Shown here: one piece after another, positions 1 to 64,000 of the stretch
How the letters are laid out: each line of letters opens with the position of its first letter
How positions within the stretch are numbered: position 1 is the first letter of the stretch
Assembly: GCA_017469925.1 (NCBI GenBank)
Contig: JAFUFK010000016.1
Location: 186,001 to 250,000, forward strand
Source: Bacteroidaceae bacterium
GTDB taxonomy: Bacteria; Bacteroidota; Bacteroidia; Bacteroidales; Bacteroidaceae
Direction of reading: 5' to 3'
DNA length: 64,000 nt
The notes under the pieces: generated by a model
What the model was told of the DNA's origin: nothing
The model's database searches: none
The model's input: only the letters and a program-made list of their open reading frames with translations
Made by a program: the position numbers and the translations under genes

Positions 1-738
1 AGATCCACCGAAGGCTCCATACTCAAGAACTTCAAGACTATTAGGAAGAACGATTGTTTGTAGGGAAGATGCCCCAACAAACGCTCGATCACCTATAACT
101 TTCACATTGTTTCCGACCTGTACCTTTTCCAACTTCTTACACGACTCAAAAGACCAATCCCCGATGGTGTCCACTTGATTGCCTATCGACACCTCGTTAA
201 GATTGTCACAGAGTCCGAAAGCGCGGTAATGAATCGTCATGTCCTCTCCTTCGTGTATAAAATCACCTATAGTTACCTTCTCCAAAGAATCACAGTCTAG
301 GAAGGCTGCGTTCATGATGTCTGTTACGGTGTAGGGGATATCAACTTCCTTAAGCTTTGTCTTATAGAAAGCGCTTGCATCTATAAATTTGAGTGAAAAA
401 GGAAGATTAATATCTCTCAAACCGGTGTTCTCGAAAGCGTGATATCCAATCGAAACAATAGAGTTCGGCAATGTCACTGAAATGAGCGCTTCATTATCCC
501 TAAAGGCTTCAGTTGCAATCGCGACTACTTTATAATTAATATTCTCTACATGAACGACCGCCGGAATAACAATGCTACCTGAGTATTCTTTTGAATAATC
601 GAAAAACGGCCCCTCATATGTGACAGCCAACGAGTCCTGACCTATTATATTATAATATATGCCATCGACTTCGAAGTCATAGGCAAAAGAATAGGTCGAT
701 ATAACAGAAAGAAAAAATAGAATAAATACCTTTCTCAT
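1..738 (-). CDS. BspA-like leucine-rich-repeat exported protein (3' end outside window)
   Basis: Reading from the ATG at 738 leftward, an open frame of 246 codons runs off the window edge, so the C-terminus is missing. It starts with a signal peptide (hydrophobic stretch ending near SVISTYSFA) and then shows repeated units such as LPNSIVSIGYHAF and IGNQVDTIGDWSF, each about 23 residues. These are typical of the LRR_5 / BspA-type (TpLRR) repeats of Bacteroidales surface proteins. Such proteins are secreted or surface-bound and often mediate adhesion, but no specific ligand can be read here. Base use is more AT-rich than in the core genes. The gene ends a short cluster with the 42-residue ORF and the membrane protein behind it on the same strand. 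Confidence 0.85.
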   Translation of the reverse strand, partial: MRKVFILFFLSVISTYSFAYDFEVDGIYYNIIGQDSLAVTYEGPFFDYSKEYSGSIVIPAVVHVENINYKVVAIATEAFRDNEALISVTLPNSIVSIGYHAFENTGLRDINLPFSLKFIDASAFYKTKLKEVDIPYTVTDIMNAAFLDCDSLEKVTIGDFIHEGEDMTIHYRAFGLCDNLNEVSIGNQVDTIGDWSFESCKKLEKVQVGNNVKVIGDRAFVGASSLQTIVLPNSLEVLEYGAFGGS

Positions 739-750
739 GATTCTTTCTCC

Positions 751-879
751 TTACTTCTTCTCCTTATTCTTTTCGATAAGTGTTTGCACGAGTGACGAGA
801 GGCCACTAAATAGTTTCCGGGTCGTCCACCAAAGGGCGCGGACGATGTCATGCAGGATTTCTTCTCCGATATTTCTCAT
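751..879 (-). CDS. small hypothetical protein, 42 aa
   Basis: ATG at 879 to TAA at 751, on the same strand as both neighbours, with 12 nt to the LRR gene downstream and 18 nt from the stop of the membrane-protein gene upstream. The peptide starts MRNIGEEILHDIVRALWW, has an amphipathic helical middle and ends in a lysine-rich tail (EKNKEKK). I do not recognise a family. The tight spacing suggests co-transcription; the alternative is an untranslated spacer. Confidence 0.45.
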   Translation of the reverse strand: MRNIGEEILHDIVRALWWTTRKLFSGLSSLVQTLIEKNKEKK

Positions 880-897
880 TGTCGTAAGGTTTGGGGG

Positions 898-2379
898 TTA
901 GATATATAAGATGTAGTTTCTCACGTAGTTGACGAGGGCTACTACCATGATGAGGGCGGCGGCCATGGCAATGACTATCACGGCCAGTCCCAGGGATATC
1001 CAGGTCTCCGAGTTGTCGGTGTCGGTGGTCGTGGTTCCGTCGCTCCAGTGCGTTACGGTCTTGTAGGTCTTCGCCGAGGCCACCATGCCCAGCGCTCCGG
1101 CCATGAGTCCGGTCATGAACTTACGCTTGTTGGTGTCCTTGCCCTTTAGTTCGTCGCTCCATCGCATGAAGAGGGGGCGCATGCTGGCCAAATAGTAGGT
1201 GCCGCCAGCGAAGACAAAGAGCAGTATGGGCATGAAGTTCTTGCTGCCAATAGCCATGACGAGCAGGATGATGCCTGCCACAGCCAGGAACGGCCAACTG
1301 CCACTGAACTCGCGTTTCTCGGCGTTGTTGAGAACCTCTGCATACTCGTTGTAATTAGCAACAAGCTCTGGGTCAGTGGGCGCCAGGGCTTCAATTTCCT
1401 GCATCAGTTGCTTCACCTTCTTCACCTGATTGTTCTTGGTGAAAGTGTAGAATGTCTCGCCCGTGCCGGATGTTCCTTTCGTAACGAGGTCATCGATGTG
1501 TTGTGTGCGACTCAGCATTTGGTCTTCCTCCTCTGTCGTAGGCTCACTGGTGAGACCAGCCGCCTGTCGCAAGGCGCGGAACTCCTCGACGTTGTGCTGC
1601 TGCAAAGGCTTGCGGAAGAAGTTTACGTATATCATGTGTGCAGCAATGGCGATGCAGAGGAGCACCTGCAAGATAAGCAGCAGGATGCCGAGGGCTGACT
1701 GGGCAAAATTGCGGTCTTTCTCCAGCTTGGCATTTAAGTGCTGTTGTAGTTCTTCGTTCTGGAGTTGCGTGAAGGACTTCTGCTGGTCGTCGGCTGGCTC
1801 TGCTTGTGCCGCTTCTCCCATCTGCAGGTTGCGCGATTCCTCTTGGTCGATGCTTTCAGCCCCCTCACGCAGGTGGCGACGTGTCAGCCAGTTGCCGTCG
1901 TTGTCCACTTCGCTATAGGTGTAGGTGTCGGTGTATCCTTCGCTGCCGTCGGCCATCGTTACGGTACGTTTCGAGAGCAAGCCCATATCGTCGTACTCGA
2001 GTACTGCCGTTGACCAAGGCATTGGGCCGTCGCTGTAGTCGTTCTCAAACGATGTCTCTTCCTTAACGACGCGTCCCTGGCCGTCGTAGGTGTATTTTAC
2101 AGTGATGTACTCGTCGCCTCGGTCGCTGGCTATGCTGGTGATGCGTCCGTTGCTGTCGCGCTCTATCTGGAAGTTGGCAGGTTCGTTGGCGTCCAATCCC
2201 CCGATGGTCAGTACGCGTCCCTCACTGTCGAAGGTCACGGGGCGCTCTTTCCAAGGGGCATCGTCTGCGATGCTTCCTTCGTAACTTGTTACATTGCCCT
2301 TCAGTTCCCACAGGGCACGGTCGTCTGCCTGGCATACGGCTGATGCCAGCAGACAGATAAGTAATACGGTCTTTTTCAT
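898..2379 (-). CDS. exported multi-pass membrane protein with YD-like N-terminal region, function unknown
   Basis: 493 residues. Residues 1-18 form a signal peptide (MKKTVLLICLLASAVCQA). Residues about 25-170 contain Tyr/Asp-rich strands (DSEGRVLTIGG, YTYDGQGRVVKEE, LEYDDMGLLSKRTV) resembling RHS/YD repeat strands. A Gln/Glu-rich linker follows, then four hydrophobic spans near residues 228-255, 360-400, 418-440 and 460-490. The C-terminus is therefore a membrane anchor or small channel-like region, with the YD-like part probably periplasmic. I know no function. It is preceded by an unusually long leader and heads the cluster that includes the LRR gene. Confidence 0.75.
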   Translation of the reverse strand: MKKTVLLICLLASAVCQADDRALWELKGNVTSYEGSIADDAPWKERPVTFDSEGRVLTIGGLDANEPANFQIERDSNGRITSIASDRGDEYITVKYTYDGQGRVVKEETSFENDYSDGPMPWSTAVLEYDDMGLLSKRTVTMADGSEGYTDTYTYSEVDNDGNWLTRRHLREGAESIDQEESRNLQMGEAAQAEPADDQQKSFTQLQNEELQQHLNAKLEKDRNFAQSALGILLLILQVLLCIAIAAHMIYVNFFRKPLQQHNVEEFRALRQAAGLTSEPTTEEEDQMLSRTQHIDDLVTKGTSGTGETFYTFTKNNQVKKVKQLMQEIEALAPTDPELVANYNEYAEVLNNAEKREFSGSWPFLAVAGIILLVMAIGSKNFMPILLFVFAGGTYYLASMRPLFMRWSDELKGKDTNKRKFMTGLMAGALGMVASAKTYKTVTHWSDGTTTTDTDNSETWISLGLAVIVIAMAAALIMVVALVNYVRNYILYI

Positions 2380-2661
2380 CTTGTTGTTGTTTATATAAGT
2401 ATATAATAAAAGCGCAAGTTATAACTTATTATCACAATGAGGCCTTGGACTGCCCTGCTACAAATAATAAGCAAAACCCACGCCTTCGGATTATATAGCA
2501 TTGCACCATGGCAACTATATAAACACTGACGTGAGCGCCTTTGCTTGTTATCCCTGTAGCATGAAAGTGTCCAAGTTTCATTGTAGGATACCATCAAATA
2601 CGCCCTTCGCTTACTCGAAGTCTTTCCGACTGGGTCCCTCGCCAGGGTACCGGAATTGCTA
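2380..2661 (-). promoter_or_regulatory. long structured 5' leader of the membrane-protein gene
   Basis: This gene-free stretch lies between the TAACTTTG element at 2662-2669 and the ATG at 2379, giving a leader of about 270 nt. On the minus strand it contains several clean hairpins: CCCT/AGGG around GGCG, CTTCG/CGAAG, TATCC with TGAAA pairing to TTTCA with GGATA, TATATAG-TTGC pairing to GCAA-TG-CTATATA, and AAGTTATAACTT. No known riboswitch consensus was recognised. A 68-codon ORF (2391-2597) inside it looks like chance. Confidence 0.5.
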
Positions 2662-2669
2662 CAAAGTTA
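2662..2669 (-). promoter_or_regulatory. -7 promoter element TAACTTTG
   Basis: A match to the Bacteroidales TAnnTTTG element, reading toward the membrane-protein gene. It defines the start of the long leader. Confidence 0.6.
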
Positions 2670-2777
2670 CGAAAACTTTTTGATATACAAACAAAAAGAC
2701 GAAAAAAAGAGGCACCGAGGCGACTCTTGCGGGCCGCCCCGGTGGGGGAATGTATGTAGAGTTAGTTGGTTGGATGG

Positions 2778-3782
2778 TTAGCGGCGACCGCCTCCGCGGC
2801 TGCTGCCTCCCATGCTCCGAGAGCCTCCTGATGTGCCACGACTGCCTCCGAAGGAGCTGCCTCCACGGCTTCCGCCCATAGAACTGCTACCCATCGAACT
2901 GCGACCACTTCCGAATGAACTGGAGCCTGCGCTGCGGCTGGTGCCCATCGAACTGCCTGCGCTGCGGCTGGTGGTGAGGCCAGAGGAGCGTCCTGCGTTG
3001 GTGGTGGCGGAGCGGCTGGGGCGGTCGTAGGTGCTGCGACCTGCGTCCATTGTGGCACCGCGAGTACCAGAGCGGTCGGGCTGGGCGACGGTGGTGCGAC
3101 TGCTGCTGCGTCCGCTGCGGGTGTCGGCGCTGGCGGGGCCGCCGTGGTCGGGTCTGGTGAGACGGTTGCCATCGAAGTGGTAGCTGCGTCCGCCTGCCTG
3201 GCCGCGACCTTCGGGACGGAATCCTCCGCGCCCGCCACCGGGCTCACCATAGCGTCCGCCACGGGGGCCGTTGGGGTGGCCAATCATGGTGTTGTGCATG
3301 CCGCGCAGTCCTCCGTGCCACATGGGGCGACGGTCGTGGTAGAAGCCGTGGGCGAAGTAGAAGCGTCCGTGTCCGCCTCGGTAGTCCCAGAAGATGGTGG
3401 GACGGTGGTAGAAGTAGTATCCGTGGGCATAGTGGCGGAAGACGGGGAAGTACCAGCCACCGCTCAGCCACCATACGGGACGGAAGAGGTAATCGACGGC
3501 TGCAAAGGCGGTCCACTGCCAGTCGTAGAGGATGTGGCGCAGGTCGTCGTTGCGATAGGTGAGGTAACGCGCGTCGGCGAGGTCGGCCTCGGTGTTGAGC
3601 GAGAGCAGGTAGTCGAGGTTGATCTCGTATGCGTCGTTGTACTGTTGGTCGTTGAGGTTGAGCTCGTAGGCCATCTTGTCGGTGAGATAGTAGGCGCGCT
3701 CGCGAGCGGTCTCATAATCCATTGCGCTCATTCCCGTCCAGGCGAAGAGGGCAAGTACCAGGGTCATCAGATTCTTCTTCAT
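2778..3782 (-). CDS. exported Gly/Ser/Arg-rich protein, function unknown
   Basis: 334 residues. A signal peptide (MKKNLMTLVLALFAWTGMSA) is followed by a helical N-domain (residues 21-90) and an aromatic-rich middle with many Tyr, His and Trp (residues 90-165, for example HYAHGYYFYHRPTIFWDY). The tail from about 170 to the end is low-complexity and rich in Gly, Ser and Arg, with short SRSAGSS / GGSRG repeats. It resembles poorly characterised exported proteins common in Bacteroidales. The tail is probably unstructured and extracytoplasmic. It has its own promoter 30 nt upstream of the ATG. Confidence 0.75.
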   Translation of the reverse strand: MKKNLMTLVLALFAWTGMSAMDYETARERAYYLTDKMAYELNLNDQQYNDAYEINLDYLLSLNTEADLADARYLTYRNDDLRHILYDWQWTAFAAVDYLFRPVWWLSGGWYFPVFRHYAHGYYFYHRPTIFWDYRGGHGRFYFAHGFYHDRRPMWHGGLRGMHNTMIGHPNGPRGGRYGEPGGGRGGFRPEGRGQAGGRSYHFDGNRLTRPDHGGPASADTRSGRSSSRTTVAQPDRSGTRGATMDAGRSTYDRPSRSATTNAGRSSGLTTSRSAGSSMGTSRSAGSSSFGSGRSSMGSSSMGGSRGGSSFGGSRGTSGGSRSMGGSSRGGGRR

Positions 3783-3811
3783 AAGGCGTAACTTTTAATG
3801 GTTTGATGGTG

Positions 3812-3819
3812 CAAAGTTA
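3812..3819 (-). promoter_or_regulatory. -7 promoter element TAACTTTG
   Basis: Lies 29 nt before the ATG of the Gly/Ser-rich protein gene, implying a leader of about 20 nt. Confidence 0.6.
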
Positions 3820-3875
3820 CGGCTTCTTTATGAAGGGGGCAAGGGGTGTTTCCCTATTCGTCGGGGGGGAAATCC

Positions 3876-4721
3876 CTATAGTTGAGAGGAGAATTGGAAG
3901 AGGGGTGAGAGGTTAGAGGTTAGAGGTGAGGGGTGAGAGGTGAGAGGTGAGAGGTCGGGGGTGAGAGGGTCCTTAAACAGGCCAAAGACGGCGCTGCCGC
4001 TGCCGGACATGGCGGCGTAGAGGGCACCGGCCTCGTAAAGGCGGGCCTTGAGCTGGGCGATGGTGGGATGCTGGGGGAAGACGCTGCGCTCGAAGTCGTT
4101 CTCTATCAGGTCGCGCCACTGGCCGACGGGGCGCAGGATGGCCTCGGAAAGGTCGTGCCGGGGCCGCAGTGGCGTGACGCCCTGATAGGCTTCGCGGGTG
4201 GAGACGAAGTCGCCGGGCTTCAGCAGGACGAGGTGGAGACCCGAGAGGTCGAGGGGGATGGGCTGCAGTTGGTCGCCGATGCCCGTGGCGAAGGCGGCCC
4301 GATGGCGGATGAAGAAGGCGCAGTCGGCTCCGAGCGGGGCCACGATGCGTTCCATCTCTTCCTCGGTGAGTCCGAGGCGTAGGAGGTCGTTGAGGAGCAG
4401 GAGGGCATAGGCGGCATCGCTGCTGCCGCCGCCCAGCCCGGCGCCGGTGGGGATAGACTTGCGCAGGCGGATGGCCAGGGGCGGAACTGCGAGGCCCCGG
4501 CGGCGCAGGGTCTCGACGAGGCGCACGACGAGGTTGCCGTTGGGGTCGCCGGCTACGGGCAGTCCCTCGAGCCGGAAGTCGTCGGCCGAGGCCTCACGTA
4601 TTTCCAGTTCGTCACACAGGGGGATGGGATAGAAGACGGTTTCGAGGTTGTGGTAACCGTCGGGTCGGCGCTCTGTCACGTAGAGGCCGAGATTGATTTT
4701 CGCGCAAGGGAATGTTTTCAT
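3876..4721 (-). CDS. ispE: 4-diphosphocytidyl-2-C-methyl-D-erythritol kinase
   Basis: Cytosolic GHMP kinase of the non-mevalonate isoprenoid pathway; it phosphorylates CDP-methylerythritol on the 2-hydroxyl. The N-terminus has AKINLGLYVTERRPDGYHNL, the ATP-binding glycine-rich motif PTGAGLGGGSSDAAYALLL is at residues 91-109, and the C-terminal GHMP motif MSGSGSAVFGLF is near 240. The last roughly 30 residues are a seven-residue periodic tail (PLTPDLS, PLTSHPS, PLTSNLS) encoded by tandem heptamers at 3901-3970. Normal IspE ends shortly after VFGLF, so this tail is an addition. The ATG is four bases after a TAATTTTG element, so the transcript is probably leaderless. Confidence 0.93.
   Translation of the reverse strand: MKTFPCAKINLGLYVTERRPDGYHNLETVFYPIPLCDELEIREASADDFRLEGLPVAGDPNGNLVVRLVETLRRRGLAVPPLAIRLRKSIPTGAGLGGGSSDAAYALLLLNDLLRLGLTEEEMERIVAPLGADCAFFIRHRAAFATGIGDQLQPIPLDLSGLHLVLLKPGDFVSTREAYQGVTPLRPRHDLSEAILRPVGQWRDLIENDFERSVFPQHPTIAQLKARLYEAGALYAAMSGSGSAVFGLFKDPLTPDLSPLTSHPSPLTSNLSPLFQFSSQL
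3901..3970. repeat. heptamer tandem repeat (GAGGTGA type) in the ispE 3' end
   Basis: About ten imperfect copies of a 7-nt unit (GAGGTTA, GAGGTGA, GGGGTGA and similar). It is read in frame as the periodic tail of IspE. Confidence 0.9.
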
Positions 4722-4725
4722 GCCA

Positions 4726-4733
4726 CAAAATTA
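4726..4733 (-). promoter_or_regulatory. -7 promoter element TAATTTTG of ispE
   Basis: Only four bases separate its last G from the ispE ATG, so transcription should start at or next to the start codon. Confidence 0.6.
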
Positions 4734-4737
4734 GAAA

Positions 4738-4775
4738 ATAATTATGAATTGTTAATTGTGAATTGTGAATTAATT
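4738..4775. repeat. heptamer tract (AATTGTG type)
   Basis: AATTATG, AATTGTT, AATTGTG, AATTGTG, AATTAAT in series, between the divergent ispE promoter and the TATCTTTG element of the next gene, where the -33 region would lie. Confidence 0.8.
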
Positions 4776-4777
4776 TA

Positions 4778-4785
4778 TATCTTTG
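4778..4785 (+). promoter_or_regulatory. -7 promoter element TATCTTTG
   Basis: Lies 24 nt before the ATG at 4810 of the acidic hypothetical protein gene. Confidence 0.6.
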
Positions 4786-4809
4786 CGCCTATATTAACAT
4801 GGAACAACA

Positions 4810-5589
4810 ATGAGTAAGAAGAAAGAAATGGACTTGGTGCTCGAGTCGATACTCGACCTGAACTCGAACAATGTGTGGAATCTGAACGAGGAGCAGATAG
4901 CCAAGCTCTGGGAGAAGGAGAGGGCCGAAGAGGGCTTTTCGTCTTCGGAGGAGAAGTTGCTCAACACGATTCGCCTCTGCTTCGAGGTAGTGCATTACAA
5001 CCCCGGCGACGAGCGGGACGTCAAGAAGTACGAAAGCGGCGGTTGGGCGCGTTTCTCACGTTGCGACGAGCGCAAGGGCATGGTGGCCCTGCGCCGCAAG
5101 TATATCAAGCGCATCACCGACCTCAGTTACGAGAACGTGCGCCACATTACGGCAGCCATGTTGCTTGAACTCATCGACCGCAACTTTGGCGGTGGTTGGG
5201 ATGCCATCCCCCTGAGTATTAAGGACATCATAGAGTCGGCCTTCGACGTCAGCACGACGCAACTGCCTACGAGCCGCATTCATGCTCCGGGCGGCACGCT
5301 GGAACGGAAGGTGGAACAGGGCTACGAAGTCCTGGAGGTGACTAAGGGCACCTGGACGGAGGCCATCTTTGCCAAGAAGAAGGAACCCGTGATGAAGTTG
5401 CGTTGCAACAGCGACAACCAATACGACGAGGACGGCAACATCATCCAGCGCGACCAGGACGAGGACTTCGACGACGAAAGCTCGATGGACCAGGACGAGG
5501 ACGGCGGCGACGACACCTTCTACTCCTCGTATGCGGCCGAGGCCGAGGTCAAGGAAGAAACCGAGGAAGGATTCCCCATTGAGGAGTAA
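4810..5589 (+). CDS. hypothetical protein with acidic C-terminal tail
   Basis: 259 residues, cytosolic (no signal peptide). Residues 1-170 look helical and mixed-charge (MSKKKEMDLVLESILDLNSN onward). The last 60 residues are very rich in Asp and Glu (RDQDEDFDDESSMDQDED) and probably disordered. The ATG at 4800 stops after four codons, so 4810 is used. I do not recognise a family. The final 70 nt overlap the 3' end of the convergent SpoU methyltransferase gene. Confidence 0.75.
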   Translation: MSKKKEMDLVLESILDLNSNNVWNLNEEQIAKLWEKERAEEGFSSSEEKLLNTIRLCFEVVHYNPGDERDVKKYESGGWARFSRCDERKGMVALRRKYIKRITDLSYENVRHITAAMLLELIDRNFGGGWDAIPLSIKDIIESAFDVSTTQLPTSRIHAPGGTLERKVEQGYEVLEVTKGTWTEAIFAKKKEPVMKLRCNSDNQYDEDGNIIQRDQDEDFDDESSMDQDEDGGDDTFYSSYAAEAEVKEETEEGFPIEE

Positions 5590-6338
5590 GGCCTCCTTCT
5601 GAACTCTGCGCAGACGATGGCGGTGGCAATGGCCACGTTCAGGCTCTCCACCGTCGGGCGGTCGGCAGGGTAGGGAGGAACAAACAGGCGGTGACTGACC
5701 AGTTCGGCCACCGCCTTTGTTATGCCCTGACCTTCGTTGCCCATGACGATGACGCCGTAAGGGGTAAGCCGTTGGCGGTAGATGTCCGCGCCGTCGAGGA
5801 AAGTCCCGTAGATGGGGCACCGGGCCTCGGCAAGTGCCTGGGTCAGGTTGGTGTAGTGTACGGCCACGCGCCCCAGGGCCCCCATGGTGGCCTGCGTGGC
5901 CTTGGGGTTGAAGATGTCGGCCGACTCGGGGCTGCAAAAGATATGGCGGATGCCGAACCAGTCGGCCAGGCGCACGATGGTGCCCAGGTTGCCGGGGTCC
6001 TGCACGCCGTCGAGTGCCAAGACCAGTTCCCGTCCCGCCACGTCGGCCAGGCGTGTCTCGTCGCAGGGAATCTCGAACAGGGCCACCACCGACTGCGGAT
6101 GCTGGAGCAGGCTCGTGCGTTGCAGTTCGTCCGTCGTCACGATGCACACCTCGGCCTCCCGAGGCAATTGGGGGGCCGTCCCGAGCCACTCCTCGGTGGC
6201 CGCCACGAAGCGCAATCGCATGCGTCCCAGGAGTTCGCCAACCAGTTTCGGCCCCTCGGCCACGAAGAGTCCTTCGGCCAGTCGGTTCTTCTTCCGCTCG
6301 AGCCCGCGTATCTGCTTAATCCTTGCTTTACTTATCAT
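5520..6338 (-). CDS. SpoU/TrmH-family RNA 2'-O-methyltransferase
   Basis: 272 residues. SPOUT (trefoil-knot) methyltransferase using S-adenosylmethionine on rRNA or tRNA ribose. Motif 1 is LDGVQDPGNLGTIVRLADWF, motif 2 is VIVMGNEGQGI and motif 3 is ESLNVAIATAIVCAEF. An N-terminal RNA-binding segment begins MISKARIKQIRGLERKKNRL. The exact target cannot be told apart between RlmB-like and tRNA types. The C-terminus runs antisense into the neighbouring gene. It is divergent from the TamL-like gene, an arrangement I recall from other Bacteroidales. Confidence 0.88.
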   Translation of the reverse strand: MISKARIKQIRGLERKKNRLAEGLFVAEGPKLVGELLGRMRLRFVAATEEWLGTAPQLPREAEVCIVTTDELQRTSLLQHPQSVVALFEIPCDETRLADVAGRELVLALDGVQDPGNLGTIVRLADWFGIRHIFCSPESADIFNPKATQATMGALGRVAVHYTNLTQALAEARCPIYGTFLDGADIYRQRLTPYGVIVMGNEGQGITKAVAELVSHRLFVPPYPADRPTVESLNVAIATAIVCAEFRRRPYSSMGNPSSVSSLTSASAAYEE

Positions 6339-6355
6339 TAGGCGTCATTTATGCA

Positions 6356-6363
6356 CAAAGGTA
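6356..6363 (-). promoter_or_regulatory. -7 promoter element TACCTTTG
   Basis: Lies 17 nt before the ATG of the SpoU-type methyltransferase gene. Confidence 0.6.
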
Positions 6364-6369
6364 CATAAT

Positions 6370-6402
6370 AATTCACAATTCACAATTCACAATTCATAAT
6401 TA
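6370..6402. repeat. heptamer tract (AATTCAC type)
   Basis: Four to five copies of AATTCAC or AATTCAT, filling the gap between the divergent promoters of the SpoU-type and TamL-like genes. Confidence 0.85.
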
Positions 6403-6407
6403 TTTGT

Positions 6408-6415
6408 TATTTTTG
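6408..6415 (+). promoter_or_regulatory. -7 promoter element TATTTTTG
   Basis: Four bases before the GTG start of the TamL-like gene, which predicts a leaderless transcript. Confidence 0.55.
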
Positions 6416-6419
6416 CATC

Positions 6420-8687
6420 GTGAAACGTCGAGTTGGACTTCTTTCGATAGCGTACCTGCTGGCCATCGCCTTTGTGTTGGCGGGTTGCAGTGTATCGCGT
6501 TTCATCCCCGATGGCGAGTACTTGCTCAACGACGTCAAGATACATTCCACCGACAAAACCGTATCGACCGCCCCCCTGCAAGGCTACGTCCAGCAGCATC
6601 CCAACTCGCGATGGTTCAGTGCCGTCAAGGTGCCCATGGCCCCATACCTGATGAGCGGGCGCGACACGACGAAGCGCATCAACCGCTTCCTCCAGCGCGT
6701 CGGTCAGGCCCCCGTCATCTACGACCAGCAGAAGGCCATGCGCACACGCGAAAACATCGAAGCGGCCGTCCGCAACATGGGTTACCTCCAGGCCGATGCC
6801 AGCCTGTTGGAGCGCAAGCGGGGCTTCAAACTCAATGCCCTCTACGACATTCATCCCGGTCCGCGCTACACCGTGGCCTCCATCGACCAAGAGGTCGAGG
6901 ACCCGCAGGTACGTGCGCTCATCGACTCTGCCGCCTCGGCATCGCGACTCTCGCTCGGCATGCCCTTCGACCTGAACGTGCTCAACGAGGAACGCAACCG
7001 CATCAACCACTTGCTCCGCACCCACGGGTACTACCAGTTCAACAAGGAGTTCGTCCGCTTCGAGGCCGACACTACCCTGGGCCATCACGAGGTGGCCCTC
7101 TCGCTCGTCGTCGATAACTACCGCTCCAACCAGCAGGCGGAGCGCACGCCCCACCGCCAGTTCCGCGTGTCCGGCGTCCAGTTCTCCTCCGATACCATAT
7201 CTAATAATTACGTGCGCGCGGGCGTGTTGCGCGTGAAGAATGCCATCCAGCCCGGCGAACTCTTCAACGAGCAGCACGTCCAGGACACCTATAACAACCT
7301 CTCGGCACTCGGAGCAGTCATGAACAGCAGCGTGACGATGGTCCCCGACACGACCGACAGCACCCAACTGCGAGCCCTCGTCGGCGTGACCACGAACAAA
7401 CGCCATGCCCTCAATGCCGAACTGGAGGGCACCAACACCTCCGGCGACCTCGGAGCTGCCGTCGTCCTGTCGTACCAGAATCGAAATCTCTTCCGTGGCT
7501 CCGAACTCTTCAACGTCAAGTTGCGCGGTGCCTATGAGGCCGTCAAGGGACTCGAGGGCTACGAGGACGACTTCAACCACAAGAACCAGAACTACATCGA
7601 GTACAGCATCGAGACGTCGCTGGCTTTCCCCGACTTCAAGTTCCCCTGGCTCAGCCGCAGTTTCCGTCGGCAAAGCCATGCCACGAGCGAGATTTCGCTG
7701 ATGTACGACAGCCAAAACCGTCCCGAGTTCCACCGGCGCGTCGTCACTGCGGCCTGGCGTTACCGCTGGAGCCAAAAGAACCGCCAACGGCAGCACCGCA
7801 TCGACCTGCTCGACCTCAACTACGTCTTCATGCCCTGGATATCGAAGACCTTCCGCCGCGACTACCTCGACGACGCCTCCTCCCGCAATGCCATCCTCCG
7901 ATACAACTACGAGGACCTCTTCATCATGAAGTGGGGCTACACCTTCAGTTATACGTCGCAGCCCCTCAGCGGCGCCATCGGCAGCTACGGTACCAATGCC
8001 TACAGCATCCGCTTCGGTGCGGAGACGGCGGGCAACATCCTCTACGGTATAACGTCGCTCCTCGGCACCAGCAAGAACAGCCTCGGACAGTACAAACTCT
8101 TCAACATCGCCTACGCCCAGTACGTCAAGGGCGACTTCGACTTTGCCAAGAGCTTCCGCTTCTCGCCCGAGAACTCGCTGGTCGTCCACTTCGGCCTCGG
8201 CGTGGCCTATCCCTACGGCAACAGCAACATCCTGCCCTATGAGAAACGCTACTTCAGCGGTGGTGCCAACAGCGTGCGCGGCTGGTCGGTGCGCGGCCTT
8301 GGCCCCGGCACGTTCCGCGGGCGCGACGGACGTATCGACTTCATCAACCAGACGGGCGACGTCAAGCTCGACATGAACCTCGAGTACCGCGCCCACCTCT
8401 TCTGGAAAATCGACGGGGCGGCCTACATCGACGCCGGTAACATCTGGACCATCCGTGCCTACGACGACCAGCCCGGCGGCCAGTTCCGCTTCGACAAGTT
8501 CTGGCGGCAGATAGCCGTATCCTACGGCCTCGGCCTGCGACTCAACTTCAACTACTTCATCCTGCGCCTCGACAGCGGCATGAAGGCCATCAATCCTGCC
8601 TTCACCGGCGACGACTATTACCCCATCATCCATCCTGACTTCAAGCGCGACTTTGCCCTGCACTTCGCCGTCGGTCTGCCCTTCTGA
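6420..8687 (+). CDS. tamL: lipidated TamA/BamA-superfamily outer-membrane assembly protein (TamL-like)
   Basis: 755 residues from a GTG start. The signal peptide ends in a lipobox (FVLAGC), giving a lipid-anchored N-terminus, which fits TamL, the Bacteroidetes lipoprotein form of TamA. Residues about 25-340 hold POTRA-like repeats (PDGEYLLNDVKI, FRVSGVQFSSDTIS). Residues 340-755 form a surface-antigen (D15) beta-barrel with the signature GGANSVRGWSVRGLGPGTF and an aromatic C-terminus (HFAVGLPF). The family helps to insert outer-membrane proteins or to link the envelope with TamB. No tamB lies next to it in this window. A terminator hairpin follows. Confidence 0.85.
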   Translation: MKRRVGLLSIAYLLAIAFVLAGCSVSRFIPDGEYLLNDVKIHSTDKTVSTAPLQGYVQQHPNSRWFSAVKVPMAPYLMSGRDTTKRINRFLQRVGQAPVIYDQQKAMRTRENIEAAVRNMGYLQADASLLERKRGFKLNALYDIHPGPRYTVASIDQEVEDPQVRALIDSAASASRLSLGMPFDLNVLNEERNRINHLLRTHGYYQFNKEFVRFEADTTLGHHEVALSLVVDNYRSNQQAERTPHRQFRVSGVQFSSDTISNNYVRAGVLRVKNAIQPGELFNEQHVQDTYNNLSALGAVMNSSVTMVPDTTDSTQLRALVGVTTNKRHALNAELEGTNTSGDLGAAVVLSYQNRNLFRGSELFNVKLRGAYEAVKGLEGYEDDFNHKNQNYIEYSIETSLAFPDFKFPWLSRSFRRQSHATSEISLMYDSQNRPEFHRRVVTAAWRYRWSQKNRQRQHRIDLLDLNYVFMPWISKTFRRDYLDDASSRNAILRYNYEDLFIMKWGYTFSYTSQPLSGAIGSYGTNAYSIRFGAETAGNILYGITSLLGTSKNSLGQYKLFNIAYAQYVKGDFDFAKSFRFSPENSLVVHFGLGVAYPYGNSNILPYEKRYFSGGANSVRGWSVRGLGPGTFRGRDGRIDFINQTGDVKLDMNLEYRAHLFWKIDGAAYIDAGNIWTIRAYDDQPGGQFRFDKFWRQIAVSYGLGLRLNFNYFILRLDSGMKAINPAFTGDDYYPIIHPDFKRDFALHFAVGLPF

Positions 8688-8698
8688 TAAGCAAACGA

Positions 8699-8731
8699 AA
8701 AGCCCCTCCGTCAGTCTGACGAAGGGGCTTT
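8699..8731. terminator. bidirectional terminator hairpin
   Basis: Stem of about 14 bp (AAAGCCCC...GGGGCTTT, one bulge) between the convergent TamL-like gene and tRNA-Lys, with short T runs on both sides. Confidence 0.75.
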
Positions 8732-8735
8732 CTCG

Positions 8736-8808
8736 TACGCCCTCAGGGGCTCGAACCCTGGACCCATTGATTAAGAGTCAATTGCTCTACCAACTGAGCT
8801 AAGGACGC
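8736..8808 (-). tRNA. tRNA-Lys(CTT)
   Basis: 73 nt cloverleaf on the minus strand. Acceptor GCGTCCT pairs with AGGGCGT, including a G1:U72 and one internal G:U pair. The D arm has GCTCAGTTGGTAGAGC, the anticodon loop is CTCTTAA with anticodon CUU, and the T arm is CAGGG-TTCGAGC-CCCTG. CCA is not encoded. Confidence 0.93.
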
Positions 8809-8828
8809 ATCTTTCTCGTTTGCGAGTG

Positions 8829-8836
8829 CAAAGGTA
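8829..8836 (-). promoter_or_regulatory. -7 promoter element TACCTTTG of tRNA-Lys
   Basis: Lies 20 nt upstream of the mature tRNA 5' end on the minus strand. Confidence 0.55.
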
Positions 8837-8887
8837 CAACCTTTTCTTGATTCCTGCAAGCCTTTTCGGGAAAAAGTTTGAAAAAAG

Positions 8888-11329
8888 TTATCGGTTCGCA
8901 CTCTCCCAGCGCTTGGTCTCCGTGCATCTGAACTGCAACGCCTCGGTGCCTACGGTGGCGCGGAAGTCGCCCTCCTCCAGTCGCCAGTGGTTGTCGTAGC
9001 CGACGAAGGCCAAGTCCTGCGCCGCAATGCGCAGGGCGACGGTCTGTGTCTCGCCCGGCTTCAGTTCCACCTTCTCGAAGGCCCTGAGCCGGCGCACGTC
9101 GGGCGTGAGCGAGGCCACCAGGTCGCTGACGTAGAGTAGCACGCTCTCCTTACCCACGCGCTGGCCCGTGTTCGTGACATCGACCGTGAAGGTGAGGCTG
9201 TCCCCGGCCGCAAAAGCCGGATGGTCAACCCGCAGGTTGCTGTAGCGGAAGGTCGTATAGCTTAGGCCGTAGCCGAAGGGCCACTGCACGTCGGTCGTGG
9301 CTTCGTAGTTGTAGTTGCCCTCCATCTGTCCGCCCGTGTTCTCGCAGGGCTTGTGGTCGTAGGTCGTCAGGCTGCCGGCGTGGCGCGGGTAGGTGTAGGG
9401 CATTCGGCCGCTGAAGTTGGCGTCGCCGCTCAGCAGTCGGGCCAGGGCGTCGCCGCCGTAGTTGCTGGGCAGGAAGGTGTGTACGATGGCCTTGCACAAG
9501 GGTTCCAGTTCGCGAATCAGGCGGGGTCGCCCTTCGTTCAGTACCAGCACGATGGGCTTACCTGTGCGGGCCAGTGCCTTGACGAGTGCGGTCTGGTTCG
9601 CGCTCAGTTCCAGGTCGTCGGTATTGCCCGGCGTCTCGCAGTACGAGTTCTCGCCGATGCAGGCCACGATGACGTCATAGGATGCCAGTTGGCTGGCATC
9701 CAGTTCAAAGTCCATAGTGCTAAGTGCAGAGTTCGGTTGCATGTCGGAACTGTGAACGATAAACTTTGAACTTTGAACTGGCGAAGCCTCTTCCTTCTGC
9801 CAGTTGCCGCCCGAGGCCCAGCGCGTACCTTCGCACAGGGCGACGTTGTCACTTCCGAAGCGCTCCCGCAGAGCCGTGTAGAAGGTATGGTACCGACCAA
9901 TCTTTTGGGCCACCTCGTTCGTGCGGTCGCCCTGCCAGGTATAGCTCCATCCGCCGTTCATCGTCCGCCAATTGTTGGCGTTAGGCCCGCAGACCAGTAT
10001 CCGCGTCCCCTCCTTTAGCGGTAGCAATCTTTCGATATGGCCTTCGCTTAATTCTTCATTTTTTAGCAGCACCATGCACTCTTCCGTCATCGTGCGCGCC
10101 TCGGCAGCAAAGCGTTCGCTCGCAAAGTCGGGGAACCGCTTCGCCAGTTGCTTCGGCGTCAGGTCCCAGGTCTTCCGGTCCAGCGATCCCAGACGCACCT
10201 TCATGCGCAGTACGCGCCGCACGGCATCGTCGATGCGCTCCATCGGGACGCGGCCCTCGTTGACCAACTCGCGCAGCAGGTCGCAGAAGTCCGTCTCGTA
10301 GGGCACCATCGACATGTCTATGCCAGCGTTGATGGCCAGCGCGATGGCTTCCTTCTTCGAGCCTGCGACGTGGTCGCGTGTGTAGAGGTTGTTGATGTCG
10401 GCCCAGTCGGTCACGATCATGCCGTCCCACCCGAGTTGCTCCTTCAGCCATACGGTCAGCAGTTCGTGGTTTGCATGGAAGGGCATGCCGTTGTTTACGC
10501 CCGAGTTCACCATCAGCGACAGGGCTCCGGCCTCGATGGCACGGCGGAAGGGCTCGAAGTACTTTTCCCGGAGGTCACGTTCCGAGACGCTGCTCGGCGT
10601 ACGGTCCTTGCCGTTCACGGGCACGCCGTAGGCCATGAAGTGCTTCACGCAGGCGGCCACCCGTTCGGGCCCGATGTGGTTCGGGTCGTCGCCTTGGTAG
10701 CCCAGTACAGCCTCGCGGGCCATTTCGGCACTCAGGTAGGCGTCTTCGCCGTAACTCTCCCACATGCGGCTCCACAGCGGGTTACGCCCGAGGTCCATCA
10801 CCGGGGAATAGACCCAGGGGATGAGCCCTGCCCGGCTTTCGTACGCCGCAATTTCGTGGATGCGGCGCGGTATGCTGCGGTTGAACGATGCGGCTTGCCC
10901 CACCTCCTGCGGAAATAGCGTTGCGCCCCACGTATAGGAAGCCCCGTGTATCTGATCTACACCATACACCTGCGGCACCCCCGACTCGGCCTCGGCCGAC
11001 AACTGGTTCAGCCGTCGGATGAGCGTAGCCCACACCTCGGGCGTCTGGGCCAGGCTCTTCGGCACGTTCAGGATGCTGCCTACCTTATATCTATTAAACG
11101 CGCGCGCGAGGGCAGCCTCGTCCAGCCGGAATTCCTCGCCCGCCGAGCGGTCGGTAATGACGTCGATGGTCAGTTCACACATCTGTCCGATTTTCTCGTC
11201 CAGTGTCATCTGGGCCAGCTTCTGCTCGACCTGCCGTTCCACCCCTTCGTCGCGGGGGATGGCTCTCCGTTGTGCTTGCATCGTCATTGTCGTAGCGACA
11301 GCGACGGCAAAGATAGTGATTCGTTTCAT
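8888..11329 (-). CDS. bglX: GH3 beta-glucosidase, exported
   Basis: 813 residues. A signal peptide (MKRITIFAVAVATTMTMQA) targets it to the periplasm. The N-terminal GH3 barrel spans about residues 40-370, with the nucleophile Asp in GMIVTDWADINN. The (alpha/beta)6 C-domain runs about 420-650, and a fibronectin-III-like domain ends the protein (DVTNTGQRVGKESVLLYVSD). It removes terminal beta-linked glucose or xylose from oligosaccharides. A linker in the C-domain (SSKFIVHSSDMQPNSALSTM) coincides with heptamer-like sequence at 9704-9782 and is probably an insertion. It belongs to a CAZyme cluster lacking SusC/SusD. Confidence 0.9.
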   Translation of the reverse strand: MKRITIFAVAVATTMTMQAQRRAIPRDEGVERQVEQKLAQMTLDEKIGQMCELTIDVITDRSAGEEFRLDEAALARAFNRYKVGSILNVPKSLAQTPEVWATLIRRLNQLSAEAESGVPQVYGVDQIHGASYTWGATLFPQEVGQAASFNRSIPRRIHEIAAYESRAGLIPWVYSPVMDLGRNPLWSRMWESYGEDAYLSAEMAREAVLGYQGDDPNHIGPERVAACVKHFMAYGVPVNGKDRTPSSVSERDLREKYFEPFRRAIEAGALSLMVNSGVNNGMPFHANHELLTVWLKEQLGWDGMIVTDWADINNLYTRDHVAGSKKEAIALAINAGIDMSMVPYETDFCDLLRELVNEGRVPMERIDDAVRRVLRMKVRLGSLDRKTWDLTPKQLAKRFPDFASERFAAEARTMTEECMVLLKNEELSEGHIERLLPLKEGTRILVCGPNANNWRTMNGGWSYTWQGDRTNEVAQKIGRYHTFYTALRERFGSDNVALCEGTRWASGGNWQKEEASPVQSSKFIVHSSDMQPNSALSTMDFELDASQLASYDVIVACIGENSYCETPGNTDDLELSANQTALVKALARTGKPIVLVLNEGRPRLIRELEPLCKAIVHTFLPSNYGGDALARLLSGDANFSGRMPYTYPRHAGSLTTYDHKPCENTGGQMEGNYNYEATTDVQWPFGYGLSYTTFRYSNLRVDHPAFAAGDSLTFTVDVTNTGQRVGKESVLLYVSDLVASLTPDVRRLRAFEKVELKPGETQTVALRIAAQDLAFVGYDNHWRLEEGDFRATVGTEALQFRCTETKRWESANR
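9760..9782. repeat. heptamer tract (TTTGAAC type) inside the GH3 gene
   Basis: Three near-copies of TTTGAAC, in frame within the GH3 C-domain linker. Confidence 0.7.
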
Positions 11330-11363
11330 CCTTCGGTGTGCGTTAATTATCCATTCCTTGTTG

Positions 11364-11371
11364 CAAAGATA
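11364..11371 (-). promoter_or_regulatory. -7 promoter element TATCTTTG
   Basis: Lies 34 nt before the ATG of the GH3 gene. Confidence 0.6.
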
Positions 11372-11410
11372 ATACTTCTTCAGTAGGGTAGTCCTTTCAT
11401 AGCGCTTTGG

Positions 11411-11905
11411 TTAAGACTGCTCGGCCTCCTCTGTCCGCTTTGCCCGCTTCGAGGCCGCAACCTCCTGGTTCGCAATCTCCTGCATCTTGTGCTTTGCCCG
11501 CCGCTGCTCGGCGCGTGTGGCCACCTTGTGCAGTTTCACGCGCCCGACCGCCTTCGACATCTCCCGCGAGGGCTTCCAGCGCAGGTTGATGCTCTTGATG
11601 AACGACTCGTCGAACTCCTCCACGCTCTTCGCCCCGCGGCTGGCGATGGTGGTGTAGAACGCCCCGAGGTCGTCCAGGTTCACCCGCGCGCCGGCCAGCA
11701 GGTGCTCCATGATGCACCGCTGCGCGTCCTGCAGCAGACCGATAATCGTGCCCTCCGAGAAGGGCGAGTGGTGTCTGGTCAGGTGCCGCGCGATATCGCG
11801 TGTCGTCACCGTCCCCGTACTCTGGGCCGCGGCATATATGCGGCGGCCCTGTTCCTTTTCGCTGACCTTCGCCAGCCTCACTACAAAGCTGTAATTCACT
11901 GCCAT
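11411..11905 (-). CDS. HU-family DNA-binding protein, long form
   Basis: 164 residues, longer than classical HU (about 90). It begins MAVNYSFVVRLAKVSEKEQG and contains the HU-like core (TRDIARHLTRHHSPFSEGTI, VNLDDLGAFYTTIASRG). The C-terminus is basic and then Ala/Glu-rich (KRAKRTEEAEQS). This is the extended HU-like type widespread in Bacteroidetes, which binds DNA non-specifically or at distorted sites. Its predicted transcript starts near 12025, so its leader carries the first of the three 22-nt-period arrays. Confidence 0.88.
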   Translation of the reverse strand: MAVNYSFVVRLAKVSEKEQGRRIYAAAQSTGTVTTRDIARHLTRHHSPFSEGTIIGLLQDAQRCIMEHLLAGARVNLDDLGAFYTTIASRGAKSVEEFDESFIKSINLRWKPSREMSKAVGRVKLHKVATRAEQRRAKHKMQEIANQEVAASKRAKRTEEAEQS

Positions 11906-11948
11906 ACGTATTTTCTCCTTTCTTTCCTTTTGTTGTCGATGTATCGCC

Positions 11949-12014
11949 TACAGGCCGAGGCCGAGGCTCCTAATGGTCTGGGCCGATACGCCTAATTGTC
12001 GAGGCTCAATCGCC
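11949..12014. repeat. 22-nt-period array A
   Basis: Three units starting at 11949, 11971 and 11993, each beginning TAA or TAC and ending in CC (TAATGGTC...GATACGCC, TAATTGTC...CAATCGCC). A fourth start (TAATAG) is at 12015. It lies in the predicted leader of the HU-family gene. Confidence 0.75.
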
Positions 12015-12032
12015 TAATAGTTATTCTCTTTG

Positions 12033-12040
12033 CAAAGTTA
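12033..12040 (-). promoter_or_regulatory. -7 promoter element TAACTTTG
   Basis: Reads toward the HU-family gene, about 130 nt from its ATG. It is the nearest clear element. Confidence 0.45.
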
Positions 12041-12096
12041 TCTTTTTCCCCTGAGATAACCAAGTTTTTCCTCACATTTATTTATCTTCTAACGAA

Positions 12097-12184
12097 AAGA
12101 TAGTTATCTTACACCGAACGGATAGTTATCTTTCTGCAAGAAGATAGTTATCTTACACCATTAAGATAGTTATCTTTTTGCATG
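12097..12184. repeat. 22-nt-period array B (palindromic AAGATAGTTATCTT core)
   Basis: Four units start at 12097, 12119, 12141 and 12163. Three carry the near-palindrome AAGATAGTTATCTT exactly and one carries it with two changes. The spacers are variants of ACACCGAA and TTTGCATG. A degenerate fifth copy is in register at 12075. Confidence 0.9.
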
Positions 12185-12190
12185 AACAAG

Positions 12191-12300
12191 TAAGAGTTTG
12201 CCGCCTGACACCTAAGAGCTTGCCACCAGATGCCTATAGGCTTTCCGTCCGGGACCTAAGAGCTTGCCCCCTGACGCCTAAGGGGGATGTCGCCAGAACT
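12191..12300. repeat. 22-nt-period array C (TAAGAGCTTGCC)
   Basis: Five units start at 12191, 12213, 12235, 12257 and 12279, with consensus TAAGAGCTTGCC followed by a variable CCTGACGCC-like end. The first four end in CC. An apparent ORF (12178-12396) is only this array read through. Together with arrays A and B it fills the gene-free 577 nt between the HU gene and the lipoprotein gene. Confidence 0.85.
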
Positions 12301-12378
12301 TACTTCGGCGGTTTTCCGAAAGTGAAAAAAGTGCTATCAAAGCGTAATATTCTTCGCCCTGTTTTCGATATTATTTCC

Positions 12379-12386
12379 TATCTTTG
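12379..12386 (+). promoter_or_regulatory. -7 promoter element TATCTTTG
   Basis: Upstream of the lyase-like lipoprotein gene, with a predicted leader of about 90 nt. Confidence 0.6.
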
Positions 12387-12482
12387 TGGCGTCTAAGACC
12401 AACTAATACTATGATGAAGAGGTATTCTTGTTATGGTTTTGGCGATAGCGTGCAGACTAACCATGAAAAAGGAAATACAGCA

Positions 12483-13850
12483 ATGAACAAAAGAATTCTT
12501 CCTGTGGGCCGTGTCGCAGTGGCACTGCTCACGACGCTCCTTGTGGGCGGCTGCTCTACGGATGTGCTCTACGGCGAACTGTCGGAGGAGTCGAGCGCAC
12601 AAAGCCGTGCCTCGCAGACGGCGGTGGCGGCAAGCGCTACGGTCAACGTGACCTTGACCGACTACGTCAGCACTGGCGGCACGATAAGTATCGACGCAGG
12701 CGGTATCGGCAGCACACGGAACGGGGCTTACGTCGTCTATCGAGTAAGCGTGACGGAGTCGGGACTCTACGATGCCTTTGCCCTCTTTGGCTCGAAGTAC
12801 GACGGCAGTTCGCTCGCAATGGACATGGACGTGGATGCCTCGGTGCTGGCCAGTCGGCCGACTGAGCCCCAACTGACCCAGGCCGTGGCCAATACGGGCA
12901 GTTGGACTCCCTCGAAGCGCTACACGACGGGGCCCTTCCGACTTCAGGCCGGGCATGACTACTACCTGCGCCTCACCTTCCTGCAAAAGGAGAGCGGACG
13001 CTGGGCAGGCAACGTCTCGAAGCTGGGTCTCCAGTGGAGTGGCGACCAAGAGAACAAGTCGGCGGTGCCCGTAGATGTGACGACCGACGAGGGCTACCGA
13101 CTTTATGCCCTCGACGGCAACGACCGTCAGACGGTCTATCCCTTCTGGCGCGGCTGGGCGTGGGAGCCGAACTACATCGAGGTGAAGGACAACGCCTTCG
13201 AGTTCTACTACAACCAGGCCGCCCTCGATGCCGACAACCGGCGCGAGCGGCGTGGCTGTGAACTGACCTGTCCCTTCAAGGCCACAAGCGAGGGCTGGTA
13301 CGGCTTCCGCATCTTCCTGTCCGAGGAAGGCTTTGCAAAGACCCTCTCGGGGAGCATCTTCTGCCAGTTGTTCAACAACGGCGACCGCAACTCTTGGGCT
13401 GGGCACCTCAGTCTCGACAAGCAACAGGTCGTACTCTCGTACCGCCATGCCCTCGTGGACCCGACCACGCGTACCGTGGGCACGGTGGAGTGGGGCAAGT
13501 GGACGAAAGTCGTGCTCTACTTCCGTGTGGGCCGTAACCAGAAGGGCAGCATCCGCGTGTGGCTGGGTGAGGAGGTGGATGAGGCTACGCCCAGTCTCAA
13601 GGCCGACAACATCAACTTCGGCTTTGGCGAGTGGACGGACGATACGCATCTCGATGGCGAAGTCTCGGAGGCCAACGAGAAGGCCGACTACATCGGTTGC
13701 AAGTTCGGCCTCTACGTCAGCAGTGGCGGCGACCGCACCATCCGTTTCGACGACATCCGCGCCCTCGAGGGCAACCCGGAAGGAGCCTTCGGCATCGTTT
13801 GCCCGCCCACCGGTGGCCTTGACACAGGAATCCATGACGTAAGAATATAA
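12483..13850 (+). CDS. lipoprotein with CBM-like and polysaccharide-lyase-like domains
   Basis: 455 residues from the ATG at 12483. This start was chosen because MNKRILPVGRVAVALLTT followed by LVGGC is a perfect lipoprotein signal; ATGs from 12411 would add an unusual extension. Residues about 35-185 look like a carbohydrate-binding beta-sandwich. Residues about 190-440 (VYPFWRGWAWEPNYIEVKDN, then GWYGFRIFLSEEGF) resemble the jelly-roll of heparin-lyase-I-like (PF14099) or laminarinase-like enzymes. The substrate cannot be named. It lies 12 nt before the GH39 gene, and the two are probably one transcript. Confidence 0.65.
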   Translation: MNKRILPVGRVAVALLTTLLVGGCSTDVLYGELSEESSAQSRASQTAVAASATVNVTLTDYVSTGGTISIDAGGIGSTRNGAYVVYRVSVTESGLYDAFALFGSKYDGSSLAMDMDVDASVLASRPTEPQLTQAVANTGSWTPSKRYTTGPFRLQAGHDYYLRLTFLQKESGRWAGNVSKLGLQWSGDQENKSAVPVDVTTDEGYRLYALDGNDRQTVYPFWRGWAWEPNYIEVKDNAFEFYYNQAALDADNRRERRGCELTCPFKATSEGWYGFRIFLSEEGFAKTLSGSIFCQLFNNGDRNSWAGHLSLDKQQVVLSYRHALVDPTTRTVGTVEWGKWTKVVLYFRVGRNQKGSIRVWLGEEVDEATPSLKADNINFGFGEWTDDTHLDGEVSEANEKADYIGCKFGLYVSSGGDRTIRFDDIRALEGNPEGAFGIVCPPTGGLDTGIHDVRI

Positions 13851-13862
13851 AGCGCACATACG

Positions 13863-15497
13863 ATGAAGAAACTTCTTTCCCTCCTGTTTATCCTAATCCC
13901 GATTCTGCCCGTGTCTCCCCAGACGATAGACGTGAAAGGGCCGGGCGTGCCTCTCCCTCACTACTGGAGCGTGGGCACCTGTGCCGGACGCGTGAACGAG
14001 GGCTTGCGCACGGCGTGGGTGGAGCAGTTGCAGACCGTACACGACGAGTGCGGTTTCCAATACCTGCGGATGCACGGACTCTTCGACGACGACATGTGCG
14101 TCTATTTCGAGGACAAGCAGGGCCGTCCGATTTACAACTGGCAGTACATCGACGAGGTGTTCGACCGTATGCTCGGGATTGGCGTACGGCCCTTCGTCGA
14201 GCTTTCCTTCTTCCCCGAACTCATAGCCAAAGAGAACAGCCTGCGCCAGATGTGGTATCGCAACTGCGTCAGTTACGACCCCCAGCGCATCGCGAAGTGG
14301 GAGGCCTTGGTCGAGGCCTTTACGCGTCACGTCGTCGAACGCTACGGGCTGGACGAGGTGCGCCAGTGGTACTTCGAAGTCTGGAACGAGCCGAACCTGA
14401 ACTTCTCGCCCAAGGCGGGCTTCTTCGATGGTACGAAGTCGGACTACTTCAACCTCTACCTTCTCTCCGTCCGTGCCGTGAAGCGCGTCGATGCCAGTCT
14501 GCGCGTGGGCGGTCCGGCCACCAGCAACTTTGTGCCCGACCAGCGCTACGAGGGTGAGGTCTATGATGCCCAGAAGAGCCGCTTCTATGGTCAGGACGAG
14601 ATAAACCGACAGCAGTGGCGCGGTGCATGGATAGAGGAGTTCCTTACGTTCTGTGCCCGGGAAGGGTTGCCCGTCGATTTCGTCTCCTGCCACCCTTATC
14701 CCACCGACTATGCCCTCGACCCCGTGGCGGGCAAGAGCAAGGACGCCGTGCGCTATATGAAGGCTCTGTCCGACGACATCGCCTGGCTGCACCGTACCAT
14801 CGCCGCCAGTGCTTTCCCCAAGGCCGAGATTCACCTCACGGAGTGGAGCACCAGCCCCAACAGCCGCGACCCGATGCACGACCAGTTGCCTCCGGCCGCC
14901 TTCATCGTCAAGGGCGTGCTCGACAATCTGGGCCAGACCAAAAGTCTCATGTACTGGACCTTCACCGACATCTTCGAGGAGAAAGGCGGGGGGCAGACCC
15001 CCTTCCACGGTGGTTTCGGAATGCTGACGTTCCAAGGCTGGCGGAAGCCCTCGTTCCATGCCTACCGCATGCTCCACCAGTTGGGCGACCAGTTGCTCCA
15101 CTACGCCGACCCGCTCTGTGTCAGTCGCGACAGCCAGACCCGCCGCATCACGGCCCTGGCCTTCAACTATCCCGACGAATACCTTCTGCGCGTGCCCTCG
15201 TCGGCCAACGTCAAGAACTATATGCAGGCCAGCAGCAAGGAGGTTGACTTTCGTTTGGAGGGTCTGCCCGCTGGGGCAACTTTCCTCGTAGAAACCTTGG
15301 ACGACACCCACGGAAACGCCATTCAGTCTTATCGCCAGATAGGTTCACCCTCGGCCCCCACGCGTGAGCAGACGGCCTGGATGCGACAAAAGTCCGAGGC
15401 CACTCTCTGTGATACCATTCAGGCTGATGCCCGTGGTACACTTCGCTTCCAACGGACGCTTCCGCCCTGGACGTTGGTGCTGCTAAGACAGATGTAA
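13863..15497 (+). CDS. GH39 glycosidase (beta-xylosidase type), exported
   Basis: 544 residues with signal peptide MKKLLSLLFILIPILPVS. The TIM barrel shows the acid/base Glu in WYFEVWNEPNLNF and the probable nucleophile Glu in EIHLTEWSTSP, both standard for GH39. A C-terminal beta-sandwich follows from about residue 420. GH39 enzymes are retaining beta-xylosidases or act on other beta-linked sugars. The gene is directly downstream of the lyase-like lipoprotein gene and convergent with the GH3-GH29 gene, whose stop lies five bases away. Confidence 0.87.
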   Translation: MKKLLSLLFILIPILPVSPQTIDVKGPGVPLPHYWSVGTCAGRVNEGLRTAWVEQLQTVHDECGFQYLRMHGLFDDDMCVYFEDKQGRPIYNWQYIDEVFDRMLGIGVRPFVELSFFPELIAKENSLRQMWYRNCVSYDPQRIAKWEALVEAFTRHVVERYGLDEVRQWYFEVWNEPNLNFSPKAGFFDGTKSDYFNLYLLSVRAVKRVDASLRVGGPATSNFVPDQRYEGEVYDAQKSRFYGQDEINRQQWRGAWIEEFLTFCAREGLPVDFVSCHPYPTDYALDPVAGKSKDAVRYMKALSDDIAWLHRTIAASAFPKAEIHLTEWSTSPNSRDPMHDQLPPAAFIVKGVLDNLGQTKSLMYWTFTDIFEEKGGGQTPFHGGFGMLTFQGWRKPSFHAYRMLHQLGDQLLHYADPLCVSRDSQTRRITALAFNYPDEYLLRVPSSANVKNYMQASSKEVDFRLEGLPAGATFLVETLDDTHGNAIQSYRQIGSPSAPTREQTAWMRQKSEATLCDTIQADARGTLRFQRTLPPWTLVLLRQM

Positions 15498-15502
15498 GAA
15501 CG

Positions 15503-18500
15503 TTAACGGTCGCAAGGTATCAGTTCGATAGCCAGCGGTTCGTCGGGCAAGCCCTTGGGCAACGTGATGGTGATTTGGTCGCCTTGCGTTGCCCATTTAA
15601 GTTTCTGGCCAGTAGAGACAAGGCGGACGGAGGCCACCCTCCCCATTGGGAACGTGAGGGTCTTGGGCAGGGGTTCGCCCTCGGGCAGGGCAAGGAGGGC
15701 GTAGGTCGTTGTGCCATCCTTGGAGGTAGTAAACCAGAGGGGGCTTTGGGGGGCGCATGTGAGGGGCCGCGTCGCGTAGATGGCCTTTCCGTATCGTTTG
15801 AGCCACGCTCCGATTTGGCGCAGGCGCTGTTCGGCCTCGGGCTCGATAAGGCCATCGGCCGTGGGGCCAACGCCCAGGACGAGGTTGCCGCCCTTGGCTA
15901 CGACCTCGATGAGGGTGTTGATGACCTGTCGGGCCGACTTCCACCGAGGTCGCGGTACCCAACCCCAGTCGTCGCTGAGCGGAATGCAACTCTCCCAGGG
16001 GTAGGGCAGGAGGCGGTCGGGGATGGTGCGCTCGGGCGTCTGGTAGTTCTCGTAGGGCCCGTGGATGGTGCGGTCAACCATGATGAGGCCGGGCTGGTGC
16101 TGTCGGGCCATCTGGGCAATGGCGGGCATGTCGATGTCCTGACGGTTCTCGGGGCAGACCCAACCACCGTCGAGCCAGAGGATATCGACCCTGCCGTAGC
16201 GCGACAGGATTTCCTGGATTTGCCGGTAGGTGAATTGCTTAAAGGCATTCCAGCGTTCGGGGTATTGTGCGATGGGGTAGTTGACGTTGCGCCCTTTCGT
16301 GGGATAGACGTCCCACCAGTACGACTGCGTGTGCCAGTCGGGCTTCGAGAAGTAGGTGCCTGTCATGAAGCCGCGCTGACGGAAGGCCTGGAGCACGGGC
16401 CGGAGGAAGTCGCGACCGTCGTAGTGGGCGGTGGTGAAGTCGGTCTCGTGGCTGTCGAAGAGGCAGAAGCCGTCGTGGTGCTTGGTGGTAAAGAGCATGT
16501 ACCGCATACCCGCAGCCTCGGCCACCTCGGCCCACTGGTCAGGGCGGAAGTGCTTGGGCTTGAAGTCGCGGGCCAGTCCCCAGTACCAGCGCTTGTACTG
16601 GCCGTAGGTCATGGTGGTGTCGCGCCGAATCCAGTCCTCGTCACAGATGCTCCACGACTCCACGATGCCGGGCACGGAGTATAGGCCCCAGTGGAGCAGG
16701 ATGCCGAACTTCTGGTCTTGCCAGTCGCCTAACTTGCGGACGACGAGCGAGTCGTCGGGCCACTGGTAATCGGATGCCTGCTCGACCACGTCGCCGCGTT
16801 CTGGCTCAGTAGCTGTAGAGTCCTTAAGGTCTTTAGTTAGCCTGATGTCTTGCGACGAGGCGCCTACCATGATGGTGCATGGGGCGGACAAGTCCAGGTC
16901 GAAGGATACCGTGCGGCTCTCTCCCTTTGGGATGAATATGCGGTCGAAGGCTACCAGTTGGCGCTCGGGTTCGACAAGGCCCGTGCCTTCCCTGCGAACG
17001 TACACCTGTGGCACCTCCTCGCCGTCGCGCTCGCCCGTGTTGGTAATGGTGAAGGAAACAGACCCTCTTCTCGCTCCTCCCCCATTATGGGGGGAGGCTG
17101 GGAGGAGGGTCTGCAGGTTCTTGTATTCAAACGTCGTGTAACTCAAGCCATAGCCGAAGGGATAGAGCGGCGAGGCAGGCCCTTCGACGTAGTCGTGAGG
17201 CTGGGGCAGGGGGCGGCTGTAGTAGATGGGCAGTTGACCCACACTGCGCGGCTGGCTGATGGGCAGTCGGCCAGCAGGGTTATAGTCGCCCACGAGCACG
17301 TCGGCCAAGGCCGCGCCACCCTGTTCGCCAGGGTAGTAGGCTGTCAGGAGGGCATCGGCGTGCTCGGCAGCCCAGTTCTTCAGCAGGGGGCGTCCTTCGA
17401 TGTAGATGACGACCAAAGGCTTGCCCGTGCGGGCCATGCTATCCAGGAGCGCTTGCTGACTGCCCAGCAGGTCGAGGCTCATGCGGTCGAGACCCTCGCC
17501 GCTATCTAAAATTGCAGAATTGAAAGATTGAGACATTGAAGATTGAGCTGCACCGGTCTCCTTGTACTCCATTCCTTCGTACCGGCTGCTGCTGCCGCCC
17601 ACGACGGCCACGACGACATCGGCCTCAGGGACGGAGACGAGTTGGAATCCCTTATCCTGTAAGCCCTGTCGCAGGGTGACGACCTTGCCCTCGGGTTGCG
17701 GTGCCGTGTAGTCGCCCAACTGGGCGTACACATCGTCGGCATTCGGGCCGACGAGGGCAATACGACCCCTCTCCCGACCTCCCCCGAGGGGGAGGAGAGC
17801 ATTATTGTTCTTCAGCAGCGTAATGCTGGCCCGAGCCACGTCGCGCGCCAACTGAATGTCCGCTTCGGTGTGTACCTCATCGGTACGGGCCTCGTCCACG
17901 TATGGGTGCTCGAACAGTCCCATCTCGAACTTCAGGCGAAGGATTCGGCGAACGGCCGAATCCAATTCTGCACTTTGCACTTTGAACTGGCCGAAGGCCT
18001 TCGCCCCCAGGTCCACATCCACCCCTGCCTGCAAGGCCATGCGGGCGGCCTCCTCCAGCGACGAGGCCACATGAAGCGTGTTGTGCAGGACGTTGATGCT
18101 ATAGAGGTCGGAGACGACCAGTCCGCGGAAGCCCCACTGCTCGCGCAATACCTCGCGCAGGAGCCACGGGTTCGAGGTGCAGGGCACGCCGTCGATGGCT
18201 CCGTAGGCCGTCATTACGCCCCCGGCACCGGCCTCGATGGCCCGACGGAAGGGCGGCAGATAGTCGCGCAGGAGTTCCCGTCGTCCCAAGGACACGGCGG
18301 CTCCGTTCTGTCCGCCCATGCCCATACCGTAGGCGGCCAGATGTTTCAGGGTGGCAATGGCCCCTTCCTGGGCAATACCTTTGACCAGCGCCGCCCCCAG
18401 TTCGCCGACGAGATGTGTGTCCTCGCCCATACATTCCTCCGTGCGGCTCCAGCGCGGGTCGCGAGCCAGGTCGAGCACGGGCCCGAAGGCTATGTGCCCG

Positions 18501-18985
18501 CCCTGCCGGCGCAGTTCGCGGGCGATGGTCTTGCCCACGTGCTCCATCAGTCCTGTGCTGAACGTGGCGCCCAGTCCTAAGCCCGTAGGGAACGTCGTCG
18601 TGCCGATGGCCATGTGGCCGTGCGGTGCCTCCTCGGCCAGCAGCAGGGGGATGCCCAGTCGTGTCTCCTCTACGGCGTGGCGTTGAAGTTCGTTGGCCCG
18701 CCGGGCAGCCGTTTGTGGCGTGAAGCCATTCTCCAGCGTGCGGCCCGTCCAGGGGTCGGCACGAAAGGTGGCCCACAGCATCCCTACGCCCACCGTGTCC
18801 TCGCGTTCGTCGTAGGTCCAGCCCATAGGGCATAGCAACTGGGCGACCTTCTCCGCCGTGGTCATCCTGCCGAGCAGGTCTTCCACACGTTCGTCCGTGG
18901 GCAGCGATGCGTCCTTGTAGGGTTGGGCCACCATCGCGCATGCGCACGTATATAATAAGAGAAGGAGTAGGGCGCTTCGTTTCAT
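15503..18985 (-). CDS. GH3-GH29 two-enzyme fusion (beta-glycosidase plus alpha-L-fucosidase), exported
   Basis: 1160 residues from the ATG at 18985, chosen because MKRSALLLLLLYTCACAM is a signal peptide and a TAACTTTG element lies 22 nt upstream. Residues about 25-330 are a GH3 barrel (nucleophile region GLVVSDLYSIN), about 370-580 the GH3 C-domain, and about 620-730 a FnIII-like domain. From about 765 to the end it is GH29: HWGLYSVPGIVESW, TTKHHDGFCLFDS and DILWLDGGWV with the nucleophile Asp. One chain could thus trim beta-linked residues and alpha-fucose. In-frame repeat material occurs at 17061-17111, 17511-17548, 17764-17800 and 17964-17989, all in the GH3 half. Confidence 0.88.
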   Translation of the reverse strand: MKRSALLLLLLYTCACAMVAQPYKDASLPTDERVEDLLGRMTTAEKVAQLLCPMGWTYDEREDTVGVGMLWATFRADPWTGRTLENGFTPQTAARRANELQRHAVEETRLGIPLLLAEEAPHGHMAIGTTTFPTGLGLGATFSTGLMEHVGKTIARELRRQGGHIAFGPVLDLARDPRWSRTEECMGEDTHLVGELGAALVKGIAQEGAIATLKHLAAYGMGMGGQNGAAVSLGRRELLRDYLPPFRRAIEAGAGGVMTAYGAIDGVPCTSNPWLLREVLREQWGFRGLVVSDLYSINVLHNTLHVASSLEEAARMALQAGVDVDLGAKAFGQFKVQSAELDSAVRRILRLKFEMGLFEHPYVDEARTDEVHTEADIQLARDVARASITLLKNNNALLPLGGGRERGRIALVGPNADDVYAQLGDYTAPQPEGKVVTLRQGLQDKGFQLVSVPEADVVVAVVGGSSSRYEGMEYKETGAAQSSMSQSFNSAILDSGEGLDRMSLDLLGSQQALLDSMARTGKPLVVIYIEGRPLLKNWAAEHADALLTAYYPGEQGGAALADVLVGDYNPAGRLPISQPRSVGQLPIYYSRPLPQPHDYVEGPASPLYPFGYGLSYTTFEYKNLQTLLPASPHNGGGARRGSVSFTITNTGERDGEEVPQVYVRREGTGLVEPERQLVAFDRIFIPKGESRTVSFDLDLSAPCTIMVGASSQDIRLTKDLKDSTATEPERGDVVEQASDYQWPDDSLVVRKLGDWQDQKFGILLHWGLYSVPGIVESWSICDEDWIRRDTTMTYGQYKRWYWGLARDFKPKHFRPDQWAEVAEAAGMRYMLFTTKHHDGFCLFDSHETDFTTAHYDGRDFLRPVLQAFRQRGFMTGTYFSKPDWHTQSYWWDVYPTKGRNVNYPIAQYPERWNAFKQFTYRQIQEILSRYGRVDILWLDGGWVCPENRQDIDMPAIAQMARQHQPGLIMVDRTIHGPYENYQTPERTIPDRLLPYPWESCIPLSDDWGWVPRPRWKSARQVINTLIEVVAKGGNLVLGVGPTADGLIEPEAEQRLRQIGAWLKRYGKAIYATRPLTCAPQSPLWFTTSKDGTTTYALLALPEGEPLPKTLTFPMGRVASVRLVSTGQKLKWATQGDQITITLPKGLPDEPLAIELIPCDR
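17061..17111. repeat. REP-like GC-rich palindrome inside the GH3-GH29 gene
   Basis: GACCCTC at the left pairs with GAGGGTC at the right, and the interior CTCCTCCCCC pairs with GGGGGGAGG across ATTATG. It is read in frame and encodes part of the linker before the FnIII-like domain. Confidence 0.7.
17511..17548. repeat. degenerate heptamer tract inside the GH3-GH29 gene
   Basis: ATTGCAG, AATTGAA, AGATTGA, GACATTG, AAGATTG in series, encoding a Ser/Gln-rich insertion in the GH3 C-domain. Confidence 0.6.
17764..17800. repeat. REP-like palindrome inside the GH3-GH29 gene
   Basis: GACCCCTCTCCCGACCTCCC with GAGGGGGAGGAGAG, read in frame as the segment LLPLGGGRERGR just before the conserved IALVGPNADD motif of the GH3 C-domain. 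Confidence 0.65.
17964..17989. repeat. heptamer tract (TTTGCAC/TTTGAAC) inside the GH3-GH29 gene
   Basis: CTTTGCA and CTTTGAA copies in series, in frame, encoding FGQFKVQSAEL. Confidence 0.65.
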
Positions 18986-19006
18986 GGTCGCGTAGGTTTG
19001 TCGGTA

Positions 19007-19014
19007 CAAAGTTA
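19007..19014 (-). promoter_or_regulatory. -7 promoter element TAACTTTG
   Basis: Lies 21 nt before the chosen ATG of the GH3-GH29 gene and argues against the upstream in-frame start at 19063. Confidence 0.6.
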
Positions 19015-19128
19015 ATGAAAAGTTTGCAAACCGCAATACTTCCCACTCGTACTTCTTCAGCACTCGTTTAATCGTTACAGGCCCATTCCCTACTGCCTGA
19101 GGCGGAAGGGTCTATAACCTTTGGCTAG

Positions 19129-19144
19129 TAAGATAATTATCTTA
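19129..19144. repeat. 16-bp perfect palindrome TAAGATAATTATCTTA
   Basis: A single copy in the gap between the GH3-GH29 gene and the metallo-hydrolase gene. It differs by one central base from the core of array B. Confidence 0.7.
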
Positions 19145-19195
19145 GGGAAAGATTAGAAGACCCTCCCCCGTTAGGTTGGGATTACGGGTAATGCC

Positions 19196-19999
19196 TTACG
19201 CCAGCTCAAACGTGCCGGTCGGGGTCTGGCGGTTGAGGACTTCGAGGGCGAAGTCGCTGCCGGCCACGATACCGTAGCTGCGAAGGATGGCCTCGACGGT
19301 CTTGCGGGCCAGTTCGGGGTGGTTGTTCTCCTCGCTCAGGTGGCAGAGCCACACCTGGCGCAGGCGAGGCGAGGCGTAGGTGACGAGGGCGTCGGCACAT
19401 TGGCGGTTCGATAGGTGGCCGCGAGCGGAGCGGATGCGGGCTTTCAGATAGTTGGGGTAGGGGCCCTGCTGTAGCATCTCCTCGTCGTGGTTGGCCTCGA
19501 GCACGAGATAGTTGGCATCCGTGATGGCTTCGGCCACGGTGGGGGTGACTTCGCCCACGTCGGTGGCCAGGCAGAAGGTCAGCTCGCCCTGCTGGATGCG
19601 ATAGCCCACGCAGTCGCTGCTGTCGTGCGACACCTCGAAGGGGGTGATCATGAGGTCGCCTATCTGGATGGTCTCGCCTTTGTAGAGATAGCGGCGGCTG
19701 GGTTCCTGCACCTTCGATGTGGTGCAGTAGTTGTTGTTGATGCCGATGTGCACCTTCTCGGTAGCATAGATGAGCTTGCCCATGTCGTTGGCCAACTGGC
19801 CTACGGCCTTGATGTGGTCGGCATGGTCGTGGGTGATGAAGATGCCGTCAACGGCTTCGAGTGAGAACCCATAGTCCCAGAGGGTCTTCTTGAGTGTGCG
19901 GATGGGGATGCCTGCGTCTATGAGTATGCTACATTTTTCGGTCTTGAGGTAGTAACTGTTGCCGCTGCTGCCACTCCCCAAGCATAGGAACTTTATCAT
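19196..19999 (-). CDS. metallo-beta-lactamase-fold hydrolase (YycJ/WalJ type)
   Basis: 267 residues from the ATG at 19999 (MIKFLCLGSGSSGNSYYL); this N-terminus is conserved in the family, so the upstream in-frame ATG is not used. It has the metal motif FITHDHADHIKAV and the later metal His in FEVSHDSSDCVGY. WalJ/YycJ proteins are predicted DNA or RNA exonucleases with a two-metal site. The TATCTTTG element is 20 nt upstream. Confidence 0.88.
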   Translation of the reverse strand: MIKFLCLGSGSSGNSYYLKTEKCSILIDAGIPIRTLKKTLWDYGFSLEAVDGIFITHDHADHIKAVGQLANDMGKLIYATEKVHIGINNNYCTTSKVQEPSRRYLYKGETIQIGDLMITPFEVSHDSSDCVGYRIQQGELTFCLATDVGEVTPTVAEAITDANYLVLEANHDEEMLQQGPYPNYLKARIRSARGHLSNRQCADALVTYASPRLRQVWLCHLSEENNHPELARKTVEAILRSYGIVAGSDFALEVLNRQTPTGTFELA

Positions 20000-20019
20000 T
20001 TTGGTTATTATTTTCACGG

Positions 20020-20027
20020 CAAAGATA
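20020..20027 (-). promoter_or_regulatory. -7 promoter element TATCTTTG
   Basis: Reads toward the metallo-hydrolase gene. The ATG at 20017 would lie before or at the transcription start, supporting 19999. Confidence 0.6.
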
Positions 20028-20032
20028 GCAAT

Positions 20033-20066
20033 AAATTAAGAATTAAGAATTAAGAAATAAGAATTA
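20033..20066. repeat. heptamer tract (AATTAAG)
   Basis: Three exact AATTAAG copies plus variants, between two divergent promoters. Confidence 0.85.
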
Positions 20067-20070
20067 TTTG

Positions 20071-20078
20071 TACCTTTG
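20071..20078 (+). promoter_or_regulatory. -7 promoter element TACCTTTG
   Basis: Reads toward the small lipoprotein gene at 20099. Confidence 0.6.
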
Positions 20079-20098
20079 TGACGCGAAAGTGTGTTTTT

Positions 20099-20512
20099 AT
20101 GATGAAATCCCGACTCCCACTCCTCCTGTCCCTCCTGTTCCTCGTGGCATCGTGCGAAAGCGATAAGTCGCCCGAGGGTGTGGCCGAACGTTTCCTGAGC
20201 AATTACCTGGAGTTGCACTTCAAGCGGGCAGCCCGTGTGGCCTCGCCCGAGGTGGTGGAGCAGATGCGATGGCGTGCCTCTAACCTGACGCAGGCCGAGG
20301 TGGAACTGCTGGCGCAGCAGGAGGAACCCGCGGACATCGATGTGGAGGATGTCGTGGAACTGGGTGATTCGTGCATCGTCGTGCTTACGGCTCATGATGC
20401 GCTTGTGGCCGACTCCATCGACCGTCCTGCCTATATCGGAAGCACCCGTTATCGTGTGACCCTGAAGAAAAAGAAGGGCGATAACTGGATGGTTACCGCC
20501 CTTAGCCTTTAG
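20099..20512 (+). CDS. small lipoprotein, DUF4878-like
   Basis: 137 residues (start ATG at 20099, or the next codon at 20102). The signal peptide ends in a lipobox (FLVASC). The mature part (EGVAERFLSNYLELHFKRAA, then YRVTLKKKKGDNWMVTALSL) has the alpha-plus-beta pattern of small NTF2-like or DUF4878 lipoproteins. The role is unknown. It is convergent with the GH127 gene, with only 13 nt between the stops. Confidence 0.75.
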   Translation: MMKSRLPLLLSLLFLVASCESDKSPEGVAERFLSNYLELHFKRAARVASPEVVEQMRWRASNLTQAEVELLAQQEEPADIDVEDVVELGDSCIVVLTAHDALVADSIDRPAYIGSTRYRVTLKKKKGDNWMVTALSL

Positions 20513-21151
20513 TCTTTAGCCCCCCTCATTCAACCGCCCATTCGTAGAGGCCGGCCGACTTGTCCTTGTTTATCACTACCTCCAGACGGACGGCGGTGGT
20601 GCGGACAGGTGTGAATCGTACGGTGCAGGGTGCGCCCTTCATGACGGGGTACTGGTCGGCACCGGGCACCTCTTGCCACTCGCCGGCTTCGGTCTTATAG
20701 AGCAGTCGCCACGAGTCGGGCACCTTGCAGCCCTGCCAAGGTTGGTCGTCGTACCAATAGACGGTCGATTGACTGATAGTCGATGCCTCGGGGAAGGTGT
20801 AGGAAATCCACTCCGTCGAGCCCTGCTTGGGCCACCAGTGGGTGTAGGGGATGGAACGGTCGTCGCCGTTCTTCGGGATGAGGCGGTCGTTGATGCTCTG
20901 GAGCGAGGGTATGCGCGACGAGGTGCCAATCTTGCTCTGTGAGGCCAGCGTGGGCGGAACGGCAGGCGTGGTGGCGCGCAGCTGTTGGGGCAACCATACC
21001 ATCATGCGGCCCGGGCCGCGGTGGTTCCAGGCATAGTAAGGGATAAGGCGCAGGCAGACGTCGTCGGTCGTCAGCCGGCCCTCGCTATCGAAGTTCAGCA
21101 GTTGGGCGTCGGTTTCTAACGTCTTCAACCCTACCGTCAGGGGGGCATCCT

Positions 21152-21186
21152 TAATTGTGAATTGTGAATTGTGAATTGTGAATTGA
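21152..21186. repeat. heptamer tract (AATTGTG), in frame in the GH127 gene
   Basis: Four exact AATTGTG copies plus a partial one, read as a seven-residue repeat (QFTIHNS) in the second half of the GH127 gene. Confidence 0.9.
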
Positions 21187-21399
21187 GGCTTCTGGTTCAG
21201 CAGCATGCCACCCAGTTCGAAGTCGTTGTCGGGCCACTCGGCGCAATAGACCAGCGGACCGCGCTCTACGGCTACACGACCTTGGTCGGCCGAGACACGC
21301 TCCAATGCCCGTACCAGTCGGGGCTCCATGTCGAAGTGAATCTCCACGCGGTCGCCCCGTTTCCACTTGCGGTCGATGCCCAGGTAACCATCCTCGAAA

Positions 21400-21420
21400 G
21401 AGGTGAGAGGTGAGAGGTGA
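21400..21420. repeat. heptamer tract (3 x GAGGTGA) at the GH127 frame break
   Basis: Three exact tandem copies. One copy changes the length by 1 mod 3, so copy-number change moves the downstream frame. Confidence 0.92.
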
Positions 21421-22913
21421 CTTCCTCGCCATTCACCTTTATGCTGTAGCCGAGTCGCTTGGTGTCGGCATACTCATAGAGGTCGCTGGGCACGGGACGG
21501 TTCTGCACCCATCCGGGGATGCGGATGCGCAGGCGGAATTGTCCGGCCTTGTTCTTCGTGATGGTCAGCAGGATGTCGCCGTCCCAGGGGTATTGGGTCT
21601 GTTGTGTCAGGGTCACATCCTTGCCGCCCACCTTCAGGTTGGCCGTGTTGCCGCCGAAGAGGTTGACGTAGAGGTCGCGGTCCTTTGTCTGGTAGAAGTA
21701 GCCGGGCACGGAGGGGATGAAGCGGCAGATGTTGGAGGGGCAGCAGGCGCAACCGAACCACGCCTGGCGCTGGTGCTGGCCCATCGACTCCAAGGGGTTG
21801 GGGTAGAAGAACTTGCCGCCGTCGAGCGACACACCGGACAGGACGCCGTTGTAGAGCGTGCGCTCCAAGACGTCGTAGTACTTCGATTCGCCGTGCAAGA
21901 GGAACAGGCGGTGGTTCACATAGACATTACCGATGGCGGCGCACGTCTCGCAGTAGGCCGACATGTTGGGCAGTTCGTAGTTGCGTCCGAAGGCCTCGCC
22001 GTTGGAGGTGCTGCCGATGCCGCCGGTGATGTACATCTTCCGGCCTACGATGTTCTCCCAGATGCGGTCAATGGCTTGGATGTAAGCCTTATCACCGGTG
22101 AGTGCAGCCACGTCGGCCATACCCGAGTACATGTAGGCGGCGCGAACGGCGTGGCCTACGGCTTCGTCTTGGTCAACGACGGGCTTGTGGGCCTGCGAGT
22201 AGTCGTGCACGATGGTGGTCTTTCCGCGATAGTCGAGCAGGAACTTGGCTTCGTCCAGGTACTTCTTTTCGCCCGTTACGGTATAGAGTTTGGCCAGTGC
22301 CATCTCTGCAATCTGGTGGCCAGGTACCACGCAAGCCTGTCCCGGATTAGGTCCGACCTCACGGCATACGCAGTCGGCATAGCGAATGGCGATGTCGAGG
22401 AACGTGCGTTCACCCGTGGCCTGATAGTGGGCGATGGCGGCCTCCACCATGTGGCCGAGGTTGTAGAGTTCGTGGCTCAGGTCCTCCTCCTTCACCCAGC
22501 GCTTCGGTCCCGACCACTCGTGGGGATGACTGGGGTTCATGGTGCGTGCGGTGTAGAGGTATCCGTCGGGCTCTTGTGCCGAGGCGATGATGGCCAGCAC
22601 GGAGTCGATGTAGGCCTTCAGTCGTTTGTCGGGGTAGGTCTGCAAGAGATAACTGGCCCCCTCGATGGTCTTGTAGGGGTCGGTATCGTCGAACGAGTAG
22701 CCGCTGACTTTTACCTTCGAGGTGTCCTCGCCTCGGAGTTGGCGGGCAGCAATCTCGAAGTTCTTGTATCGGCCTTCCGATTCGCATTTCGAGAATGCCA
22801 GGGGGATGGTCACATCGCGACTGGCCTGTAGCCGCTGGCCCCAGAACGTACCTTGCTCGATACTTACGCTCGTGAACGGTACGGGCTGAATGGGATAGTT
22901 CTGCGCGTTTGCC

Positions 22914-22945
22914 CAATTGAGAATTGACAACTGACAAATGGCAAA
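22914..22945. repeat. degenerate heptamers encoding the GH127 signal-peptide end
   Basis: CAATTGA, GAATTGA, CAACTGA, CAAATGG in series, read as CQLSILNWA within the signal peptide. Confidence 0.55.
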
Positions 22946-22997
22946 GAGGAATAGTAATAGGCGTTTCATGTGTAGTTAGTTATGAAATAAGTGATTA

Positions 22998-24698
22998 TTA
23001 GTCTTCCATGAGTTTGCGATAGCGGGCGCGCTTGGGCTCCTCGATGCCGAGGCGTTTGCACTTGTTGGCTTCGTATTCGGAGTAGGAGCCTTCGAAGTAG
23101 AACACCTGACCATCGCCCTCGTAGGCAAGGATGTGGGTGCAGATGCGGTCGAGGAACCAGCGGTCGTGGCTGATGACGACGGCACAACCGGCAAAGGATT
23201 CGAGACCTTCCTCCAGGGCACGCAGGGTGTTCACGTCGATGTCGTTGGTGGGTTCGTCGAGCAGCAGTACGTTGCCCTCCTGCTTCAAGGCCATGGCCAG
23301 GTGGAGGCGATTGCGCTCGCCGCCGGAGAGGACACCGCACTTTTTCTCCTGGTCGGCACCGGAGAAGTTGAAGCGTGAGAGGTAGGCACGGACATTGATG
23401 TCGCGACCACCCATGCGGATGAGTTCGTTGCCCTGACTCACTACCTGATAGACCGACTCGTCGGCCTTGATGTCCCGGTGGCTCTGGTCAACATAGGCCA
23501 ACTTTACGGTCTCGCCCACCTCGAAGGTGCCCGCATCGGGCGTTTCCTGTCCCATAATCATGCGGAAGAGGGTGGTTTTGCCCGCTCCGTTGGGGCCGAT
23601 GACGCCCACAATACCATTGGGCGGGAGCATAAATTCGAGGTCACGGATGAGCACCTTATCACCGAACGACTTCGAGACGCCGTGGGCTTCGATGACTTTC
23701 TTGCCGAGGCGCGGGCCGTTGGGGATGAAGATTTCCAACTTCTCCTCGCGTTCCTTCTGTTCCTCATTCAGCATCTTGTCGTAGGAGTTCAGACGGGCCT
23801 TGCCCTTTGCCTGGCGAGCCTTCGGGGCCATGCGCACCCACTCGAGTTCGCGCTCCAACGTCTTGCGGCGCTTCGAGGCCACTTTCTCCTCCATCTCCAT
23901 GCGCTTCGTCTTCTGTTCCAGCCACGAGGAGTAGTTGCCTTTCCAGGGGATGCCTTCGCCTCGGTCGAGTTCCAGAATCCAGCCGGCCACGTCGTCGAGG
24001 AAGTAGCGGTCGTGCGTGACGCAGATGACCGTGCCCTCGTACTGCTGCAGGTGCTGTTCGAGCCAGTCGATGGACTCGGCATCGAGGTGGTTCGTAGGCT
24101 CGTCGAGTAACAATACGTCGGGCTTCTGCAAGAGCAGTCGGCACAATGCCACGCGACGGCGCTCACCACCTGACAGATGTTCACAGAGTTGGTCGGCTGG
24201 CGGACAGCGCAAGGCATCCATCGCCCTTTCCAGTCGGCTATCCAGGTTCCATGCGTCCGTGGCATCGATGATGTCCTGCAACTCGCCCTGGCGGGCAAAG
24301 AGGGCGTTCATCTTGTCCTCGTCCTCGTAGTATTCGGGTAGTCCAAACTTATTGTTAATCTCTTCATACTCAGCGAGCGCATCCACGATAGGCTGAACTC
24401 CTTCTTTAACCACGTCGATAACCGTCTTCTGGTCGTCCAAGTGAGGTTCCTGCGGCAGGTAGCCTACCGAGTATCCGGGCGCAAACACCACCTGGCCCTG
24501 ATACTGCTGGTCGAGTCCGGCGATGATTTTCATCAGCGTCGATTTACCCGCGCCGTTCAGGCCTATGATGCCAATCTTGGCTCCGTAGAAGAAGGAGAGG
24601 TAGATGTTCTTGAGTACTTGTTTCTGTGTCTGTTGGATGGTCTTGCTTACGCCTACCATCGAGAAGATAATCTTCTTGTCGTCCGTTTGCTGTGCCAT
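22998..24698 (-). CDS. ettA: energy-dependent translational throttle protein EttA (ABC-F ATPase)
   Basis: 566 residues, two ABC domains and no membrane segments. Domain 1: Walker A GLNGAGKST, signature LSGGERRRVALCRLLL, Walker B LLLDEPTNHLD. Domain 2: GPNGAGKTT, LSGGERNRLHLAMAL and LLLDEPTNDID. An arm/linker rich in charged residues lies between them. EttA binds the ribosomal E site and gates the first elongation cycle according to the ATP/ADP ratio. It is flanked on the same strand by an exported helical protein gene (19 nt upstream) and the GH127 gene (28 nt downstream), so read-through transcription is possible. Confidence 0.95.
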   Translation of the reverse strand: MAQQTDDKKIIFSMVGVSKTIQQTQKQVLKNIYLSFFYGAKIGIIGLNGAGKSTLMKIIAGLDQQYQGQVVFAPGYSVGYLPQEPHLDDQKTVIDVVKEGVQPIVDALAEYEEINNKFGLPEYYEDEDKMNALFARQGELQDIIDATDAWNLDSRLERAMDALRCPPADQLCEHLSGGERRRVALCRLLLQKPDVLLLDEPTNHLDAESIDWLEQHLQQYEGTVICVTHDRYFLDDVAGWILELDRGEGIPWKGNYSSWLEQKTKRMEMEEKVASKRRKTLERELEWVRMAPKARQAKGKARLNSYDKMLNEEQKEREEKLEIFIPNGPRLGKKVIEAHGVSKSFGDKVLIRDLEFMLPPNGIVGVIGPNGAGKTTLFRMIMGQETPDAGTFEVGETVKLAYVDQSHRDIKADESVYQVVSQGNELIRMGGRDINVRAYLSRFNFSGADQEKKCGVLSGGERNRLHLAMALKQEGNVLLLDEPTNDIDVNTLRALEEGLESFAGCAVVISHDRWFLDRICTHILAYEGDGQVFYFEGSYSEYEANKCKRLGIEEPKRARYRKLMED

Positions 24699-24717
24699 AT
24701 ATGTGTGCGTGTGTGCC

Positions 24718-25152
24718 TTATTCTTCGTCCTTATCCTTGCCCAGCATCTTGTCCTTGCTGTCGTTGAGCAGGCTGAAGACGAGGTAGGTCTTGCGGGCAG
24801 AGAGTACAGTCTTGAACTTCCCTTCGTACTGGCGCTTGACGGCCAGTTCGCGCTCGTCGGCCTGCCACTTGAGGTTGAGGAGCTGTTGGGCCTGTTTTTC
24901 CGTAATTGTGCCGCTCTCGATGCTGGGCTTCAGTTTGTCCTTCAGGTCGTCGTAGGTCTTGTTGGCGGCCTTCTTGTCGGCCAGGTAACTGACGAGCAGT
25001 GGCTTCAGCCGGGCTTGCACGTCGCGCTTTACACCTACGTTGTGGAGCACGTAGTTGACTTTCATGTCAGTTTTTCGACCAGCTTGGGCGGCAGTGGTGC
25101 CAGCGAAAGCAAAGATAAGGGAAAGGGTGAGCAGTTGAATGAAATGTTTCAT
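24718..25152 (-). CDS. exported small helical protein, function unknown
   Basis: 144 residues from the ATG at 25152, chosen because MKHFIQLLTLSLIFAFAGTTAAQA is a signal peptide and a TATCTTTG element lies 24 nt upstream. The mature chain is mostly charged helix (KKAANKTYDDLKDKLKPSIE, then KWQADERELAVKRQYEGKF) and ends in DKDEE. It may be periplasmic and chaperone-like, but no family is recognised. Confidence 0.75.
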   Translation of the reverse strand: MKHFIQLLTLSLIFAFAGTTAAQAGRKTDMKVNYVLHNVGVKRDVQARLKPLLVSYLADKKAANKTYDDLKDKLKPSIESGTITEKQAQQLLNLKWQADERELAVKRQYEGKFKTVLSARKTYLVFSLLNDSKDKMLGKDKDEE

Positions 25153-25176
25153 CTTAAAATAATGTTTCTGGTGGGA

Positions 25177-25184
25177 CAAAGATA
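25177..25184 (-). promoter_or_regulatory. -7 promoter element TATCTTTG
   Basis: In front of the exported helical protein gene; ettA probably shares this transcript. Confidence 0.6.
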
Positions 25185-25224
25185 AGGAAAAGATGTTTAA
25201 CTTGCAAGTTATGTTATTTTTCTT

Positions 25225-25232
25225 TATCTTTG
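25225..25232 (+). promoter_or_regulatory. dnaB promoter: TTG, 20-nt spacer, TATCTTTG
   Basis: TTG at 25202-25204 is spaced 20 nt from the -7 element, the usual geometry. The leader is about 20 nt. Confidence 0.65.
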
Positions 25233-25255
25233 CACCGCAAAAATTTGTTGAAACT

Positions 25256-26827
25256 ATGGCTACAAGCAACCAAACAAATAGCCGCCGAGGGCGGCAAACG
25301 GGACGACAGGTGGTGGAGGTGCCCCAGATGGACGCCTTCGGTAACAAGCAACCTCAGCAACTCGACTTCGAGGCCGCCATACTGGGGGCGCTGTTGATAG
25401 AGCAGGAGGCGTATGAACAGGTGTCGAACCTGCTGACGCCGGAGACTTTCTACGACCACAGGCACCAGACGATTTACCGCGCCATTCAGTCGTTGCAGTT
25501 GAACCAGCGGCCCGTAGATGTGGTGACCGTGCCGCAATATCTGGAGTCGCAGGGCGAACTGGAGGAAGCCGGTGGCGTGGTGTATATTGCGCAACTGACG
25601 CAAAATGTCATCACCTCGGCCCACATCGAGTATCAGGCACAAATCGTGCAGCAGAAGTACCAGGCCCGCCGCCTGATAACGTATGCCAGCAAGATTCTGG
25701 GCGACGCCTTCGACCCGACAAAGGACGTGGCCGACCTGATGCAGGAGACCGAAGCCGAACTCTACACCATCTCGCAGCAGACCCAACGGACCTCCTATAC
25801 CCAGATAAACCCCATCATCGAGGAGGCCATGGTGAAGTTGAAGGAGAACATGGCTCGCACCGACGGCCTCTCGGGCCTGGCTACGGGCTTTGCCAAACTG
25901 GACAAGATGACGAACGGCTGGCAAAGTTCCGACCTCATCATCATCGCCGCCCGTCCGGCCATGGGTAAGACGGCCTTCATCCTGTCGATGATGAAGCGCA
26001 TGGCCGTGGACATGAAGATACCCGTGGCCATGTTCTCGCTCGAAATGGCCAACCTGCAACTGGTCAACCGACTCATCTCGAACGTCTGCGAAATTCCGGG
26101 CGAGAAGCTGAAGAGCGGACAACTGAGCCCCGTCGAGCTGAACCAACTGGACAATCGGGTCAACCTGCTCAACGACGCGCCCATCTACGTCGATGACACG
26201 CCGCAGATGTCGGTTTTCGAACTCCGTACGAAGGCTCGCCGACTGGTGCGCGACCACGGCGTCAGGATGATACTCATCGACTACCTGCAACTGATGAACG
26301 CCTCGGGCATGAGCTACGGCAGTCGTCAGGAGGAGGTATCGACCATCAGCCGCAACCTGAAGGGCCTGGCCAAGGAACTGAACATCCCCATCGTGGCCCT
26401 GTCGCAGCTGAACCGCGGACTGGAAAACCGTGAGGGCAACGACGGCAAGCGGCCGCAACTCTCCGACCTTCGCGAGTCGGGTGCCATCGAGCAGGATGCC
26501 GACATGGTTTGCTTCATCCACCGTCCCGAGTACTACAAGATTTATGAGATTGACGGCGAGGACATGACGGGCAAGGCCGAGTTCATTATCGCCAAGCACC
26601 GCAACGGCTCTACGGGAGTCATCCGGCTGAAGTTCCGCAACCAGTTGGCCCGCTTCGAGGACTACGAGGACACGAGTGCCGCACCGTTGCCCGAAAACCC
26701 CTTCTCGACGAAGGCGTCGAAGGTGTCGGCCGAGGAGGCTGCCAGCATCGGTGCCATGGACCTGAACATGCCCGACTCGACGCCGTTTGGCCCGTCGGAG
26801 CCCCTGCCCGATGGGGTGCCGTTCTAA
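25256..26827 (+). CDS. dnaB: replicative DNA helicase DnaB
   Basis: 523 residues from the ATG at 25256; the upstream in-frame codons overlap the promoter. A basic N-terminal extension precedes the DnaB N-domain (FEAAILGALLIEQEAYEQV). The RecA-like helicase domain has Walker A ARPAMGKTAF, FSLEMANLQLVNRLIS, Walker B LILIDYLQLM and the H4-type motif LSQLNRGLENR. It forms the hexameric helicase at the replication fork. No intein is present. The C-terminus after EFIIAKHRNGSTG is a long acidic/proline tail. Confidence 0.96.
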   Translation: MATSNQTNSRRGRQTGRQVVEVPQMDAFGNKQPQQLDFEAAILGALLIEQEAYEQVSNLLTPETFYDHRHQTIYRAIQSLQLNQRPVDVVTVPQYLESQGELEEAGGVVYIAQLTQNVITSAHIEYQAQIVQQKYQARRLITYASKILGDAFDPTKDVADLMQETEAELYTISQQTQRTSYTQINPIIEEAMVKLKENMARTDGLSGLATGFAKLDKMTNGWQSSDLIIIAARPAMGKTAFILSMMKRMAVDMKIPVAMFSLEMANLQLVNRLISNVCEIPGEKLKSGQLSPVELNQLDNRVNLLNDAPIYVDDTPQMSVFELRTKARRLVRDHGVRMILIDYLQLMNASGMSYGSRQEEVSTISRNLKGLAKELNIPIVALSQLNRGLENREGNDGKRPQLSDLRESGAIEQDADMVCFIHRPEYYKIYEIDGEDMTGKAEFIIAKHRNGSTGVIRLKFRNQLARFEDYEDTSAAPLPENPFSTKASKVSAEEAASIGAMDLNMPDSTPFGPSEPLPDGVPF

Positions 26828-26883
26828 ATTAGGCCGCACCTCGGAAATACTCAAATAAATTTGGTATTTCGCTCGATTTGCAC

Positions 26884-26891
26884 TATCTTTG
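26884..26891 (+). promoter_or_regulatory. pheT promoter: TTTG, 20-nt spacer, TATCTTTG
   Basis: TTTG at 26860-26863 and the -7 element 20 nt later. The ATG is 46 nt downstream. Confidence 0.65.
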
Positions 26892-26937
26892 CACCCAATT
26901 TAATAAATAGTAAATCGTCCAATCGTAAATTAACAAT

Positions 26938-29445
26938 ATGAATATTTCTTATAAGTGGCTTCGCGACTATGTTGACTTCGACCTGACAGCCGAGGAAGTG
27001 GCCCGTGCGCTTACGAGCGTCGGACTGGAGGTAGATGGTGTGGAGGAAGTTCAAAGCATCAAGGGAGGCCTGGAGGGCATCGTCGTCGGCGAGGTGCTGA
27101 CGTGTGAGCCCCATCCCAACAGCGACCACATGCACGTCTGCCAGGTGAACCTCGGTCAGGCCGAGCCCGAGCAGATTGTTTGTGGTGCCCCGAATGTAGC
27201 CGCCGGGCAGAAGGTGATAGTCGCCACCTTGGGTACGAAACTCTACGACGGCGACCAGTGCTTCACCATCAAACGCAGCAAGTTGCGCGGCATCGAGTCG
27301 AACGGCATGATATGTGCCGAAGACGAAATCGGTATCGGCACGAGCCACGACGGCATCATCGTCCTGCCCCAGGACGCCGTGCCCGGCACGCCTGCCGCCA
27401 AGTATTACCATCTGGAGAGCGACTACCTCATCGAGGTGGATATCACCCCGAACCGAGCCGACGCATGCAGCCACTACGGCGTGGCTCGCGACCTCTATGC
27501 ATGGCTCGTGCAGAACGGCTATAAGACCGCCCTCCATCGCCCGTCGGTGGACGGCTTCACGGTCGATAACCACGACCTGCCCATCCAGGTACGTGTAGAG
27601 AACCAGGAGGCCTGTCCCCGCTATGCCGCCCTGTCGCTCAAGAACTGCAGGGTAGGGGAGAGCCCCGAATGGCTGAAGACACGCCTGTCTGTCGTCGGCC
27701 TGCGCCCCATCAACAATATCGTCGATATCACCAACTACATTATGATGGCCTATGGCCAGCCGCTCCACTGCTTCGACGCCGATATGGTCACGGGGCAGGA
27801 GATAGTCGTCCGCACCATGCCCGAGGGCACGCCCTTCGTCACCCTCGACGGCGAGGAACACAAGCTGTCGGACCGCGACCTGGCCATCTGCAACCGGGAG
27901 GAACCCATGTGCATCGCCGGCGTCTTTGGCGGCAAGGGCAGTGGCACGTACGAGACCACGCGGAATGTCGTGCTCGAGTCGGCCTACTTCAATCCCACGT
28001 GGATTCGCAAGTCGGCTCGCCGCCACGGACTATCGACCGACGCATCGTTCCGCTTCGAGCGCGGCATCGACCCCAACGGCACCATCTACGCCCTGAAGCA
28101 GGCCGCCCTCATGGCCCGGGAGCTGGCTGGTGCGGAGGTGAGCATGGACATCGTCGATGTCTATCCCGAGCCCATTCAGGACGCCATCGTTGACCTGAAG
28201 TTCGGCTACGTCGATAGCCTCATTGGCAAGCACATCCCCCAGGAGACGGTCAGGAGCATCGTCGGGAGCCTGGAGATGAAGGTCGTAGAGGAGACGGCGG
28301 AGGGCCTGCGCCTGCAGGTGCCCGCCTACCGCGTCGATGTGCAGCGCCCCTGCGATGTCGTAGAGGACATCCTGCGCATCTACGGCTACAATAACGTAGA
28401 GATTCCGACCGCCGTCAAGAGTTGTACGGCCGTGAAGGGCGACGTCGATAAGAGTTACAAGTTGCAGAACCTCGTGAGCGAACAACTCCTTGGTGCCGGC
28501 TTCAACGAAATCCTGAACAACTCGCTCCAGCGCGGTGCCTACTACGACGGACTGCAGAGTCTGAAGGCCGACAACTGCGTGCGGCTGATGAACCCCTTGA
28601 GCCAGGACCTCAACGTCCTGCGCCAGACCCTCCTCTTCGGTGGTCTCGAGAGCATAGCCCGCAACATATCGCACCGCTCCCAGAACCTCTCGTTCTTCGA
28701 GTTCGGCAACTGCTACTACTTTCACCAGGAGCGCCGCTGCCCCGACATCATACCCGGCGTCAGCAGCAGTCGCGACCCGGAGGTCATCAAGCACGTACTG
28801 GACGCCTACTCGGAGGACTACCACCTCGGCCTCTGGCAGACGGGCCGTCGCGTCAGCGGCAGTTGGGCCCACCCGGACGAGGACACCTCGGTCTTCGAAC
28901 TGAAGGCCCACGTCCTGAACATCCTCAGCCGCATGGGAGTGCCCTTCGGAGCCCTCGTGTTTGCCCGGGGCGAGAGCGACCTCTTCGACAAGAGCCTCGA
29001 AATCCGCAACCGCGGCGGCAAGGTGCTCGCCACCCTGGGCGTCGTCAGCCTGAAGCTGCTGAAGCAGTTCGACCTCGAGCAACCCGTCTTCTATGCCGAC
29101 CTCTCGTGGCAACAGCTCATGAAACTCGTGCGCAGCCAGAAGGTCAGCTACACCGACCTGCCCAAGTACCCCGCCGTCAGCCGCGACCTGGCCCTGCTTG
29201 TCGATAAGGGCGTAGAGTTCGCCGAACTGGAGCGCATTGCCTACCAGACGGAGCGGAAACTCCTGCGCGAGGTACGCCTCTTCGACGTCTATGAGGGCAA
29301 CCGACTGCCCGAGGGCAAGAAGTCGTATGCCGTCAACTTCATCCTGCAAGACGAGACCCGCACCATGGGCGACAAGCAAATCGACGCCATCATGCAGCGC
29401 CTGATTCAAAACCTCACCACCCAGCTCCATGCCGAGCTGCGATGA
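26938..29445 (+). CDS. pheT: phenylalanyl-tRNA synthetase beta subunit
   Basis: 835 residues. N-terminal tRNA-binding (EMAP-like) domain (VGEVLTCEPHPNSDHMHVCQ), B3/B4 editing domain, B5 domain (GYVDSLIGKHIPQETVRSIV), the pseudo-catalytic core, and a C-terminal ferredoxin-fold anticodon-binding domain (KYPAVSRDLALLVDKGVEFA). With PheS, which is not in this window, it charges tRNA-Phe. It is followed on the same strand by the yebC-type gene after a spacer that carries a REP-like element and a heptamer tract. Confidence 0.96.
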   Translation: MNISYKWLRDYVDFDLTAEEVARALTSVGLEVDGVEEVQSIKGGLEGIVVGEVLTCEPHPNSDHMHVCQVNLGQAEPEQIVCGAPNVAAGQKVIVATLGTKLYDGDQCFTIKRSKLRGIESNGMICAEDEIGIGTSHDGIIVLPQDAVPGTPAAKYYHLESDYLIEVDITPNRADACSHYGVARDLYAWLVQNGYKTALHRPSVDGFTVDNHDLPIQVRVENQEACPRYAALSLKNCRVGESPEWLKTRLSVVGLRPINNIVDITNYIMMAYGQPLHCFDADMVTGQEIVVRTMPEGTPFVTLDGEEHKLSDRDLAICNREEPMCIAGVFGGKGSGTYETTRNVVLESAYFNPTWIRKSARRHGLSTDASFRFERGIDPNGTIYALKQAALMARELAGAEVSMDIVDVYPEPIQDAIVDLKFGYVDSLIGKHIPQETVRSIVGSLEMKVVEETAEGLRLQVPAYRVDVQRPCDVVEDILRIYGYNNVEIPTAVKSCTAVKGDVDKSYKLQNLVSEQLLGAGFNEILNNSLQRGAYYDGLQSLKADNCVRLMNPLSQDLNVLRQTLLFGGLESIARNISHRSQNLSFFEFGNCYYFHQERRCPDIIPGVSSSRDPEVIKHVLDAYSEDYHLGLWQTGRRVSGSWAHPDEDTSVFELKAHVLNILSRMGVPFGALVFARGESDLFDKSLEIRNRGGKVLATLGVVSLKLLKQFDLEQPVFYADLSWQQLMKLVRSQKVSYTDLPKYPAVSRDLALLVDKGVEFAELERIAYQTERKLLREVRLFDVYEGNRLPEGKKSYAVNFILQDETRTMGDKQIDAIMQRLIQNLTTQLHAELR

Positions 29446-29446
29446 G

Positions 29447-29480
29447 AAGACCCTCTCTACCTCCCCCCCGTGGGGACGAG
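29447..29480. repeat. REP-like GC-rich palindrome
   Basis: AGACCCTCTCTACCTCCCCC with the return arm CGTGGGGACGAGAA, immediately after the pheT stop. Confidence 0.55.
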
Positions 29481-29483
29481 AAT

Positions 29484-29511
29484 AATTATGAATTGTGAAT
29501 TGTGAATTAAA
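29484..29511. repeat. heptamer tract (AATTGTG)
   Basis: AATTATG, AATTGTG, AATTGTG, AATTAAA just upstream of the yebC-type gene. Confidence 0.85.
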
Positions 29512-29522
29512 AATTACATACA

Positions 29523-30263
29523 ATGGGAAGAGCATTTGAATACCGTAAAGCTACGAAACTGAAGCGTTGGGGCCACATGGCCAAGACATTCACCCGACTG
29601 GGCAAGCAAATCGCCATCGCCGTCAAGGCAGGCGGCCCCGAGCCCGAGAACAACCCTTCGCTGCGCAGCGTCATCGCCGTCTGCAAGCGCGAAAACATGC
29701 CGAAGGACAACATCGAGCGTGCCATCAAGAACGCCATGGGCAAGGACCAGAGCGACTACAAGAGCGTAACCTACGAAGGCTACGGCCCCCACGGAGTCGC
29801 CATCTTCGTCGATACCCTGACCGACAACACCACCCGCACCGTGGCCGACGTCCGGAGCGTCTTCAACAAGTTCTCGGGCAACATGGGCACCACGGGAAGC
29901 CTCTCCTTCCTCTTCGACCACAAGTGCGTGTTCACCTTCAAGAAACGTGCCGACATGGACATGGACGACTTCATCCTCGAGATGATAGACTACGGAGTAG
30001 ATGAGGACTTCGACGAGGAGTACGACGAGGACAAGGACGAGACCACCATCACCATCTACGGCGAGCCCACCAGCTACAACGACATCCAGAAGAAACTGGA
30101 GGCCGACGGCTACGAGGAGGTCGGTGGCGAGTTCACCTATATCCCCAACGACCTCAAGGACGTCACCCCCGAACAGCGCGAGACCATCAACAAGATGGTG
30201 GAACGACTCGAAGAGTTCGACGACGTACAGACCGTCTATACCAACATGAAGCCCGAGGAATAG
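29523..30263 (+). CDS. YebC/PmpR-family protein
   Basis: 246 residues. It begins MGRAFEYRKATKLKRWGHMA, the family signature, with conserved IFVDTLTDNTTRTVADVR and KFSGNMGTTGSLSFLFD. The family includes DNA-binding regulators (PmpR type) and ribosome-associated factors that relieve stalling (YebC2 type). Which role applies here cannot be decided from sequence alone. The stop is five bases before the TSCPD-protein gene, so the two are co-transcribed. Confidence 0.93.
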   Translation: MGRAFEYRKATKLKRWGHMAKTFTRLGKQIAIAVKAGGPEPENNPSLRSVIAVCKRENMPKDNIERAIKNAMGKDQSDYKSVTYEGYGPHGVAIFVDTLTDNTTRTVADVRSVFNKFSGNMGTTGSLSFLFDHKCVFTFKKRADMDMDDFILEMIDYGVDEDFDEEYDEDKDETTITIYGEPTSYNDIQKKLEADGYEEVGGEFTYIPNDLKDVTPEQRETINKMVERLEEFDDVQTVYTNMKPEE

Positions 30264-30267
30264 AGCT

Positions 30268-30510
30268 ATGCTATATCAGACACAGGGCACTTGCAGCAAG
30301 TTCATCGACGTCGAGACCGACGCCGACGGCCGCATCAGCCACTGCTACTTCCATGGCGGCTGCCCCGGCAACACTCAGGGCCTGGCCCGCCTCGTCATCG
30401 GCAAGACCCCCGAGGAGGTGAAGCGCCTGCTCGACGGCATCCGTTGCGGCTCGAAGCCCACCAGCTGTCCCGACCAGCTCTGCCGCGCCCTGGAGCAGTT
30501 GGAGAAGTGA
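30268..30510 (+). CDS. TSCPD-domain protein (TIGR03905 type)
   Basis: 80 residues. MLYQTQGTCSKFIDVETDAD is followed by the CYFHGGCPGNTQGLARL motif and the diagnostic PTSCPDQLCRALEQL at the C-terminus, with four or more cysteines. The TSCPD module also ends many B12-dependent ribonucleotide reductases. As a stand-alone protein its role is unknown; metal or redox binding through the Cys residues is a guess. It is followed by a terminator. Confidence 0.9.
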   Translation: MLYQTQGTCSKFIDVETDADGRISHCYFHGGCPGNTQGLARLVIGKTPEEVKRLLDGIRCGSKPTSCPDQLCRALEQLEK

Positions 30511-30545
30511 GAAGAATTGAGACAAGGTCTCAAGTGAAAATAGAA

Positions 30546-30577
30546 GAGAGACTGACCACCACGATGGTCAGTCTCTC
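30546..30577. terminator. bidirectional terminator hairpin
   Basis: 13-bp stem (GAGAGACTGACCA / TGGTCAGTCTCTC) between the convergent TSCPD-protein and sugar-porter genes. A smaller hairpin (TTGAGAC / GTCTCAA) lies at 30517-30533. Confidence 0.8.
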
Positions 30578-30597
30578 TCTTGTTTATTTACGTATTC

Positions 30598-32073
30598 TTA
30601 TTGGTTGCGCTTGCGCCAGAGGGCGGTCATGTCCTCCAGCGTTTTGCCCTTGGTCTCGGGCACCAGGCGCCAGACGAAGAGGGCGGCCAGGAGGCAGATG
30701 AGGCCGTAGAGGCCGTAGGTGAACCAGTGGCCGAAGTCGTCGCCCGGGGTGAGGTGCATGTTGAACATGGGCACGAAGGTGGAGGAGACGATGAAGTTGA
30801 ATATCCACTGGAAGGCCACGGCGATGGCTACGGCGGCACCGCGGATGGTGTTGGGGAATATCTCGGCTATGAGCACCCAGCAGATGGGGCCCCAGGAGAA
30901 CATGAACGAGGCGGAATAGACCATGATGCTGAGCATCGTGACGAGGCTCAGGGCGGGATTGCCGAAGGTGGTGGCGACGCCGAAGGCTCCGATGGCCATG
31001 CCGATGGAACCGCAGATGAGCAGGGGCTTGCGGCCGAGCTTCTCGACGGTGAAGACGGCTACCAGCGTGAAGAGGATGTTGACGACGCCCATGACGACGG
31101 TGTTGACCATCGGGTTGGTCATGCCCATGTCGCCGAAGATGCGCGGGGCGTAGTAGAGGACGGCGTTGATGCCGACGGCCTGCTGGAAGACGCTGAGCAT
31201 GATGCCTACGAAGATGCAGAGCCAGCCGTAGGTCATGAGCCGCTCGGTGCGCACGGTGATGGTGGACTTGATGTCGGAGAGTATCTGGCGGGCCTGGCTC
31301 TGGCCGTTGATGCGCGAGAGGATGCCCAGTGCCTGTTCGTCGCGGCCTGCCATGACGAGGTAGCGCGGCGTCTCGGGCACGAAGCAGATGAGGATGGTGA
31401 ACAGGCCGGCGGGGATGGCCTCGGAGCCGAACATGTAGCGCCAGCCCGTCGTGATGGTCCACGGGTCGCTGCCGGGGGCTACGGCGTTGATGCCCTGGCC
31501 GATTTGCTCGATGATGGGGTTGGTGTGGTCGCCCAGGATGAGGAAGTTGACGAAATAGACCACCAACTGGCCGAAGATGATGGCAAACTGGTTCCACGAG
31601 ACGAGCATGCCGCGGATGCCCGACGGGGCAACCTCGCCGATGTACATCGGGCAGATGGCCGAGGCCAGTCCGACGCCTATGCCGCCGATGACGCGATAGA
31701 TGTTGAACGCGATGAGCAGGGAGTAGGAGGGCTCGCCGTGGCGGAAGAGCATGAACTCGGGCTCCATCGACCCCAGTGCGGAGATGAAAAAGAGGATGCC
31801 GGCCACGATGAGCGCCCGTTTGCGGCCGAGGTTCGAGGCCAGCAGCCCCGACAGGGCGGAGCCGATGATGCAGCCGATGAGGGCACTGCTGCTGGTGAAG
31901 CCGTGCATCATGTCGGTGTACTGGAAGTCCTGGGCTCCGATGAAGAAGGCCTGGAGGCCCTTCTCGGCGCCGGAAATCACTGCCGTGTCGTAGCCGAAGA
32001 GCAGTCCGCCCAGTACGGCAACCATGACGATGGAAATGAGGTAGCCGCGGCTACCCTGGTCTTGTGTTTTCAT
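30598..32073 (-). CDS. MFS sugar:proton symporter (XylE/sugar-porter family)
   Basis: 491 residues with 12 predicted membrane spans. Sugar-porter signatures: SGAEKGLQAFF in the first loop, IGGIGVGLASAICPMYIGE at the end of the first half, FVPETPRYLVMAGR after span 6 and LVPETKGKTLEDM near the C-terminus. It imports a hexose or pentose with H+; in a cluster rich in hemicellulases, xylose is plausible but unproven. The small lipoprotein gene 21 nt upstream on the same strand probably shares its promoter. Confidence 0.9.
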   Translation of the reverse strand: MKTQDQGSRGYLISIVMVAVLGGLLFGYDTAVISGAEKGLQAFFIGAQDFQYTDMMHGFTSSSALIGCIIGSALSGLLASNLGRKRALIVAGILFFISALGSMEPEFMLFRHGEPSYSLLIAFNIYRVIGGIGVGLASAICPMYIGEVAPSGIRGMLVSWNQFAIIFGQLVVYFVNFLILGDHTNPIIEQIGQGINAVAPGSDPWTITTGWRYMFGSEAIPAGLFTILICFVPETPRYLVMAGRDEQALGILSRINGQSQARQILSDIKSTITVRTERLMTYGWLCIFVGIMLSVFQQAVGINAVLYYAPRIFGDMGMTNPMVNTVVMGVVNILFTLVAVFTVEKLGRKPLLICGSIGMAIGAFGVATTFGNPALSLVTMLSIMVYSASFMFSWGPICWVLIAEIFPNTIRGAAVAIAVAFQWIFNFIVSSTFVPMFNMHLTPGDDFGHWFTYGLYGLICLLAALFVWRLVPETKGKTLEDMTALWRKRNQ

Positions 32074-32094
32074 GTCGTTTGTGTATCTGGTTGT

Positions 32095-32484
32095 TTATTG
32101 ATAGTCCTCGGGGGTGAAGGTGCACTCTACGCGTGGCTTTCCCGTCAGGCGCGAGAGATAGACGTAGTGGAAGCGCATCCCGTGCTCCTTGTACGCCTTC
32201 AGGGGGATGGACGAGCGCAGGTTCTCGAGCAGCACGCTCTCGATGCTCTCGGCCGAGAGTATGTCGCAGTCGGCCTCGCCCTCGACGGTGTAGTAGTAGC
32301 TGATGAGCTGCAAGGCGGGGTCGTACGACATGCTGTCGAGCGTCGTGAACATGTCCATACGCTTCGGCGACTCCTTCTGGTTGAAGTGGTTGATGTCCTC
32401 GACGACCTGTTCCTCGAAGGTCTGTCGGTGGCAGGCCGTGAGTGCCACGGCGGCCAGCAGTAGGGTGAATATTGCCTGTTTCAT
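32095..32484 (-). CDS. small lipoprotein, function unknown
   Basis: 129 residues from the ATG at 32484 (MKQAIFTLLLAAVALTAC, a lipoprotein signal). The upstream in-frame ATG lies beyond the promoter. The mature part contains EQVVEDINHFNQKESPKRMD and alternating beta-like segments. The ATG is four bases after a TACCTTTG element, so the transcript looks leaderless. It precedes the sugar-porter gene. Confidence 0.7.
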   Translation of the reverse strand: MKQAIFTLLLAAVALTACHRQTFEEQVVEDINHFNQKESPKRMDMFTTLDSMSYDPALQLISYYYTVEGEADCDILSAESIESVLLENLRSSIPLKAYKEHGMRFHYVYLSRLTGKPRVECTFTPEDYQ

Positions 32485-32488
32485 ACTG

Positions 32489-32496
32489 CAAAGGTA
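32489..32496 (-). promoter_or_regulatory. -7 promoter element TACCTTTG
   Basis: Four bases from the lipoprotein ATG; probably drives the sugar porter too. Confidence 0.6.
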
Positions 32497-32581
32497 ATCA
32501 TTATTATTGATATAGGTCAAGAAAACCACCAAAAGTTGTCGTAAATCCCTAATCTTTAGTTCCTAATCTCGGCTCTTTTCG

Positions 32582-32589
32582 TAACTTTG
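32582..32589 (+). promoter_or_regulatory. -7 promoter element TAACTTTG
   Basis: Upstream of the winged-helix gene, leader about 48 nt. Confidence 0.6.
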
Positions 32590-32642
32590 TAGCGTCGTTT
32601 TAAGACAAGGTGTTAATAAAACTAACTTTAAGGTAAAAGATT

Positions 32643-32843
32643 ATGAACGAAAAAGTAGGTACAATTGCAGGCCAGATCTGGAATGCATTGAACGAAAACG
32701 GTGCCTTGAATAACAAGGACCTGAAGAAGGCTGCTAAGGTGAAGACCGACAAGGAACTCTTCCTGGGTCTGGGTTGGTTGCTCCGCGAGGACAAGGTGAC
32801 CGTAACTGAGGCAGAGAAGGACATTGTTGTAGCTTTGAACTAA
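32643..32843 (+). CDS. small winged helix-turn-helix protein (DUF2582 type)
   Basis: 66 residues: MNEKVGTIAGQIWNALNENG, then LNNKDLKKAAKVKTDKELFL and GWLLREDKVTVTEAEKDIVV. This is the single-domain winged-helix family common in Bacteroidetes. It has the fold of a DNA-binding domain but no known regulon. It is monocistronic: own promoter upstream, strong terminator after. Confidence 0.9.
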   Translation: MNEKVGTIAGQIWNALNENGALNNKDLKKAAKVKTDKELFLGLGWLLREDKVTVTEAEKDIVVALN

Positions 32844-32870
32844 TTCTTCAATCCTGCTAAGGTTAAACAA

Positions 32871-32905
32871 AACGCTTCGGATTTCCACGTCCGAGGCGTT
32901 TTTTT
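32871..32905 (+). terminator. rho-independent terminator
   Basis: 11-bp stem (AACGCTTCGGA / TCCGAGGCGTT with one G:T) followed by a run of seven T. Confidence 0.9.
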
Positions 32906-32939
32906 ATGCCATTCTTCTCGGCAGTTCGGAGAATTTTAT

Positions 32940-32947
32940 TATCTTTG
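32940..32947 (+). promoter_or_regulatory. -7 promoter element TATCTTTG of lepA
   Basis: Lies 20 nt before the lepA ATG. Confidence 0.6.
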
Positions 32948-32967
32948 CAGCAAAATAGGCCCCCGAC

Positions 32968-34752
32968 ATGCAAAAAAACATACGCAACTTCTGTATCATC
33001 GCGCATATCGACCACGGGAAATCGACCCTGGCCGACCGCCTGCTGGAGACGACCAACACCATCAAGGTGACGGAAGGCCAGATGCTCGACGACATGGAAC
33101 TTGAGCGGGAGCGCGGAATCACCATCAAGAGCCACGCCATACAGATGGAGTACCAGCGCGACGGAGAGACCTACACGCTGAACCTTATCGACACCCCGGG
33201 ACACGTTGACTTCTCCTACGAGGTCAGTCGCTCCATTGCTGCCTGCGAGGGCGCGCTGCTGGTGGTAGATGCCACTCAGGGCGTGCAGGCCCAGACCATA
33301 TCGAACCTCTACATGGCTATCGACCACGACCTGGAGATTATCCCCGTCGTCAACAAGTGCGACATGCCCAATGCCATGCCCGAGGAGGTGGAGGACGAAA
33401 TCGTGGACCTCATCGGTTGCCGTCGCGAGGAGATTATCCGCGCCAGCGGCAAGACGGGGCAGGGCGTCGAGGACATACTGAACGCCGTCGTGGACCGCAT
33501 ACCCGCCCCGGGAGGCGACGAGGACGCCCCCTTGCAGGCACTCATCTTCGACTCGGTCTTCAACCCCTTCCGAGGCATCATCGCCTACTTCCGTATCGTC
33601 AACGGCTCGATACGCAGTGGCGACCAGGTGCAGTTCATCAATACCGGGAAGGAGTATAAGGCCGACGAAATCGGTGTCCTGAAGATGGACATGGTGCCCC
33701 GCCAGGAACTCCACTGCGGCAACGTGGGCTACATCGTCTCGGGCATCAAGACGGCTACCGAGGTGAAGGTGGGCGACACCATAACGACCGTGGCCAACCC
33801 GACCCACGAGGCCATTGCCGGTTTCGAGGAAGTGAAGCCCATGGTCTTTGCCGGAGTCTATCCCATCGAGACGGAGGACTTCGAGAACCTGCGCGCCTCG
33901 CTCGAAAAACTGCAACTGAACGATGCCTCGCTGACCTTCCAGCCCGAGTCCTCTGTGGCCCTCGGCTTCGGCTTCCGCTGTGGCTTCCTGGGCTTGTTGC
34001 ACATGGAAATCGTGCAGGAGCGACTCGACCGCGAGTTCAACATGGACGTCATCACCACCGTGCCCAACGTCAGCTACCTCGTCTATGACAAGCAGGGCGA
34101 GGTCCGCGAGGTGCACAATCCGGCCGGTATGCCCGAGCCCACCCTTATCGACCATATCGAAGAGCCCTACATCCACGCCTCGGTCATCACCACCGCCAAC
34201 TTCATCGGCCCCATCATGACACTCTGCCTCGGCAAGCGTGGCGAACTCCTGAAACAGGAATTCATCAGCGGCAACCGCGTAGAACTGCAATACGCCATGC
34301 CCTTGGGCGAAATCGTCATCGACTTCTACGACAAACTGAAGTCGATATCGAAGGGCTACGCCTCGTTCGACTACCATCAGGACGGCTTCCGACCCTCCCG
34401 GCTGGTCAAGTTGGACATACTCCTGAATGGCGAACCCGTCGATGCCCTCTCCACACTGACCCATGTCGATAACTCCGTCGATTTCGGCCGACGCATGTGT
34501 GAGAAACTGAAGGATCTCTTGCCCCGCCAGCAGTTCGACATCGCCATACAGGCGGCCATCGGCGCCAAGATTATCGCCCGCGAGACGGTGAAGCAGGTGC
34601 GCAAGGACGTCTTGGCCAAGTGCTACGGAGGCGACGTCAGCCGAAAGCGCAAACTCCTGGAGAAACAGAAGAAGGGCAAGAAACGCATGAAACAGATTGG
34701 CAACGTCCAGGTGCCCCAGAAAGCCTTCCTTGCCGTCCTGAAACTTGATTAG
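32968..34752 (+). CDS. lepA: elongation factor 4 (LepA), translational GTPase
   Basis: 594 residues. G1 [19 protein letters not shown], switch [11 protein letters not shown]3 [17 protein letters not shown]4 NKCDMPNA, and the family-specific C-terminal domain ([20 protein letters not shown]). It acts on ribosomes at initiation or back-translocation. The Crp-type gene begins 13 nt after its stop. Confidence 0.97.
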
Positions 34753-34765
34753 AGCGAATAGTACC

Positions 34766-35356
34766 ATGATAACCACCCCCAGAGACGTAGCACGCGAAAT
34801 AGCCCGCCTATACTGCACCATGAGTCCCATGGGCATCGACGCCCTTTCGCAGATACTGGTACCCCTGAAGTACCAGAAGGGCGACATCGTCCTGCCCGAG
34901 GGCGACGTCTGCCGGGCTATGTACTTCGTGGAAAGGGGTATGGTACGCCAGTTCTACTACAAGAATGGCAAGGACGTGACCGAACACTTCTCGTTCGAGG
35001 GGCGCATCGTCTTCTGCATCGAGAGTTTCCTGAAGCAGGAGCCCAGCCGACTGATGGTGGAGGCCCTCGAGAACACCACCCTCTATGCCATCCCCTACGA
35101 GGCCTGGCACATGCAGATGCTGCAAAATCAGGAGATGGAACTCTTGTATCGTAAAATCCTGGAGCACGCCCTCATCAGCAGTCAGGAACATGCCGACTCC
35201 CAGCGCTTCGAGAACGCCGCCGAGCGCTACGGACGCCTCTTGGCCACGAAGCCCGAGATTATCCTTCGTGCCCCCATGCTCCACATCGCCTCCTTCCTAC
35301 AGATGACGCCCGAGACGCTCTCCCGCGTCCGTTCGGCAGAAAATAAAAAGGCTTGA
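34766..35356 (+). CDS. Crp/Fnr-family transcriptional regulator
   Basis: 196 residues from the ATG at 34766. A cyclic-nucleotide-binding-like beta-roll (QKGDIVLPEGDVCRAMYFVE, VERGMVRQFYYKNGKDVTEH) is followed by the dimer helix and a C-terminal helix-turn-helix (MLHIASFLQMTPETLSRVRS). The canonical arginine/serine cAMP pocket is not evident, as is usual for Bacteroidetes members, so cAMP response is doubtful. The stop codon lies inside the terminator stem. Confidence 0.88.
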   Translation: MITTPRDVAREIARLYCTMSPMGIDALSQILVPLKYQKGDIVLPEGDVCRAMYFVERGMVRQFYYKNGKDVTEHFSFEGRIVFCIESFLKQEPSRLMVEALENTTLYAIPYEAWHMQMLQNQEMELLYRKILEHALISSQEHADSQRFENAAERYGRLLATKPEIILRAPMLHIASFLQMTPETLSRVRSAENKKA

Positions 35357-35380
35357 CCAACTCGGGTCAAGCCTTTCTTT
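35347..35380. terminator. bidirectional terminator hairpin
   Basis: 12-bp perfect stem (AAAGGCTTGACC / GGTCAAGCCTTT) between the convergent Crp-type and OmpH-type genes. Confidence 0.85.
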
Positions 35381-35394
35381 ATGTCTTTCTCTCT

Positions 35395-36027
35395 CTACTT
35401 CTTCTTCTCCTCAGTCTTCTTTTCGGTCTTCTTCAGCTTCTCGGCCACTTCGGGCTTAATCTTGTAGCGCTTGTTCAGGCCCTTCAGCACCTCGTTCGTG
35501 ATGTCGAACTTCGGGTTGGCCAGTAGCATGTTGTCGCCGGCCTTGGCCAGAATCATGTCGTACTTCTTCTGCTTGTTATACTGCTTCAGGAAGCTCTGGA
35601 TAGAGTCGCGCATCTCCTCGTTGTACTTGTTCTGCTCCTCCTGGAACGAGGCGTACAGGCGTTCGGAGAGTTCCTGCAACGACTGCTGCTCGGCCTGCAA
35701 CGACTGCTGGGCGCGGGTCAGTTCCTCCTGGCTCGTGAATCCGTTCGACTCGTACTTCTTCTGCATGTTGGCCGCATGCTGCTCCAGGGTGCGCTGCTTA
35801 CCTGTCAGGGTGCGCTGGATGTTCTCGCCCTCGATGTTAGCCAGTTCCGTATAGTCCTTGCAGAACTGATACTGCGACATCAGGGTGTCGATTTCCACGT
35901 AGGCAATCTTCAGTCCCGTTTCCTCCTGAGGCTCTTCGGCCACTACCTCGCTCTCCTGTGCCTTCTTCGAGCAACTCGTCATTCCAATCATGGCCAGGCA
36001 CAAGGCCATCAGATACATTTTCTTCAT
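35395..36027 (-). CDS. OmpH/Skp-family periplasmic chaperone-like lipoprotein
   Basis: 210 residues. The signal MKKMYLMALCLAMIGMTSC ends in a lipobox-like Cys, so it is probably lipid-anchored, unlike E. coli Skp. After GLKIAYVEIDTLMSQYQFCK a long coiled coil (residues about 75-165, rich in Gln and Glu) is typical of the OmpH fold. Skp-type proteins hold unfolded outer-membrane proteins. The C-terminal tail is Lys/Glu-rich. The 65-residue membrane protein gene lies 11 nt upstream on the same strand. Confidence 0.85.
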   Translation of the reverse strand: MKKMYLMALCLAMIGMTSCSKKAQESEVVAEEPQEETGLKIAYVEIDTLMSQYQFCKDYTELANIEGENIQRTLTGKQRTLEQHAANMQKKYESNGFTSQEELTRAQQSLQAEQQSLQELSERLYASFQEEQNKYNEEMRDSIQSFLKQYNKQKKYDMILAKAGDNMLLANPKFDITNEVLKGLNKRYKIKPEVAEKLKKTEKKTEEKKK

Positions 36028-36038
36028 ATTAGTAAACT

Positions 36039-36236
36039 TTATATTTTAAGCTTCGAACTTTTCTCCCGCTCCATGCGGTCCATCGACTGCACACAGTGGA
36101 TGCCCCTGCGGCGCATCTCCTTGTTCTGCCCGATGTGCTGACTGCGGAACTCGCCGCCCCGCAACCAGATATTGACCGTCAGCAACAACATTGCCACAGC
36201 CACAATCGCCAGCACAATAAGCATCAGTTTCAGCAT
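36039..36236 (-). CDS. small single-pass membrane protein, 65 aa
   Basis: MLKLMLIVLAIVAVAMLLLT forms one membrane span; a polar tail follows (GGEFRSQHIGQNKEMRRRGI, then CVQSM). The ATG is eight bases after a TATCTTTG element. I believe similar short proteins occur in other Bacteroidales, but know no function. It is probably in one operon with the OmpH-type gene. Confidence 0.7.
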   Translation of the reverse strand: MLKLMLIVLAIVAVAMLLLTVNIWLRGGEFRSQHIGQNKEMRRRGIHCVQSMDRMEREKSSKLKI

Positions 36237-36244
36237 ACCGACTG

Positions 36245-36252
36245 CAAAGATA
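36245..36252 (-). promoter_or_regulatory. -7 promoter element TATCTTTG
   Basis: Promoter of the small membrane protein and OmpH-type pair. Confidence 0.6.
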
Positions 36253-36256
36253 CGAA

Positions 36257-36291
36257 GTAAATTAAAAATTAAGAATTAAAAATTAAGAATT
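36257..36291. repeat. heptamer tract (ATTAAAA / ATTAAGA)
   Basis: Alternating ATTAAAA and ATTAAGA units. A second, octamer-period tract (TAAACCAT / TAAACGGT and variants, six units) lies at 36361-36409 directly before the pepD start. Confidence 0.8.
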
Positions 36292-36417
36292 GATAGTCGT
36301 TTTATGTTTTTTTAACGGGGAGGAATATACGAAAACGGCTTCGCGCGCGTTATATATAATGTAAACCATTAAACGGTTAAACCATTAAACGATTAAACTT
36401 TTAAACCCTTATATAGA

Positions 36418-37866
36418 ATGAGCGAAACAATGCTGAAACCCGCGAGTGTGTTTGAGTGCTTTGCACAAGTGAACCGTGTGCCCCGCCCCTCGAAGCGTGA
36501 GGAACGGATGATAGACTTCCTGCTCCAGTACGGCCAGAGCCTGGGCCTGGAGACCCGCCGCGACGAGACGGGCAACGTGATAATCCGTAAGCCTGCCACC
36601 CCCGGCATGGAAGGGCGCCCGACCGTCATCCTGCAAAGCCACATGGACATGGTGTGCGAGAAGAATGCCGACACGGAGTTCGACTTCGACCGCGATGCCA
36701 TCCAGACCTATGTCGATGGTGAGTGGATGCGAGCCAAGGGCACCACGCTGGGCGCCGACGACGGCATCGGTGTGGCCATGGAGATGGCTCTGCTGGCTGC
36801 CACCGACGTGAAGCACGGCCCGCTGGAGTGCGTCTTCACCCGCGACGAAGAGACCGGCCTGACGGGGGCCGAAGGCATGAAGGACGACTTCATGTCGGGC
36901 CAGTACCTCATCAACCTGGACTCGGAGGACGAGGGCGAAATCTTTGTCTCCTGTGCCGGTGGTTGCCGCACTACGGCTACGTTCCACTACGAAGAGAAGA
37001 CCACCCCGATGAGCCAGTACTTCGTACGCCTAACCGTGAAGGGCCTGACGGGCGGGCACTCGGGCGACGACATCGATAAGAAACGCGCCAACGCCAATAA
37101 GCTGCTCTTCCGATTCCTCTATCAGGAGTTGAAGAAGATGCCCATCCTCCTGGCCGACGTACAGGCGGGCGGACTCCACAATGCAATCCCTCGCGAGGCC
37201 ATGGTGGTCATCTCTATTCCCCAGGGTTCGCGCGACCTGCTCAGTGCCGACTGGAATCTCTTTGCCACCGCCGTGCGCGAGGAGTACAGCGTGACAGAGC
37301 CCACCGTGGAGTTCCTGATGGAGACGGCCGAGCCCATGGCCACCGTCGTTGACCGCTCTACGGGTGAACGCCTGATTATGGCCATTCAGGGCGTCACGAA
37401 TGGCGTCTTTGCCATGTCGCAGGACATTGCCCTCGTCGAGACCAGTACCAACCTGGCCAGCATCCACATGGTGCCCGAGCACCACACTATCGAAATCAAC
37501 AGCAGCCAGCGCAGCAGTATCTACTCGGCCCGCGTAAACGTGGCCAATGCCTTCGAGGCCGTATTCCAACTGGCTGGTGCTGAGACGGAGACGGGCGAGG
37601 GCTATCCCGGTTGGAAACCCAATCCCAACAGCCACTTGCTGCAGGTAGCCGTCGAGCAGTACCGTCGCCTGTTCCAGAAAGACCCCGTCGTGCGCGGCAT
37701 CCATGCCGGACTGGAGTGCGGACTCTTCAGCGAGAAGTATCCCCACCTCGACATGGTCAGCTTCGGCCCGACCCTGCGCGGTGTACACTCGCCCGACGAG
37801 AAACTCCTCATCCCCACCGTCCAGATGGTCTGGGACCACCTGCTGGCCATACTGGAGAACATTTAA
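36418..37866 (+). CDS. pepD: aminoacyl-histidine dipeptidase (M20 family)
   Basis: 482 residues, cytosolic. Metal and catalytic motifs: LQSHMDMVCEKN, GTTLGADDGIGVAMEMAL, FTRDEETGLTGAEGM and GGHSGDDI; the C-terminal lobe has GIHAGLECGLFSEKYP. It is a zinc-dependent dipeptidase with broad specificity including Xaa-His. The start directly follows an octamer tract, and no clear -7 element was found in the 60 nt before it. Confidence 0.95.
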   Translation: MSETMLKPASVFECFAQVNRVPRPSKREERMIDFLLQYGQSLGLETRRDETGNVIIRKPATPGMEGRPTVILQSHMDMVCEKNADTEFDFDRDAIQTYVDGEWMRAKGTTLGADDGIGVAMEMALLAATDVKHGPLECVFTRDEETGLTGAEGMKDDFMSGQYLINLDSEDEGEIFVSCAGGCRTTATFHYEEKTTPMSQYFVRLTVKGLTGGHSGDDIDKKRANANKLLFRFLYQELKKMPILLADVQAGGLHNAIPREAMVVISIPQGSRDLLSADWNLFATAVREEYSVTEPTVEFLMETAEPMATVVDRSTGERLIMAIQGVTNGVFAMSQDIALVETSTNLASIHMVPEHHTIEINSSQRSSIYSARVNVANAFEAVFQLAGAETETGEGYPGWKPNPNSHLLQVAVEQYRRLFQKDPVVRGIHAGLECGLFSEKYPHLDMVSFGPTLRGVHSPDEKLLIPTVQMVWDHLLAILENI

Positions 37867-37904
37867 AGACCCCATCCCCAGCCCCTCCCTTGTAGAGAGG
37901 GGAG
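37867..37904. repeat. REP-like element, left copy
   Basis: AAGACCCCATCCCCAGCCCC followed by TCCCTTGTAGAGAGGGGAG, just after the pepD stop. Its first 28 nt are repeated in inverse orientation at 37961-37986. Confidence 0.8.
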
Positions 37905-37913
37905 TTGACGCTT

Positions 37914-39434
37914 ATGAAAACGAATATCTGTAATAGGATTCAAGACATACTTCTCCCTCCCTACAAGGGAGGGCTGGGGTGGGTCTTCTGTTTGCTTTTA
38001 TTGTTTGTCGTGGTTGGTTGCGACGACTACGACTCCTGGACGACATCGCCGGCGGCACGACTGACATTCTCGGCCGACACGGTGGCGTTCGACACGGTCA
38101 TCACCAACCAAAGCTCGACTACGAGCACGCTGATAGTCTTCAACCACAACAAGGAGGGCCTGCGCATCAGTCGTGTGGCGCTCGGCATGGGCAGCGAGTC
38201 GCCCTTCCGCGTCAACCTCGACGGCCAGTATCTCTACGGCGGAGTGGGGGAGGACTTCGAGGTACGCCGCCAGGACAGCATCTATGCCCGCATCGAGGTC
38301 CGGTTGCCCGAGGTCGATAGCGACTCTATCCACGCCTATCGGGACGAACTGCTCTTCACCCTCGAGAGCGGCGTCGTGCAGAAGGTTCTGCTCACGGCCT
38401 CGGGCATGGACGTCATCATCCTGCGCGGCGAAGTCGTGACCGACGACCGCACGCTCGACGCCCGTCGGCCCTATCTCATCTACGACTCCCTTGTAGTGGC
38501 TCAGGGTGCAACACTCACCCTGCCCGAAGGCTGTACGCTGATGTTCCACGACGGCGTGTCGCTGCTCGTCCACGGCACCCTGAAGGCCAATGGCTCACTC
38601 GCCCGACCCGTGACCCTGCGTGGCGACCGCACCGACCGCATGTTCCCCTACCTGCCCTACGACAACACACCTAATCGGTGGGGAGGCCTGCACTTCTTTG
38701 CCGACAGCCACGGCAACGAACTGACGCAGTGCGACATACACTCGGGCGACTACGGCATCATTTGTGACAGTACGGCCATCGACGAGTCGGCCTCGCCACT
38801 CCTGACGATGCAGGATTGCGTGGTGCACAACATTGGCGGCCCCGGTCTCGTGCTGACCCACTGCCGTACGCAGGTCGTGGGCACGCAGGTCAGCAATACG
38901 CTGGGGAATACGGTCCAACTCTTAGGCGGCGACCATACCTTCGTCCATTGCACCCTTGCCCAGTTCTATCCACTTTCGGCCGACCGAGGCGATGCTCTTG
39001 TCCTGGGCGACTCCATTCCGACGGGCCCCGACATGAAGAAGGATTATGACTACGTCCCTCTCGAACGGGCCTTGTTCCTGAATTGTGTGATTACGGGCTA
39101 TGCCGACGATGTGCTTCGGGGGCAGTTCTTCAGGACCACCGTGGCCGAGGGTAATTTCCTCTTTCAGAATTGCCTTATGCGCACCGTGGCCGAGGGCGAC
39201 CCGCGCTTCCAAAACGTCCGGTACGACCTCTCCGACTCGCTGGAGGTTACGGGCAAGGACCACTTCGTCCTGTTCGATACCCACGACTTCCTCTACGACT
39301 TCACGCCCGACTCGCTCTCCGCCATCCGTGGCCTTGCCGACCCCGAAGTGGCACGCCTCTACCCCATTGACCGCAAGGGGCGCAGCCGCCTTGCCGACGG
39401 AGAGCCCGATGCCGGGGCGTATGAGGGACAGTAA
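37914..39434 (+). CDS. lipoprotein with parallel beta-helix-like domain, function unknown
   Basis: 506 residues from the ATG at 37914 (a TTG at 37905 is less likely). The long n-region ILLPPYKGGLGWV is encoded by a REP-like element. It is followed by a hydrophobic core and the lipobox-like VVVGC. The N-terminal part (STTSTLIVFNHNKEGLRISR) resembles an immunoglobulin-like domain, and residues about 190-480 show right-handed beta-helix rungs (LPEGCTLMFHDGVSLLVHGT, VVHNIGGPGLVLTH). It ends near PDAGAYEG, as in other surface beta-helix proteins. The substrate is unknown. Confidence 0.75.
   Translation: MKTNICNRIQDILLPPYKGGLGWVFCLLLLFVVVGCDDYDSWTTSPAARLTFSADTVAFDTVITNQSSTTSTLIVFNHNKEGLRISRVALGMGSESPFRVNLDGQYLYGGVGEDFEVRRQDSIYARIEVRLPEVDSDSIHAYRDELLFTLESGVVQKVLLTASGMDVIILRGEVVTDDRTLDARRPYLIYDSLVVAQGATLTLPEGCTLMFHDGVSLLVHGTLKANGSLARPVTLRGDRTDRMFPYLPYDNTPNRWGGLHFFADSHGNELTQCDIHSGDYGIICDSTAIDESASPLLTMQDCVVHNIGGPGLVLTHCRTQVVGTQVSNTLGNTVQLLGGDHTFVHCTLAQFYPLSADRGDALVLGDSIPTGPDMKKDYDYVPLERALFLNCVITGYADDVLRGQFFRTTVAEGNFLFQNCLMRTVAEGDPRFQNVRYDLSDSLEVTGKDHFVLFDTHDFLYDFTPDSLSAIRGLADPEVARLYPIDRKGRSRLADGEPDAGAYEGQ
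37951..37988. repeat. REP-like element, right (inverted) copy
   Basis: TTCTCCCTCCCTACAAGGGA then GGGCTGGGGTGGGTCTTC, inverse of the copy at 37867. It lies inside the lipoprotein coding sequence and supplies residues of its signal peptide. Confidence 0.8.
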
Positions 39435-39461
39435 GACGAAGTCAGCATCTGCTTTCTCGAC

Positions 39462-39549
39462 AACCAGTCACTGGTTAAATTTTAACCAGTCACTCCTTTC
39501 GCCGAAACCAGTGACTGGTTTCGGCTTAACCAGTCACTGGTTTCCAACG
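39462..39549. repeat. 22-nt-period array D (palindromic AACCAGTCACTGGTT core)
   Basis: Four units start at exactly 39462, 39484, 39506 and 39528. Units 1 and 4 carry the 15-nt near-palindrome, unit 3 a one-base variant (AACCAGTGACTGGTT), and unit 2 only the left half. Spacers differ. The array starts 27 nt after the beta-helix lipoprotein stop and marks the left side of the AT-rich island. Confidence 0.92.
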
Positions 39550-39697
39550 CGCATGTGCGAGCGTACGCGTGAGCGCGATTTTGCGCATGAGATAAGGGGA
39601 TGGAAGTCTGCCGAGGTAGGTGGTTAGGTGTTCTTCGTTATTCACTATTTTTTCGTACAAAAGTCCCGATTCTTTTTCTTTTATAAAGAATTATTCT

Positions 39698-39705
39698 TAA
39701 TTTTG
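39698..39705 (+). promoter_or_regulatory. -7 promoter element TAATTTTG
   Basis: The only clear element between the lipoprotein gene and the methyltransferase gene. It predicts transcription from about 39711 through the structured leader. Confidence 0.55.
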
Positions 39706-39709
39706 TCGT

Positions 39710-40037
39710 CGGCAAGGGACAATTCGCCGCCCCGTGTGGGCCGATGGTACTCAGTGGAGGGCCCTGCCGGAAACTTATTGGTGAACAATAGCATCAGCTA
39801 TTTATTCAGAGTATCATGAAACCTAGGAAATTTCATTGAAGTAGTGCTCGAGTAAGTCAGCCGATGCCTGTGCGATAGCGCGGGCATGACTTATATCTTA
39901 GCACTACAGGTACATTCCTAGGACCTCATGATACGGGAGAAGAGCCACGTCTGCGCTTCTTTTGTGTCTTGAGGTTTCCTTCGAATTGCCTGTAATCAAA
40001 GCCTGGAGATATAGTCTGCATGCTAACAGACTATATC
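39710..40037 (+). ncRNA. candidate structured RNA or leader in front of the restriction-modification operon
   Basis: This is the gene-free stretch before the methyltransferase. Pairings, in order: CGGCAAGGG (39710-39718) with CCCTGCCG (39762-39769); AATAGC/GCTATT at 39787-39802; a 124-nt imperfect hairpin 39811-39934 built from GTATCATGA/TCATGATAC, CCTAGGA/TCCTAGG, GTAGTGCT/AGCACTAC, TAAGTCA/TGACTTA and ATGCC/GGGCAT; AGAAG/CTTCT at 39938-39960; and GATATAGTCTG/CAGACTATATC at 40008-40037. No tmRNA, RNase P, SRP, riboswitch or intron consensus was recognised. It may be a cis-acting leader of the operon or a separate RNA. A 63-codon ORF across its 5' part is not convincing. Confidence 0.55.
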
Positions 40038-40040
40038 ATT

Positions 40041-41132
40041 ATGGATAACAGACAAATTAGTATTGTGTCCTTATTCTCTGGCTGTGGTGGTCTCGACCTG
40101 GGATTCGAACAAGTTGGAGATTACAAGACAGTGTGGGCAAATGACTTCAAGCATGAAGCCTGCGAGAGTTTTAGGAATCATTTTGGTAATGTCATTGTAG
40201 AAGGTGATATTGAGAAGATAGACCCTTATGTGAGTGGCGTTGTACCAGCGTGTGACTTGGTGTTGGGTGGCTTTCCTTGCCAGGACTTTTCCATTATCTG
40301 GAAACAGCCTGGATTAAACGGGGAAAGAGGAAATCTGTATAAGAGTTTCTTGCGCTTTGTTGATGCAAAGAAACCCAAGGCATTTGTTGCTGAAAACGTA
40401 AAGGGACTCTTGACTGCAAATAAGAAGAAAGCAATTCGGCAGATTATAGAAGATTTCCAAAATATTGCTCCTGGATATTATGTCACGCCTCATCTTTACA
40501 ATTTTGCAGACTATGGAGTTCCAGAGTTTAGAGAGCGAGTTCTTATTGTCGGGATTCGTATAGATACAGGATTCCTATTTAAGCACCCCAGTCCTACACA
40601 CGGCAATGATGACAGACTTTTACCTTATGTCACAGTTGGTGACGCTTTCAAGGGGGTAGAAAGTGTGCCTTTCAACAACGAGAAATTGAAGGTCCAAGAG
40701 CGTACGCAGAGAATCATCAGTCTGATTCCAGAAGGAGGCAATTTTACGGATATTCCTAAAGACAGCCCATATTATGTTAAAGGGATGATAAGTCACGTTT
40801 ATCGTAGAATACATCGTGGAGAGCCATCAAAGACGATTATCGCAGCAGGCGGAGGAGGGACATGGGGATATCACTACCCGGAAAACCGGCCTCTCACGAA
40901 TAGAGAGCGAGCAAGAATCCAATCGTTCCCCGATGACTTTATTTTTTATGGAAGCACAACAGAGGTAAGAAGACAAATAGGCAATGCCGTACCGCCAGTA
41001 GGTGTGCATGAAGTTGCAAAGGCACTAAAGCCTCTATTCTATGGCAAATATGAGAGGACAGACCTTCTTAAGATACAAGAAGAGACATTGAGACTCCCCA
41101 TAGAGGAAAGACTGAAGTTAATCACAAAATAA
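40041..41132 (+). CDS. DNA (cytosine-5-)-methyltransferase of a restriction-modification-like operon
   Basis: 363 residues from the ATG at 40041, three bases after a perfect hairpin; an in-frame ATG at 40020 sits in that hairpin's loop. Motif I SLFSGCGGLDLGFE, motif IV GGFPCQDFS with the catalytic Cys at about residue 80, motif VI VAENVKGL, motif VIII RERVLIVGIR, and motifs IX-X with NRERARIQSFPDDF and RRQIGNAVPP. The short region between VIII and IX is the target-recognition part, and the site cannot be predicted. It would protect host DNA from the nuclease encoded 15 nt downstream. AT-rich codon use points to transfer. No vsr or C-protein gene is adjacent. Confidence 0.93.
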   Translation: MDNRQISIVSLFSGCGGLDLGFEQVGDYKTVWANDFKHEACESFRNHFGNVIVEGDIEKIDPYVSGVVPACDLVLGGFPCQDFSIIWKQPGLNGERGNLYKSFLRFVDAKKPKAFVAENVKGLLTANKKKAIRQIIEDFQNIAPGYYVTPHLYNFADYGVPEFRERVLIVGIRIDTGFLFKHPSPTHGNDDRLLPYVTVGDAFKGVESVPFNNEKLKVQERTQRIISLIPEGGNFTDIPKDSPYYVKGMISHVYRRIHRGEPSKTIIAAGGGGTWGYHYPENRPLTNRERARIQSFPDDFIFYGSTTEVRRQIGNAVPPVGVHEVAKALKPLFYGKYERTDLLKIQEETLRLPIEERLKLITK

Positions 41133-41147
41133 TCCCTGTCACAAACC

Positions 41148-42173
41148 ATGGAACTATTATTACCCGCCAACCCAATCATACAAAGCCAGATACGCACAAA
41201 GAGTATCTCCAAGATGTATAATAACTTGGTGGAAACTTCTACCGACCTTAATATTGCAACAGGGTACATTACCAATGACTCGGTTGCCGCACTAAAACAG
41301 ATTGTTGAATTTAGGGATGGTGCTCTTAACCTGTCACTATTTATTGGGATGAACTATCTGGAGGGATTTACGAGACCACAATATTATGCCGTGAAGGATT
41401 TGAATGAATTCTTGACAGCCAATCACTCTGGACGTGTGTATTTGTCCCCCCAAGCATTATATCATGGTAAGATGTACTCGTTTATGAAGGGTACATTGTG
41501 TCTTGCATCATTCGTAGGTTCATCAAATCTGGGTAGTTTTGTAGGGACATCCCAAAACTACATAGAAGCAGATATCCTCTTTAAAGATAAAGAGGGCGTG
41601 GAAATCAACAACTTCATAGGCAAAATCACAGCTTCGCTTGGTCAAAGATTCGAGGATGTTCCAGAATTGCAGAATTTTAAGGAGAATGACATAGAACTAT
41701 TGGATGGCTATTCTTATGTTAAAAAACTGACGAAAGAGGAACTACAGAATTTGCAATCAACTGCAACGAATACTTATATAGATGTGCCACTTAAGACAGA
41801 AGCAAAAAGTAACCTTAACACATACTTTGGAAAAGGGAAAGTGAAAGGACGTTATAGCCCCAGAGGGTGGTATGAAGTAGAACTCATTGTAAGTAAGAAT
41901 TTGGATCGACGCGACTTCCTCCCTCTCAATTTTACAGCTGTCACGACTGACGGATACGAATTTGAATGCTCCCGTCAAGGCGATTATGACAAGAATCTCC
42001 GCTCATCTTATGACCTGAAAATACTAGGCCGTTGGATTAAAGGACAGATGGAAAACTGTGGAGCACTGGAAGTGGGGACACCTGTAACCGATGACACTTT
42101 ATACAAATTCGGAAAAACTTCATTACGCTTCACGAAAACAGAGTCTGGAAAGTTCATTTTGTCACTCATATAA
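41148..42173 (+). CDS. PLD-fold restriction endonuclease (NgoFVII-like)
   Basis: 341 residues. The N-terminal half is a phospholipase-D-type nuclease: the HxK motif lies in LYHGKMYSF (His106, Lys108), followed by FVGSSNLGSFVG with the conserved Ser/Asn, and then an acidic segment (YIEADILF). Only one HxK is present, so the active site would form in a dimer, as known for BfiI and NgoFVII-type enzymes. The C-terminal half (KGRYSPRGWYEVELIV) is probably the DNA-recognition domain. Such enzymes work without metal ions. It sits between the methyltransferase and Z1 genes with gaps of 15 and 12 nt. Confidence 0.85.
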   Translation: MELLLPANPIIQSQIRTKSISKMYNNLVETSTDLNIATGYITNDSVAALKQIVEFRDGALNLSLFIGMNYLEGFTRPQYYAVKDLNEFLTANHSGRVYLSPQALYHGKMYSFMKGTLCLASFVGSSNLGSFVGTSQNYIEADILFKDKEGVEINNFIGKITASLGQRFEDVPELQNFKENDIELLDGYSYVKKLTKEELQNLQSTATNTYIDVPLKTEAKSNLNTYFGKGKVKGRYSPRGWYEVELIVSKNLDRRDFLPLNFTAVTTDGYEFECSRQGDYDKNLRSSYDLKILGRWIKGQMENCGALEVGTPVTDDTLYKFGKTSLRFTKTESGKFILSLI

Positions 42174-42185
42174 GTAAGATAGGAT

Positions 42186-44090
42186 ATGTATCTCTCGAAA
42201 TATCTTGCATCAATCCATAACAAGGAGTTGGTGCACTCGATTACTTCTACGTCGAATGGATTCTTGAAAAGGCTAAACGAGCATCTCGACATGAGGATGC
42301 AACTAAATGCATTGCTCTTGGGTAATGTGCAAAGTGGAAAAACAGGCCAGATGTTAGGCATCATGTCTGCAATGGCGGATGAGGGATATAGATTCTTTCT
42401 ATTGCTGACAACCGACAATGTTGACCTACAACGACAGACCTATAATCGGGTGAAGGAAAGTCTTACGGAATTTAATGTCTTGACCGAAAAAGACGACTTA
42501 CTCCTAAATGCGTCATCATTAGTCAAGCCAACGGTCGTGGTACTGAAAAAGAATGCCAGAGTTCTTTCAAGATGGAAGAACCATTTAACTAATACCGGAT
42601 TGTGCCGAGGCTTACTGCTTGTCATTTTTGACGATGAGGCTGATTCTTCCAGCCTCAACACTTTGATAAATAGGGATAGGGTGAGCAGCATCAATAAAAA
42701 ACTCACGGAGATAAAGGCAACCGCTGCAAATACAATATATATAGAAGTGACAGCGACGCCTCAGGCTGTTCTTTTGCAAACAAGTTTGTCTGGGTGGAAG
42801 CCTCAATTCGTTTACTATTTCGAACCGGGGCAAGATTATCTTGGCGGGAATTACTTCTATCCTAAAGTGAAATCGCTTAACACCATATTTACACCCGATA
42901 ATGAATTGGATGACGTAACAGATGGAGGAGACATCGTTTGTCCATGGGGGTTGAGACGAAGCATTTTGTCATTCTTGGTAAATTGTGCCCATAAGAAACT
43001 CAATGGCGCGACAAACTGTAACTTTATGATTCATCCAAGTGCAAGGATAAACATACATAATGCATTTGTATCAACCGTACAAGACCATTTGACATTACTT
43101 CAGCATTCGACCAACGAAAAGGCATTTATTAGCAACCTTCGGGAAGAATGGAAAGACCTACAACAAACGAAACCAGACCTTGAAGACTTTGAGGACATAA
43201 GAGATTCGGTCATAGAAATCTTGGATAATACAGAAGTTTTCGTTATACCCTTAAACTCCAAGAGTCTTGTATGCCGTGACCCGAATAATCCTGATGCACT
43301 TGACTTACATAAAGGATTCAACATAGTTATTGGCGGTAATACATTGGGCAGGGGTATAACCTTTCCCAATCTTCAAACAGTATATTATTGCAGGACATCT
43401 AAAACACCTCAAGCAGACACATTCTGGCAACATTCTCGTATTTTCGGTTATGACAGAGAAAAGCAGATGATTCGCTTGTTTATTCCTCAAGGTTTATATA
43501 AGTTGTTCTCTGACTTAAATACGTCTAATGAGATGCTAATAAAGCAAATAGAAGAAAATATTGAAAAAGTTCAACTGATTTACCCCTCAAACATTAGGCC
43601 TACAAGGAAGGGGGTTATAGATAAAAGATACTTGAATCTTCTTTATGGAGGTGTGAATATGTTTGCTTCGGCTCCATTGTGCGTTAATGTAGAAACAATC
43701 AACGGATTAATTGCACAATTTGCAACAGAAAAGTGCATTGACGTAGAATCGGAGTTGCTTATAAAAGTATTAAGATTAGTAAGAAGTGAGAGTATAGATG
43801 ACTTTAATTCGGAAAAGTATATTGCATGTTTACAAGGGTTGAAATCTCAACGTCCACAAATCAAATGCAAACTAATTGTAAGGATTGACCGCGATATCGC
43901 TAAAGGCACAGGTACTTTATTGTCTCCAAACGATAGGGCAATCGGAGATTCGCTAAATAAAGAGGTCGTCCTGACAATGTATAGAATCATAGGAAGTAAA
44001 GATAAGGGTTGGGACGGCAGACCATTATGGATTCCAAACATCAAATTCCCTGATGATTCTTGCTTTTATGATATAAATGAAGCTGAATAG
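42186..44090 (+). CDS. Z1-domain superfamily II ATPase of a restriction-modification-like operon
   Basis: 634 residues. Walker A GNVQSGKT (46-53), Walker B VIFDDEADSS (147-155), VTATPQA (188-194), the Z1 core GGNTLGRGITF (383-393) and an arginine-finger-like QHSRIFGY (415-422). Z1 proteins are helicase-like ATPases found in predicted restriction systems, often with MutL/MORC-type ATPases. Here they occur only with a methyltransferase and a PLD nuclease. A role in DNA scanning or nuclease gating is inferred. No membrane segments. A weak hairpin follows the stop. Confidence 0.87.
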   Translation: MYLSKYLASIHNKELVHSITSTSNGFLKRLNEHLDMRMQLNALLLGNVQSGKTGQMLGIMSAMADEGYRFFLLLTTDNVDLQRQTYNRVKESLTEFNVLTEKDDLLLNASSLVKPTVVVLKKNARVLSRWKNHLTNTGLCRGLLLVIFDDEADSSSLNTLINRDRVSSINKKLTEIKATAANTIYIEVTATPQAVLLQTSLSGWKPQFVYYFEPGQDYLGGNYFYPKVKSLNTIFTPDNELDDVTDGGDIVCPWGLRRSILSFLVNCAHKKLNGATNCNFMIHPSARINIHNAFVSTVQDHLTLLQHSTNEKAFISNLREEWKDLQQTKPDLEDFEDIRDSVIEILDNTEVFVIPLNSKSLVCRDPNNPDALDLHKGFNIVIGGNTLGRGITFPNLQTVYYCRTSKTPQADTFWQHSRIFGYDREKQMIRLFIPQGLYKLFSDLNTSNEMLIKQIEENIEKVQLIYPSNIRPTRKGVIDKRYLNLLYGGVNMFASAPLCVNVETINGLIAQFATEKCIDVESELLIKVLRLVRSESIDDFNSEKYIACLQGLKSQRPQIKCKLIVRIDRDIAKGTGTLLSPNDRAIGDSLNKEVVLTMYRIIGSKDKGWDGRPLWIPNIKFPDDSCFYDINEAE

Positions 44091-44110
44091 CAGATTGCCA
44101 GAAGAAGAAC

Positions 44111-44135
44111 GAATGAATAGATTGATTATTCATTC
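44111..44135 (+). terminator. possible terminator hairpin after the Z1 gene
   Basis: GAATGAATA / TATTCATTC, 9-bp perfect stem, without a long T run. Confidence 0.45.
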
Positions 44136-44205
44136 TTGGATAGTACGTTTGGAATCTTGGAGAAGATTGTTGTTGAACAGAGGCCCTTTCTCTCATTTTT
44201 TTTCA

Positions 44206-44213
44206 TATCTTTG
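44206..44213 (+). promoter_or_regulatory. -7 promoter element TATCTTTG
   Basis: Lies 27 nt before the transposase-like gene's ATG, so that gene is transcribed apart from the restriction operon. Confidence 0.55.
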
Positions 44214-44240
44214 CAGTTGTTATGAGACGATGCAAGATAT

Positions 44241-45293
44241 ATGACGGAGCATGAGAAATGGCAATGGCAGGAGCCTGGAACAGCATGGAGGGGCGTCGGG
44301 GTGTATCATGTCACACTGATAGTGCCTTCGCGTGAGCCACTGCTGGGTAGATTGGTGATGCAGGGGGATGATCCCTCGAACGCGAGGATAGAACGGACGG
44401 CCCTGGGCAATGCTGTCGTTGATGAGCTGTATGTGATGTGCAGGCACTATCCGGCTATTCGCATTCTGCAATTCTGCCTTATGCCAGATCATCTGCATGC
44501 CGTTATCCATGTGACACAGGCGATGGATACAAGCATCCGCAGCGTCGTTCGTGGATATTGGCAGGGTGTGAAGAGGCATGGAAGGGCTTATACTTTGTCT
44601 GTTTCTACCGAATTAAATTCGGAGACAACGAACGAAGGGGGCGGGAAGACCGGAACAACAGACGAAGGGGGCTATCCCTTCCCGATTTTTACTGAACGCC
44701 CATTTATCCGACCTCTGTCCCGTCGTGGGCAGCTGCATACGATGATTCGCTATGTTCAGATGAATCCGCAACGGTTGGCTACCAAGCGCCTTAAGCCTGG
44801 CTATTTCCGCGTGCAGAAGGATATAGAGATTGGCGGGCGCAGGTATGACGGTGTGGGGAATGTTGCACTGCTGATGGAGGAGAGGTTTGCTACGGTTCAT
44901 GTGCGAAGTGCGATGGTAAAGGCTGCGGAGAGCGGTGATGACAAGTCGTTGCGTGACTACATGAACAACTGTGTGCTGATGGCTCGTAAGGGAGTGGTGA
45001 TGGTGTCGCCATTTATTTCACCACAGGAGAAGCGGGTAATGCAAGTGCTGTTACAGGAACAGCATCCCTTTGTCCTCCTTACGGACAATGGTTTCCGTGA
45101 TTACTACAAACCTGCCGATGCCCTTTTCGAAGCGTGTGCAGCCGGTCGCTTGCTTATACTCAGCCCATGGCCCTACGACGAGGGAAAACATCACATCAGT
45201 CGTTCCGAATGCGTAGCTCTCAATGCAATGGCTGAAGAATTTTGCAGGTCTCTTTCGCATTCGGCTATTCGTGGTGATACGGCTCTCCGTTGA
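44241..45293 (+). CDS. REP-associated (Y1/HUH) transposase-like protein with C-terminal Rossmann-like domain
   Basis: 350 residues. The Y1 domain has the HUH motif MPDHLHAVIHV (His84, His86) and the candidate catalytic Tyr171 in MIRYVQMNPQRL, as in IS200/RAYT proteins. An insertion at about 123-147 contains two TNEGGG / TDEGGY copies. Residues about 225-340 add a separate domain (GVVMVSPFISPQEKRVMQ, CAAGRLLILSPWPYDEGKHH) that resembles the SLOG/DprA-type Rossmann fold. RAYTs are single-copy domesticated transposases thought to act on REP palindromes. No flanking IS ends were found. Its end overlaps the 3' end of rlmH by 29 nt. Confidence 0.8.
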   Translation: MTEHEKWQWQEPGTAWRGVGVYHVTLIVPSREPLLGRLVMQGDDPSNARIERTALGNAVVDELYVMCRHYPAIRILQFCLMPDHLHAVIHVTQAMDTSIRSVVRGYWQGVKRHGRAYTLSVSTELNSETTNEGGGKTGTTDEGGYPFPIFTERPFIRPLSRRGQLHTMIRYVQMNPQRLATKRLKPGYFRVQKDIEIGGRRYDGVGNVALLMEERFATVHVRSAMVKAAESGDDKSLRDYMNNCVLMARKGVVMVSPFISPQEKRVMQVLLQEQHPFVLLTDNGFRDYYKPADALFEACAAGRLLILSPWPYDEGKHHISRSECVALNAMAEEFCRSLSHSAIRGDTALR

Positions 45294-45738
45294 GTATCGT
45301 CATGGCACGATAGACTTGTTCGACGAAGAGGAGGCGAATCATCTGATGGGAGAATGTCATCTGGCTCAGGGAGATTTCTTCCTGGGCCAGTTTATGAATC
45401 TGCTGGGCAAAGCCATAGGGACCGCCTACTACGAATACCAGACGGCGAGGACTGGCGGCCATGCACTTCTGCATCCATTGGGCAAATTCAACAGAGCGAC
45501 GCTCCCTCCCGTGCTCGTCTAACAAAACGATGTAATCTCCTGATTGCAAGACTTTTTTAAGTAGTTCGGCTTCTTGCTCTTTTTGCTGCTCTTGCGAGAG
45601 GTTCTTGGCATTTCGGAGTTCGGGAATCGCCAGCATCTCGAAGGGCATATAGTGGCTGATGCGGGTGATGTATTCGTCGGTCAGCGAGGCTGTTCGCTGG
45701 TCCGTAGTCTTGCCAATGACAAAAAAAATAGTCTTCAT
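45265..45738 (-). CDS. rlmH: 23S rRNA pseudouridine1915 N3-methyltransferase
   Basis: 157 residues, SPOUT fold. Family motifs are YIVLLDEHGRERRSVEFAQW, LVFVVGGPYGFAQQ and the C-terminal MTFSHQMIRLLFVEQVYRAM. It methylates pseudouridine 1915 in helix 69 on the assembled ribosome. The last residues (LNGEPYHHE) are encoded in the 29 nt shared antisense with the transposase-like gene. Upstream there is only a weak promoter match (TACCTTCG). Confidence 0.95.
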   Translation of the reverse strand: MKTIFFVIGKTTDQRTASLTDEYITRISHYMPFEMLAIPELRNAKNLSQEQQKEQEAELLKKVLQSGDYIVLLDEHGRERRSVEFAQWMQKCMAASPRRLVFVVGGPYGFAQQIHKLAQEEISLSQMTFSHQMIRLLFVEQVYRAMTILNGEPYHHE

Positions 45739-45762
45739 CGGGGGCGAAGGTACAAAATAATT

Positions 45763-45792
45763 ATTAATTCTTAATCATTAATTCTTAATTAT
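45763..45792. repeat. heptamer-like AT tract (ATTAATT / CTTAATC)
   Basis: A 14-nt unit (ATTAATTCTTAATC) occurs about twice between the divergent rlmH and nadC genes. Confidence 0.75.
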
Positions 45793-45796
45793 TTCG

Positions 45797-45804
45797 TATC
45801 TTTG
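45797..45804 (+). promoter_or_regulatory. -7 promoter element TATCTTTG of nadC
   Basis: Lies 30 nt before the nadC ATG. Confidence 0.6.
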
Positions 45805-45834
45805 CGAGGAATAGTAATTTAATATCATCTTATT

Positions 45835-46713
45835 ATGCTTAGTGTAGAAGAACTGAACGACCGACTGATTGACCTCGCCTTTGCCGAGGACATCGGAGAT
45901 GGTGACCATACCACTTTGTGTTGTATCCCTGCCGACCAGATGGGGGAGAGCAAGTTGCTGATTAAGGAAGAGGGCATCTTTGCCGGCGTCGAGATTGCCA
46001 AGCAGGTGTTCCACCGCTTTGACCCGTCGATGGAGGTGGAGGTGTATATCGAGGATGGGGCGCACGTTCGGCCGGGCGACATCGTGATGTCCGTAAAGGG
46101 ACGGGAGCAGAGCCTGCTGCAGACCGAGCGCCTGATGCTGAACATCCTGCAGCGCATGTCGGGCATTGCCACGATGACCCACAAATACCAGCAGGCACTC
46201 ATCGATGCAGGCACGAAGACCCGCGTACTGGACACCCGTAAGACGACGCCCGGAATGCGTATGCTGGAGAAGGAAGCCGTCCGGATAGGCGGTGGCATGA
46301 ACCACCGCATCGGTCTGTTCGATATGATTCTCCTGAAGGACAACCACATCGACTTCTGCGGCGGCGTGCATAATGCCATCTCGCGGGCCAAGCAGTATTG
46401 TAAGGAGAAGGGCAAGAATCTGAAGATAGAGTGTGAGGTGCGCGACTTCAAGGAACTGGAACAGGCGCTCCAGGAGGGTTGCGACCGTATCATGTTCGAC
46501 AACTTCACGCCCGAGGACACCCGCCGGGCAGTAGAACTCGTGGCCGGACGGGCCGAGACGGAATCCAGCGGCGGCATCACCTACGACACCATGATTCCCT
46601 ATGCCAAGGCAGGCGTGGATTTCATCTCCTTCGGTGCCCTGACCCACTCGGTGAAGGGCCTCGACATGAGTTTTAAGGCGGCAGGGTCTGATAAATTAAA
46701 GATTAAGAAATAG
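45835..46713 (+). CDS. nadC: nicotinate-nucleotide pyrophosphorylase (carboxylating)
   Basis: 292 residues. Converts quinolinate and PRPP to nicotinate mononucleotide in NAD synthesis. Motifs: EDIGDGDHTT, LDTRKTTPGMRMLEKEAV, GGMNHRIGLFDMILLKDNHI, IECEVRDFKELEQAL and SGGITYDTM. nadA and nadB are not in the window. It is followed 17 nt later by the C69 peptidase gene, after a heptamer-like tract. Confidence 0.96.
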   Translation: MLSVEELNDRLIDLAFAEDIGDGDHTTLCCIPADQMGESKLLIKEEGIFAGVEIAKQVFHRFDPSMEVEVYIEDGAHVRPGDIVMSVKGREQSLLQTERLMLNILQRMSGIATMTHKYQQALIDAGTKTRVLDTRKTTPGMRMLEKEAVRIGGGMNHRIGLFDMILLKDNHIDFCGGVHNAISRAKQYCKEKGKNLKIECEVRDFKELEQALQEGCDRIMFDNFTPEDTRRAVELVAGRAETESSGGITYDTMIPYAKAGVDFISFGALTHSVKGLDMSFKAAGSDKLKIKK

Positions 46714-46727
46714 AAATTAAGAATTAG
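46692..46727. repeat. heptamer-like tract (ATTAAGA type)
   Basis: Degenerate 7-nt units across the nadC stop and the gap to the C69 peptidase gene. They encode the last residues of NadC (DKLKIKK). Confidence 0.65.
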
Positions 46728-46730
46728 AGG

Positions 46731-48377
46731 ATGAAAAAGACAATATTCCTTCTTTTGTTTGCGCTGGTTGCATCAGCGCCCTCTTTCGCTTGTACGAACC
46801 TGATTGTCGGCAAGCGGGCATCGGCCGACGGTAGCGTCATAGTCAGCTACAATGCCGACAGCTATGGCATGTATGGCAATCTCTATCGCCATGTGGGCGG
46901 CAAGCACCCGGCTGGTGAAATGCGAAAGATATACGAGTGGGACACCAATAAGTACCTGGGCGAGATTCCTCAGGCCCCCGTCACCTACAACGTCGTGGGC
47001 CAGATGAACGAGCACCAAGTCTCCATCTGCGAGACCACCTTCGGCGGTCGTGAGGAACTGGCCGACTCGACCGGTATCATCGACTACGGGTCGCTCATCT
47101 ACATTGGTCTGGAGCGCTCGCGCACGGCCCGCGAGGCTATCGGGGTGATGACTGACCTCGTGGCCAAGTATGGTTACTATAGCGAGGGTGAGACCTTTAC
47201 AATTGCCGACAAGAACGAAGCGTGGGTAATGGAAATGGTGGGTAAGGGCCCAGGCTCGAAGGGTGCCGTATGGGTGGCCGTACGCATTCCCGACGACTGC
47301 ATCTCGGCACATGCCAACCAGAGCCGTATCACGCGCTTCGACATGAAGGACAAGCAGAATGTCATGTATGCCAAGGATGTTGTGAAGTTTGCCCGCGAGA
47401 AGGGTTACTTTACGGGTAAGAAGGATAGCGACTTCTCGTTCCGCGATGCCTTCAATCCCCTGGACTTCGGCGGCATCCGCTATTGCGATGCCCGCGCCTG
47501 GTCGTTCCTCAATCGGCATGCCGACGGAATGGACAAGTACCTGCCTTACATCCAGGGTGAAGACCTGACGCTGGAAATGCCTCTATACGTGAAGCCCAAC
47601 CACCTCGTCTCGGTGCAGGACGTCAAGAATGGCATGCGTGACCACTACGAAGGCACGCCGCTCGACATGCAGCAGGACCTCGGTGCAGGCCCCTACAATA
47701 TGCCTTACCGTCCGTCGCCCTTGAGCTTTGAGGTGGACGGCAAGAAATACTACACCGAGCGCCCCACCTCCACCCAGCAGACGGGCTTCTCCTTCGTGGG
47801 GCAGATGCGCTCCCAGTTGCCTGATGCCGTCGGCGGTGTGGTGTGGTGGACCAACGACGATGCCAACATGACCGCCTACACGCCCATCTATTGCGGTGTG
47901 TCGGCTGTCCCCACCTGCTACGAACGCATAGAGGGCATACAGGACGAACTCACCTTCTCGTGGCAGTCGGCATACTGGCTCAGCAACACCGTAAGTAATA
48001 TCGTCTATCCCTACTATGAGAAGATGTACCCCGACCTCAAGACTGCCCAGACGGAGTTGGAAACGGCTTTCGGACAGGAGCAACAGCGCATAGATGCCGA
48101 GGCTACAAAACTCATAAATGCAGGTGTTGCCGAGCAGGCAATGACCCTGCTTACCGACTACAGCTGTGAAGCCGCCGACCGCATGATGCAGCGTTGGCAG
48201 ACTCTCTTCCAGTACCTCGTGGTGAAACACAACGACATGGTGGTGAAGCCCGAGGAGGACGGAAAGTTCAAGAAGACGAAGTACGGCCTTGGTGCCAATC
48301 CCGTGCGCCCAAGTTATCCCGAACGCTATTGGCGTGAGGTTGCGAAGCAGACGGGCGACAAGTATTTGATGAAATAA
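46731..48377 (+). CDS. C69-family dipeptidase, exported
   Basis: 548 residues. The signal peptide MKKTIFLLLFALVASAPSFA leaves Cys21 as the new N-terminus (CTNLIVGKRASADGSV). Cys21 is the catalytic N-terminal nucleophile of family C69 (Ntn-hydrolase fold). Further conserved segments are GQMNEHQVSICETTFGGREE, YYSEGETFTIADKNEAWVME and HANQSRITRF. It cleaves dipeptides in the periplasm, in line with peptide-using Bacteroidales. Confidence 0.92.
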   Translation: MKKTIFLLLFALVASAPSFACTNLIVGKRASADGSVIVSYNADSYGMYGNLYRHVGGKHPAGEMRKIYEWDTNKYLGEIPQAPVTYNVVGQMNEHQVSICETTFGGREELADSTGIIDYGSLIYIGLERSRTAREAIGVMTDLVAKYGYYSEGETFTIADKNEAWVMEMVGKGPGSKGAVWVAVRIPDDCISAHANQSRITRFDMKDKQNVMYAKDVVKFAREKGYFTGKKDSDFSFRDAFNPLDFGGIRYCDARAWSFLNRHADGMDKYLPYIQGEDLTLEMPLYVKPNHLVSVQDVKNGMRDHYEGTPLDMQQDLGAGPYNMPYRPSPLSFEVDGKKYYTERPTSTQQTGFSFVGQMRSQLPDAVGGVVWWTNDDANMTAYTPIYCGVSAVPTCYERIEGIQDELTFSWQSAYWLSNTVSNIVYPYYEKMYPDLKTAQTELETAFGQEQQRIDAEATKLINAGVAEQAMTLLTDYSCEAADRMMQRWQTLFQYLVVKHNDMVVKPEEDGKFKKTKYGLGANPVRPSYPERYWREVAKQTGDKYLMK

Positions 48378-48405
48378 GGAGACAAATATCTTAATACGTA
48401 ATACA

Positions 48406-50151
48406 ATGGATCAGGAACTTATCAAAAAGTGCGAAGCTGAGGCCCAGAAGTGGCTCGCTTCCAGAGTGTACGATGCCGAGACAAAGGCTGAGATTCAGGC
48501 CATGCTCGACAACGAGGACAAGACTCAGTTGGTAGATGCCTTCTACCAGACCTTGGAGTTTGGTACGGGCGGACTGCGCGGTATTATGGGTGCCGGTACC
48601 AACCGTATGAACAAGTACATCGTGGCCATGGCCACACAGGGTTTTGCCAACTACATCAACAAGGCCTTCCCCGAAGGCGGCAAGAGCGTGGTCGTAGGTC
48701 ACGACTGCCGCAACAATGGTCGCATGTTTGCCGAGACCGTGGCCAACATCTTCTCGGCCAACGGCATCCGTGTGTTCCTCTTCGAGAGCCTGCGCCCCAC
48801 ACCGGAGGTTTCGTTCGCCATTCGCCATCTGGGTGCTGTGGCTGGTGTCAATGTCACCGCCTCTCACAACCCCAAGGAGTACAACGGCTACAAGGCCTAT
48901 TGGGAGGACGGTGCCCAGGTATTGGCTCCTCATGACAAGGGCATCATCGACGAGGTGAACCGCGTGGCTATCGAGGACGTGAAGTTCGAGGGCAATCCCG
49001 ACCTCATCAAGATTATCGGTGGCGAAATGGACTATGACTACATGCTGGCCGTTCGCGAGGCTCGCATCGATGCCGAAGTCATCAAGCGCCAGAAGGACCT
49101 GAACATCGTCTATAGCCCCATGCACGGTGCGGGTCGTGTGGTTACCCCTCTTTGCCTCCGCAGTTGGGGGTTCGAGAACATCAACGTGGTGCCCGAACAG
49201 ATGGTCATCGACGGCAACTTCTCGACCGTCGTTAGTCCTAATCCCGAGAATGCCGAGGCCATGACCCTGGGTATGAAACTCGGTACGAAACTCAATGCCG
49301 ACCTGGTCATCGCCAGCGACCCCGACGCCGACCGTTTGGCCATCGTCTGCCGCGACCCGAAGGGCGAGTGGATTATCATCAATGGCAATCAGACCTGCAT
49401 GATGTTCTCCTACTACATCATCAAGAACAAAATTGCCCTTGGCCAGCTGAAGCCCACCGACTTCCTCGTAAAGACCATCGTTACCACTGAGGTCATTGCC
49501 GAGATTGCCAAGAAGAACAACGTGGAGTTGCGCGACTGCTACACCGGCTTCAAGTGGATTGCCCACGAGATTGCCATCAGCGAAGGCAAGCAAAAGTACA
49601 TCGGCGGCGGTGAGGAGAGCTTCGGCTTCCTGCCCTACGACAAGGTGCGCGACAAGGATGCCCCAGCCGCCATCTGCCTCATCTGCGAGATTGCCGCATG
49701 GGCTAAGGACCTGGGCAAGACGCTCTACGACCTCTTGATTGACATCTATAAGGAGTATGGTTTCAGCTACGAGCACACCATCAACGTCGTTCGTCCCGGT
49801 AAGACCGGTGCCGACGATATTAAGCAGATGATGGTGGACTTCCGTGGTGCAAAGGCTCCGAAGGACATCGCCGGCAGCAAGATTATCTGCACGAAGGACT
49901 TCCAGGCCCTGACGGCTACCGACGCCGAGGGTAACGTCACCCGGCTCGACATGCCCGCCACCTCGAACGTCCTCCAGTGGTTCTGCGAGGATGGCACGAA
50001 GGTCAGTGTTCGTCCCAGCGGTACCGAGCCTAAGATTAAGTTCTACCTCGAGGTCAAGGGCCATATCGAGTGTGCCAACTGTTACCCCGGTGCCGTAGCC
50101 GAGGCCCAGAAGAAGGTAGAGGCCATCAAGCAAAGCCTCGGACTTGATTGA
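48406..50151 (+). CDS. phosphohexomutase (phosphoglucomutase/phosphomannomutase type)
   Basis: 581 residues. Four-domain alpha-D-phosphohexomutase: phosphoserine loop NVTASHNPKEYNGYKAYW, Mg-binding loop IASDPDADRLAIV, sugar-binding loop GGGEESFGFLP and phosphate-binding loop RPSGTEPKIKFYL. It interconverts hexose 1- and 6-phosphates; whether glucose or mannose is preferred cannot be told. The stop overlaps the nudC start by one base (TGATG), indicating coupled translation. Confidence 0.93.
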   Translation: MDQELIKKCEAEAQKWLASRVYDAETKAEIQAMLDNEDKTQLVDAFYQTLEFGTGGLRGIMGAGTNRMNKYIVAMATQGFANYINKAFPEGGKSVVVGHDCRNNGRMFAETVANIFSANGIRVFLFESLRPTPEVSFAIRHLGAVAGVNVTASHNPKEYNGYKAYWEDGAQVLAPHDKGIIDEVNRVAIEDVKFEGNPDLIKIIGGEMDYDYMLAVREARIDAEVIKRQKDLNIVYSPMHGAGRVVTPLCLRSWGFENINVVPEQMVIDGNFSTVVSPNPENAEAMTLGMKLGTKLNADLVIASDPDADRLAIVCRDPKGEWIIINGNQTCMMFSYYIIKNKIALGQLKPTDFLVKTIVTTEVIAEIAKKNNVELRDCYTGFKWIAHEIAISEGKQKYIGGGEESFGFLPYDKVRDKDAPAAICLICEIAAWAKDLGKTLYDLLIDIYKEYGFSYEHTINVVRPGKTGADDIKQMMVDFRGAKAPKDIAGSKIICTKDFQALTATDAEGNVTRLDMPATSNVLQWFCEDGTKVSVRPSGTEPKIKFYLEVKGHIECANCYPGAVAEAQKKVEAIKQSLGLD

Positions 50152-50942
50152 TGTTGACGGCTGATAACAGACATCGTTTGACTGATTTCTATTTTGCATA
50201 TTGCCAAGGGGATATCCTGCTCACGAGTGAGGGGGATGTCCCCTCGGGCGTTTCTGCTCCCATCGATTTCCAGCCTTGGGAGCATGTGACAACCATAGAA
50301 CAGGACGATAGTCGCTGCCACGTCTATCGCCTCGACCACCCCGTTGTCGGGCATCCTGGCTTGCAGATGATGGGGCTTCGCAAGTCGTTCGACGTGCTTT
50401 CCCCTGAAATGTATCAGCTGGCGGGAAAGTGTGCCGAGTTGGTCTATTGGGACCAGAACTCGAAATACTGTGGCTGTTGCGGAGCCCCGATGCGCTGGGA
50501 CACCGAAATCTCGAAGCGCTGCACCGAGTGCGGAAAAGAGCTCTGGCCGCAACTACAGACGGCCATCATCGTGCGCGTGACACGAGGCGACGAAGTCTTG
50601 ATGGTCCATGCCCACAACTTCCGAGGCACCTTCTACGGGCTGGTGGCGGGTTTCGTCGAGACGGGCGAAACGCTTGAGGAGTGTGTGCAGCGCGAGGTAT
50701 GGGAGGAGACCCATCTGCGTGTCCGCGACATCCGCTACTTCGCCTCCCAGCCCTGGCCCTATCCCGCCGGACTCATGGTGGGGTTCACGGCCGAATACGA
50801 GAGTGGCGAACTCCAACTCCAGCGCTCCGAACTGGCAGGGGGAGGGTGGTTCCGGCGCGACAATCTGCCTGAAATACCTGGTCCCGTGAGCCTTGCCCGC
50901 CGACTTCTGGACGACTGGCTACAAAAAAATCATAATTCATAA
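50151..50942 (+). CDS. nudC: NADH/NAD pyrophosphatase (Nudix)
   Basis: 263 residues from the ATG at 50151. Zinc ribbon CGCCGAPMRWDTEISKRCTE with a further CxxC partner, Nudix box GFVETGETLEECVQREVWEE, and the NADH-specific motif ASQPWPYPAGLMVGF. The usual Gly near the end of the Nudix box is His here (EETHL). It hydrolyses NADH, or removes NAD caps from RNA, as known for NudC. The 3' end (KNHNS and stop) is encoded by a CATAATT heptamer tract that also overlaps the next start codon. Confidence 0.92.
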   Translation: MLTADNRHRLTDFYFAYCQGDILLTSEGDVPSGVSAPIDFQPWEHVTTIEQDDSRCHVYRLDHPVVGHPGLQMMGLRKSFDVLSPEMYQLAGKCAELVYWDQNSKYCGCCGAPMRWDTEISKRCTECGKELWPQLQTAIIVRVTRGDEVLMVHAHNFRGTFYGLVAGFVETGETLEECVQREVWEETHLRVRDIRYFASQPWPYPAGLMVGFTAEYESGELQLQRSELAGGGWFRRDNLPEIPGPVSLARRLLDDWLQKNHNS

Positions 50943-50951
50943 TTCATAATG
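50931..50951. repeat. heptamer tract (CATAATT) at the nudC stop and nucleotidase start
   Basis: CATAATT, CATAATT, CATAATG: three units supply the nudC stop codon and the downstream ATG. Confidence 0.85.
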
Positions 50952-52700
50952 AGACGAACACTATGGGCAGCATTGCTGCTGATGTCGGTGAACATGACGA
51001 TGAGTGCGAATACGACGGAAATACACCTCAAGTGGATACACACGAGCGACGTCCACGGTTCGCTCTTTGGCTACGACTATCTGCGCAAGCAGTCCGTCAG
51101 TGGTGGCCTGGCCGAGATATATGCCTTCGTGCAGGACCAGCGCCGCGAATACGGCGACCGCCTCATTGTGACCGACGGAGGCGATTGCCTCCAAGGCCAG
51201 CCTACGGCCTACTACTACAACTTTGTCGATACCCTCTCGCCCCATCTTGTGGCCGAGGCCATGAACGTGATAGACTATGACTGCGGAGCCATGGGCAACC
51301 ACGACATAGAGACGGGCCATTCGGTCTATGACCGTTGGGTGCGCGACTGCAAGTTTCCCGTTCTTGGGGCCAATGTCATCGATACACGTACGGGCGAGCC
51401 CTACCTCCAGCCCTACTATATCATTCAGCGCGCGGGCGTGAAGATTGCCGTCCTCGGCATGCTTACCCCCGCCATTCCCAACTGGTTGCCCGAGCAACTG
51501 TGGTCGGGCCTCCGTTTCGAGGACATACTCACCTCGGCCCGCAAGTGGGTTGGCATCATCCAGGAGCGCGAACGGCCCGACCTGTTCGTAGGCCTCTTCC
51601 ATAGCGGCTACGAAGACGGCATCGTCACGCCCGAGTACCGGGAGAATGCCTCGCGTCTGGTGGCCGAACAGGTGCCCGGCTTCGACCTCATCGTCTATGG
51701 CCACGACCACCGCGCAGCCACCCATCACGTAAGGAACTCTGAGGGGCATGATGTCGTTGTGGCAGGGCCTACCAGCCAAGGCAAGCGCATCGTCGAGGCC
51801 GACATTTTCCTTACGCTCGACAAGAAGGGCAGGGTGGTGGATAAGCACATCGAGGCCGGGGCTCCCAACGTGGGTGGAGGCCGACCTGAGGACGAACAGG
51901 CGTTTCTTGACAAGTTCGCCGCCCAGCGCCAAACCCTGCAGGAGTGGGTTGACCGACCCATCGGCACCCTCACCGCCCCCCTACGCGAACGCGATGCCTT
52001 CTTCGGCCCCTCCGAGTTCATCGACCTCATCCACCAGATGCAACTCGACCTGACGGGCGCCGACGTATCCTTTGCCGCCCCCCTCTCGTTCGACTCCCGA
52101 CTGCAGGCCGGCACCATTCGCGTCAGCGACATGTTTGCCCTCTACAAGTACGAGAACTTCCTCTACACCATGCGCCTGACGGGGCGCGAAATCAAGGACT
52201 TCCTTGAGATGTCCTACGGCCTCTGGACCAACCAGATGCACTCGGCCGACGACCACATCATGCTCCTCGACTCCATCCTCGACGGCGGTCGTCGCCTGGG
52301 GCTGAAGAACGTCTCCTACAACATGGACTCCGCCGCCGGCATACGGTATCTGGTCGATGTCTCCAAGCCCGTGGGCCAGCGCATCGTGATACTCTCTATG
52401 GCCGACGGCACACCCTTCAGCCTCGACCGCGACTATCGTGTCGCCATCAACAGCTACCGCGGCAACGGCGGCGGCGAACTCATCACCCGCGGGGCCGGTA
52501 TTCCCCATGCCGAACTCAAGAGCCGCATCCTCGCCAGTACCGAAAAGGACCTTCGCTATTACCTCATGCAACGCATTATCGAGCAAAAGACTGTTACACC
52601 CCGGCGACTGGGCCACTGGCGCTTCGTCCCCGACGAATGGGCCCCTGCCGCACTCGAGCGCGACCGAAAAATCCTATTCCCCAACGACCGACAGCAATGA
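50949..52700 (+). CDS. 5'-nucleotidase/UDP-sugar hydrolase-type phosphoesterase, exported
   Basis: 583 residues. Signal peptide, then the calcineurin-like metal motifs WIHTSDVHGSLFGYDYL, VTDGGDCLQGQPT, GAMGNHDIETGH, GLFHSGYEDG and VYGHDHRAATHH. From about residue 330 follows the 5'-nucleotidase C-terminal domain (DMFALYKYENFLYTMRLTGR, NSYRGNGGGELITRGAG). It dephosphorylates nucleotides or cyclic nucleotides in the periplasm. The start codon is made by a heptamer tract. Its stop overlaps the HD-gene start (ATGA). Confidence 0.9.
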   Translation: MRRTLWAALLLMSVNMTMSANTTEIHLKWIHTSDVHGSLFGYDYLRKQSVSGGLAEIYAFVQDQRREYGDRLIVTDGGDCLQGQPTAYYYNFVDTLSPHLVAEAMNVIDYDCGAMGNHDIETGHSVYDRWVRDCKFPVLGANVIDTRTGEPYLQPYYIIQRAGVKIAVLGMLTPAIPNWLPEQLWSGLRFEDILTSARKWVGIIQERERPDLFVGLFHSGYEDGIVTPEYRENASRLVAEQVPGFDLIVYGHDHRAATHHVRNSEGHDVVVAGPTSQGKRIVEADIFLTLDKKGRVVDKHIEAGAPNVGGGRPEDEQAFLDKFAAQRQTLQEWVDRPIGTLTAPLRERDAFFGPSEFIDLIHQMQLDLTGADVSFAAPLSFDSRLQAGTIRVSDMFALYKYENFLYTMRLTGREIKDFLEMSYGLWTNQMHSADDHIMLLDSILDGGRRLGLKNVSYNMDSAAGIRYLVDVSKPVGQRIVILSMADGTPFSLDRDYRVAINSYRGNGGGELITRGAGIPHAELKSRILASTEKDLRYYLMQRIIEQKTVTPRRLGHWRFVPDEWAPAALERDRKILFPNDRQQ

Positions 52701-53326
52701 AGAAAGAAGAATTCCAAGCCCTGCTCCAGCAACACGCCGAGGAGCTGGCACAGATTAAGTACTCGGCCCATTCGCTCCACGCCAGTGTCAACCAGACCTA
52801 CGACCGAGTCCACCCCTATGGCTACCACCTCGAGATGGTGGCCGACCTTGTCCGTCGCTACGCCCATAGCGTCTGTGCCGACGAGGCCGACCTGCTGCCC
52901 CTCATGTTCGGAGCCTATTTCCACGACTCCATCGAGGACGCCCGCCAGACTTACAACGACACCCTTCGCACGGCCCGTCAGTACATGTCGGAGGACCAGG
53001 CCCTCCTGGCCGCCGAGATAGTATATGCCCTCACCAACGACAAGGGCCGCACCCGCGACGAGCGTGCCGGCGACCGCTACTATCAGGGCATCCGTTCCAC
53101 TCCCTATGCCCCCTTGGTAAAACTCGCCGACCGTCTGGCCAATGCCACCTATTCGTTCCGCACCATTAGTTCCGCCAACGACTTCGGCGGCGTCAACACC
53201 CGCATGAAGGAAGTCTATCGTCGCGAGATGCCCCACTTCCTCTCCGCCATCACCGTCACCGATACCGACGACCCTCGCTACCAGCTCCCAAGCGAGATGG
53301 TTGAAGCAATTGAGGCTCTGCTCTGA
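52697..53326 (+). CDS. HD-domain hydrolase, SpoT/MESH1-like
   Basis: 209 residues from the ATG at 52697, which overlaps the previous stop. The HD signature FHDSIEDARQTYND and the later KLADRLANATYS are the motifs of the (p)ppGpp-hydrolase branch (HDxxED and KLADRLxN). No synthetase, TGS or ACT domain is present, so it would be a small stand-alone alarmone or related nucleotide hydrolase. The substrate is inferred, not shown. Co-transcribed with the 5'-nucleotidase. Confidence 0.75.
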   Translation: MKKEEFQALLQQHAEELAQIKYSAHSLHASVNQTYDRVHPYGYHLEMVADLVRRYAHSVCADEADLLPLMFGAYFHDSIEDARQTYNDTLRTARQYMSEDQALLAAEIVYALTNDKGRTRDERAGDRYYQGIRSTPYAPLVKLADRLANATYSFRTISSANDFGGVNTRMKEVYRREMPHFLSAITVTDTDDPRYQLPSEMVEAIEALL

Positions 53327-53347
53327 CACAATTAAGTGTCGGGACTT

Positions 53348-53435
53348 GTGCCACCAATGGCACAACCCCGTGCCACCAATGGCACAACTCCGTGCCACCA
53401 ATGGCACAACCCTGTGCCACCCGTGGCACAGCCTG
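53348..53435. repeat. 22-nt-period array E (palindromic GTGCCACCAATGGCAC core)
   Basis: Four units start at exactly 53348, 53370, 53392 and 53414. Three carry the 16-nt near-palindrome exactly and the last is a variant (GTGCCACCCGTGGCAC). Spacers are AACCCC, AACTCC, AACCCT. A different hairpin (GACAC / GTGTC) precedes it at 53325-53340. Confidence 0.93.
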
Positions 53436-53537
53436 ATGACCTTGTAGTAATCTTATTTTCGACTTGTAAGGCAGGCCCTTTTTTCGTTAAAAGAGCCTAA
53501 ATGTGCACTTGCGCTTGCACGTGTGCGAGGGATTTTG

Positions 53538-53545
53538 TACCTTTG
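53538..53545 (+). promoter_or_regulatory. -7 promoter element TACCTTTG
   Basis: Lies 36 nt before the PCMD gene ATG. Confidence 0.6.
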
Positions 53546-53581
53546 CAGGCAAATTGTGTGATAAACAGAAAACGCTTGACT

Positions 53582-54526
53582 ATGAAAAGAATAGCATTGA
53601 TAGCCCTCGTGTCACTGATAGCCTTTGGTGCACAGGCGCAGGAGGAACTGATGAAGTATGGCGACTTTGAGTCGTGGGTGACGCGCACCATCACCGAGAG
53701 TAAAATCATCGGCGGCAAGACGAAGTCGATGGTGGAGGTGGGCCCGAACATGAAGTACGAGCCTAAGGTGTATAAGAACCAGGGCGGTTCGATATGGGGC
53801 ACGAGCAACATCTATGCCCACGTGAAGGGCATCTCGAAGACGAACACCAGTGTCTATAAGGACACGCACAACGGCGGCACGTGCATTAAGTTGCGTACGC
53901 ACGTCGAGGGCGTGAAGGTGCTCGGTATGGTGAACATCTACGTCATCGCTGCCGGCTCCATCTTCACGGGCGAGATGGTGGAACCCATCACGAGCAGTTC
54001 GAACCCCTTCCGCTACCTGAACCTGGGCATCCCCTGCACGCGCCGGCCGAAGGCGGTGAAGTTCGACTACAAGGTGCAACTGTCCGACTCGGCCAACGTC
54101 AGGATGACGGGCTTCAGCCGCAAGAAGACGATGGCTACGAAGGACTATTGCGACGCCCAGTGCTACCTGCAGAAGCGTTGGGAGGACGAGGACGGCAACA
54201 TCCACGCCCTGCGCATCGGAACGCTGGTCCACCGCTTCACCTCGTCGGTAAAGACGTGGCAGGAGGGCAAGTCGTTCCCGATTCACTACGGCGACATCAC
54301 GGGCGAGAGCTACTACCGCGGTTACATGGGCCTGCTGACGGGCGACAACGCCATCTATGCCACCAACAGCAAGGGCAAGCAGGTGAAGGTGACCGAAGAG
54401 GGTTGGGCCGACGCTGGCGAGACGCCGACACACATTATCGTGAAGTTCAACTCGAGTTGCGGCGGTGCCTACATCGGTTCGCCAGGCAATACCCTGTGGA
54501 TTGATAACGTGAAGTTGGTGTATTGA
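53582..54526 (+). CDS. PCMD-domain exported protein
   Basis: 314 residues from the ATG at 53582, chosen for the signal peptide MKRIALIALVSLIAFGAQAQ. The mature chain (EELMKYGDFESWVTRTITES, YLNLGIPCTRRPKAVKFDYK, CGGAYIGSPGNTLWIDNVKL) is the putative carbohydrate-metabolism domain (PCMD), a beta-sandwich common in Bacteroidales and possibly glycan-binding. No enzyme motif is seen. It has its own promoter and is followed by nspC after 19 nt. Confidence 0.82.
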   Translation: MKRIALIALVSLIAFGAQAQEELMKYGDFESWVTRTITESKIIGGKTKSMVEVGPNMKYEPKVYKNQGGSIWGTSNIYAHVKGISKTNTSVYKDTHNGGTCIKLRTHVEGVKVLGMVNIYVIAAGSIFTGEMVEPITSSSNPFRYLNLGIPCTRRPKAVKFDYKVQLSDSANVRMTGFSRKKTMATKDYCDAQCYLQKRWEDEDGNIHALRIGTLVHRFTSSVKTWQEGKSFPIHYGDITGESYYRGYMGLLTGDNAIYATNSKGKQVKVTEEGWADAGETPTHIIVKFNSSCGGAYIGSPGNTLWIDNVKLVY

Positions 54527-54545
54527 TAGAATCAAAAATTAAGAA

Positions 54546-55730
54546 TTGGAAATAAAGACACCATATTACTTGGTAGAGGAGAGGTTGCTCAGGCGCAACC
54601 TCTCGCTGATTCGGCAGGTAGCCGAGGAGAGTGGGGCAGAGGTGATTCTGGCCTTCAAGGCCTTTGCCCTGTGGCGGACGTTCCCCATATTCCGTGAATA
54701 CATTGGTCACACGACAGCCAGCAGCCTCTACGAGGCCCGCTTGGCGATGGAGGAGTTTGGCAGCCCGGCCCATACCTATAGCCCTGCCTATACGGAGGAG
54801 GACTTCCCGACCATTCTCAGGTGCAGTAGTCACATCACCTTCAACAGCCTCAGTCAGCTCGGTCGCTTCCGCCCGATGGTGGAGGCCTACAATCAGGAGC
54901 ATCCCGAGCGACGCGTGTCGTGTGGCCTGCGCGTGAATCCCGAGTATAGCGAGATTGAGACCGAACTTTATAATCCCTGCGCCCCCGGTTCGCGCTTTGG
55001 CGTCCTGGCCGAGGACCTCTCACCTCTCACCCCTCACCTCTCACCCCTCACCCCTCACCTCATAGAGGGCTTCCACTGCCACAACCATTGTGAGAGTTCG
55101 GCCGAGGCCCTGCGGGAGAGCCTGAAACATCTGGAGGCGAAGTTCGGGCGGTGGCTACCTCAGCTGAAGTGGCTCAACCTGGGTGGTGGTCACCTGATGA
55201 CGCGCAAGGACTACAACGTCGGTCTGCTCGTCTCTTTAATAAAGGAATTGCGCGCGCGATACCCGAATCTCAGGATTATCCTGGAGCCTGGCAGCGCCTT
55301 CGCCTGGCAGACGGGACCGCTGGTGTCGAGCGTGGTGGATGTGGTGGAGAATCATGGCATCCGCACGGCCATCCTGGACGTCTCGTTCACCTGTCACATG
55401 CCCGACTGCCTGGAGATGCCCTACCAGCCCGAAGTGCGCGGGGCGCAGATGGTGGACTCCTCTCACCCCGCACCTCTCACCCCTCACCACCTCTACAGAT
55501 TGGGCGGCAACAGTTGTCTCAGTGGCGACTACATGGGCCTGTGGGCCTTCGACCATGAACTGCAGGTGGGGGAGCAGGTCGTCTTCGAAGACATGATACA
55601 CTACACGACGGTGAAGACCACCATGTTCAACGGCATCCACCATCCCTCTATCGTGCTCCGGCGGATGGATGGGGAGATGGAGGTCCTGCGACAGTTTACT
55701 TACGAAGACTATCGCGACCGCATGTGCTAA
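54546..55730 (+). CDS. nspC: carboxynorspermidine decarboxylase
   Basis: 394 residues from a TTG start in an AT-rich heptamer-like context; no ATG fits. PLP-dependent, alanine-racemase-type fold. VILAFKAFALW carries the PLP lysine; GLRVNPEYSEIETELYNPCA, FHCHNHCESS, GGGHLMTRKDYN, and YRLGGNSCLSGDYMG with the second-site Cys complete the active site. It makes (nor)spermidine in the alternative polyamine pathway. Two in-frame heptamer tracts (55016-55064 and 55468-55492) insert Ser/Pro/Leu/Thr/His-rich loops absent from the usual protein, the first directly before the conserved histidine motif. Confidence 0.92.
   Translation: MEIKTPYYLVEERLLRRNLSLIRQVAEESGAEVILAFKAFALWRTFPIFREYIGHTTASSLYEARLAMEEFGSPAHTYSPAYTEEDFPTILRCSSHITFNSLSQLGRFRPMVEAYNQEHPERRVSCGLRVNPEYSEIETELYNPCAPGSRFGVLAEDLSPLTPHLSPLTPHLIEGFHCHNHCESSAEALRESLKHLEAKFGRWLPQLKWLNLGGGHLMTRKDYNVGLLVSLIKELRARYPNLRIILEPGSAFAWQTGPLVSSVVDVVENHGIRTAILDVSFTCHMPDCLEMPYQPEVRGAQMVDSSHPAPLTPHHLYRLGGNSCLSGDYMGLWAFDHELQVGEQVVFEDMIHYTTVKTTMFNGIHHPSIVLRRMDGEMEVLRQFTYEDYRDRMC
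55016..55064. repeat. heptamer tract (7 units, CCTCTCA / CCCCTCA) inside nspC
   Basis: Seven tandem 7-nt units, 49 nt, in frame as the periodic peptide LSPLTPHLSPLTPH. Confidence 0.92.
55468..55492. repeat. second heptamer tract inside nspC
   Basis: CCCCGCA, CCTCTCA, CCCCTCA in series, encoding HPAPLTPH before YRLGGNSCLSGD. Confidence 0.8.
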
Positions 55731-55732
55731 AG

Positions 55733-55763
55733 CACTTTTTTCGACCGTTTTACGAAAAAAGTG
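55733..55763 (+). terminator. terminator-like hairpin after nspC
   Basis: CACTTTTTTCG / CGAAAAAAGTG, 11-bp perfect stem. Confidence 0.6.
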
Positions 55764-55796
55764 AGACAAAGGTTTGGTCGGTTCACGGAAATGTTG

Positions 55797-55804
55797 TACC
55801 TTTG
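55797..55804 (+). promoter_or_regulatory. tRNA-cluster promoter: TTTG, 20-nt spacer, TACCTTTG
   Basis: TTTG at 55773-55776, -7 element at 55797. The first tRNA begins 43 nt later. Confidence 0.65.
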
Positions 55805-55847
55805 CATTCGCAATTCGGAGGAATAGCCAAAGAAATGTTGAAAAGAT

Positions 55848-55920
55848 GCGGCAATAGCTCAGTTGGTAGAGCACAACCTTGCCAAGGTTGGGGTCGCGAG
55901 TTCGAGTCTCGTTTGCCGCT
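55848..55920 (+). tRNA. tRNA-Gly(GCC)
   Basis: 73 nt. Acceptor GCGGCAA/TTGCCGC, anticodon loop TTGCCAA, T arm GCGAG-TTCGAGT-CTCGT. CCA not encoded. First of a three-tRNA cluster. Confidence 0.95.
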
Positions 55921-55946
55921 CTTTTTTATTTGACATGATGCAAGTT

Positions 55947-56027
55947 GCCCAGGTGGCGGAATGGTAGACGCGCTCGTTTCAGGTGCGAGTGTTGAGAGAC
56001 GTGCAGGTTCGAGTCCTGTTCTGGGCA
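55947..56027 (+). tRNA. tRNA-Leu(CAG)
   Basis: 81 nt, class II with a short variable arm. Acceptor GCCCAGG/TCTGGGC, anticodon loop TTCAGGT, so anticodon CAG reading CUG. Confidence 0.93.
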
Positions 56028-56038
56028 CACCATCGAAT

Positions 56039-56121
56039 GGAGAGGTGGCGGAATGGTAGACGCGCTACTTTGAGGGGGTAGTGTCAATTGTGACGTGGGA
56101 GTTCGAGTCTCCTCCTCTTCA
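56039..56121 (+). tRNA. tRNA-Leu(GAG)
   Basis: 83 nt, class II. Acceptor GGAGAGG/CCTCTTC with one G:U, anticodon loop TTGAGGG, so anticodon GAG reading CUC/CUU. 11 nt after the previous tRNA-Leu and similar to it in the D arm. Confidence 0.93.
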
Positions 56122-56218
56122 CTTCGATACGCAGAAGTCGCCTTTTTTATAGTTTAAGTTTTTAGATATCCTCATCCCCGAAAGGGGATTTTCTCGTTTA
56201 TAACCCCCTCCATTCTCT

Positions 56219-57172
56219 TTAGTTCTCCCCCTTAGCCTTATTTATCTGCCAGCTGTTGTAGAGGTTGTGCCATACGCAGTAGAACCCGCCGGCAATGCTT
56301 GTGACGGGTGTCATGAACGTGTAGCCCATCCAGATGGCAAAGACCGTGTTCTTCTGTCCGCACGACTGGGCAGCACTGACGGGGTCGCCATACCGGTGAC
56401 CCATGCGGCGCCCGAAGGCAAACTGCACGATGCACGTGAGCAACGATACGGCGGCCAGTGCCAACTGGTAGCCCCAGGGCATGTGGCTGTGAATGATGCT
56501 TCTGACCGTGACGGCAATGGCCAGCGAGAGGCCGACGGCCCAGAGATAGAAGGGGAGGTCGCGAGCCTGTGAGATTCGTTCGGTGGTCTTTGGCGATAGC
56601 CAGCGCACGATGACAGACAGGAAGAAGGGACCCAGCAGGAGCGGGAAGACGCGACTGAGGATGGTCATAAACGAGGCCAAGAACGTCTGGCCGGGATGGG
56701 GGTGAAGGAGCGGCACCACGGCGGGGACGAGCAGTGCCACGGCCAGGTTGATGATGATGGTGTAGGCCATCAGCGTTCCGGCATTTCCGCCCAACTTGCG
56801 GGTGACTACGGCTGCTGCGGTGGCCGTGGGGCAAATGAGGCATAGCATTCCACCCTCGACGACGACGCGCCAGTGGGGATTGCCGATGACGTAGTAGAGC
56901 AGGGCACCCAGCAGGAAAGCCAGTGCCTGGAACATGAGCAACCACCCTTGCCAGGGGGCCAGGCGGAGGTCGCTGGGGCGTACCTTGCAGAAGGTGAGGA
57001 ACAGGATGGCGAAGAGCAGCAAGGGTTGGATGACGGCTATCGCCTCAGAGGCGAACTGGTGGGTGGCGTCGAACCAAGGGATGCTGACATAGGCAAAATA
57101 ACCAAGGGCCCCCAGCAGCATCGAGACGGGGAGGGTCCAGTTCTTGAGAAAAGTGATAACGCGCTCAAACAT
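56219..57172 (-). CDS. bile acid:sodium symporter-type (BASS) transporter
   Basis: 317 residues from the ATG at 57172. The upstream in-frame ATG at 57190 lies beyond the TAACTTTG element at 57178, so it cannot be used from that promoter. About nine or ten membrane spans. GGMLCLICPTATAAAVVTRK and GGNAGTLMAYTIIINLAVAL correspond to the paired discontinuous helices of BASS proteins. QSCGQKNTVFAIWMGYTFM is the second core motif. Natural substrate unknown (organic anion). The transcript is probably leaderless. Confidence 0.8.
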   Translation of the reverse strand: MFERVITFLKNWTLPVSMLLGALGYFAYVSIPWFDATHQFASEAIAVIQPLLLFAILFLTFCKVRPSDLRLAPWQGWLLMFQALAFLLGALLYYVIGNPHWRVVVEGGMLCLICPTATAAAVVTRKLGGNAGTLMAYTIIINLAVALLVPAVVPLLHPHPGQTFLASFMTILSRVFPLLLGPFFLSVIVRWLSPKTTERISQARDLPFYLWAVGLSLAIAVTVRSIIHSHMPWGYQLALAAVSLLTCIVQFAFGRRMGHRYGDPVSAAQSCGQKNTVFAIWMGYTFMTPVTSIAGGFYCVWHNLYNSWQINKAKGEN

Positions 57173-57177
57173 ACGTA

Positions 57178-57185
57178 CAAAGTTA
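57178..57185 (-). promoter_or_regulatory. -7 promoter element TAACTTTG
   Basis: Five bases before the BASS ATG. Confidence 0.6.
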
Positions 57186-57217
57186 CGCAATTATTTCCGT
57201 ATCTCGGCATATTTTAT

Positions 57218-57225
57218 TACATTTG
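57218..57225 (+). promoter_or_regulatory. -7 promoter element TACATTTG
   Basis: Reads toward the hypothetical gene at 57259, leader about 27 nt; rules out the in-frame codon at 57223. Confidence 0.6.
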
Positions 57226-57258
57226 CACCCGAAAATCATAGAAACATATTTTACGAAT

Positions 57259-57852
57259 ATGAATTTATACCTCCGATTCTTTAACGATGAGGTGTTGGTC
57301 GAATCAGCCGACCAGGCTTTGGCGTTCCTGACACAAATTCCCGATATTAAGATTACCGACGCGATTTTCCGCGAGTTGCAGCGTTATGCCGAAAGCTCAA
57401 ATCCCTATCCGAAGCGCTTCAAGGTGGCCCCTAAGGCCTACTTTATCGTGATAAAGACCACGGCGCAGACGCTGGAGGAGTTTAAGGCTTACACCCCCGA
57501 GGTTGCAGCCAACAACGTGGCAGAAGGCGAGACCGGTGTCGGCAACGGTAGTGAGGAGGCTCCCGTACGTCCCGAATCGGGCAAGGAAATTCTGGCACGC
57601 ACACTTGCTGCCGAGCGCCCGGGATGGTATAAGGCTTCGATAAAGTTCAAGCGTGTGGTATCGATAGAGGGGACGAACAAGTTCCGCTACCTGGATACTG
57701 AGTTTGCTGCCAGGCTGAAGGCTTACAGCACGCAGGACTGCTACAATCGCATCATCGACCACCTGCGTACGCGTGCCGATATCGACCCTCGTAGCCAGTT
57801 CCCTTCGATACGCGGCCGCAACTTTAAGGCCGAGTTCCTCGGAATGGAATAA
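57259..57852 (+). CDS. conserved hypothetical protein, 197 aa
   Basis: Begins MNLYLRFFNDEVLVESADQA, cytosolic, mixed alpha/beta. The middle has an acidic, probably flexible linker (NNVAEGETGVGNGSEEAPVR). The C-terminal part (RPGWYKASIKFKRVVSIEGT, then FPSIRGRNFKAEFLG) looks folded and basic, which would suit nucleic-acid binding, but I do not recognise a family. The stop is 12 nt from the convergent lysozyme gene. Confidence 0.75.
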   Translation: MNLYLRFFNDEVLVESADQALAFLTQIPDIKITDAIFRELQRYAESSNPYPKRFKVAPKAYFIVIKTTAQTLEEFKAYTPEVAANNVAEGETGVGNGSEEAPVRPESGKEILARTLAAERPGWYKASIKFKRVVSIEGTNKFRYLDTEFAARLKAYSTQDCYNRIIDHLRTRADIDPRSQFPSIRGRNFKAEFLGME

Positions 57853-57864
57853 GGGAAAAAGGAT

Positions 57865-58668
57865 TTACCGCTTTTTAATAAGAATGTCGCGCAGACTGTA
57901 GTTGTCCATAAAACAACTCTGGTCCACGGCTCCGCGTATGCCCTTTACGCGACCGCTTGCGCTGAATTGCCACATGGCAAACTTGGGATTGCCCACGAGT
58001 TCGGGCACGCCTTCGCTGTACTTCGCAATCATGAAGAGATAGTCGTCGAAGTAACCGCTCAGGTACTTGTTGTAGAAATTCTGTCCCGTGTAGATGATGG
58101 GACGGACGCCATAGTAGTCCTCAACGCTACGGAGAAACTGCTTTAGCCGAGCGCGCATGTCGGCGGGTGAAGCCTTTCCGCGTACCTCGACGTCAATCAT
58201 CGGGACAAGGTCGTGGTCGCGCAGGTTGGGAACGACCGAGGTCAGGTTCTTCAGTTGGGCCGTAGGAGCTGCCGTCGGGCTGAAGAAATGGTAGCAGCCT
58301 ACGGGAATGCCCGCACGATGAGCCTCGCGCAGATTGGTCTGGAACATGTTATCGACGAGCCCCGCATTCTCTGTGGCCTTGATATAGACGTAGCTGACGT
58401 TGGGGTCGTCGGCCACCTGGTCCCAGTTGATACGGTTTTGGTAGTGAGAAACGTCGATACCCCGCTTGCCCATGGTATGCTGGCGACGACGCACGACTAC
58501 GACGTCCTGCGGATGGCTCATGGCCTTCTCGGGGACGAGGGCATGCATCAGCGCATCGGGCTCCATGTACGTCAGTTGGGGAGTCGTGTTTGGCGACTTC
58601 CGTTTCTCGGCTTGGGCTGTCGTCGTGATGACGAGCAGGGCGAGCAATATGACGTACAGACGGTTCAT
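57865..58668 (-). CDS. GH25 lysozyme (N-acetylmuramidase), exported
   Basis: 267 residues. Signal peptide MNRLYVILLALLVITTTAQA, a 50-residue basic linker, then the GH25 barrel: GIDVSHYQNRINWDQV, YIKATENAGLVDNMFQTNL, VGCYHFFSPTAAPTAQLK, VPMIDVEVRGKASP with the catalytic Asp/Glu pair, and MWQFSASGRVKGIRGAVD. It cuts peptidoglycan, and the enzyme is periplasmic or secreted. It may serve cell-wall turnover; no phage genes are nearby. Confidence 0.92.
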   Translation of the reverse strand: MNRLYVILLALLVITTTAQAEKRKSPNTTPQLTYMEPDALMHALVPEKAMSHPQDVVVVRRRQHTMGKRGIDVSHYQNRINWDQVADDPNVSYVYIKATENAGLVDNMFQTNLREAHRAGIPVGCYHFFSPTAAPTAQLKNLTSVVPNLRDHDLVPMIDVEVRGKASPADMRARLKQFLRSVEDYYGVRPIIYTGQNFYNKYLSGYFDDYLFMIAKYSEGVPELVGNPKFAMWQFSASGRVKGIRGAVDQSCFMDNYSLRDILIKKR

Positions 58669-58686
58669 GCGGACTTCTTAGTAACA

Positions 58687-58728
58687 GCCTCCCCGCTCGC
58701 TCTGGCAGGAGCGGGGAGGCCTTAGTTT
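58687..58728 (-). terminator. GC-rich terminator hairpin
   Basis: 12-bp perfect stem GCCTCCCCGCTC / GAGCGGGGAGGC in the gap after the rng stop and before the lysozyme gene. Confidence 0.65.
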
Positions 58729-58736
58729 GTACACTG

Positions 58737-60305
58737 TTACTTGATCTCGATTTCTTCTTTCATGTCAATTTCGTTTCCCTTACGGTCGTAGAATTCGTAC
58801 TGAAGGAAAGCAAGTTTCTGGCTGGGGATGACTTTCACCCCAAGCCCATACTTCATTTGCCACTGGCGCTTGATGCTCCAGAGACCCTGATTGAGGTAGG
58901 CCATGACATAGGGATGGACGTGCAGCGTGAACGAACGTGTGTGGAACTTGTTGACGAGCATGTCAATCTTCGACTCCAATACGTCGGTAAACATAAAGCT
59001 GCTCTTGATGGTGCCCTTGCCGTGGCAGGTGGGACAGGTCTCGTCTACGTTGACTTCCGTAGCCGGGCGCACGCGTTGCCGTGTAATCTGCATCAACCCG
59101 AATTTGCTCAGCGGCAGAATGTTGTGGCGAGCGCGGTCTTGCTTCATGTCCTCGCACATGCGCTCATAAAGTTTCTGCCGGTCTTCCGCCAAAGCCATGT
59201 CGATGAAATCGACGACGATGATGCCGCCCATGTCGCGAAGTCGCAGTTGGCGGGCCAGTTCGTCGGCAGCTCCCAGGTTGACGTCCAATGCATTAGCCTC
59301 CTGGCCATCGGCATTGCGCGTTCGGTTTCCACTGTTTACATCTACAACCCACAGTGCCTCAGTGTGTTCGATAATCATGTAGGCACCGCGTTTGAAGGAA
59401 ACCGTCTTTCCGAAGGAACTCTTGATTTGACGGGTAATGTCGAAGTTATCGAAGATGGGGAGGGTGCCCTTGTAGCGCTTCACGATGTCCGAGCGCTCGG
59501 GGGCGATGAGGGTGACATAGTCCTTTACCTCGTGGAAAATCTTCTCATCGTCGATGTAGATGTTCTCGAAAGAGGGGTTGAACAGGTCGCGCAGCAGTCC
59601 TACGGCGCGGCTCGTCTCTTCATAGACCAGGGTGGGGAGCGTCTTGGCTTCTGCCACCCGCTTGATGGCCTCTTCCCATCGGCCGACGAGCACCTTCATC
59701 TCCGTATCCAGTTCGGCCACGCGCTTGCCCTCGGCCACAGTGCGCACGATGACGCCAAAGTGCTGTGGCTTGATGCTCTGGATGACCTGCTTCAGTCGGG
59801 CGCGTTCGGCGGCCGACTTGATTTTCGACGATACGTGGATTTTCTCCTGGAAGGGCATGAGCACGAGGTAGCGACCGGGGAACGAAATCTCGCAGGTAAT
59901 GCGCGGACCTTTCGTCGAGATGGGTTCCTTGACCACCTGAACAAGCACCTCCTGGCCCTGTTGCAGGGTGTCCTGAATACTACCTTCCTTGCCCAGTTCC
60001 TTCTCGATGTGGGCTTTGGCGATGGGCACGGGGCCCTTCTTTCGTACCTGTTTCAGGTACTTGTCATAAGATAGAAATTGAGTTCCGAGATCAAGATAGT
60101 GAAGAAACGCATCGCGCTCGTGGCCTGCATTGACAAAGCAAGCGTTGAGCCCGGGCATCAGTTTGCGCACCTTCGCCAGGTAGATATTCCCGACGCTATA
60201 CGATGCGCTTTGGCCTTCCTCCTGAAACTCCATGAGTCGCTTGTCTTCGGCAAGGGCGATGGAGATTTTCTTCGGGTTGGCACTGATGAAGATTTCACTA
60301 TTCAT
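58737..60305 (-). CDS. rng: ribonuclease E/G family endoribonuclease
   Basis: 522 residues, the short RNase G-type form without the long RNase E tail. N-terminal S1-like domain (YSVGNIYLAKVRKLMPGLNA), catalytic DNase-I-like domain with metal Asp residues in LWVVDVNSGNRTRN and GIIVVDFIDMALAE, and the Zn-link CPTCHGKG. It processes rRNA and degrades mRNA. The gene behind it on the same strand encodes the 29-residue basic protein, separated by a terminator hairpin. Confidence 0.94.
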   Translation of the reverse strand: MNSEIFISANPKKISIALAEDKRLMEFQEEGQSASYSVGNIYLAKVRKLMPGLNACFVNAGHERDAFLHYLDLGTQFLSYDKYLKQVRKKGPVPIAKAHIEKELGKEGSIQDTLQQGQEVLVQVVKEPISTKGPRITCEISFPGRYLVLMPFQEKIHVSSKIKSAAERARLKQVIQSIKPQHFGVIVRTVAEGKRVAELDTEMKVLVGRWEEAIKRVAEAKTLPTLVYEETSRAVGLLRDLFNPSFENIYIDDEKIFHEVKDYVTLIAPERSDIVKRYKGTLPIFDNFDITRQIKSSFGKTVSFKRGAYMIIEHTEALWVVDVNSGNRTRNADGQEANALDVNLGAADELARQLRLRDMGGIIVVDFIDMALAEDRQKLYERMCEDMKQDRARHNILPLSKFGLMQITRQRVRPATEVNVDETCPTCHGKGTIKSSFMFTDVLESKIDMLVNKFHTRSFTLHVHPYVMAYLNQGLWSIKRQWQMKYGLGVKVIPSQKLAFLQYEFYDRKGNEIDMKEEIEIK

Positions 60306-60352
60306 ATTACTTGATTGTGGGTCCTCGAGAGAGGTAGATTGATGTCTTAAAC

Positions 60353-60401
60353 AAAGAACAAACTCTCGCTAAGGTTTTTCTTCGCGGTGAGTTTGTTCTT
60401 T
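60353..60401. terminator. terminator hairpin between the 29-aa basic protein gene and rng
   Basis: 13-bp stem AAAGAACAAACTC / GAGTTTGTTCTTT. Confidence 0.75.
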
Positions 60402-60414
60402 ATGTTTAGCTCAC

Positions 60415-60504
60415 TTATTTGCTCTTATGTCTGTTCTTACGCAGTCTCTTCTTACGCTTGTGAGTCGACATCTTGTGTCTTTTCTTCTTCTTTCCGCTTG
60501 GCAT
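60415..60504 (-). CDS. 29-residue very basic protein (AURKAIP1/COX24, mS38-like)
   Basis: ATG at 60504 to TAA at 60415. The peptide MPSGKKKKRHKMSTHKRKKR, then LRKNRHKSK, is over half Lys, Arg and His. This pattern matches the short Bacteroidetes proteins annotated as AURKAIP1/COX24-domain, homologous to the mitochondrial small-subunit protein mS38, hence probably a ribosome-associated peptide. It has its own TATCTTTG promoter 50 nt upstream and a terminator after. Confidence 0.85.
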   Translation of the reverse strand: MPSGKKKKRHKMSTHKRKKRLRKNRHKSK

Positions 60505-60554
60505 AGCTTAAATGTTTTTTATTAGTTAATAATCATTTTTACGCATTTCGGCTG

Positions 60555-60562
60555 CAAAGATA
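60555..60562 (-). promoter_or_regulatory. -7 promoter element TATCTTTG
   Basis: Promoter of the 29-residue basic protein gene. Confidence 0.6.
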
Positions 60563-60570
60563 CAAAAATA

Positions 60571-60602
60571 AATTAAAAGTTAAAAATTAAAGATTAAAAA
60601 TT
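60571..60602. repeat. heptamer tract (ATTAAAA / GTTAAAA / ATTAAAG)
   Basis: Four to five AT-rich 7-nt units between divergent promoters, where the mutY -33 region would be. Confidence 0.8.
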
Positions 60603-60604
60603 TG

Positions 60605-60612
60605 TATCTTTG
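60605..60612 (+). promoter_or_regulatory. -7 promoter element TATCTTTG of mutY
   Basis: Five bases before the mutY ATG, predicting a leaderless mRNA. Confidence 0.65.
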
Positions 60613-60617
60613 CGCCC

Positions 60618-61646
60618 ATGAATGGCTCAGACTTCTCCCTTCGGCTCCTTCGATGGTACGAAATCAACGGGCGCCAGCTGCCTTGGCGCGGTACGCGCGA
60701 CCCTTATCGCATCTGGGTGTCCGAGATTATCCTCCAGCAGACACGCGTGGCCCAGGGCTACGACTATTTCCTACGTTTCACCCACCGTTTCCCGACGGTC
60801 GAATGCTTGGCCGAGGCCACGGATGATGAGGTCCTGCGCCAGTGGCAGGGATTGGGCTACTACAGTCGTGCGCGCAATCTCCACAAGGCCGCCCGACAGA
60901 TAGCCGCGCTCGGCCACTTCCCCGACACTTACGACGAGATTCGCCAACTGCATGGCGTGGGCGACTATACGGCAGCCGCCATAGCCTCGTTGGCTTTCGG
61001 GCTGCCCTGTGCCGTTGTCGATGGCAATGTCTATCGGGTACTTGCCCGCCACTTCGGCATCGACGAGCCCATCGACACCACTGCGGGCAAGCGGCTCTTC
61101 GCCCAGATGGCTCAGGAATTGCTCGTACCTACTCGTGCAGCCGACTACAACCAGGCCATTATGGACTTCGGTGCCCTCCAGTGCACGCCGCGCCAACCTC
61201 GTTGCCCCCAATGCCCTATGGCCGACACCTGTCTGGCCTTGGCCCAGGGACGTGTCGAGTCGCTTCCCGTCCGCCAGCGTAGCGCCTCCGTGCGTGTGCG
61301 CTATTTTACCTATGTCTATGTGCGCTTCGGCGAGGAGGTTCTGCTCCAGCGCCGTCCGTCAGGCGACATCTGGCAGGGGCTCTACCAGCCGCCTCTCCGC
61401 GAAACGTCCGAGCCGATGCCCCTTGCCGAGGTCGATACTTGGCTGGGCCGCTATGGTACGCTCTCCCTCCTGCGGGCCGACCGCCGCCACCAACTCACCC
61501 ACCAACTCATCCATGCCGACTTCTATCTGCTACAGGCCACGCAGCGTCCGCCCCTCGAAGGCTTGTGGATACGAGAATCGGAGCGCGACCAGTACGCCGT
61601 GCCCCGATTGGTAGAGGATATGTATGGGCTAATCCCGAATCCTTAA
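60618..61646 (+). CDS. mutY: A/G-specific adenine DNA glycosylase
   Basis: 342 residues. Helix-hairpin-helix GPD motif LHGVGDYTAAAIASLAFGLP with the catalytic Asp in AVVDGNVYRV; 4Fe-4S loop C-x6-C-x2-C-x5-C in CTPRQPRCPQCPMADTC. The C-terminal NUDIX-like 8-oxoG recognition domain starts near residue 230 (VRVRYFTYVYVRFGEEVLLQ). It removes adenine opposite 8-oxoguanine. It lies divergent from the small basic protein gene. Confidence 0.95.
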   Translation: MNGSDFSLRLLRWYEINGRQLPWRGTRDPYRIWVSEIILQQTRVAQGYDYFLRFTHRFPTVECLAEATDDEVLRQWQGLGYYSRARNLHKAARQIAALGHFPDTYDEIRQLHGVGDYTAAAIASLAFGLPCAVVDGNVYRVLARHFGIDEPIDTTAGKRLFAQMAQELLVPTRAADYNQAIMDFGALQCTPRQPRCPQCPMADTCLALAQGRVESLPVRQRSASVRVRYFTYVYVRFGEEVLLQRRPSGDIWQGLYQPPLRETSEPMPLAEVDTWLGRYGTLSLLRADRRHQLTHQLIHADFYLLQATQRPPLEGLWIRESERDQYAVPRLVEDMYGLIPNP

Positions 61647-61731
61647 CGGAGAAACTGGATAGGTGGCAGATGTGAGGAGTATTATCAATCTCTTAGTAGA
61701 ACCTGTGAAGAAATACTTTGTCCTTCCAATA

Positions 61732-63895
61732 TTATCGAGAAACTTTGATAACTCTAGCGTTATTGTCTATTTCAATCTTCCCTAATCGCCCCAAGACGCT
61801 TTGACCAAGGAGCAATGGGGCTTTTTGGTTTCGTACGACAGAGGCACGTACATTATTTAATTGTTCTTCACCGAATTCCACCTTCCGCAGATTTACGATT
61901 GTCCCTTCGCTGACATTTCCATTTGCATCCATGAAACGCTGACTACCAACCACATCCTTGGCACTGAGATAACCATTCTTCATCATAAAGTTTGCCTCTA
62001 CCATTGATAAAGATACCGTGCTGGCTCCTGTGTCGAATACAAAGTAGAGTGGCAATTCATTTATCTTACACTTGACCTGACAGATGCCGTTATCTTTTAT
62101 AAAAGAAACTTCGCTAACGTGGGATGCATGCCTTTCCTTGTTTTCGTCACTAAACGCATCTTTAATGTTAGAAGATTGCTGGTATTTCTCGATGAGGCGT
62201 TTATATTCCTCAGTTCCGCGGAGATTCTTTAAATCGATGTCTCTCTGCATGTGGGCAAGTTTGGAAGGGTCTTTTTCTAAAAACCGCTCCAGAAAAGAAA
62301 GCGCTTTGTTGGCATCACCCAGTCGTGAGTATAGACATGCAGCATCGTACAGACGACCACTATCCGTACTATCTGCCGTAAGGTAAATGTCCAGTGTTTT
62401 AAGGGCATTCTCCTTGTCGCCCAGTCCCTCATAGGCAAAGAAAATGCATTCATATTTCTCAGGAGTGTCCTCCAATTCTATAATCTTCCGAAAGTCGCTA
62501 TCGGCTAAGTCCTTCTTGCCCATTTCTCTGTAAAAGGAGCCCCGTATCTGGTAAGAGACAGGTTCGTTAGGAGCGAGGGCGATGGCTGTTGTTAAGTCTT
62601 CAATGCCCCCATCCTTATCCCCTATAATGTATTTGCACCACCCCCGCTCATGATAGACATCGGCCAACTCGGGGGTCAAGTGAGAGAATACGGCTGTACT
62701 CTTCAATGGCATCTTCTACGCGCCCCCTACTATAGATAATAGATGCTCTAAACCATAAGTAGTTTACATCTGTACTATCCATAGCAATTGCTTGATTCAC
62801 ATATCTCTCTGCCATGCCATCGTCTCCTGTTCTGGAGTAACATACAGCCATTCGATAGAGGCTGAAGTCATTGGCCTCTATTTCGCTTGCAGTTCGATAA
62901 TATTTGATGGCGCTCTCATACTCTTCCTTATTCTCATACAATTGCGCTATCATTAGTGGCCAGAGAGCTTCGTTGGGTGATTTGCTAGCTTGAACTTTCA
63001 TTTTTGCCAAAAGAATACCCGTCCCAGGTTCTTCCATTTCTTCCAGCGCCAAGTACATCGCCTTTCTATCCATGTCTAGTTCTAGTGCTTTGATGATGTC
63101 GTTAGAGGCCTCGTTCCACATCTTCTGGCCCATATACGCCTCGGCGCGGAACGCATAGCTCTGTGAGTAGTCAGAAGCGAGCCGTGTTACATAACTGAAT
63201 TGCTGAATAGCCTCGTCCCATCGCTCCTGTGCATTGGCGTTCCTTCCGAGGCCCATGTAGCCCATAGTTTCGCCAGGCTCCAGTTCCGTCATCTTGTGAT
63301 AATCTGCATCAGAAAGGCCGTATTCGCCCATCTCGTAGTATAGTTGTCCACGCTTCTCATACGAATCTGCCTCCTTGGGCTGCAGCCGGATAACCTCCGA
63401 CAGGTCGGCCAGTCCTTTTATCGTGTCCTCCAGGGCCAGATACACCTTGCCCCTCGTGCCGTATGCGTATGCTAGATATTCCACGTCCTTCTTGGGCAGA
63501 TATTTCAAGGCCGCATTGGTGGCCGTCAGGGCCTGACCATAGTCCTTACCCCGATACTGGATTAAGGACATCCACATGTGAGCATATCCATTTTTCGGGT
63601 TCTCCTCCAGTTCCTTATTCAGAAACTCTAATGCCTCTCCCGTCCTCTCGTCCTGCATCGCCTCAATAGCCCGTTGCAGGTTGTACGATGCCTCAGGTCG
63701 CTTGAAGTTTTGTGCATCAATCGATTGATTCACCATCAGAATGGTCGTTGGTGGTGCTGTGGGAGTAAATGTGGAAGGCGTAAACGTCGCTGGGGTAAAC
63801 GGTACTTGGGGAACGGAAATAATTTGGCTTTTTCCTGATTGAGGGACAATGCTTATGAAAAGCATTAGCATAATGGAAGAATGTAAATGTTTCAT
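61732..63895 (-). pseudogene. exported TPR protein with C-terminal retropepsin-like aspartyl protease, split by a +1 frameshift
   Basis: The first frame (63895 to about 62665) has a signal peptide, a Thr/Pro-rich linker and about ten tetratricopeptide repeats. The second frame continues with more TPRs (YHERGWCKYIIGDKDGGIED) and ends in a retroviral-type aspartyl protease domain (YFVFDTGASTVSLSMVEANF, LLLGQSVLGRLGKIEIDN). The frames meet at a run of five C in the coding strand. Removing one C restores a continuous ...LSLDPELADVYHERG... TPR sequence. It is therefore either a real inactivation, a slippage-prone homopolymer or a sequencing error. The intact protein would be about 720 residues, exported. 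Confidence 0.82.
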
Positions 63896-64000
63896 AATGA
63901 TTATAGTATTAAGTATTTCACTTAGTCTTCTAATATATATAGGACTTCTTCACATACTTTCTCCAATAAAGAGGAAAGTCTATTGGTATTGTCATAATAG
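63896..64000. other. AT-rich right edge of window
   Basis: Upstream of the TPR-retropepsin gene. I see no gene or clear -7 element here. Confidence 0.5.

Follow-up and report, generated by a model that had tools for sequence, protein, structure and literature searches.

A heptanucleotide tract at the frame break of a GH127 gene is one of many dispersed heptamer arrays in a Prevotella-like bacterium

A GH127 gene out of frame at a heptamer tract

The DNA analysed here (the window, 64,000 nucleotides) comes from a Prevotella-like bacterium, of the Prevotellaceae group, that carries many short heptanucleotide repeats (Table 1). On its minus strand lies a gene that is GH127 by its catalytic domain (PF07944, E 9.9e-122, 407 bits against a cut-off of 24.9), with beta-L-arabinofuranosidase as the predicted activity. 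The gene contains perfect copies of CACCTCT, or GAGGTGA on the plus strand, for which TRF reports a period of 7, 3.1 copies and a 100% match over 22 nt. The upstream open reading frame (21272-22969, 565 aa) crosses this tract and continues with unrelated residues in the wrong frame as far as a stop at 21272. The correct continuation is in another frame, which begins 'FEDGYLGIDRKWK' just below the tract and has its stop near 20526. The middle domain, Glyco_hydro127M, is split by the tract, with profile positions 2-68 matched upstream and 73-95 downstream. The downstream part also includes a weak C-terminal match to the galactose-binding-like PF22633 that is below its cut-off. Because one Pfam domain straddles the tract and Glyco_hydro127C is found downstream, we conclude that this is a single GH127 gene broken at the repeat, as the first-pass annotation had claimed.

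Table 1. Location of the GH127 gene and of repeat arrays (coordinates refer to the window, or to the named contig of the same genome)
Feature	Position	Strand	Basis
CACCTCT-type array at the C-terminal tail of ispE	3900..3956	-	array scan, NCBIfam
AATTAAG array, intergenic	20034..20066	.	TRF
GH127 gene, downstream part, different frame: end of PF20736, Glyco_hydro127C PF20737	20526..21398	-	Pfam
Second heptamer array in the GH127 gene, CACAATT x4.7 (AATTGTG on +), in frame, encoding QFTIHNS	21153..21185	-	TRF
CACCTCT heptamer array (GAGGTGA on +) at the frame break	21399..21420	-	TRF, sequence
GH127 gene, upstream part: signal peptide, PF07944, most of the middle domain PF20736	21421..22969	-	ORF, Pfam
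Degenerate CAATTGA-type heptamer array within the predicted signal peptide of the GH127 gene	22914..22937	-	by eye
CACCTCT/CACCCCT array, in frame inside nspC	55014..55062	+	array scan, NCBIfam
Short second array in nspC	55471-55488
Box-flanked intergenic arrays	C6 138707, C6 192370, C6 299794, C19 208565, C19 36597

Two separate genes were ruled out, as one domain spans the break and the compared relatives are single-framed. Ribosomal frameshifting was set aside. The mRNA at the break reads CCT CTT TCG, where a -1 slip would re-pair poorly, and a classical slippery heptamer was not seen by eye. The same annotation noted that adding one heptamer (+7) or removing two (-14) joins the two frames. 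This arithmetic is correct but carries no weight as evidence of a switch, because 7 is 1 modulo 3 and any offset can be restored by either +7/-14 or -7/+14. That annotation made no mention of two additional heptamer arrays in the gene, the in-frame CACAATT array and the degenerate array of the signal peptide (Table 1).

Of 117 GH127 loci, 98 could be compared across the site, with anchors on both sides. Two of these rows (L003 and L008) represent the tract, and in the other 96 the gap is in every case a multiple of three. The 96 include a paralogue from the same genome (L035) and two weak or spurious rows (L031, and L032 with a gap of -39), and they are not independent, because L019 and L037 are one locus and L013 and L074 are identical at the site. 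The relatives nearest by protein identity, L038, L039 and L040 (92, 90 and 89%), have a repeat-free 15-nt gap and no array in this position. The best solved relative of the L038 orthologue is 6ex6. In most compared relatives the corresponding loop is 9-18 nt of unrelated sequence, and judging from this length variation the tract probably occupies a loop of the middle domain. Heptamer-like arrays of other units were seen by eye at the loop in L016 (GGTCAAT, 33 nt) and L051 (CTCACCT-like, 30 nt). Further heptamer-like arrays lie there in L011 and L105 (30 nt each), and L009 has two copies. G001 has a shorter GH127, which was excluded as a frame break; G001 and G020 match just the first 143-144 downstream residues. 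A search of viral contigs with the array patterns matched 10 and 17 stretches, and a search of them for GH127 relatives confirmed none.

Downstream of the tract, 290 codons contain no further stop or frameshift. Relative to L038, the dN/dS of the downstream part is 0.18 and that of the upstream part 0.085; between relatives, the downstream part gives 0.076 (L038-L039), 0.33 (L038-L040) and 0.14 (L039-L040). Thus, the downstream part has not decayed, and the gene is otherwise open and constrained. Decay elsewhere in the gene, which the first-pass annotation had named among the observations that would count against its reading, was not found. The open downstream codons and the lack of clear relaxation also argue against a fixed early pseudogene, in which one slippage or indel event would have set this copy on the way to loss. 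The tract is out of frame in the one assembly, and the copy may be redundant with two other GH127 genes in the genome (818 and 829 aa, both open, with 55 and 56% identity), as a pseudogene would allow, and we consider this explanation decidedly unlikely.

Dispersed arrays of period 7 and their turnover

Dispersed, few-copy heptamer arrays occur throughout the genome, and the tract is one of them. In 1.25 Mb of this genome, period 7 accounts for 59 of the 74 exact short tandem repeats (at least 18 nt and at least 2.6 copies, periods 3 to 30). First-order Markov simulation of this 1.25 Mb, run three times and covering periods 3 to 15, produced in total one repeat of period 7 and one each of periods 5 and 8. 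Chance does not explain the period-7 runs, given 59 observed against one in the three simulations combined. The runs fall into 22 unit classes, the largest being ACCTCTC (10), AATTCAC (9) and AAGAATT (6). Across the 974 kb made up of the window and 80 GH127 loci, period 7 was found for 48 of 67 such repeats and for none in the simulation. At a looser cut-off and with no simulation alongside, six genomes of the same genus have 8, 6, 6, 2, 1 and 0 period-7 runs per 40 kb and four genomes of other families have 0, 0, 1 and 1.

Allowing at most one mismatch, CACCTCT arrays gave 53 hits in this genome, which manual merging reduced to 28 sites, and the reversed control gave none. An exact 19-mer is present in four of 41 genomes, including this one; its reversed control had a single match, in G018. 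Local slippage alone is insufficient to explain the spread of one unit to many sites per genome.

A second class of repeats was observed in the same 1.25 Mb, comprising 40 tandem arrays of period 22 with about 3 to 8 copies. Three are in the window (12074-12186, 39481-39547 and 53337-53441) and 37 elsewhere, and 27 of the 40 have a palindromic core, e.g. GTGCCATCGGTGGCAC. Among neighbouring periods, 17, 19, 20, 25 and 26 have no arrays and 18, 21, 23, 24 and 27 have 3 to 11, counts that carry no shuffle control.

Units differ between species at some sites. The CobB loop has CTCACCT here, TTCAATT in G043 and G044 and a degenerate CTCCATT-like unit in G041, all in frame and with a loop of 13 residues in each. 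In six other members of the genus the loop is repeat-free and has 11 residues, and the remaining members differ more. Upstream of one gene, the array unit is AATTCAC here, AATTTTC in G042 and TCCCTAA in G043, in spacers of 57, 59 and 50. Comparable arrays were found for only some of the arrays compared in this way: array 2 has none in G041, array 4 has none in three genomes, and array 6 had no comparison. Other intergenic arrays lack a counterpart in the relatives compared.

Length was preserved in the two arrays that were compared with L038 and L039. The second array of the GH127 gene is equally long but degenerate in both, and at the site of the intergenic AATTAAG array L039 has an array of the same length made of AATTATG and AATTGTG, mostly AATTATG. 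This speaks against rapid length change, although the arrays in upstream spacers do differ in length.

Intergenic AATTCAC and AATTAAG arrays of this genome have a CAAAGATAC-like box on one side and a GTATCTTTG-like box on the other, and these boxes resemble the -7 boxes of Bacteroidetes. In three related genomes, blocks of about 60 nt from the box-flanked arrays have 80-94% matches at 12 or more places.

Arrays inside ordinary genes

CACCTCT arrays sit in frame within ordinary genes, such as a thrA-like gene, nspC and cobT, where they encode SPLTSHL-type heptads. In reading them by eye the CACCTCT strand alone was taken as coding, and an automatic census considered both strands. NCBIfam matches above cut-off identify nspC, ispE, a bifunctional aspartate kinase/homoserine dehydrogenase, cobT and mfd (downstream frame) among the array genes, and those for trpE, cobS, cobB (partial frame) and a FucP-like transporter are below cut-off. 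The GH92, GH2, glycosyltransferase, ABC-2 permease and TatD labels are putative, assigned from sequence by eye. The double-ABC label is based on many ABC ATPase matches of the first half and on a single frame in relatives.

Among the in-gene CACCTCT arrays, 24 were chosen and classified by eye; 21 keep the frame, where one third would be expected (binomial p 6e-8). Eight arrays were excluded from the 24 as gene edge or intergenic (C6 189900, C6 26363, C12 40733, C13 6996, C14 62940, C14 62982, C19 92957 and C20 31379), and some of these could be extra breaks. The three broken arrays are in GH127, mfd and the double-ABC ATPase gene. In mfd the frame is lost at C6 413348-413379; the orthologous frame is open (1131-1177 aa) in 11 of 13 genomes, and G011 and G017 are without one among the matches listed. 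Three of 13 genomes have the double-ABC gene as a single frame of 490-508 aa.

Six of the arrays have an exact run of at least 22 nt, and these include all three broken ones; none of the 18 arrays with shorter runs is broken (Fisher p 0.0099). The threshold is post hoc: at 20 and 24 nt the p values are 0.11 and 0.10, and a threshold-free rank test gives p 0.015. The association fits slippage but is not strong. Another account would be an assembly or consensus artefact, with an assembled copy number that differs from that in the cells. The assembly is a draft (28 contigs, 85.8% complete), and miscounted copies would fit three genes broken at one repeat type. However, ordinary reads are longer than the 22 nt of the tract, and elsewhere in this assembly an array keeps its frame with an exact run of 35 nt. 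We regard an artefact as very improbable.

The automatic census of all units in the 1.25 Mb classified 55 arrays as 13 continuous, six shifted, two continuous with stops, 28 at gene edges and six intergenic. The six shifted arrays include those of GH127, mfd and the double-ABC ATPase gene; the other three (C6 236930, C19 264958 and C20 114072) resemble gene ends and were not counted as breaks, and one flagged as continuous (C20 221675) is probably intergenic. In the 80 loci from relatives, 35 arrays comprised six continuous, two shifted, two continuous with stops, 14 at edges and 11 intergenic. Both shifted arrays have stops inside the array and are probably gene ends. The four continuous arrays with exact runs of at least 22 nt are all in frame, and L072 has a 34-nt array with internal stops. 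No convincing break was found at any of these 35 arrays. One array of the relatives, at 4704-4779 of L078, is 76 nt long, of AACTCTC type and in frame, in a gene that by eye resembles an aconitase-family enzyme.

In cobB, two frames are divided between the halves of the gene, in this genome and apparently also in two relatives (L180, L215 and L226). It was excluded as an additional break because the split is upstream of the array; L215 and L226 have a similar two-frame layout.

Origin of the break and known heptamer repeats

Heptamer arrays with other units have been described elsewhere. TAACTGA direct repeats are reported from Beggiatoaceae, cyanobacteria and a few Bacteroidetes (MacGregor 2015, PMC4679880), and the TAACTGA class is absent from the 22 unit classes found here. 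Like the arrays described here, they are dispersed 7-nt direct repeats with few copies per set and many sites per genome, and with no mobility mechanism evident as far as that account goes. In contrast to CACCTCT, the TAACTGA repeats are described there as mostly intergenic, with in-gene sets mainly at protein ends. The present arrays also have a different unit, lie in frame inside ordinary enzymes and, at some sites, have arrays of other units as their counterparts in relatives. The GGGNATC repeats of Xanthomonas and Nostoc, for which the authors deem a role in phase variation unlikely (Rehm 2015, PMC4692102), are likewise spread through genomes near genes of varied function, preferably as four units according to that report. 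They are described as G-rich, quadruplex-forming and under-represented in coding regions, whereas CACCTCT contains neither GGG nor CCC and forms arrays within coding sequence. Long simple sequence repeats were associated with ten genomes of Proteobacteria, Cyanobacteria and Actinobacteria, none from Prevotellaceae, in the study of Mrazek et al. (2007) as related in PMC4679880. In our literature search, with most subscription journals outside its scope, in-frame heptamer arrays in Prevotellaceae genes were not found.

The known case closest to a switch is hmw1A of Haemophilus influenzae, where a heptanucleotide repeat of 13 to 24 copies phase varies and expression is graded (PMC8262952). It offers a precedent for a selected contingency locus, in which the population would keep cells with GH127 in frame and out of frame and thereby switch the enzyme, or just its C-terminal domains, on and off. 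One feature of such loci is present, namely a tandem repeat with a unit that is not a multiple of three exactly where the frame is lost. The perfect repeat at the break, the open and constrained downstream sequence and the confinement of breaks to arrays with long exact runs also favour a contingency locus. Both systems have a 7-nt tandem repeat, and copy-number variation is described as a feature of hmw1A. However, the hmw1A repeat is located between promoters according to that account, and here there are just three copies within coding sequence, fewer than the 13 to 24 of hmw1A. Arrays of the same class lie within housekeeping genes, two other open GH127 genes are present, and GH127, mfd and the ABC ATPase lack a shared surface function. 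A selected contingency locus is thus, in our view, unlikely. The first-pass annotation had read the tract as a slippage switch. The break at a repeat stands, and slippage is its natural cause; the on/off switch is not supported for a tract that is one of 28 CACCTCT sites, in a class with 21 of 24 in-gene arrays in frame and with mfd and the double-ABC ATPase among its broken members.

On balance, and with moderate confidence, we favour slippage in a lineage-expanded heptamer array as the event by which this GH127 copy lost its frame, a change that could in principle be reversed and that needs no dedicated switch. The CACCTCT family would have expanded in the lineage and dispersed genome-wide, with one member now in a loop of the GH127 middle domain that tolerates differences in length. 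Selection would hold most in-gene arrays in frame, and in long exact runs slippage by whole heptamers could alter the length and break the frame. Slippage is likely as the cause here. The GH127 copy may have been caught in the out-of-frame state, in which the predicted product keeps the catalytic domain but lacks the last part of the middle domain and everything after it, with a probable loss of function. The same slippage could restore the frame, as a by-product of the array class.

More speculatively, the lineage might run a process that writes 7-nt arrays into places where length is critical and sequence is free, such as protein loops and promoter spacers, so that a single unit spreads through a genome and species come to differ in their units by replacement. 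The newest arrays, still uninterrupted, would then slip and cause ordinary genes, including GH127, mfd and the ABC ATPase, to lose and regain frame stochastically. We find this doubtful.

The wider class of arrays is more interesting than the GH127 tract itself. The bacterial heptamer repeats described in the reports cited above (PMC4679880, PMC4692102, PMC8262952) lie mainly between genes or in promoters. In the present genome ordinary enzymes contain them too, as SPLTSHL-type peptide insertions most of which leave the frame intact, with other units at some of the loops in related species. If confirmed, these arrays would be a testable system for the spread, frame-keeping and occasional gene-breaking of simple repeats. 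They would also be a warning that, in assemblies from Prevotellaceae, a frame disrupted at such an array may reflect the state of an allele instead of an error of annotation.
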